Shown one piece after another: positions 1 through 35,495 of a stretch of DNA of 35,495 nucleotides; positions within the stretch are counted from its first letter, which is position 1; the number at the start of each line of letters is the position of its first letter. Source of the DNA: Burkholderiales bacterium (lineage in GTDB: Bacteria; Pseudomonadota; Gammaproteobacteria; Burkholderiales; Burkholderiaceae); contig JAMFSV010000366.1 in NCBI GenBank assembly GCA_026225455.1, positions 1-35,495 on the forward strand, read 5' to 3'. The position numbers were made by a program, and so were the translations under genes. The notes beneath the pieces are model-generated. The model was not told the DNA's origin, ran no database searches, and saw only the letters and a list, made by a program, of their open reading frames with translations.

Positions 1-251
1 CGATGAAGTTGTGTAACGACATCAACGTTCCTTGTGCCATATATGCGTGGTATCGGTTTTTGACCACCCGATGCGTCAGCACGTTGAAGCCGAATGATGG
101 CAGCGAACAAATAGAGCAATTCCTATGCCAGCAATCGAAGAGAAATGTTGCGCAGCAAGGCTTAAGCGCTGTCTTTACTGAGAAAACGCGCGAATTGTAC
201 CTCTATTTGGTGCATACACGACATCCTTGTTTCCACAGGGTTTTCCTGCAT

Positions 252-322
252 TGCAACCCGATTTTTATTCGCGGGGCCGACAGGTGACACCAGGTTGCAC
301 CTACCACAAAAATCGGGTTGCA
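252..322. repeat. 15-bp perfect inverted repeat with 41-bp spacer in noncoding DNA
   Basis: TGCAACCCGATTTTT (252-266) and AAAAATCGGGTTGCA (308-322). Confidence 0.85.
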
Positions 323-630
323 CCATTATGTGGAAATATGAGATTAGAACATCCCCCCGGAAAGCCTTATGTAATCTAGGTTGCTCATCTCGACCCGCGC
401 CTCCCATAGAAAAAATGCGGCGATGCGGAGTCAATGCCCCAGACAGGTGCGCGCGTGAAAGATTCGGTTAACCAACGCCGAATCACCTGCACTTAAATTG
501 AGAAAGTGTTGGATATGGCCCGCAGCCGCACCACGCAAGGGATAGCGGCAAAAGAAATGGGGCAGTAAAGAACAGACGCGCCCGGCAACAGTGCGCCGGG
601 CGGAAATATTAGAGGTTCAGCAGCAGGCGC

Positions 631-1584
631 TCAGGCGGGTAAGGTCAGGCCGCGCGGCAGCGGGAAGGCAATCGATTCTTCCACGCCGTCGAGTTTGCGA
701 ATATTCACAATGCCCAAGGTGCGCAGTCTTTCGACCACTTGCTGCGCCAGCACCTCAGGCGCCGAAGCGCCCGCGGTCAGACCGATGCGGCGTTTGCCTG
801 CGAGCCAGGCCGGGTCGATCTGGTCTGGAGAGTCGACCATATAGGCCGGAATTCCACGCTTCTCCGCGACTTCGCGCAGGCGATTGGAGTTCGAGCTATT
901 CGGACTGCCCACCACAATCACCACATCGCATTGCGGCGCCATAAACTTGACGGCGTCCTGCCGATTTTGCGTGGCGTAGCAGATATCCTGCTTCTTCGGT
1001 TCGCGGATCATGGGGAAGCGGTGTTTCAGCGCGGCGATAATTTCGGCGGCGTCGTCGACCGACAAGGTGGTTTGCGTCACATACGCCAGCATCGCCGGAT
1101 TACTCACTTCCAGCGCCAACACATCGGCAATATCCTCGACCAGATACATGCCGCTGCCGGCCTGCCCCATGGTGCCCTCGACCTCAGGGTGGCCTTTATG
1201 GCCGATCATCAGGATTTCGTAGCCATCGGCGCGCATCTTGGCGACTTCGATATGCACCTTGGTCACCAGCGGACAGGTGGCGTCGAACACCCGCAACCCC
1301 CGCTCCTCGGCGTCCGCGCGAATCGCCTGGGATACGCCATGGGCACTGAAAATCAGCGTCGAGCCGACCGGCACGTCGTCCAATGATTCGATAAACACCG
1401 CGCCTTTGCGGCGCAGGTCTTCGACTACATAAGCGTTGTGCACAATTTCGTGACGCACAAAAATCGGCGCGCCAAACAAGGTAAGCGCACGCTCGACAAT
1501 TTCAATAGCCCGGTCGACACCGGCGCAGAACCCGCGCGGCTGCGCGAGCAGAATTTCAGCGTCATCGATAATGCTGGCTGACAT
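631..1584 (-). CDS. ispH: 4-hydroxy-3-methylbut-2-enyl diphosphate reductase (IspH/LytB)
   Basis: Full-length ORF; protein starts ...[24 protein letters not shown] with [22 protein letters not shown], typical LytB motifs. Confidence 0.97.
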
Positions 1585-1592
1585 GACAGTTC

Positions 1593-2048
1593 CTACAAAA
1601 TTCCAATAATCTGGACTTCAAATGCCAGCGGTTGCCCCGCCAGCGGATGGTTGAAATCGAATAACGCGGAGGTGGCGCCGACTTCCTTCAGGATGCCCGC
1701 ATAACGCCCGCCGCCCGGAGCGTTGAATTCGACCAGATCGCCCGGCGTAAAGTTCTCGCCCACCATCGCGTTTTCACGCAGCGTTTCCAGCGACACCCAC
1801 TGCAGCAGGTCGGCATTGCGCTGACCAAAAGCTTCATCCTCTTTTAGCTGAACGGTAGAGTGGTGCCCCACCTTCATGCCCATCAGAATAGCCTCAAGCT
1901 GAGGCGCAAGTTGCCCGGCCCCCATCAGCAACGTGGCAGGCCTATCGCCGAACGTGCTGACGATATCCGCGCCGCCGGCCATTGCCAGGCGGTAATTCAG
2001 CGTCACGTGCGACCCGGGCTTTATTTCAGAGATGTCTATCTGCGTCAT
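1593..2048 (-). CDS. FKBP-type peptidyl-prolyl cis-trans isomerase (SlpA/FkpB type)
   Basis: Internal start [26 protein letters not shown] within the 1593..2249 [25 protein letters not shown] and [13 protein letters not shown] motifs; adjacent to ispH as is common. Confidence 0.9.
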
Positions 2049-2311
2049 ACCCAACTCAGGTTCAAAAATAAGGCGCCAAGTGCAGCCCGAACCAATTCGG
2101 CAAGGAGCTGCGCCCGGCGTAGCTGCGGCGATCATGCAAGACCACAGGAAAGATCGTGCCGTCGCGCCAAGTCCCATATTGTAAGCCACGCCGAACATCT
2201 CGGCCCGAGCTTTACGTCCAGGCCCGCCGCGCGAGGCGCCGCAGCGCATCCGGTACGACGCACCCAGCCGTCACTCAGTCACTCACTCAGCGCACAAACA
2301 AGGAGCATGCA

Positions 2312-3073
2312 ATGCCACATTGCGCACCGCAAACCGCTGCAGACGTCCGCGCACTGCCGCAACAACCTCACCCAGCCGAGCTCGACCCGCTGCCACATTT
2401 GCCTATATATAAGTGGCCGATCCACAAACGGCCCCGCGAAAAATTGTTACGCGACGGCACCGGCAGCCTGAGCGACGGCGAACTGCTGGCGGTGATCCTG
2501 CGCATGGGCTGCCGCGGCCAAAGCGCCGTCGACCTGGGCCAGGCGCTGCTGGCCCGTTTTGGCTCGATGCATGGCCTGCTCAGCGCCTCGCCCAAGGAAA
2601 TTCGCGCCGTGCATGGCATCGGACTGGCCAAATCGGCACAGTTGCAGGCCATTCTGGAGCTGGCGCGCCGCACCCTCACCGAGCGTTTGCGCGACAACAC
2701 CGCGCTCGATTCGCCCGAGGTGGTACGCAATTATCTCCGCTTATTTATCGGGGTGCGCAGCTATGAAGTGTTTGTTTGCCTCTATCTGGACAGTAAACAT
2801 CGGCTGATACGCACCGTGGAAGCCTCACGCGGCACCCTGACTCATACGGCGGTCTATCCTCGCGAAATCGCCCGCGAAGCCTTGGCGCTCAATGCCGCGG
2901 GCCTGATCGTCGCGCACAACCACCCGTCCGGCGATACCCGCCCCAGCGCGGCCGATCGGCACCTGACACAAAGACTAAGCGAGACACTGCAGTTGATTGA
3001 GGTTAAACTGCTCGACCATCTGATCGTGGGCGAAAACGTGGTGTTTTCCTTCGCCGAACGCGGTCTGCTGTAA
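2312..3073 (+). CDS. radC: RadC family (JAB/MPN domain) protein
   Basis: RPREKLLRDGTGSLSDGELLAVILRMGCRGQSAVDLG and the metal-binding HNHPSGDTRPSAAD motif; ATG at 2312 preceded by AAGGAG. Confidence 0.93.
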   Translation: MPHCAPQTAADVRALPQQPHPAELDPLPHLPIYKWPIHKRPREKLLRDGTGSLSDGELLAVILRMGCRGQSAVDLGQALLARFGSMHGLLSASPKEIRAVHGIGLAKSAQLQAILELARRTLTERLRDNTALDSPEVVRNYLRLFIGVRSYEVFVCLYLDSKHRLIRTVEASRGTLTHTAVYPREIAREALALNAAGLIVAHNHPSGDTRPSAADRHLTQRLSETLQLIEVKLLDHLIVGENVVFSFAERGLL

Positions 3074-3288
3074 GACGAAGGGACGAAATGCAACGCGGCG
3101 GACACAACAAACACAAATGCATTTGATTTACCTGTGTTTTTTCTGTTAGAATCTTTGTCTGCTTGTTCCACCCATTTCAGTTAATTAATTAATTTCTAGT
3201 CCCTAGCCGGGGTCTCTGCGTCGGAATACTGACGAAGAATCAGACTCAGCCGACTAGAATCAGAATTTAAGCGTATTAGGAGTGCTCT

Positions 3289-3522
3289 ATGGCACGCGTA
3301 TGTCAAGTGACCGGGAAAGGGCCGATGGTCGGCAATAACGTTTCCCACGCAAACAATAAGACCAAGCGCCGCTTCCTGCCGAATCTGCAAAATCGCCGGT
3401 TCTTCGTGGAAAGCGAAAACCGCTGGGTGCGTCTGCGCCTTTCGAACGCAGGCCTGCGCCTGATCGACAAAAACGGCATTGAGTCCGTGCTCGCAGATTT
3501 GCGCGCACGCGGCGCAGTCTAA
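3289..3522 (+). CDS. rpmB: 50S ribosomal protein L28
   Basis: [38 protein letters not shown]. Confidence 0.98.
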
Positions 3523-3532
3523 GGAGTAAATC

Positions 3533-3700
3533 ATGGCTAAAGGCGGTCGCGACAAAATCAAGCTGGAATCTACAGCGGGTACTGGTCACTTCTACACCAC
3601 GACGAAAAACAAACGCACGAAGCCCGAAAAAATGGAGATCATGAAGTTTGATCCCGTGGTTCGCAAGCACGTGTCGTACAAGGAAACCAAGATCAAGTAA
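3533..3700 (+). CDS. rpmG: 50S ribosomal protein L33
   Basis: 55-codon ORF read directly (too short for the supplied track): [55 protein letters not shown]; immediately downstream of rpmB with AAGGAG. Confidence 0.97.
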
Positions 3701-3728
3701 TTGATCTTGTGTTCTCCTGACGTTCGTA

Positions 3729-3758
3729 CAAAAAACCCCGCTATGGCGGGGTTTTTTG
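3729..3758 (+). terminator. Intrinsic terminator after rpmB-rpmG
   Basis: AAAAAACCCCGCTATGGCGGGGTTTTTTG hairpin plus T tract. Confidence 0.9.
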
Positions 3759-3971
3759 TTTTCTCGCGGCAACAAGCTTTACGTACCGCCCTTGCCCGCC
3801 AGGTTGAATCTGCCTTTCCGGCAGCCCCGTCAGTTGCCTGCGGCTAAAAGGCGCGCTGCACGATCGGGCCGCGCCCGGTATATTCGTAGATGCGCGGCAT
3901 CAGTGCGGGCCGATCGATCTAGCTGACAGGGCTCAGCGATAGAGCCCAACCAAGAAGTCTGGAGATATTTG

Positions 3972-5570
3972 ATGAATTTCGACGTAGTCATCGTGGGCAG
4001 CGGACTGGCAGGCTTGAGCGTCGCGCTGAATCTCGCTCAAACCAGCCGGGTTGCCGTTATCGCCAAACGCTCCCTCACCGATGGCGCGAGCGATTGGGCG
4101 CAGGGCGGCATTGCCGCGGTACTCGATTCCGCCGACAGTGTGGACGAGCATGTGCGCGATACGCTGGTTGCCGGCGCCGGTATTTGCGATGAAACCGCCA
4201 CCCGTTACATTATCGAAAACAGCCGCTCCGCGATCGAATGGCTGATCCAGCAAGGCGTTCCCTTCACTCGGGACGAAACCTCGGAACTGGGTTTTCACCT
4301 GACCCGCGAAGGCGGTCATAGCCATCGGCGCATTATTCATGCGGCCGACGCGACCGGCCACGCGGTCATGACCACCCTGGTCGAGCGGGTCCGCACCCAC
4401 CCCAATATCACCTTGCTCGAAGACTATGTCGCGGTCGACCTGATCACCTCGGATCGGATCGGGCTGCCGGGCCAGCGCTGCCATGGCTTGTACGCCTTGA
4501 ACGTCACCACCGGGCGCACCTTGACCCTGGCCGCGCCTCACACGGTGTTGGCCACCGGCGGCGCCGGCAAGGTCTATTTATACACCACCAATCCGGACAC
4601 CTCGACCGGCGACGGGATTGCAATCGCATGGCGCGCGGGCTGCCGGGTCAGCAATATGGAATTTATCCAGTTTCACCCGACCTGCCTGTATCACCCCTAC
4701 GCCAAGTCATTCCTGATTTCGGAAGCGGTGCGCGGCGAAGGCGGACTGCTGCGTTTGCCGGACGGCACGCGTTTTATGCCGCAACACGATGAGCGCGCCG
4801 AACTGGCGCCGCGCGATGTGGTGGCCCGCGCAATCGACTTTGAAATCAAAAAACGCGGTATCGACTGCGTGTTTCTCGACATCACCCATCAGCCGCCCGA
4901 ATTTATTCAGGAACACTTTCCCACCATTTTGGCGCGCTGCAAAGAATTCGGCATCGACATCACCACCCAATGGATTCCGATTGTGCCGGCGGCCCATTAC
5001 ACCTGCGGCGGCATCGTCACCGACCTGACCGGCCGCACCGACCTGGAAGGCTTATATGCGGTCGGCGAAGCGGCCTGCACCGGTTTGCACGGCGCCAACC
5101 GGCTGGCCAGCAACTCCCTGCTCGAATGCCTGGTAGTCGGACGGGCGGCAGCCGCCGCGATTCAGCAGGAAGGCCATGCGGAAGCATGCAGTGCGGCGCT
5201 GCCCGACTGGGACGAAAGCCGGGTCTCGGACCCTGATGAAGAAGTGGTGGTGGCCCACAATTGGGACGAATTGCGGCGCCTGATGTGGAATTATGTCGGC
5301 ATCGTGCGTACCGACAAACGCCTGGCCCGCGCCAAACACCGGATTGCCATGTTGCGCGATGAAATTCACGAATACTACGCAAATTTCAAAGTCAGCCGCG
5401 ATCTGCTCGAACTGCGCAACCTGGTCGACGTCGCCTCACTGATTGTCGACAGCGCCCGGGCGCGACGCGAAAGCCGCGGCCTGCATTTCAGCCGCGACTG
5501 GCCCAAAGCGTTTCCGAAAGGCATGCCCACCGTACTGGCACCCAAACGCAATCGCAATCGCTCGCTGTAA
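3972..5570 (+). CDS. nadB: L-aspartate oxidase
   Basis: [25 protein letters not shown] motif; [60 protein letters not shown]. Confidence 0.97.
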
Positions 5571-5741
5571 ATCGGCCGGCGTCAAGGCAACACGGTTGCG
5601 GCGGTGACGGCGCTACCGTGTTGCCGCCGATGCGGTGCATTAACCCGCCGCCGCCGCAACTTCGACGGGCACTACCTTGCGGCCGTCGACGTTGCGGCAT
5701 AAGCGCTGATCGCATTGACTCGCCTTAGCTAGCCAGCGCGC

Positions 5742-6653
5742 CTAGCGCGGCACCAGGCGCATGGAAAAATCGGTGGCCCGGACATCTTTGGTCAGGCTGC
5801 CGATCGAGATCCGATCCACCCCGGTGGCGGCAATCGCTGCCACCGAGTCGAAATTGACCCCGCCCGAGACTTCCAGCACCGCACGTTCGGCGGTCATACG
5901 CACCGCATCGCGCATCATCTCCAGCGTGAAGTTGTCGAGCAACACCGACTGCGCCCCCGCCGCCAAGGCTTCTTCAAGCTGGGCCAGCGTTTCCACTTCG
6001 ATTTGAATCGACACGCCGCAGTCCAATGCTTGCGCCGCGTGCAGCGCCGCAGCCACGCCGCCGGCCGCGGCGATATGATTTTCTTTAATCAGGATGCCGT
6101 CGTACAAAGCCAGGCGCTGGTTTGACCCGCCGCCGACCCGCACCGCGTACTTCTGCGCCAAACGCAAACCCGGCATGGTTTTGCGGGTATCGAGAATGCG
6201 CGCGCGGCCGGCAACTGCTGCAGCGGCCTGCACATAACGGCGCGTGGCGCTGGCCACCCCCGACAACATTTGCAGAAAATTAAGCAGGTTGCGCTCGGCC
6301 GTCAGCAACACCCGCACCGGCCCATGCAATTCGACCACCGTGGTGTCGGCCAACATCAGATCGCCTTCGCGATAAGACCAGCGTGCTTCAACCGCACCGC
6401 CGAGCTGCGCCAGCACTGCCTCGAACCAAGGCACACCGCACAAGACCGCATCCTCGCGCACCAGAATGCGCGCTGTCCGCCATTCGTCGGCCGGCACCAG
6501 ACGCCCGGTCTGGTCGCCCGCGCCGACGTCCTCCGCCAGCGCCGCCGTCACGTTGGCGACGATTGCGGCGTCGAAGCCGGGACCGTATTCACCTTGAATT
6601 TCCGCAAATAACGGCGATACCGCCGTTTCAAGTTGTTTGCCTGCCACTGTCAT
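5742..6653 (-). CDS. nadC: Nicotinate-nucleotide pyrophosphorylase (carboxylating)
   Basis: ILDTRKTMPGLRLAQKYAVRVGGGSNQRLALYDGILIKENHI; next to nadA and nadB. Confidence 0.97.
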   Translation of the reverse strand: MTVAGKQLETAVSPLFAEIQGEYGPGFDAAIVANVTAALAEDVGAGDQTGRLVPADEWRTARILVREDAVLCGVPWFEAVLAQLGGAVEARWSYREGDLMLADTTVVELHGPVRVLLTAERNLLNFLQMLSGVASATRRYVQAAAAVAGRARILDTRKTMPGLRLAQKYAVRVGGGSNQRLALYDGILIKENHIAAAGGVAAALHAAQALDCGVSIQIEVETLAQLEEALAAGAQSVLLDNFTLEMMRDAVRMTAERAVLEVSGGVNFDSVAAIAATGVDRISIGSLTKDVRATDFSMRLVPR

Positions 6654-6665
6654 CTCTTTCCTTCC

Positions 6666-7805
6666 TTAAGCGGGGCCGACTTGCCGATATAAAGCCGTAT
6701 CGCGCGCCAGGTCGCCGCTGGCCTTGACGGTGGTGTTGCGCTTTGCCGCGAATGCCAGCATCCGGTCGATCGGCAACCGCGCCCGCTCGATCAACGCGGA
6801 GTCGACGTGAATTTCGTTATGCCCACGCTCCAGCACCTCGGCCAAATTGGCCAGCCCGTTCATCGCCATCCAGGGGCAATGCGCGCAGCTTTTGCAGGTT
6901 GCGCTGTTTCCCGCGGTCGGGGCGGCGATAAAGGTTTTGCCGGGAGCCGCGAGTTGCATTTTGTGCAGGATGCCGAGATCGGTGGCCACGATAAATTCGC
7001 GTGCATCCAGTTTTTGCGCCGCGTTGATCAATTGGGTGGTCGACCCGACCACATCCGCCAGCGCCACCACGGCCGCCGGCGACTCCGGATGGACCAGGAT
7101 TTTTGCGTGGGGGTGTTCGGCCTTCAGCAGGTCGAGTTCAATGCTTTTGAATTCGTCGTGAACCAGGCAGGAACCCTGCCACAGCAGCATGTCGGCCCCG
7201 GTTTGTTGCTGGATATAAGCGCCCAGGTGGCGGTCGGGAGCCCAGATGATTTTCTCGCCGCGCGCATGCAGGTCGGCCACGATGTCCAGGCCGATGGCCG
7301 ACGTCACCATCCAGTCGGCGCGGGCTTTAACCGCGGCGCTGGTATTGGCGTAGACCACTACGGTGCGGTCCGGGTGCGCATCGCAGAAAGCGGAAAAATC
7401 ATCCGCCGGGCAGCCGAGATCGAGCGAGCAGGTAGCATCGAGATCCGGCATCAGGATGCGCTTATCCGGACTCAGGATTTTCGCGGTCTCGCCCATAAAC
7501 CGCACGCCGGCGACAATCAGCGTCTGCGCCGGATGATCGCGTCCAAAACGCGCCATTTCCAGCGAGTCGGCGACACAACCGCCCGTCTCGTCCGCCAAAT
7601 CCTGCAACTCGCCGTCGACATAATAATGCGCCACCAGCACGGCTTGCTCGCGCTTCAATAAAGCGCGAATCCGCTCTTTGAGCGCGGCACGTTCGCCCGC
7701 GCTCGGTGCCGGCGCGACACGCGCCCAGGCATGGCCCACACCGCAGGTAGTGCCCAACGCTTGCGGCAGGTCGAATTCGACGGTTTTTACGACGTTCTGA
7801 TTCAT
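6666..7805 (-). CDS. nadA: Quinolinate synthase
   Basis: [53 protein letters not shown]-type Fe-S cysteine motif. Confidence 0.97.
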
Positions 7806-7890
7806 GACCTTATGACCTATTCAACGCACAAAAATGAAAAGCCCCAGGCAGCATCAAGCCGCTGCTGCGGGAAAGCCCCGTGTAAAACAA

Positions 7891-7914
7891 GAAACCCCGC
7901 AACGGCGGGGTTTC
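7891..7914 (-). terminator. Intrinsic terminator downstream of the desaturase gene
   Basis: GAAACCCCGC-AAC-GGCGGGGTTTC hairpin; on the minus strand followed by TTGTTTT. Confidence 0.75.
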
Positions 7915-7963
7915 TGTTCAAACGCACAACGCGATAAGGGCAAGTTTAGCCGATTCGCGCGTT

Positions 7964-9178
7964 TTATGCGTAGCGACGCAAACGCAGGGCAAAATCCTGC
8001 AAAGCCTTGATGCCGCTCGCCTCAGCGCGCAAACACCAGTTTTGCAGTTGTTGCAGCAGTTGTTCGCGCGAAGCGGTGGATCGGTCCCAGATTGCGGCCA
8101 GTTCGGTGCGCAATTCGAAATAGGTCTGCAAGGCGCTGCTTTGAGCCAGCAGTTGCGGCAATTGTTGCTTTTGCGGTTCTTGCAAACGTGCTTCGTCTTT
8201 ATGGAACCACTTGCGCGCGCCCTTTGCCAGCAAATAACTTTCGCGCGCGCCGACTTCCTTGAGATGCGCCAGTTCTGTGCGGTAGGCACGTTTCACGGTT
8301 TTACCGTAACGCGCCATCACTTCGTAGCGATTCGACAACACGGCTTGCAGCGTATCGAGGTCGGGAATGGCCATGTTAACGCTGAGCTTTGGGCTCGGGG
8401 CCACCTTCTTGACATTGGCCAGCTTGACCGCCGACATCAAACGGATGTACATCCAGCCGATATCGAATTCATACCATTTGTTCGACAGCTTGGCCGAAGT
8501 CGCAAAGGTATGGTGATTGTTATGCAGCTCTTCGCCGCCGATCAGGATGCCCCACGGCAGGATATTGGTGCTGGCGTCTTCGCAATTGAAATTGCGATAA
8601 CCCCAGAAATGTCCGATGCCGTTGACCACGCCGGCAGCCCAGAACGGGATCCAGGCCATCTGGATGGCCCAGACGGTCAGGCCGATGGCGCCGAACAAGG
8701 CAATATTGATGATCATCATCAAGCTGATGCCGATTACCGCGTGTTTGGCATAGACATGACGCTCCAGCCAGTCGTCGGGCGTGCCGTGACTGAACTTGCG
8801 CATGGTTTCTTCATTTCTGGATTCGGTGCGATAGAGTTCTGCACCTTCCCACATGACTTTGGCCAGACCACGCGTTTGCGGGCTGTGCGGGTCGTCTTCG
8901 GTTTCGCATTTAGCGTGATGCTTGCGGTGAATCGAAGCCCATTGGCCGGTGACCATACCCGTCGTCATCCACAGCCAGAAGCGGAAGAAATGGCTGGCGA
9001 TGGGGTGCAAATCGAGGGCGCGGTGCGCCTGATGGCGATGCAGGTAAACGGTCACGCCGACAATGGTGATGTGCGTCATCACCAGCGTGTAAGCGACTAT
9101 GCCCCACCAACGAGCGTGCAGCAGGCCGTGAGCGACAAAATCAAACAAAGTATTGAGCAAGATGTAATCCTGAAACAC
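7964..9178 (-). CDS. Fatty acid desaturase (delta-9 acyl-lipid/acyl-CoA desaturase family)
   Basis: Three histidine boxes: HRHQAHRALDLH, HRKHHAKCETEDDPHSP, GGEELHNNHHTFA; TM-rich protein. Confidence 0.92.
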   Translation of the reverse strand: MFQDYILLNTLFDFVAHGLLHARWWGIVAYTLVMTHITIVGVTVYLHRHQAHRALDLHPIASHFFRFWLWMTTGMVTGQWASIHRKHHAKCETEDDPHSPQTRGLAKVMWEGAELYRTESRNEETMRKFSHGTPDDWLERHVYAKHAVIGISLMMIINIALFGAIGLTVWAIQMAWIPFWAAGVVNGIGHFWGYRNFNCEDASTNILPWGILIGGEELHNNHHTFATSAKLSNKWYEFDIGWMYIRLMSAVKLANVKKVAPSPKLSVNMAIPDLDTLQAVLSNRYEVMARYGKTVKRAYRTELAHLKEVGARESYLLAKGARKWFHKDEARLQEPQKQQLPQLLAQSSALQTYFELRTELAAIWDRSTASREQLLQQLQNWCLRAEASGIKALQDFALRLRRYA

Positions 9179-9240
9179 AAAACTTGAAAAAACGGTGTAC
9201 CACCGGATTTAGGTTTTCATACAAATATTACTGTGACACG

Positions 9241-9260
9241 GATAGTACCAAAGTACTATC
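9241..9260. promoter_or_regulatory. Perfect 8-4-8 palindrome upstream of the desaturase; candidate operator
   Basis: GATAGTAC-CAAA-GTACTATC, 62 bp upstream of the desaturase start. Confidence 0.45.
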
Positions 9261-9369
9261 GGAAGAAACACGAAAACCCCAATTAATTTACGGCTTTCTT
9301 CATTTGAATCAAACAGTAAGCGAATTTACACAAAACTTACTACCCGCACCAATCCAGTTCGTATACCGC

Positions 9370-10722
9370 TCAAGCGGCCGGCCCTGACGGCACCGTTGCG
9401 GCGTGCGCCGGCGTCTTGAGCAGCAGTCCTTCGCCGACGAAGCGCACATCGCGCTGGCCGGTCGGAATTTCGATGCCGTGCGCCTGGAATAAGCGCCAAA
9501 TCGCCTGATTGACGGTGGAACGCACCAAGGACGTACCCAGCGCCGCATCTTCGATCCAGAAAGCCAGTTCCAGATTGATCCCGTCGGCCCCAAAGCCGAG
9601 CAGATAAACCGCCGGCTCCGGTTCCGTCAACAAACGCGGCACGTCCTGGGTCGCTCTCAGCAACAGGCTCATGGCAAGCTCGACATCGTTGTGATAAGCA
9701 ATCTGCACCGGCAGTTTCGCCACACCGCGGGTCAAATAGGACGAATGGTTTTGCACCGCGTCGGCCACCAGCTTTTCGTTGGGGATAATGGTTTCAATGC
9801 CGTCCAGCCCACGTACCACGGTATAGCGCGTGCGAATTTGCGTGACCATGCCGTGATAAACGCCGACCGTGATCTGGTCGCCCAGCCGCACCGATCGATC
9901 CAGCAGAATAATAAAACCCGAAACGTAGTTGCTGGCGATCTTTTGCAGGCCCAGACCCAGGCCTACGCCCAGCGCGCCGCCGAATACGCCCAGCACCGTA
10001 ATATCGATACCGACCAGTTCCAGGCTCAGCAACAGGGCCGCCAGGATCAGGACCGCGCGGCTGACCCGCGCCATCACCACTTTCAGGTTGGCATCGATCG
10101 ATTGCGCCCGCATCAGGCGATCTTCCAGCGCCGCCCCCGCCCACATGGCAATCACCACGGTCAGACCGACCCACAGCAAGCCGGTGCACAGCGACAGCAA
10201 ACTCAAATGCGCATTGGCGATATTAAATTTGACGCTGCCCATCCAGCGCAGCACGTCGTCCTGAATGCCGGTCACATAAAGCAGCATGCCGATCCACACC
10301 AGCGTGGTCACCACCCGCTCGACCAGGGACAACAGACCCGGGGTATTGCCCGAGCGCGAGAATACCCGGCGCATCACGTAAAACGCCAGGTAGATCAGGG
10401 CGATACCGAACAGCGGCACCAGCGCCAGTTTGAGCAGCCAGGTATGCATCAGGCCGTCGAGCGCCATCTGCACCATGCCGACAATAGCCCAGCCAAACAA
10501 GGGGAAGATCGCCTTATTGAAGCTTTCGACGCCGAAATGCAGATGGTTGCCGCCCTCGCCACCAGCTCCGCGCAAGCGGCTTAAACCGCGCTTGAGCAGC
10601 GTCGCCAGCACGTAGGCCAGCACCAGACAGGCCAGCAGCGCGGCGGCCTGATACAAAATAACGGGGCGACCGGCATCGCCCGTTAAATCACCGAACAAGT
10701 GGTTGAGGTAACGGTTTTGCAT
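9370..10722 (-). CDS. Mechanosensitive ion channel (MscS) family protein
   Basis: LVGIDITVLGVFGGALGVGLGLGLQKIASNYVSGFIILLDRSVRLGDQITVG MscS pore and beta-domain motif. Confidence 0.93.
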   Translation of the reverse strand: MQNRYLNHLFGDLTGDAGRPVILYQAAALLACLVLAYVLATLLKRGLSRLRGAGGEGGNHLHFGVESFNKAIFPLFGWAIVGMVQMALDGLMHTWLLKLALVPLFGIALIYLAFYVMRRVFSRSGNTPGLLSLVERVVTTLVWIGMLLYVTGIQDDVLRWMGSVKFNIANAHLSLLSLCTGLLWVGLTVVIAMWAGAALEDRLMRAQSIDANLKVVMARVSRAVLILAALLLSLELVGIDITVLGVFGGALGVGLGLGLQKIASNYVSGFIILLDRSVRLGDQITVGVYHGMVTQIRTRYTVVRGLDGIETIIPNEKLVADAVQNHSSYLTRGVAKLPVQIAYHNDVELAMSLLLRATQDVPRLLTEPEPAVYLLGFGADGINLELAFWIEDAALGTSLVRSTVNQAIWRLFQAHGIEIPTGQRDVRFVGEGLLLKTPAHAATVPSGPAA

Positions 10723-10920
10723 GACGTATTTTCAGTCTGGTGAGGATTGCAGATTGCGGTGGCCGATTGCCGATTTCGCTGTGCGGCCCATATCGAAGCG
10801 CCCATGCCAGGGTCGGGTCGGGCGGCAATTTCAATAGTTGCGCGACAAGGTCAGCTCAAGTGGCGCGGCGCCTGCCCCCAGCAGCGACGCGCCAAGGCAT
10901 CGCCGCTGAGTTTCGCTACG

Positions 10921-12198
10921 CTACACCGCTTTCGCAGGCTCAGCCTGGCGTTCCAGCACCGCTGCAAAAAAGCCGTCGGTCGCGTGCAAATGCGGCCACA
11001 TCGACAGATACGGTCCCATCGGCAAATCGATTTTCTGTTCCGCCAGCACTTCTCCGGCCGGCACCAGCTTGAAGTTCGGGTGTTCGGCCAGGAACGCCTC
11101 AACGATAGCTTCGTTTTCGGCATGCAACAAACTACAAGTGGCATAAACCAGACGGCCGCCCACTTTCAGCAGGCGCGACGCGCTGGCCAGGATGGAGGCC
11201 TGCTTCGGCGTCAACTCGGCCACCGATTCCAGCGACTGACGCCATTTCAGGTCGGGATTGCGGCGCAAGGTACCCAAACCGCTGCATGGCGCATCGACCA
11301 GGACCCGGTCGATCTTGCCCGCCAGGCGTTTGATCTTGGCGTCATGCTCGCTGTCGATCAATACCGGATGAACGTTGGATAAACCGCTTTTGGCCAGACG
11401 CGGCTTGAGTTTGGCCAGACGCCGGTCAGCCACGTCGAAGGCATACAGCCGCCCGGTGGAGCGCATCATCGCGCCCAGCGCCAGGGTTTTGCCGCCCGCG
11501 CCGGCGCAGAAATCGACCACCATTTCGCCGCGCTTGGGCGCCAACAGATAACCGAGCAACTGACTACCCTCGTCCTGCACCTCACACCAGCCTTGTTCAA
11601 AGGCGGCGACGCGGGTCAGCGCCGGCTTGCCGGCCAGGCGTATGCCCAAAGGGGCAAAGGGGGTTTCTTCACCGGCGATCCCGGCCGCTTGCAAGGCTTC
11701 CATCACTTGAGCGCGGGTGGCCTTGATCGGGTTGGTGCGCAAATCCAGCGGCGCGGGATGATTCAGCGCCGCGGCCAGTGCGCCCATTTCCGCTTCGTCA
11801 AACCGTGCGGCCAGTGCACTGTAGATCCAGTCGGGTAAATTGGTGCGAATTCGCAGCGGCAGGTTGGCCGAATCGATTTTGGCAACGTGCTCCAGCCATT
11901 CGGCCTCACCGGTCGAGACAAAAGGCCGGATGGCGCTGCGGCCCGCGGTTTGCATCAATCCCAGCAAAGCCATGCGGCGGTTCGGGTTACCCGTGCCACT
12001 TTCGGCCAGATGGCCGAATTCCATTTTGCGGCGCAACACCGCAAACACGGCTTCGGCGATCACACCCCGTTCGTTATGTCCCAGTTTGGGATGAGCCCGA
12101 AAAAAACGACTGGTGGTCGAATCGGCTGGGCCGGTAAATTTCAGCACTTCGGCCAGTAAGGTCTCAGTCTGTCCAATCAGGAACCCGTGCAACTTCAT
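10921..12198 (-). CDS. RsmB/NOL1/NOP2/Sun-type RNA (cytosine-5) methyltransferase
   Basis: VVDFCAGAGGKTLALGA, RVLVDAPCSGLGTLRRNPDLKWR, LVYATCSLLHAENE; start taken at MKLHGFLIGQTETLL. Confidence 0.92.
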   Translation of the reverse strand: MKLHGFLIGQTETLLAEVLKFTGPADSTTSRFFRAHPKLGHNERGVIAEAVFAVLRRKMEFGHLAESGTGNPNRRMALLGLMQTAGRSAIRPFVSTGEAEWLEHVAKIDSANLPLRIRTNLPDWIYSALAARFDEAEMGALAAALNHPAPLDLRTNPIKATRAQVMEALQAAGIAGEETPFAPLGIRLAGKPALTRVAAFEQGWCEVQDEGSQLLGYLLAPKRGEMVVDFCAGAGGKTLALGAMMRSTGRLYAFDVADRRLAKLKPRLAKSGLSNVHPVLIDSEHDAKIKRLAGKIDRVLVDAPCSGLGTLRRNPDLKWRQSLESVAELTPKQASILASASRLLKVGGRLVYATCSLLHAENEAIVEAFLAEHPNFKLVPAGEVLAEQKIDLPMGPYLSMWPHLHATDGFFAAVLERQAEPAKAV

Positions 12199-12839
12199 GC
12201 GCCTTCTCCGATAAAAAACCATTGCGGCTCGGGCGGCGTCAGGATGACATGCCCGCTTTGCAGCGCCAGGCGTCCTTCGACAAACCAGCGTACAGCACGC
12301 GGATAAATAATATGTTCGACGCCCAGCACACGCTCAGCCAAGGCGGCCGGGTCGTCGCCGGCAATAACCGGCACCGCCCCTTGCACCACGATAGGCCCGT
12401 GATCGAGTTCGGGCGTCACAAAATGTACGGTACTGCCATGCAGCTTCACGCCCGCATCGAGCGCCTGCTGGTGGGTCTTCAAACCCGGGAAATTCGGCAG
12501 TAGAGACGGGTGAATATTCAGCATGCGGGCGGCATAGCGGGCGACAAAAGCGTCGGTCAGCACGCGCATAAACCCGGCCAGCACCACTAAATCGGGCGCA
12601 AACGAGTCGATTACCCGGGCCAGCTCGGTATCGAACGCGCTCCGGTTACCGGCAAATAAAGTGTGATCGACCACCGCGGTGGGAATGCCCTGCTCCACGG
12701 CCGCAGCCAAGCCGCTGGCACCGGGGCGATTGGAAATCACGGCCGCGACGGCGGCCGGCCAGGCCTCGTGCCGGCACGCACGAATAATCCCGGCCATGTT
12801 CGAACCACGGCCGGAAATCAGGATAACAATTTTCTTCAT
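12195..12839 (-). CDS. purN: Phosphoribosylglycinamide formyltransferase
   Basis: MKKIVILISGRGSNMAGII; RMLNIHPSLLPNFPGLKTHQQAL; 4-bp overlap with the downstream methyltransferase gene. Confidence 0.97.
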   Translation of the reverse strand: MKKIVILISGRGSNMAGIIRACRHEAWPAAVAAVISNRPGASGLAAAVEQGIPTAVVDHTLFAGNRSAFDTELARVIDSFAPDLVVLAGFMRVLTDAFVARYAARMLNIHPSLLPNFPGLKTHQQALDAGVKLHGSTVHFVTPELDHGPIVVQGAVPVIAGDDPAALAERVLGVEHIIYPRAVRWFVEGRLALQSGHVILTPPEPQWFFIGEGA

Positions 12840-13201
12840 CCCCCGATTTTAACATCCGGGCCGCGCCGCGCGACTAAACCTGCTCAGGTAATCCTGTGTA
12901 TGTTGCTTAACTATGTCGCTCAATTGCTTGTTCACATTACCGCTTGGGACAGCGTAGGCCGAGCTGCCGGCGAGCGATTCTGCAGCAAGACCGGGTGCGC
13001 ATTCTAGCGCCTAAACAGCCCCCGGCACCCCGGCTTTTCAGCTTCATCTCAAAAATTTGTGCCATGAACCGCCCATCGCGTTGCCCGACGAATCCCGGAA
13101 GCCCGCACGAGCGTTTATAATCGAATGCTTTGCGGCAGTTTTGCCGCCGCCGCCGGCCTTATGAGGTCGCGGCCCATTCCTTTATTGGATAACGTGAAAG
13201 T

Positions 13202-14212
13202 GTGAAAGTCTTCAGGGGTCTTCCTAACGCCGAAAGCCGGGCGCCTTGCGCCCTGACCATCGGCAATTTCGATGGCGTGCATCGCGGTCACCAGGCGCTG
13301 CTGGCGCGAGTGCGCGCGGCCGCCGACGCACGCGGCTTGCCGGTGTGCGTGATGACGTTCGAGCCGCATCCGCGCGAATTTTTCAATCCGGCCGGCGCGC
13401 CGCCCCGGATCGCCATGTTGCGCGACAAACTGGAAGCGTTGCGCCTGAACGGCGTCGATCGTGTGGTAGTCGAACATTTCAACCACACCTTTGCCTCGCA
13501 ATCCCCGGCCGGCTTTGTCGAGCGGGTCCTGGTGCAGGGCCTGCATACACGCTGGGTGATGGTGGGCGACGATTTTTGCTACGGCGCCAAGCGCGCCGGC
13601 GACTTTGCCGCGCTCAAGCTGGCCGGCGAACACCATGGTTTCGAGGTAGAGCAGATGGAAACCATCGCCGACCCGCTGGGGGTGCGTATCTCCAGCTCCG
13701 CGGTGCGCGCGGTATTGGTTTCGGGCCAACTGGACCAGGCGCGGCAACTGCTGGGACGCGAGTATACGATTAGCGGTCATGTAGTGCATGGCGCCAAACT
13801 CGGCCGCGAGCTGGGGTTTCCCACGCTCAATCTGCGGATTGCCCATAAGCGCCCGGCACTGACCGGGATTTTCGCGGTGCGGGTGCATGGTTTGGACGAC
13901 TCCGGCCTGGCGCTGCCTGCCGTAGCCAGTTTAGGCCTGCGTCCCACGGTGGACGAGTCGGGCCGCTACCTGCTCGAAGTGTTTGTGCTCGACTGGCATG
14001 GCAACGCCTACGGGCGGCGGGTGCAGGTCGAATTCCTGAAAAAATTGCGCGACGAGGAAAAGTACGTGGACCTCCCCACCTTGACCGCCGCGATAACCCA
14101 CGACGTAGTGCAGACCCGGGCGTTTTTTGCGGCGGAGGCCAGTATGGCCCAGGCCAATGCACCGGGCGGGCCGGGCGTTGCCGTCCGGTCAGCCACCGAT
14201 CGAATTAGCTGA
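13202..14212 (+). CDS. ribF: Bifunctional riboflavin kinase/FAD synthetase (GTG start)
   Basis: ALTIGNFDGVHRGHQALL; GHVVHGAKLGRELGFPTLNLRI; DESGRYLLEVFVLDW; followed by ileS-lspA. Confidence 0.95.
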   Translation: MKVFRGLPNAESRAPCALTIGNFDGVHRGHQALLARVRAAADARGLPVCVMTFEPHPREFFNPAGAPPRIAMLRDKLEALRLNGVDRVVVEHFNHTFASQSPAGFVERVLVQGLHTRWVMVGDDFCYGAKRAGDFAALKLAGEHHGFEVEQMETIADPLGVRISSSAVRAVLVSGQLDQARQLLGREYTISGHVVHGAKLGRELGFPTLNLRIAHKRPALTGIFAVRVHGLDDSGLALPAVASLGLRPTVDESGRYLLEVFVLDWHGNAYGRRVQVEFLKKLRDEEKYVDLPTLTAAITHDVVQTRAFFAAEASMAQANAPGGPGVAVRSATDRIS

Positions 14213-14355
14213 CCCGGGCCGCCGCCAGGTGCTGTGACAGGTGCTGTAAGCCAACGAGCAAACCGCCACACACCGGGGGCCACCCGGGTTGAAAACATCA
14301 GATTGATTCGACCCGCAGCAGTGCGGGACTCACCGATTTTTTTAAAAAGTCCATC

Positions 14356-17250
14356 ATGAGCGACAACAAAACCGACGCTGCACCCGAGACCCCCAAGACC
14401 GCCAAGACCGACAAAGCGGCCCGAGCACAAAACGCCACGCCCTCGAAATACCCGGTCAATCTGCTCGAAACGCCGTTTCCGATGCGCGGCGACCTGCCCA
14501 AGCGCGAACCGCAATGGATCGCCGATTGGGAACAGCGCGGCATCTACCAGAAAATCCGCGAAGCCAGCCGCGGCCGGCCGAAGTTTATCCTGCACGATGG
14601 GCCGCCGTTTGCCAACGCCCCGATCCATCTGGGACATGCGGTCAACAAAATCCTCAAGGACATGATCGTCAAGGCGCGCAATATGGCGGGCTTCGACGCG
14701 CCTTACGTGCCGGGCTGGGATTGCCACGGCATGCCGATCGAAATCCAGATCGAAAAACAGTTCGGCAAACACTTGCCCGCAGCCGAAGTCATCCAAAAAG
14801 CGCGCGCCTACGCCTTGGCCCAGATCGCGGTGCAGAAAGCCGGCTTTAAACGCCTGGGCGTGCTCGGCGAATGGGACAACCCGTATCACACGATGAATTT
14901 TTCGAACGAGGCCGATGAAATTCGCGCGCTGGCGAAAATTCTCGATAAAGGTTATATCTTTCGCGGCCTGAAACCGGTCAACTGGTGTTTCGATTGCGGC
15001 TCGGCGCTGGCCGACGCGGAAGTCGAGTACCAGGACAAGGTCGACCCGGCCGTCGACGTGGGTTTCGCCTTCACCGACCTGGCCCAGGTGGCCCGGGCCT
15101 TTGGCCTGAGCAGCCTGCCCAGGACGGAAGGCTGGATCGTGATCTGGACCACCACGCCGTGGACCATCCCGGCCAACCAGGCGCTCAATCTCAACGCCGA
15201 AGTCAGCTACAGCCTGGTCGATACGCCGCGCGGCCTGCTGATTCTCGCGACCGACCGGGTTGAAGCCTGCCTCAAGAGCTACGGGCTGGAAGGCAACATC
15301 ATCGCTTCGGTGCCGGGCCTGGCGCTTGGCGAGTTGCGTTTCCATCATCCGCTGGCTTCGGCCCATCCGGGTTACCAACGTACGGCGCCGGTATTTTTTG
15401 GCGACTACGTGACCACCGACGCCGGTACCGGTGTGGTGCATTCGTCGCCGGCCTACGGTGTGGAAGACTTTGTTTCGTGCAAGGCGCACGGCATGAGCGA
15501 CGCCGACATCATCAACCCGGTGATGGGCGACGGCCGTTATGCCGAAAGCCTGCCGCTGTTTGGCGGTCTGCGGATCTGGGACGCCAATGCCAAGGTAATC
15601 GAAGCGCTGCAACAAGCAGGCACGCTGCTGCATGTCGAGCAGCACTCGCACAGCTATATGCATTGCTGGCGGCACAAGACGCCGATCATTTACCGTGCGA
15701 CGTCGCAGTGGTTTGCCGGGATGGATATCACCCCGCGCGACGGCGGCCCGACGCTGCGTCAAACCGCGCTGGCCGCGGTTGACGCCACCCAATTTTTCCC
15801 GGCCTGGGGCAAACCGCGCCTGCACGGCATGATCGAAAACCGCCCGGACTGGACCCTGTCGCGCCAACGCCAATGGGGCGTGCCGATGGCTTTCCTGGTA
15901 CACAAGGAAACCGGTGCTTTGCATCCGCGCACCGTCGAATTGCTGGAACAAGTCGCCCAACGAGTCGAACAACATGGCATCGAAGCGTGGCAAAACCTGA
16001 GCGTCAGCGACCTGCTCGACGCCGACGAAGCCGGCCAGTACGAAAAAAATCGCGACACGCTGGATGTCTGGTTCGATTCAGGCACCACCCACTGGCACGT
16101 GTTGCGCGGCTCGCATCGCGACACCCTGCAGTTTCCGGCCGACCTGTACCTGGAAGGCTCGGACCAGCATCGCGGCTGGTTCCATTCATCCTTGCTGACC
16201 GCCTCGATGCTGGACGGACGCGCGCCTTACAAAGCACTGCTGACCCACGGTTTTACCGTCGACGCCGAAGGCCGCAAGATGTCGAAGTCGTTGGGCAACG
16301 GCATCGAACCGCAGGAAATCGCCAATAAACTCGGCGCGGAAGTAATCCGCTTGTGGATCGCCTCGACCGACTATTCGGGCGAACTGTCGATCTCCGACGA
16401 GATCTTGAAACGCGTTACCGAAGGCTACCGCCGGATTCGCAACACCTTGCGCTTCCTGTTGTCGAATTTGTCCGACTACGTGCATGCCGAACACGCCGTA
16501 CCCGTCGACCAGTGGTTGGAAATCGACCGTTATGCGGTCGCGATGTCGGCCGAACTGCAAGGCGAAATCCTGGCGCATTACGAGGTATTCGAATTCCACC
16601 CGGTGGTCGCCAAGCTGCAGGTTTTCTGCTCGGAAGACCTGGGCGGTTTTTACCTCGACGTGCTGAAAGATCGTTTGTACACTTCGGCGCCGAATTCGCT
16701 CGCACGCCGCGCGGCACAAACCGCCCTATATCAAATCACCCAAGGTTTGCTGCGGGTGATGGCGCCGTTCCTCTCGTTCACCGCGGAAGAAGCGTGGCGC
16801 GTGTTCCAACCCGGCGCGGAAACCATTTTCACGGAAACCTACCTGGTTTATCCTGAAGTGCCGGGCGCGGCAGCCCTGGTCGAAAAATGGAAACTGCTGC
16901 GTCAAGTGCGCGGCGAAGTCACCAAGGCACTCGAAGAAGCGCGGGTCGACAATCGTATCGGTTCGTCGCTGCAAGCGGAAATCGAAGTGCGCGCCGCGGG
17001 CGAGCGCTACGACGCGCTGGCCAGTCTCGGCGACGATCTGAAATTTGTCATGATCACCTCGGCCGCGCGCCTGATCAAGGTCGACCAGGCGGGCGACGAA
17101 AGCGTGCTGGTGGAGACCTCGCGTTACCTGAAATGCGAACGTTGCTGGCACTACCGCGAAGAGATCGGCAGCATTGCCGAACACCCGACGCTGTGCAATC
17201 GATGTTTCAGCAATTTATTCGGTGCAGGTGAAGTCAGGAGCGCAGCTTAA
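14356..17250 (+). CDS. ileS: Isoleucyl-tRNA synthetase
   Basis: [22 protein letters not shown] (HIGH-type motif), KMSKSLGN, C-terminal [16 protein letters not shown] zinc motif. Confidence 0.98.
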
Positions 17251-17774
17251 TGGCCACAAAACTAACCGCCGCCAAACTCGCCGGCAAATCCAGCGGCAAC
17301 AACGACCATCTGCTGCAATGGCTGGGACTCGCCCTGGTGGTGATTCTGCTCGACCAGCTCACCAAGCTGGCAATTGTGCGCACCTTTGCTTATGCGCAAC
17401 CGCACTGGGTCACCTCGTTTTTTAACCTGGTGCTGGTGTTTAACCAAGGCGCCGCGTTCAGCTTCCTGGCTGCCGCCGGTGGCTGGCAACGCTGGCTGCT
17501 CACAGGCCTGGCGGTGATTGCCGTGGCGGTGATCTCCTATCTGCTCAAACGGCATGGCAACCAGGGCGTGTTTTGCACCGCGTTGTCGCTGATCCTGGGC
17601 GGCGCCATCGGCAACCTGATCGACCGGGTCGCCTACGGGCATGTGATCGACTTTCTCGACTTTCATCTGCATCAGTTGCATTGGCCGGTATTCAATCTGG
17701 CCGATAGCGCGATTACGCTAGGCGCGATATTGCTGGTAATTGACGAGTTGCGCCGGGTACGCGGGGTGCGTTGA
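17250..17774 (+). CDS. lspA: Lipoprotein signal peptidase (signal peptidase II)
   Basis: [53 protein letters not shown]; overlaps the ileS stop. Confidence 0.97.
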
Positions 17775-17873
17775 GTCGAGCTTGAGTTGAGTTGAACTCG
17801 CGGTGCGCGCCGAAAAACAATACCCGCTAAACTAAGCTATGCGCTGAAACATGCAGTGAAATACGGGCAGACC

Positions 17874-19097
17874 ATGGAACAAGCGATGAACGCGGGCGAT
17901 CTGGCGGGCAAACATCTGGTACTGGGGCTGACGGGCGGCATCGCCTGTTACAAGGCCGCGGAACTGACGCGGCTGTTGCTCAAGGCCGGTGCCACGGTGC
18001 AAGTGGTGATGACCGAAGCGGCGACGCAGTTCATCACCCCCGTCACCATGCAAGCCTTGTCCGGCCGTCCGGTCTTTACCGACCAGTGGGACTCGCGCAT
18101 GGCCAACAATATGGCGCATATCGACTTGTCGCGCGAGGCCGACGCCATCGTGATCGCGCCCGCCTCCACCGACTTTATCGCCAAACTGGCGCACGGCATG
18201 GCCGGCGACTTGCTGTCCACCCTCTGCGTGGCACGCGACTGCCCCTTGCTGGTGGTGCCGGCCATGAACCGCCAGATGTGGCAAAACCCGGCAACCCAGC
18301 GCAACGCGGCGCAACTGCGCGCCGACGGCATCGTCGTGCTCGGCCCCGACTCGGGCGACCAGGCTTGTGGCGAAGTCGGCGACGGCCGCATGCTCGAACC
18401 CGCAAGCGTCCATGCCGCGCTCAGCGCTTTTTTCCAACCCAAACTGCTGGCCGGAAAACGGGTGCTGCTCACCGCCGGTCCAACTTTTGAGCCGCTCGAT
18501 CCGGTACGCGGCTTGACCAACCGTTCCAGCGGCAAGATGGGTTTTGCGCTGGCGCGGGCGGCGTTTGAAGCCGGCGCGCAGGTCGAATTGATTGCCGGTC
18601 CGACGACGCTGGAAACCCCTTGGGGTATCGCCCGTACCGATGTACAAACCGCCCGGCAAATGCACGATGCGGTTCTCGGCGCGGTATCGGGTACGGACAT
18701 TTTTATCGCGGTAGCTGCGGTGTCCGACTGGCGTGTTGCCCAAGTCAGCACCGAGAAAATCAAAAAGGCCGCGGGCCAAGCCGCGCCCACCCTGCAGTTT
18801 GTGGAGAACCCCGATATTCTGGCCAGCGTCGCCAATATGGCCCAGGCGCCCTTTTGCGTCGGGTTCGCCGCCGAAAGTCACGACCTGGAACGGCATGCCC
18901 AGGAAAAACGCCTGCGCAAAAATATCCCCTTGCTGATCGGCAATCTCGGCCCGGCCACCTTTGGCTCAGACGAAAATCAAGTGATACTGTGCGATGCGCA
19001 GGGCATCACCCATCTGCCTAAAGCCGACAAACAGGCTTTGGCGCGAACTTTGATCGCGGAAATTGCGCGACGTATAGATATCGCCACACCCGTTTAA
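17874..19097 (+). CDS. coaBC: Bifunctional phosphopantothenoylcysteine decarboxylase/phosphopantothenate-cysteine ligase
   Basis: LVLGLTGGIACYKAAELTRLL; PAMNRQMWQNPATQRN; VLLTAGPTFEPLDPVRGLTNRSSGKMGFALA; exact start (17856, 17874 or 17886) uncertain. Confidence 0.95.
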   Translation: MEQAMNAGDLAGKHLVLGLTGGIACYKAAELTRLLLKAGATVQVVMTEAATQFITPVTMQALSGRPVFTDQWDSRMANNMAHIDLSREADAIVIAPASTDFIAKLAHGMAGDLLSTLCVARDCPLLVVPAMNRQMWQNPATQRNAAQLRADGIVVLGPDSGDQACGEVGDGRMLEPASVHAALSAFFQPKLLAGKRVLLTAGPTFEPLDPVRGLTNRSSGKMGFALARAAFEAGAQVELIAGPTTLETPWGIARTDVQTARQMHDAVLGAVSGTDIFIAVAAVSDWRVAQVSTEKIKKAAGQAAPTLQFVENPDILASVANMAQAPFCVGFAAESHDLERHAQEKRLRKNIPLLIGNLGPATFGSDENQVILCDAQGITHLPKADKQALARTLIAEIARRIDIATPV

Positions 19098-19208
19098 ACC
19101 ACCATCACCCCCTCCCCTGCAGCCATTCCAATCTAGCCGCATAATCGGCACTCCGGGCGTGCCGCAACCGCGCATGCCTATCGCAAATGGTTTTACAGGA
19201 GGGGCACG

Positions 19209-20255
19209 ATGACCCAACAGCCCGCAACCAAACTGTCGGTGCTCGACCAGACGCCCGTGATTGCCGGCCAGCGCGTCGCCGACGCCATTGCCGCGACTGT
19301 CGAGTTGGCCCAGGCGGCCGACGAATGGGGTTATACGCGTTTCTGGTGCGCCGAGCATCATGGACTCTATGGCGTCTCCAATCCCTGCCCCGAGGTCATG
19401 CTGGCGCGTTTGGGCAGCGTAACCAAGCGCATCCGCCTGGGCAGCGGCGGCATCATGCTGCCCTACTACAGCCCATTCAAGGTAGCCGAGCAATTCCTCA
19501 TGCTCGAAGCACTGTTCCCCAACCGCATCGACCTCGGTGTCGGCCGCGCGCCGGGCGGCGATATGCGCACGGCTCAAGCGGTGGCGGCCGGCGAATATAA
19601 TCGCGGCGATATCTTTCCGGAACAGGTGGCCGACCTGATCGCATTGTTCGACGGCACGGTGCCCGAAGGTCATCTGGCGCATGGGGTGCTGTTGCAACCC
19701 CAGGTTGAAACCCGGCCCGATCTATGGGTGCTCGGCTCCAGCGAATTCGGCGGTTTGCTGGCCGCCCAACGCGGGATGAATTTCGCCTTCGCCCACTTTA
19801 TCAATGCCCATTACGGCCATACCGTGGCGCACGCCTACCGTGAGCGTTTTGTGCCGCGCCACGCCGGCGACCGCCCCTACTGCGCGGCTGCCGTGTTCGT
19901 GATTTGCGCCGATACCGAGACCGAAGCCGCGGCGCTGGAGTCGGCCATCGATTTGCGCCGGGTGCAAATGGCATATGGCCTGAACGCGCCGATTCCTACC
20001 GTCGAACAAGCCCAGGAACAAGCCAGGCACTATGGCGACCGGGAACGGATGGTGATCGAGCGCGAGCGGCCGCGCAGCATTATCGGCACGCCCGGTGCCG
20101 TGGTGGAAAAGCTGCTGGCGCTGCAACAGCAATTCGCCGCCGACGAACTGATTGTACTGAGCGTGGCGCCGAGCTATAAAGCGCGGCTGCGTACTTACGA
20201 ACTGCTCGCGCAGGCGTTCGACTTGCAGGCACAATTACGCTCAGCCGCGACCTAA
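19209..20255 (+). CDS. LLM class flavin-dependent (luciferase-like) oxidoreductase
   Basis: SVLDQTPVIAGQ...WCAEHHGLYGVSNPCPEVMLARLGSVTKRIRLGSGGIMLPYYSPFKVAEQF. Confidence 0.92.
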   Translation: MTQQPATKLSVLDQTPVIAGQRVADAIAATVELAQAADEWGYTRFWCAEHHGLYGVSNPCPEVMLARLGSVTKRIRLGSGGIMLPYYSPFKVAEQFLMLEALFPNRIDLGVGRAPGGDMRTAQAVAAGEYNRGDIFPEQVADLIALFDGTVPEGHLAHGVLLQPQVETRPDLWVLGSSEFGGLLAAQRGMNFAFAHFINAHYGHTVAHAYRERFVPRHAGDRPYCAAAVFVICADTETEAAALESAIDLRRVQMAYGLNAPIPTVEQAQEQARHYGDRERMVIERERPRSIIGTPGAVVEKLLALQQQFAADELIVLSVAPSYKARLRTYELLAQAFDLQAQLRSAAT

Positions 20256-20384
20256 TGTCCCACGGACAATTTCATCTCGAACCAATTTGCGGAACAGGGT
20301 ACTGTCCCGTGGTATAAATCGGCGCGGCTTATTATGCCGACCTCGTTGCCAACTTAGCTGCCGTCACACCACCACACAAAACCG

Positions 20385-20831
20385 ATGAAAATAGACCTCA
20401 AAATTCTCGATCCGCGCATGCGCGATCAGCTCCCGGCCTACGCCACGCCCGGCAGCGCCGGGCTGGACCTGCGCGCTTGCATCGACGCCCCGCTGATCAT
20501 TGAACCCGGCTCAACCCACCTGGTGCCGACCGGTTTGGCCATCCATGTGGCGGACCCCGGTTACGCGGCGGTGATTCTGCCGCGTTCGGGGCTGGGCCAT
20601 AAAAACGGCATCGTGCTGGGCAATCTGGTCGGCCTGATCGACTCGGATTATCAGGGTCAATTGATGATTTCGACCTGGAATCGCGGCACCACCAGCTTTA
20701 CGCTGAATCCGTTCGAACGGTTGGCGCAGTTGGTGATCGTGCCGGTAATACAAGCCGAATTTAATATTGTTGAAGAGTTTGGTTTGAGCGAACGCGGTGC
20801 AGGCGGTTTCGGCAGCACCGGCAAACACTGA
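20385..20831 (+). CDS. dut: dUTP diphosphatase
   Basis: [53 protein letters not shown]: canonical dUTPase motifs. Confidence 0.98.
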
Positions 20832-20892
20832 GGATTGATGCGGCGGGCGCTGCGGATCAAGCAGACAGAATCAAGCAAACGCCCGCCCGCCA

Positions 20893-20932
20893 ATAAAAAA
20901 ACGGTGCAGTTTAAACTGCACCGTTTTTTTAT
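20893..20932. terminator. Bidirectional intrinsic terminator between convergent dut and clpA
   Basis: 40-bp perfect palindrome ATAAAAAAACGGTGCAGTTTAAACTGCACCGTTTTTTTAT with A and T tracts on both sides. Confidence 0.9.
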
Positions 20933-20977
20933 CCCGCCAGACTGCGCGGGATGGTTGAATCAAGCGAGCAATCGCTC

Positions 20978-23272
20978 TTATTCGACCTCGACCGCTTCCG
21001 GACTCGGATTGCGCGGCGCGCCGTTTTCTTCGAAGGACAATTGCACCTTGTCGTTTTCGTCGATATCGACCGCCACCCGCCCGCCGCTCGCCAACTTGCC
21101 GAACAGCAGTTCGTCCGCCAGCGCGCGCCGGATGGTGTCCTGAATCAGGCGTTGCATCGGCCGCGCACCCATCAAGGGGTCGAAACCGTTCTTCGCCAGA
21201 TAAGCACGCAAGGCATCGGAGAAGGCCACGTCGACTTTCTTCTCGTGCAACTGATCTTCCAGTTGCATCAGGAATTTGTCGACCACCCGCATGATGATTT
21301 CCTTGTCGAGCGAACGGAAGCTGATGATCGCGTCCAGCCGGTTGCGGAATTCCGGCGTGAAGCTGCGCTTGATATCGGCCATTTCGTCGCCGGTCTCGCG
21401 CCGCGCGGTGAAGCCCATCGACGACTTTTGCATGGCTTCCGCGCCGGCATTGGTGGTCATGATGATGATCACGTTACGGAAATCGGCCTTGCGCCCATTG
21501 TTATCGGTCAGCGTGCCGTGGTCCATGACCTGCAGCAGCACGTTGTAGACATCGGGATGCGCTTTTTCGATTTCGTCGAGCAGCAGTACGCAATGCGGCT
21601 TCTTGGTCACGGCCTCGGTCAACAAACCGCCTTGGTCGAACCCGACATAACCCGGCGGCGCACCGATCAAGCGGCTGACCGCATGGCGCTCCATATATTC
21701 CGACATGTCGAAACGCAACAACTCGATGCCGAGAACAAATGCCAACTGCCGCGCAACTTCGGTTTTACCCACGCCGGTCGGCCCGGAAAACAGGAACGAG
21801 CCGATCGGACGATCGGTTTTGCCGAGGCCCGCACGCGCCATTTTGATGGCGGCGGCCAAAGCGTCGATCGCCGGATCTTGACCAAACACCACACTCTTCA
21901 GGTCGCGGTCCAGGGTTTGCAACTTGCTGCGATCGTCTTGCGACACGCTTTGCGGCGGGACGCGGGCGATCTTCGAAATGATGTCTTCGATTTCGGTCTT
22001 GCCGATGGTTTTTTTCTGTTTCGACTTCGGCAAAATGCGTTGCGCCGCACCAGCTTCATCGATCACGTCGATAGCCTTGTCCGGCAAATGGCGGTCGGTG
22101 ATAAAACGCGCCGACAGTTCTGCCGCGGCGGTGAGTGCACCGGCTGAATATTTGACTTGGTGATGTTCTTCGAAGCGCGATTTCAAACCGCGCAGAATCG
22201 CGATGGTTTGCTCGACGGTCGGCTCGCTCACGTCGACTTTCTGGAACCGGCGCGACAACGCCGCGTCTTTTTCAAAAATGCCGCGATATTCGGTAAAGGT
22301 GGTCGCACCGATACATTTGAGCGCACCGGAGGAGAGCGCCGGCTTGAGCAAATTGGAAGCGTCGAGCGTGCCGCCCGAAGCCGCGCCCGCACCGATCAGG
22401 GTGTGGATTTCATCGATAAACAAAATCGCATGCGGACGGTCTTTCAGTTCCTTGAGCACGGTTTTCAGGCGTTGCTCGAAGTCGCCGCGATATTTGGTGC
22501 CGGCCAGCAGCGCGCCCATATCGAGCGAATAGACTTGCGCATCCGCCAGGATATCGGGCACTTCGCCGCGCATGATGCGCCAGGCCAGACCTTCGGCGAT
22601 GGCGGTTTTACCCACCCCGGCTTCGCCCACCAGCAGCGGATTGTTTTTACGGCGGCGGCACAGCACTTGCACCACCCGCTCGACCTCGGGCTCGCGACCG
22701 ATCAATGGATCGATTTTGCCGTCCTTGGCCAGTTGATTCAGGTTTTGGGTGAATTGGGCCAGCGGCGTTTCTTTTTGATTCGCCGCGTCTTCGCCCTCAA
22801 CCCCGCCTTCAGGCTTGGCGGTTTCGCCGGCGCCGGTTTTGGCGATGCCGTGCGAGATGAAATTGACCACATCCAGCCGTGTCACACCCTGCTGTTGAAG
22901 GTAGTACACGGCGTGCGAATCTTTTTCGCCGAAGATCGCCACCAGCACGTTCGCGCCGGTCACTTCCTTTTTACCGTTCGAGGTCGACTGGACGTGCATG
23001 ATGGCACGCTGGATCACACGCTGGAAACCCAGCGTGGGTTGCGTGTCCACCTCGTCAGTGCCCGGCACCGTCGGCGTATTGTCATGAATGAAGTTGCGCA
23101 AACTCGAACGCAGGTCTTCAATATTAGCCGCACAGGCACGCAGAACTTCTGCGGCAGTCGGGTTATCGAGCAGAGCGAGCAACAGATGCTCCACAGTGAT
23201 GAACTCGTGCCGCGCCTGGCGTGCTTCCATAAACGCCATGTGCAAACTTACTTCCAGTTCCTGGGCAATCAT
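20978..23272 (-). CDS. clpA: ATP-dependent Clp protease ATP-binding subunit ClpA
   Basis: [35 protein letters not shown]; two Walker A motifs ([28 protein letters not shown]); clpS directly upstream. Confidence 0.97.
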
Positions 23273-23583
23273 GCTTCCTCCATCACGCATTGCAACGGAT
23301 GACCCGCCTGCCGTGCGTGGGTAACTACTTGCTCAACTTTGGTCGCAGCGACGTCGCGCGTATAGACCCCACAAACTCCCTTGCCCTCGCGATGCACCAT
23401 CAGCATGATTTGCGTCGCGGTTTCCCGGTCCTTGTTGAAATACTGCTGCACCACCATCACGACAAATTCCATCGGCGTGAAATCGTCATTCAACAAGGCA
23501 ACCTTGTGCATAGACGGCGGCTCGAGCTTCTGCTCTTTGCGCTCAAGCACCGTACCATTCTGTTTATCTGGATAAATCGCCAT
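23269..23583 (-). CDS. clpS: ATP-dependent Clp protease adaptor ClpS
   Basis: [17 protein letters not shown]-type N-terminus, [27 protein letters not shown]; 4-bp overlap with clpA start. Confidence 0.97.
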
Positions 23584-24056
23584 ACGACCATTCTAAACAA
23601 CTCGCGCTGACCTGCAATCCTGCCTATGCCTGACGGAGTCGCGGGGCTCAAGTGCAGCGCCTGGTGACTATTCTCCGTATTCCTGCCCGGACGACCCAAT
23701 TTCGGGTCAGGCCCACGCGGGAATAACGGCTTCGTGAGTTTCAGTATCGCACAACCGAAAGACTAGGGTAGGCGTATCTATATTCGGAGCCGGCGGCACA
23801 ACCCGGCATGCCTGCCCGAGTCGCCCGCCAACCGCCTGACACACATCGGCACGGCCTTTTGGCGCCGGTACCGGGGTGAAATACCGGGGTGAAATCGAGG
23901 TGTAACGTAAGCCGCATCCGTAAGCCGCTTTCGTTTCGACTTCATTATGCGACTTTTCCAGGAAATCCGCTGACGACAGTTGGGTTGCACACGCGCTTTG
24001 GCGTGAAGCGTTACAACACCGAGGCACTACACTATACTCGTCGCTCAAAAAAAATC

Positions 24057-24085
24057 TTGACAGTGGCCTAAAGAGCAAGAACAAT
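24057..24085 (+). promoter_or_regulatory. Candidate sigma-70-type promoter for the cold-shock gene
   Basis: Perfect TTGACA at 24057-24062 with a weak AACAAT about 17 bp downstream; would give a 5' leader of roughly 130 nt. Confidence 0.35.
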
Positions 24086-24220
24086 CATTTCGGCACTTTC
24101 TTTGAAGCCTGTTATATAGAGAAGAAATGCTGGGGAGAGCTTGTGAGGAGGGGGCGGCGTGAGCCGTTAAGCTTTTCGAACGCGCTCATGTTGCTGGTGA
24201 AAAGAGTTAGGGGAAGCGGG

Positions 24221-24427
24221 ATGGCAAACGGTACGGTGAAGTGGTTTAACGACGCGAAAGGTTTTGGCTTTATTACGCCGGATGAAGGCGGAGAAGATTT
24301 ATTCGCGCATTTCTCGGCAATTCAGATGAATGGCTTCAAAACCCTCAAAGAGGGTCAAAAAGTCACGTTTGAAGTCGTTCAGGGTCCGAAAGGCAAGCAA
24401 GCATCGAATATTCAGGCGCCTGCCTGA
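24221..24427 (+). CDS. Cold-shock domain protein
   Basis: [68 protein letters not shown]1/RNP2 motifs. Confidence 0.97.
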
Positions 24428-24450
24428 GCGCGAATCGCTTATCGGATGAC

Positions 24451-24483
24451 AAAACCCGGCCCTGAGCCGGGTTTTGTTTTTTT
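24451..24483 (+). terminator. Intrinsic terminator of the cold-shock gene
   Basis: AAAACCCGGCCCTGAGCCGGGTTTTGTTTTTTT. Confidence 0.88.
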
Positions 24484-24517
24484 GTCGTGGTGTACGCAAC
24501 ACCAACGCCCGCCGGAG

Positions 24518-24587
24518 CGCCGGCCACCGGATCGCCGGCCGCCGGATCGCCGGCCGCCGGATCGCCGGCCGCCGGATCGCCGGCCGC
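24518..24587. repeat. 15-bp tandem repeat, 4 full units plus a partial
   Basis: CGCCGGCC(A/G)CCGGAT at 24518-24532, 24533-24547, 24548-24562, 24563-24577, then the partial CGCCGGCCGC; only the first unit has one mismatch. Confidence 0.95.
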
Positions 24588-24791
24588 TCATGATTCGTCG
24601 CGCGCGACCCAGTTCAGCAGCGTGACGTAAGTCAGCGTGCCGCCGACGATCATGCCGAAACCCAAGCCGGTCAGATCGTATTCGGATAGCAGTAAACCGC
24701 CTATGGTTAGGCAAATTCCGCCGGCGGAAACGAAAGCGCCGACCACCGCCACGCCCACCCGCATCGAAACGAGCCGTTCTTTCAAGTTCAT
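24588..24791 (-). CDS. Small predicted two-TM membrane protein of unknown function
   Basis: 67 aa ORF with two hydrophobic segments (VGVAVVGAFVSAGGICLTIGGLLL; LGFGMIVGGTLTYVTLLNWVA); GGAGG upstream of ATG. Confidence 0.65.
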   Translation of the reverse strand: MNLKERLVSMRVGVAVVGAFVSAGGICLTIGGLLLSEYDLTGLGFGMIVGGTLTYVTLLNWVARDES

Positions 24792-25229
24792 CGTGCAACG
24801 CCTCCTTCAGCGATTTTCGATATTCTATTTTAGATCGGGGTAACCATGCTGGGACACGATCAAGTTGCCCAGATGCGCGTTCCAATCGGGCCCAATCGGT
24901 CCCGAGCAGTCCCGAGTAGTCCCGAATCCCGGCACAAAACTGGAAAATGTCCTGCCTTTGCGCCGAGAAGCGATGGCGCACCGGCAAACTCGATCGGCTT
25001 GGAAGTGCTTTTTAAGCAAAACCAGCTATCCCGTCCTTATTTAATCCCAGGTAAACCATTAGCGAATGGGGTCCGGGAGCACAACACCGACGATTTTTGT
25101 CCAGGCCGACCAAGATTCGAATTAGCGCCAGAACCTCCGCCGCAGTCGCACTGTCAAATATCCGTCACGCACATTGCAAAACACATTCCGCCGATGGGCA
25201 CCTCTTTAATATAACTGGATGACCGCTTT

Positions 25230-26504
25230 ATGCGCCTATCTCCAAGCCGCTTGCTCAAGCGCTCGCTATTCCCCGGTGCCGCACCGGCGACTTATCAATT
25301 GGCGGCGCTTGCGCTCTTGTGCAGCGGAGCTGCGCATGCAACCACGGCGGTATTGCAACCGCCGCGCGAAGCCGCCGCGGAGCAACCGCTGGAAGTGACA
25401 CTGTTATATAGCGACGATGATGGCGCGCCCCTTTCCATCGACGTGCCGCAGCACTTCGACGTAACCTTGACCAACGGCGACTTGCCGCCCGTGCCGATTG
25501 CCCTGCAGCGTGAAGCCGGGGTGCCGGATCGCTTGTCGCTGCGGCCGGGCCAATACCGCAAAGTGCGCTTTTCGGCGCCGTGGCCGGCCGCCGCGCGCGG
25601 CGCGGTCAAAATCGATGCCGTGGGCCTGGACACCTCGCCCATGCTGGTCACGCTCAATCGCGGCGACAACCAGTTGCAGGCTGTCGCCACCGCGCACGCA
25701 CAAACCTCGCCGAACACGCCGCAACCGGTGGCCGCGGCCGCAGCCGCCAGTGGACCGCCGGCCCAGACCCCGCCGCCCAGTCCGATGTTAAGCGGCCGGC
25801 TGTCCACCTTCGAGCCGATCTATTTCGAGGATGGGCAAAACGGCGACAACCTGGCGAAATTCCAGTTCAGCTTTAAATATCGACTGGTGATGCCGGACGA
25901 TCCGACCTCCCGCTCGCTGCTCGACAATCTGTATTTCGGCTACACCCAGACCTCAATCTGGGATCTATCCGCGGCGTCCGCACCATTTCGCGACACCAGC
26001 TATGAACCCCAGTTGTTTTATTACCTGCAAGACACCGGCTGGAAAAGCCCGCTGTTCACCCGCATGGGCGTAATGGCAGGGGTCGGCCACGAATCGAATG
26101 GCCAGGCCGGCACCACTTCGCGCTCGATCGATATTCTGTTTGTGCGCCCGACCTGGGACTTCGGCGACCCCGATGCCTATCATCTGACCGTCTCGCCGAA
26201 GATCTACTACTACATGTCGAAGAGCGGCAACGAGGACATCCAGGACTATCGCGGCTATGTCGACCTGTTGATCAAATACGGCAGCCCCGAGGGCTGGCAG
26301 CTCGCCACCACCTTGCGCAAAGGCACCAAGTCCAGCTACGGCAGTGTCGATTCGCAACTCACCTATCCGCTCGCCAAGATCTTCAGTAGCGCCTGGGGCG
26401 GTTACCTGACGCTGGGCTATTTCACCGGTTATGGCGAGGACATCCTCGACTACAACCAGCACCAGCACTCCATCGTGCGCATCGGCTACAGCATTACCCG
26501 CTGA
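25230..26504 (+). CDS. pldA: Outer membrane phospholipase A1 (OMPLA/PldA family)
   Basis: FEPIYFEDGQNGDNLAKFQFSFKYRL; catalytic GHESNGQAGTTSRS motif; beta-barrel-like C-terminus. Confidence 0.9.
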   Translation: MRLSPSRLLKRSLFPGAAPATYQLAALALLCSGAAHATTAVLQPPREAAAEQPLEVTLLYSDDDGAPLSIDVPQHFDVTLTNGDLPPVPIALQREAGVPDRLSLRPGQYRKVRFSAPWPAAARGAVKIDAVGLDTSPMLVTLNRGDNQLQAVATAHAQTSPNTPQPVAAAAAASGPPAQTPPPSPMLSGRLSTFEPIYFEDGQNGDNLAKFQFSFKYRLVMPDDPTSRSLLDNLYFGYTQTSIWDLSAASAPFRDTSYEPQLFYYLQDTGWKSPLFTRMGVMAGVGHESNGQAGTTSRSIDILFVRPTWDFGDPDAYHLTVSPKIYYYMSKSGNEDIQDYRGYVDLLIKYGSPEGWQLATTLRKGTKSSYGSVDSQLTYPLAKIFSSAWGGYLTLGYFTGYGEDILDYNQHQHSIVRIGYSITR

Positions 26505-26671
26505 TCCGCCGGCTGACGGATCGCCGGGACGCCGGGACGCCCATCCCGGCTGCCGCGGCAGCAAGCGGTGTAATTCGACCGCATGCTGACGCGGCAGCCC
26601 ATGACCGCCCCGCTCTCAAGTTCATCAAGGCTCGTATCGCCAGGCCTGAGTTGGAAGTCTCGCCACGCCCG

Positions 26672-27400
26672 TCATATCGAGGTTGTCAACGCCGTCAGCC
26701 AGTTCGGACTGAACCACAGCAGCATTGCTTCGAGTTGCCGGTCGAAACCGCTCAGCACCAGCATGCCGAGCACCACAAACAAACCGCCCAAGACCAATCT
26801 GGCGCGTTTGCCGAAAGTCGCCAGAGAGCCTCGCACGCGGGTCGCGGAGGCACGCGACACAGCGCCGATAAGCATCAACGGCAGTCCGGCCCCCACGCCG
26901 AAGACAATCATCAACAGCGTGATATGAGCCAGACTTCGGCCTTGAGCCGCGAGGGTCGTGGCCGCACCCAGGGTCGGACCGACGCAGGGGCTCCAGACCA
27001 AGCCCAGCAGCAAACCGATCAGGAATTGACCGCTCAAGCCATCGCCTTTGACCGACCCTAACACCTGCTGGCCGGCCGCGCCAAGGCGCGCGCTAAGTTT
27101 GACGAAGCCGGACTGCAAGCGTGCGGAGATCATCACCCAGCCGAACAGCACCATCAAGCCCGCTGCCACCCGGCGAAACGTGTCGCCATCGAGGCCGAGC
27201 GAAGCGCCCAGGGTGGCAATAAAAATGCCGACCAGTGCGAACGAGAGGCTCAAGCCCAGCGCCAGCGCGACCGTGCCCCACCGATGTTTGGACAGCGCCG
27301 AGGCGACCAGGATGGGCAACAAAGGCAAGACGCAAGGCGACAGGACGGACGCGGCTCCCGCGACAAAACCGAGCGCGTAGGTGGCGAAACCAAACTCCAT
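26672..27400 (-). CDS. CcdA/DsbD-transmembrane-like cytochrome c biogenesis protein
   Basis: GFVAGAASVLSPCVLPLLPILVASA and LGLVWSPCVGPTLGAATTLAA: paired Cys-containing TM motifs of the CcdA family; starts within the stop of the thioredoxin gene. Confidence 0.9.
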   Translation of the reverse strand: MEFGFATYALGFVAGAASVLSPCVLPLLPILVASALSKHRWGTVALALGLSLSFALVGIFIATLGASLGLDGDTFRRVAAGLMVLFGWVMISARLQSGFVKLSARLGAAGQQVLGSVKGDGLSGQFLIGLLLGLVWSPCVGPTLGAATTLAAQGRSLAHITLLMIVFGVGAGLPLMLIGAVSRASATRVRGSLATFGKRARLVLGGLFVVLGMLVLSGFDRQLEAMLLWFSPNWLTALTTSI

Positions 27401-27798
27401 TACAAGGCCCGGGCAAAAGTGGCGCGAATTGCCGCTTCCTGCGTTTGTCCGGTCGAGCGGGTCACTTCATGTCCATGCTGGAACACCACAAAGGTCGACT
27501 GCTGTGTCACCTTCAAGTCTTTTTTCAGGGCAACTTCTTTATCGTAATCGGCCTCAAGGATGGTCACCGCTTTGAATTGCGGATCGCTCGACAGCCGATC
27601 GACGATAGGCTGCTGCACCTTGCAGGTCGGGCACCATGTCGCATGCAGATACACCACGGTCGGTGTGCCTGCCGCCATGGCCTGGTCGAACCTGGCTTGA
27701 GTGAAGGGCACTTCGCCGGCCAGCGCCGCGCCGCTCAAGGACAGACTCGAGGACAGCAGAAATACCCCGATCAGCCGTTTAGCGATTGCTGCTTTCAT
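27400..27798 (-). CDS. Exported thioredoxin-family protein
   Basis: Signal peptide MKAAIAKRLIGVFLLSSSLSLSGAALA then VVYLHATWCPTCKVQQPIVDRL; WCPTC redox motif. Confidence 0.9.
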   Translation of the reverse strand: MKAAIAKRLIGVFLLSSSLSLSGAALAGEVPFTQARFDQAMAAGTPTVVYLHATWCPTCKVQQPIVDRLSSDPQFKAVTILEADYDKEVALKKDLKVTQQSTFVVFQHGHEVTRSTGQTQEAAIRATFARAL

Positions 27799-27824
27799 TG
27801 CCCTCTCCTTGTGTGCGATTGAGA

Positions 27825-28466
27825 TTACCAGCGTAGCAAATAAGGGCCGAGCAGCGCGCCGAGCAGTGTCGGAATCAACATGCCCAAGAGATACCAGATG
27901 GCCCAGAACGGCACGCCCATCTCCGGGCAATGCAGGCAATAAGCCAGGGTCGCGGTCGCGCCCGCCAGCAAACCGCCGGCGGCTCCCGCCCGGCGCAATT
28001 GGGTCGGGGCCAGTCCGCGTATGGCCCAGAACACGGCCATAAAAGCGGGAATCGACAGGCCCGCGATATTAACGGGACACACCCGCCAGGTTTGACCCAG
28101 CAATAAAGCCACACGCTGCGACTCCGGCGCGGCCAGCACCATCAGCGCGGCAACACCCCACACCACGGCAATGGGCAGCGCCAGCGCCCATCCGGCTTGA
28201 CCCAAGGGCACGCCGGGGCGGGACAAGCGGGTGCATGCCCATAACGACGCACTCGCCAGGGCCAACGGAAATGCCAGCTTGAACCAGAACAAAGGCGTCG
28301 CCGCTACGCGACCGAGATCGGGACGAACCCCGAACCACAGCGCCATCAGCAGCGTCGCGCCCAGTGCGCCCAGCAGCAGAGCCCAGCTAAAACGTTTGGC
28401 CAGAATCCGGCGATCGACCGGTGCCACGTCGCTGGCCAAGAGTGAAACCAAATCCTGTGTTTTCAT
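27825..28466 (-). CDS. NrsF-type anti-sigma factor (DUF1109), copy 1
   Basis: 213 aa six-TM-like protein, MKTQDLVSLLASDVAPVDRRILAKRF...TWRVC...HCPEMGVPFWAIWYLLGMLIPTLLGALLGPYLLRW; overlaps the ECF sigma gene by 4 bp. Confidence 0.92.
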   Translation of the reverse strand: MKTQDLVSLLASDVAPVDRRILAKRFSWALLLGALGATLLMALWFGVRPDLGRVAATPLFWFKLAFPLALASASLWACTRLSRPGVPLGQAGWALALPIAVVWGVAALMVLAAPESQRVALLLGQTWRVCPVNIAGLSIPAFMAVFWAIRGLAPTQLRRAGAAGGLLAGATATLAYCLHCPEMGVPFWAIWYLLGMLIPTLLGALLGPYLLRW

Positions 28467-29008
28467 GATGCGCCTCGAATCTTCGCCGCCAGCGCTTTCA
28501 AACCCCGATGCACGCCCACTTTGACAGCCGACTCGGACATGCCGGTAAGCTGCGCCGTTTGCACCACCGACAGCCCTTGCAGTTTAACGTGCAGGATCGG
28601 CAAGCGCTGACGGTCCGGCAGTTGTTCCAGCAGCCGGCCGATATCGCGTTTGGCGTCGGCGGGCTCGACATCGGAACAGGCAAAAATCTCCAGATAGTCG
28701 TCCAATGGCTCATTGAGCGCTTCGTGGCGGGCTCGAGCGCGGAAGAAATCCATCATTTTATAACGGGCGATGGCATTCACCCAAGCCGTCAAAGGCTGGT
28801 CGGCACGATAGGTATGGCGGCCGTTATGCACCGCCAGCAAGGTTTCCTGAACGATATCCTCGATGTGGTCCTGCAATTGATACAAGCGCCGTCTCAATAG
28901 CGCGCGCAAATGTCCGCTAAGCTGGTCCAGAAACTCGCGATAGGAAACCGCATCACCGTCCAGCCCTGCCAGAAACAAGATTTTCAACCGTTCCTCAACG
29001 GGATGCAC
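28463..29008 (-). CDS. ECF RNA polymerase sigma factor, SigF-like (ECF16-type), GTG start
   Basis: Region 2 IEDIVQETLLAVHNGRHTYRADQPLTAWVNAIARYKMMDFFRAR and region 4 LPDRQRLPILHVKLQGLSVVQTAQLTGMSESAVKVGVHRGLKAL; paired with DUF1109. Confidence 0.93.
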   Translation of the reverse strand: MHPVEERLKILFLAGLDGDAVSYREFLDQLSGHLRALLRRRLYQLQDHIEDIVQETLLAVHNGRHTYRADQPLTAWVNAIARYKMMDFFRARARHEALNEPLDDYLEIFACSDVEPADAKRDIGRLLEQLPDRQRLPILHVKLQGLSVVQTAQLTGMSESAVKVGVHRGLKALAAKIRGAS

Positions 29009-29025
29009 CGCTCCACCTCCAGTTA

Positions 29026-29051
29026 TTCGTTTTATCGGGCATTCTGGTTAC
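29026..29051 (-). promoter_or_regulatory. SigF-type ECF promoter of the sigF-nrsF-trx-ccdA operon
   Basis: Minus strand GTAACC (29051-29046), N16, CGAA (29029-29026); start codon at 29008. Confidence 0.8.
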
Positions 29052-29300
29052 AGCGAGTTCAAAAAAAATATGGGTAAAGGAATTAATGTGAGGATGCGAT
29101 GCACATCGCACCGCCTACCGGGTCCAGCAGGCGATTTCTCGATAAACCGGGGCGCGTGGTATTGATCTGCACACGAACTGAAAGCAGCTCCAGATCGGTC
29201 TCAATGAGATATGACTTTCATTTTAGATCGTTCGCTATAAAATACACTGACGAAAGGGCGATGGCAACCTCGCGCGCGCCTGTTCCAGGACGTAACCACC

Positions 29301-29912
29301 ATGGCACGACCGAAAGAATTCGACGAGGCCGCCGCCCTTGACGCGGCCATGCAATGTTTTTGGGCACGCGGTTACGAAGCCACCTCGGTGCGCGATCTTG
29401 CCGAAAACATGGGCATCACCGGGGCCAGCCTGTACAACACCTTCGGCGACAAGCGCCGACTCTACCAACGCGCACTCGATCAATATGTGCAAGGCATCCT
29501 GGCCGATCGCGTCGAACGCTTCGAGGGACATTTGCCGCCGCGCGCAGCCATCGGCGCATTTTTCAGCGAGATTGTGGCGCGCTCGCTGGGCGATACGCAG
29601 CACAAAGGCTGCATGCTGATCAATTCAGCCGTGGAAATCGCGCCCCACGATCCCGAGTTTCAGCGCATCATCGCCGCGGTACTGGTGCGCATCGAGCAAT
29701 TCTTCCTGCGCTGCGTCACCGCGGGCCAGAGCGACGGCTCGATTACCCTGGCTCAGCCGGCCGACGACTTGGCGCGCTTGCTGCTGAGCACCTTGCTCGG
29801 TATGCGGGTGTTGGCCCGGGTGCGCCCCGAAGCGGAATTGCTCGAAGGTCTGGTGCGGCCCGTCTACGCCTTGCTCGACAGCGTCCACCCCATATCACCG
29901 GCAACGGTTTGA
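29301..29912 (+). CDS. TetR/AcrR family transcriptional regulator
   Basis: MARPKEFDEAAALDAAMQCFWARGYEATSVRDLAENMGITGASLYNTFGDKRRLYQRAL helix-turn-helix. Confidence 0.95.
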   Translation: MARPKEFDEAAALDAAMQCFWARGYEATSVRDLAENMGITGASLYNTFGDKRRLYQRALDQYVQGILADRVERFEGHLPPRAAIGAFFSEIVARSLGDTQHKGCMLINSAVEIAPHDPEFQRIIAAVLVRIEQFFLRCVTAGQSDGSITLAQPADDLARLLLSTLLGMRVLARVRPEAELLEGLVRPVYALLDSVHPISPATV

Positions 29913-29982
29913 CCCATGCTATTTAACCGATGCGGGCGGCATTGGGGCAGCATGCGGCGACTCAAACATCGCCCTCGACGAT

Positions 29983-30624
29983 TTACCAGCGTAACAGCAC
30001 AGGCCCGAGCACACTGCCGATCGCCACCGGCACCAGCATGCCGAGCACATACCAGACACCCCAGAACGGCACCGCCATCTCCAGGCAATACAAGGTATAG
30101 ACCAAGGCCGCTTGAGCCCCGGCCAACAGGCCCGCGCCGGCGCCGGCCAAACGCAGGCGCGTGGGGGCCAAACCGCGCATGGCCCACACCACCGCAATAA
30201 ACGTCGGCACGGACAGCAACACAATGCTCAAGGTACACACGCGCCAGGTGCTGCCCAGCACCAGCGCCAGTCTCAGGCCGCGCGGCGTAGCCCAGATAAA
30301 ACCGAGCGCGGCCAGCCAGACCGCCGACAGCGGTAGCACCAGCATCACCCACCCCAGCACCGCGCTGCTGCCCGGACGCGACAAGCGACCGGCAAGCAAC
30401 AGCGCGCCCACCACCACCGCCAGCGGAAAAGCCAGCCGCAACCAAAACCACGGCGTCGCCAACATCTGCGGCATCTCGCTACGCACACCGAATACCGCCA
30501 CCAGCAAACTCGTCGCGCCCAGCATACCGATCAGCACAGCCAAACCAAAGCGCTTGCCGACCGTGTGCGGGTCGATGGGCGTCACGCGGGTCGCCAGCAT
30601 CGATACCAAGTCACCTGTTCTCAC
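29983..30624 (-). CDS. NrsF-type anti-sigma factor (DUF1109), copy 2, GTG start
   Basis: Collinear without gaps with copy 1 over 213 aa; (M)RTGDLVSMLATRVTPIDPHTVGKRFG...TWRVC...YCLEMAVPFWGVWYVLGMLVPVAIGSVLGPVLLRW; AGGAG 6 nt upstream of GTG. Confidence 0.9.
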   Translation of the reverse strand: MRTGDLVSMLATRVTPIDPHTVGKRFGLAVLIGMLGATSLLVAVFGVRSEMPQMLATPWFWLRLAFPLAVVVGALLLAGRLSRPGSSAVLGWVMLVLPLSAVWLAALGFIWATPRGLRLALVLGSTWRVCTLSIVLLSVPTFIAVVWAMRGLAPTRLRLAGAGAGLLAGAQAALVYTLYCLEMAVPFWGVWYVLGMLVPVAIGSVLGPVLLRW

Positions 30625-30729
30625 CCATGTCTCCTGATTGTGGATATATCTCGCACCTGCCGCGCTCACCCTGTCTTAACGGCAACAATTAACGGCGACC
30701 AGCGGCAAGCGCATCGACCTGAAGTTGTT

Positions 30730-30755
30730 TTCGTTGGCGCGGGTCATTCGGTTAC
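30730..30755 (-). promoter_or_regulatory. SigF-type ECF promoter for nrsF copy 2
   Basis: Minus strand GTAACC (30755-30750), N16, CGAA (30733-30730). Confidence 0.8.
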
Positions 30756-30799
30756 ACCAGGGACCTAAATTTAATTTTTAAAAGAATTTTGTACCCGCT

Positions 30800-30825
30800 G
30801 TAACCGAGGAGGATGCGCCGGCGAA
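30800..30825 (+). promoter_or_regulatory. SigF-type ECF promoter for the bufferin operon
   Basis: GTAACC (30800-30805), GAGGAGGATGCGCCGG (16 nt), CGAA (30822-30825). Confidence 0.82.
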
Positions 30826-30835
30826 TTAACTGTCA

Positions 30836-30878
30836 GATCGCCGGTTTAATCCTCACCAGCAACGCCCTACCGGCGATC
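30836..30878 (+). promoter_or_regulatory. Inverted repeat (stem-loop) in the bufA1 5' leader
   Basis: GATCGCCGGT (30836-30845) and ACCGGCGATC (30869-30878), perfect 10-bp arms, 23-nt loop, between the SigF motif and ATG. Confidence 0.6.
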
Positions 30879-30913
30879 GATCCTCCAACACCAACTTAAA
30901 TGGAATCGACATC

Positions 30914-31198
30914 ATGAACCCACGCAACCTTGCTACCGCCGCCTTCACCCTCGCCGCTCTGGTCTCCGGTGCCGCAATGGCACAAACCAATGCAGCACCC
31001 GCCAAGACCTCGGTCGAAAAATGTTACGGCGTGGCCCTCTCAGGTCAGAACGATTGCAAAGCCGGCGCCGGCACCACCTGCGCCGCGTCGCAAAAGACCG
31101 ACTACGACGCCGACCATTGGAAGAACGTGCCGGCCGGTACCTGCACTTCGATCAAGACACCGCACGGCATGGGTTCGCTGACCCCGTCCGCGTCCTGA
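30914..31198 (+). CDS. bufA1: DUF2282 bufferin precursor (BufA1-type RiPP precursor)
   Basis: Signal peptide [23 protein letters not shown]; 4-Cys core [46 protein letters not shown]; followed by DUF692 and DUF2063 genes. Confidence 0.93.
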
Positions 31199-31220
31199 TC
31201 GCTGCGGCCGCTCGCCCACC

Positions 31221-32063
31221 ATGAAACAGAATCTCGGTGCCGGACTCGGCCTTCGCCCTCAGCATTACGCTGCGGCGCTCGAAGACACCACCTCCGGCTT
31301 ATGGTTTGAAGTCCACCCCGAAAATTACATGGTAGCGGGCGGCCCTCGGCTGGCCTGGCTTGAAGCCATACGCCGAGACAAACCCATCGCGTTGCACGGG
31401 GTCTCGCTGTCATTGGCTGCGGACACGGAGCCGGACCCGCAACATTTGCGGCAACTGGCAAACCTGGTCGAGCGTATCGAACCGGCGCTGGTCTCGGAAC
31501 ATCTGGCGTGGTCGATGTGGCGCGGCGTGTATCACCCGGACCTGTTGCCGTTTCCTCGCACCACTGCCGCGCTAAAGCGGATCGCCGCCAATATTTCGCG
31601 CACCCAGGAGGTGCTGGGCCGGCCCATTGCGCTTGAGAACCCGACTCACTATCTGCATCTGGACAACCACGAATGGAGCGAAATCGATTTTCTGCGCGAA
31701 CTGACGCGACGCACCGGCTGCGGTTTGCTGCTGGACGTGAATAACGTTTTTATCAGCGCGAGCAATCTGCAGTTCGACGCCGCCGCTTACCTCGACCAGA
31801 TTCCCGCCGAGGCTGTGATGGAGATTCATTTGGCCGGCCATAGCGAAGATGCGGAACTGGGTGCCGCACTGCTGATCGACTCGCACGACGCCCCGATTGC
31901 GGAAAGCGTATGGACGCTTTATCGGCGATTGATTCAACGCATAGGTGCGCGACCGACCTTGATCGAACGCGACGACCATCTTCCTGAATTCCAGGAACTG
32001 TTGGTCGAGCGCCAACGTGCACAAGAGGTGCTCGAACCGACATCGCGGCAGGTGGACGTATGA
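31221..32063 (+). CDS. bufB: DUF692 multinuclear non-heme iron oxidase (MNIO), BufB-type
   Basis: [75 protein letters not shown]: full DUF692 motif series. Confidence 0.95.
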
Positions 32064-32896
32064 CCCACTCGCTAACTCGGTTTCAGGACGATTTTATGCA
32101 GGCGCTTTGGCAAGCCGGCGACACCCCTGCCCCTCCGTCTGTAAGCACAGTATCAGCGCATTTTCTGCCGGATCACGAGACCGTGACGCACTTCGATCCA
32201 GCATCGGACCCGGCCGCCCAAGCGGGCTTCAAGGTATATCGCAATACCATCCTAAAAGGTTGTATCGACGCGCTATGCGCCAATTACCCCAGCGTCGCGC
32301 GCCTGGTCGGGACGGATTGGTTTCGTGCCGCGGCCGCTGTATATGTGCGCGATAAACCGCCGAGCGAAGTCGGCCTGCTGGCCTACGGCAAACACTTTGC
32401 GGATTTCCTGGAGCACTTCGAAGGCGCTCGCGAACTACCCTACCTGGCCGATGTGGCCCGGCTCGACCGCTACTGGAGCGAAAGCCATATGGCCGCCGAC
32501 GCCGCGCTGCTGGACCCGGCGGCGCTCACGCGACTGGCTCCGCTTGAGCTTGGCAACACCGTATTGCGACCGCATCCGGCTGCCCGCTGGGCCTGGTTCG
32601 ACACACAACCGGCTTATACCATCTGGTGCGCCAACCGGGAGCAGTCCGCACTGGACGATGCTCTCGCCTGGGTCGCCGAAGGTGCTTTGCTGACACGTCC
32701 GGACAACACGGTGATCTGGCGCGCGGCCGGCCCGGGTTTATGCGCGGTTATGGATGCGTGCGCTGCCGCCAGCTCGCTGGCGCAGGCCGCCGAATCGGCC
32801 CTGCTCGCCGAACCCACACAGGACGTCGCGCAATTATTGTCCGCCCTGATTACCGCGGGCGCACTCAGTCCCACCACCCCGCCCCAACACCTTTAA
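32060..32896 (+). CDS. bufC: DUF2063 putative DNA-binding/partner protein, BufC-type
   Basis: [13 protein letters not shown]...[53 protein letters not shown] overlap with bufB. Confidence 0.93.
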
Positions 32897-32910
32897 TTCA
32901 GGAGATCACG

Positions 32911-33384
32911 ATGGAACATGCTCGTCTCACCCTAAGCGCTTCGCGCAATTCGGTACTGGCCGCCTGGAACGGCCTGGCGGATCGACTCAATCGCCTGATC
33001 GGCCATTCGCTACTGGCCTTGATCGCACGCTTTTCGATCGCCGCACTGTTCTTTATGTCAGGCCGGACCAAGGTCACCGGTTTTCTGACCATCACCGATG
33101 GCACCTACGAGTTATTTCGCGACGAATACAAGATCCCGCTGATTCCGCCCGACATCGCGGCTCACATGGCCGCTTATTCCGAACATCTGTTTTCGCTACT
33201 GCTGGTACTGGGCCTGTTCACCCGTTTTTCCGCCTTGGCTTTATTGGGCATGACCTCGGTGATCGAGATTTTTGTCTATCCCGACGCTTGGCCCACCCAT
33301 CTTTCGTGGGCTGGCTTGATGCTTTATATGGTGGGGCGTGGCGGCGGCGTGTTTTCTCTCGACCGCAAGCTGGGTATCAAATAA
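32911..33384 (+). CDS. DoxX family membrane protein
   Basis: [23 protein letters not shown]...[61 protein letters not shown] 32911 preceded by AGGAG. Confidence 0.93.
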
Positions 33385-33458
33385 AACCGCGGTCAGCGTC
33401 GCATCCGCGGCGCGAGACAACTTTGCCACATGGCCTTCACGATGGACTGGATCGACCT

Positions 33459-35081
33459 ATGCTTACCAATCTGAAAATTCGTACCGGACTGCTGCTGGTA
33501 CTCGGTCTATTCTCCGTCGCACTATGGGCAGCGGTTTGCATGGCGTGGCTCGATGCACGGCAATCCGGCCGCGCCATGGACGCTGTGATCCGGCTATCGG
33601 ATCAGCAAATCGAACCGTTGCACGACACCGAACGCTTGATGCTGAGTGCGCTGGTCAATATGGACAATGCCTACATCGACTTGCAGCGCGGCGATCAGAT
33701 CAAAGCCAACGACTACACCCGCAAAGCGTCCGCAGCCTTGCAACAAGCCAAGACCACCATCGATGCCTATCGCGCCGCAAGCAAACAAGATGGCGCCGCC
33801 GACCCGCGCGCGGCACGTGTGCTCGATGCCTACGCCAACTACACCAACGTGCTGACGACGCGCGAAGAAGCTTTATACGACGTGTCGCTGGATGCCTACG
33901 TGGCGGCAACGGCCAATGCGGAACAGGCCGATACCCAGTTCGAAACGACCTTGCGCGAGGTGATCCAGCATGCTGAGCAGATGCGCGACGCGCTGAAGAA
34001 TGCCGCGAATCAACGTTCTTCCACGGCGATCTATCTTGCCGCCGGACTCTTTGTGCTGTCGCTCCTGCTCACCGGCTTCTACTGGATTTTGTTCGATCGG
34101 GTTCTGTTGCAGCCTTTGCGCGCAGCGGGCCATCACTTTGACCGGATTGCCGGCGGCGATCTTACCGCACCGATCAACGGTATCTCGAACAATGAGATCG
34201 GCGTCCTGCTCGCGGCTTTGCAGCGCATGCAGCACAGTCTGATGCAAACCGTGGCCGTAATCCGCCAAGGCACCGACGATGTGCACGCAAGCGCACAGCA
34301 TATCGCCGGCGGCAATATCGAATTATCAAGCCGCACCGAACAACAGGCCGCCGCGCTGGAACAGACCGCGGCAACCCTCGAACAACTCAGCGCCGCGGTC
34401 AAGCAAAACGCGGAAAACACCCAGCACACCACCCAACTGGCGCGCAATGCCGCAAGCGACGCGGTGCAAGGCGGCGAGATGGTGGCGCGCATCGTCGGCA
34501 CCATGGGGCAGGTATCCGAAAGCGCGCACAAGATTACCGACATCGTCGGCGTGATTGACGGGATTGCCTTCCAGACCAACATCCTGGCCTTGAACGCAGC
34601 CGTCGAAGCCGCACGCGCCGGCGTGCAAGGTAAAGGCTTTGCCGTGGTGGCAACTGAAGTGCGCTCGCTGGCCTTGCGCAGCGCGCAAGCCGCCAAAGAA
34701 ATAAAAAAGCTGATCGAAGATTCCGTGACGCGGGTGCAGCTCGGCTCGCAGCAAGTCACCCAAGCAGGCCAGACCATGCAGCAGATCGTGGCTTCGGTGA
34801 ACGAGGTGATGCACACCATGGACCAGATCTCGACCGCCACCTCGGAGCAATCCGACGGCATTGAGCAGGTCAGCCTGGCGGTGATTCAGATGGATCGCTC
34901 GACGCAACAAAACGGCGCATTGGTGGAACAGACTTCGGCTGCGGCCAACGGCTTGAAACAACAAGCCGATGGCCTGGTGGAATCGGTTTCCTTGTTTCAG
35001 ATCGAGGTCCGGCAACCCGAGGCCGCGCATTCGGAGCGCTATGGCACGGCAGTGGGGTTGGCGCTGGCGGCGGCGATGTGA
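33459..35081 (+). CDS. Methyl-accepting chemotaxis protein (Tar-like four-helix-bundle sensor, HAMP, MA domain)
   Basis: [32 protein letters not shown]; signalling tip [58 protein letters not shown]. Confidence 0.96.
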
Positions 35082-35177
35082 GGTTGTGTCATGAGCTCGA
35101 CCATACGTTACATACGCTCCTTCAGATGGGCGAAGAAAATCTGGGTAAAAGCCGAGTCGCGGTAAGATGCAGATGTC

Positions 35178-35204
35178 GCTGCGGATTTCACGCAAATCCG
35201 CAGC
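35178..35204. repeat. Perfect 11-bp-stem hairpin between the MCP gene and the next gene
   Basis: GCTGCGGATTT-CACGC-AAATCCGCAGC. Confidence 0.8.
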
Positions 35205-35242
35205 AAACCGACTCCAGCGATCGCCATCCAAGGAAAATTCAG

Positions 35243-35495
35243 CATGCCGGCTTCCCCTCGCTTATCTGCGCGCGCCCTGGCGCTAGGTCTATTCGGCCTC
35301 GGCATGTGTGGCCTCGCCGCACTGCATACGCCCACTGCCGACGCAGCGCCCGCGCAGACATTCTCGGCGATTCTCGCCGGCCCGCAACGCACCGATGCGG
35401 AACGGGCGCGCGATGTCTACCGGCACCCTGAACAGACCTTGAGGTTCTTCGGCATAAAACCCAACCAGACCGTGATCGAAATCGAGCCTGGCGCC
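35243..35495 (+). CDS. Exported predicted SAM-dependent methyltransferase (COG4798-like), truncated by the window end
   Basis: Signal peptide-like N-terminus then AILAGPQRTDAERARDVYRHPEQTLRFFGIKPNQTVIEIEPGA; no stop before the end. Confidence 0.75.

Follow-up and report, generated by a model that had tools for sequence, protein, structure and literature searches.

Candidate SigF-type promoters before a sigma factor operon, a second nrsF gene and a bufferin operon in a Burkholderiales genome

Known ECF16 systems and the locus in the window

In Caulobacter crescentus the promoter motif of the ECF sigma factor SigF is GTAACC-N16-CGAA, for which Kohler et al. (2012) provided 5'RACE and reporter support (PMC3511200). 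SigF is autoregulated in this organism and has among its targets an operon of the order DUF2282-DUF692-DUF2063-DoxX (PMC3511200). The SigF regulon is switched on by copper, to which a sigF mutant is sensitive (PMC8224329). The ECF16 consensus (T/C)GTAAC-N17-CGAA, which is the same motif, has been TSS-mapped in Brucella (PMC8315932), and the TSS-mapped target promoters of Sinorhizobium RpoE7 agree with it (PMC6180224).

A system of this kind was found in the window, by which we mean the whole stretch of 35,495 bases that was analysed. Its features are the following:

26672..27400, minus strand: DsbD/CcdA-like membrane thiol transporter gene (Pfam DsbD_TM), overlapping trx by 1 nt
27400..27798, minus strand: trx, secreted thioredoxin-like protein with WCPTC (Pfam Thioredoxin), 26 nt after nrsF1
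27825..28466, minus strand: nrsF1, anti-sigma factor (Pfam NrsF, 247 bits), overlapping sigF by 4 nt
28463..29008, minus strand: sigF, ECF sigma factor gene (SigF/ECF16-like), GTG start, 181 aa (Pfam, NCBIfam)
29026..29051, minus strand: predicted SigF-type promoter of sigF-nrsF1(-trx-dsbD), (T)GTAACC-N16-CGAA(TAA)
29301..29912, plus strand: TetR-family regulator, divergent from sigF (Pfam TetR_N)
29983..30624, minus strand: nrsF2, paralogous anti-sigma factor, 213 aa (Pfam NrsF, 226 bits)
30730..30755, minus strand: predicted SigF-type promoter of nrsF2, (T)GTAACC-N16-CGAA(AAC)
30756..30799, no strand: A/T-rich spacer of 44 bp between the divergent -35 boxes of nrsF2 and bufA
30800..30825, plus strand: predicted SigF-type promoter of the bufferin operon, (T)GTAACC-N16-CGAA(TTA)
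30836..30878, plus strand: hairpin opening the bufA mRNA leader, arms GATCGCCGGT/ACCGGCGATC
30914..31198, plus strand: bufA-like DUF2282 bufferin precursor, 94 aa (Pfam DUF2282, 81 bits, cut-off 22.4)
31221..32063, plus strand: bufB, MNIO maturase (NCBIfam NF050167, MNIO_BufB, 368 bits, cut-off 310)
32060..32896, plus strand: DUF2063 partner protein, bufC-like (Pfam DUF2063)
32911..33384, plus strand: DoxX-family protein (Pfam DoxX, 67.6 bits)

The sigma factor contains only the domains Sigma70_r2 and Sigma70_r4_2 in its 181 aa, and the best named model for it is that of a generic sigma subfamily (NF009188, 313 bits against a cut-off of 250). The label SigF/ECF16 rests on its NrsF partner, its promoter and its targets. 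As is typical of ECF16, sigF lies in a predicted operon with the gene of a six-helix NrsF/DUF1109 anti-sigma factor, nrsF1, and TGTAACC-N16-CGAA stands before the sigma start, in sequence agreement with the autoregulatory (T/C)GTAAC-N17-CGAA. The promoter and its regulon are of a known kind. In three genomes (loci L257, L267 and L275) copies of sigF and nrsF are each divided in two by an in-frame stop whose position is shared by all three, and these are apparently decaying second copies.

The Caulobacter SigF-NrsF system shares with the window the promoter motif, the sigF-nrsF operon, the two conserved cysteines of NrsF and the target operon (PMC3511200). It differs in that a single NrsF (CC3252) is described and trx-dsbD goes unmentioned in the regulon, at least in the available sections of the two reports, and in that its regulon includes a second bufferin-type operon and msrPQ (PMC3511200, PMC8224329). 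Three Oxidored_molyb (msrP-type) genes are present in the genome to which the window belongs, with no promoter match within one mismatch nearby. EcfF-OsrA of Bradyrhizobium japonicum also combines an ECF16 sigma factor with an NrsF-type anti-sigma factor having the same cysteine pair, but it responds to H2O2 and has OsrA as its single anti-sigma factor; the OsrA paralogue TmrS pairs with a different sigma factor, EcfS (PMC3420878). BcrS-AbcS of Brucella melitensis shares the ECF16 consensus and has a Met-rich repeat protein beside the sigma gene, like several Paraburkholderia loci; it differs in responding to HOCl and in its named targets, which comprise bcrXQP as well as iron and secretion genes and include no bufferin operon (PMC8315932). 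In Cupriavidus metallidurans the equivalent gig operon, accompanied by rpoQ-rsqA, is induced by copper and gold. Direct control by RpoQ was assumed there rather than demonstrated, the sigma/anti-sigma region was reported to be RpoD-dependent, and one anti-sigma gene was described (PMC10304878). A resemblance is also found in the nrsF-sigF-nrsF clusters of Herbaspirillum and Delftia (L045, L046, L048, L049, L058, L062), which have two NrsF paralogues and back-to-back nrsF2/bufA promoters with an A/T-rich centre, as in the window. There nrsF2, sigF and nrsF1 are co-directional, whereas in the window tetR separates nrsF2 from sigF, which is preceded by a promoter of its own.

The three candidate promoter sites and their conservation

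Exactly three matches to GTAACC-N16-CGAA are present in the window, at 29026-29051 (-), 30730-30755 (-) and 30800-30825 (+), each with a spacer of 16 nt, as a preliminary description of this DNA had reported. Its placement of the facing -35 boxes (30750-30755 and 30800-30805) 44 bp apart was also confirmed, as was its recognition of the Caulobacter SigF/ECF16 promoter, the published motif being identical (PMC3511200). Every site is located a short distance 5' of a gene start on the same strand: CGAA is 17 nt from the GTG of the sigma gene, the second site is about 105 nt from the likely nrsF2 start (GTG 30624) and the third is 88 nt from the start of bufA. At all three a T immediately precedes GTAACC, a position outside the searched pattern. 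The -10 regions of the sigF and bufA sites conform to the usual CGAA[T/C][T/A]A, while that of nrsF2 (CGAAAAC) deviates from it and its extension is predicted to be weaker. The 44-bp A/T-rich spacer is likely to provide UP-like elements shared by the nrsF2 and bufA promoters. A search of the window allowing up to two mismatches was uninformative (29 matches against 24 expected), and scans for sigma-70 promoters and terminators gave no excess over shuffled sequence.

The same motif was sought at 73 sigma-homologue loci from a genome collection, mostly of beta-proteobacteria. Together with the window, these loci carry the exact motif within 300 bp upstream of 63 of the 75 sigma ORFs and of 32 of the 43 bufA ORFs. 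In 1.05 Mb of sequence from relatives, the window excluded, 152 sites have the N16 spacer and each of the other spacers from 10 to 23 nt gives 0-6 sites, the reversed-pattern control giving 0 to 8 across spacers. This conservation across the 73 loci and the spacer fixed at 16 support a functional motif. Among 118 footprinted sites, which include the three of the window, 117 have the T before GTAACC and an A/T tract is seen at -18 to -11 upstream of GTAACC; the bufA sites are mostly CGAA[T/C]TA. The extended pattern TGTAACC-N16-CGAAYWA gave 38 matches against none for the control in 14 genomes, a specificity that is partly by construction since some of these relatives had themselves supplied the pattern, the reversed control being unaffected by this. 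In the genome of the window it marks the sigF and bufA sites only. It tells true sites from background well enough to be of use in mapping the regulon of other genomes. A fourth TGTAACC-N16-CGAA site of this genome (contig C247, L006) was rejected: it ends in CGAACTG, the larger ORF of the contig is oppositely oriented, and no gene was identified behind the site.

We consider it highly probable that the neighbouring sigma factor of the ECF16/SigF type uses the three sites as promoters, an explanation in which an induced NrsF2 brake is included. From motif and gene order we infer that the sigma factor would regulate its own gene and co-control nrsF2 and bufA in this organism. That the sites are instead chance matches in a GC-rich genome is hardly credible. 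The bare pattern does occur nine times in the 3.64-Mb, 70.75%-complete assembly, no more often than the reversed control (12 matches), and for this reason the earlier claim of a regulon defined by the motif goes too far where the bare form is concerned; searching whole genomes with that form was discarded as a way to find the regulon, since its matches are at background level in this genome and in most relatives. Nevertheless, the two upstream gaps, 581 bp in total, hold three sites where about 0.0009 are expected (odds of about 1e-10), shuffled windows hold a mean of 0.05 with three or more in none of 100, and chance is already refuted by the conservation at orthologous positions across genera. 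It is also improbable, if less extremely so, that a different sigma factor or regulator is the main one to recognise the motifs, as would be the case if TetR controls sigF and the GTAACC sites are secondary. A TetR gene is divergent from sigF here and recurrently adjoins sigF copies in relatives. TetR is a possible second input to sigF, and six TetR-adjacent sigF copies (L043, L149, L150, L264, L265, L273) are without a GTAACC-N16-CGAA site, which suggests that these six may be under TetR control. The exact promoter is kept despite the TetR neighbour in the window, L042, L047 and L272, however, and the motif is that of an experimentally supported SigF promoter with fixed spacing.

A second NrsF behind a candidate promoter of the same type

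The start of nrsF2 is most likely GTG 30624, which has an AGGAG box upstream, and not 30669; the resulting protein of 213 aa has the same length as NrsF1. Apart from these two copies no NrsF was found in the assembly. Both score below the cut-off (300) of the NCBIfam NrsF equivalog NF042994, with 145 bits for NrsF1 and 109 bits for NrsF2, and are therefore to be read as homologues and as putative functional equivalents only. Of 300 genomes sampled from the family, 91 contain NrsF, and roughly a quarter of these 91 have at least two copies. In an unrooted tree of 76 NrsF sequences one branch (support 98/97) separates 27 NrsF2, the window copy included, from 49 sigF-linked NrsF1; NrsF2 members were recognised from which of the two window copies a sequence matched best, and the tree then confirmed this grouping. 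An earlier tree of 105 rows gave the same picture. NrsF2, which spans Burkholderiaceae, Herbaspirillum and Delftia, is by this phylogeny an old paralogue group distinct from the sigF-linked NrsF, a point absent from the preliminary description.

All but one (L266) of the 27 nrsF2 genes are placed behind a SigF-type site, operon membership being judged from spacing and strand. At least four layouts lead to this arrangement: nrsF2 has its own promoter (window, L262, L268), is the last gene of the bufferin operon (e.g. L147, L149, L150, L157, L259, L263), is the first gene before sigF (Herbaspirillum, Delftia) or lies downstream of sigF-nrsF1 (L152, L256, L272).

The two groups differ in their sensor region. 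C130 and C180, the equivalents of C131/C181 of Caulobacter, are present in all 49 NrsF1, as is P181, with H179 in 47/49 and C177 in 38/49; the NrsF1 of the window keeps all five residues. By comparison, all 27 NrsF2 have Y or F at 179 and are without C177 and P181, and C180 is kept in 25 and C130 in 9 of them. The window copy retains both cysteines and has T177, Y179 and L181, hence YC180L instead of the HC180P context. In addition, NrsF2 has conserved positions of its own (G33, Y45, F66, P114, L119, L121, L123, Q171 and Y179, at 96-100%). In B. japonicum OsrA, the C179S variant holds the sigma factor and cannot release it, and the C129S variant cannot hold it (PMC3420878). It is on account of these phenotypes and of the changed residues that we read NrsF2 as an induced brake with altered sensing. 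Some of the 18 members that have lost C130 may not be functional brakes, sigma holding perhaps being lost in them.

The following model can be proposed. In unstressed cells the membrane protein NrsF1, plus NrsF2 if present, would bind and hold the sigma factor. Stress in the periplasm, oxidative or from a metal and in all likelihood from copper, would act on the sensor cysteines of NrsF1 and release the sigma factor. SigF would then transcribe the operon that contains its own gene, nrsF1 and probably also trx-dsbD, giving positive feedback and periplasmic thiol repair, together with the bufferin operon, whose product would be a copper-binding RiPP, and nrsF2. NrsF2 most likely serves as an induced brake of different sensitivity that would cap or end the response. 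As a wider proposal for beta-proteobacterial SigF, which we put forward tentatively and with slightly more doubt than belief, NrsF1, made together with the sigma factor, would be the inducible holder, and NrsF2, whose gene that factor switches on, would act as a brake, either retuned or blind to the signal, that caps or shuts off the copper response.

Two other roles for NrsF2 were weighed. It could be a second sensor of another metal or oxidant, the pair integrating two inputs into one sigma factor, which we regard as possible but rather unlikely. In its favour, C180 is retained, and the high conservation of its own positions indicates a protein under constraint and not decaying; yet nothing observed points to a particular second signal, and SigF promoters before nearly all nrsF2 genes suit feedback at least equally well. 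Somewhat less likely still, NrsF2 would be a decoy or a weakened paralogue with hardly any hold on SigF, its altered cysteine region reflecting relaxed function. The frequent loss of C130 would agree with this, its replacement abolishing OsrA function, but the window copy has both cysteines, many NrsF2 positions are fully conserved, and the protein persists as one old group in Burkholderiaceae, Herbaspirillum and Delftia. We prefer the induced brake. A second inhibitor regulated in this way seems to be a kind of feedback brake not described before, and the twin anti-sigma factors offer a compact, testable case of a sigma factor making its own sensor-altered inhibitor.

Thiol-repair pair, bufferin operon and other genes behind candidate SigF-type promoters

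The trx-dsbD pair probably continues the sigF-nrsF1 transcription unit, judging from gene spacing, a point that the preliminary description had overlooked. It is found downstream of nrsF1 in Cupriavidus sp. YR651 (L097), after the bufferin operon in G046 (L153), and with its own SigF-type promoter in L041, L044, L189/L262 (G222), L193/L258 (G134) and L265 (G240). It was not retained as a new kind of regulon member: EcfF of B. japonicum also controls a periplasmic thioredoxin and a DsbD-like protein (PMC3420878), and for this reason the pair counts as support from an independent lineage and not as a novelty. The bufferin operon for copper handling, the pair for thiol repair in the periplasm and the gene of the second anti-sigma factor would all stand under one promoter conserved in beta-proteobacteria.

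The bufferin operon has the composition of a Buf1 cluster, with a DUF2282 precursor, MNIO, DUF2063 and DoxX genes and sigma/NrsF neighbours; sigma and NrsF genes are known to accompany Buf1 clusters, and copper binding by the modified peptide is family-level knowledge (PMC12452194). The label bufA1 given earlier to the precursor gene is based on Pfam DUF2282; among the NCBIfam matches there is no BufA1 model, the sole hit being a sub-threshold BufA2. A methyl-accepting chemotaxis-like ORF (33461-35081, +) starts about 75 nt after doxX; no clear terminator separates the two, and transcription of the bufferin operon could run on into this ORF.

In the bufA leader a stem of at least 6 bp begins 9-10 nt after CGAA in 34 of 49 sequences, many of them from related genera and hence non-independent. 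Stems start at two adjacent positions in 25/49 and 20/49 leaders, against 3.3-3.5 in shuffles, and no other start position is enriched in this set. The arms covary (GTATCC/GGATAC, GTACCC/GGGTAC, GATCGGC/GCCGATC, GACCGGC/GCCGGTC) and the loop length is variable. In Rfam no relevant family was found for the leader, the single weak match being far below threshold. These observations fit a hairpin in the bufA transcript, close to its 5' end, that perhaps protects and stabilises the mRNA.

Several other genes follow the extended motif in relatives; their names rest in several cases on reading the translations, only the cytochrome b561 and CxxCxxCC relatives having been Pfam-searched. They encode MsrP (L236), cytochrome b561 (L219, L243), DoxX (L221), a CxxCxxCC protein (L220) and beta-propeller-like proteins (L235, L245). 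Small secreted Met-rich SKDSM-repeat proteins are likewise encoded behind such SigF-type promoters in L225, L226, L227 and L229, mostly divergent from sigF, and appear to be like the MsrX/BcrX scavengers; the known targets of ECF16 include Msr genes and an MXKDX-repeat protein (PMC8315932). Finally, the putative metal-chelating protein with CxxCxxCC is encoded behind a SigF-type promoter in L220/L233 and in L044 (1635-2468).
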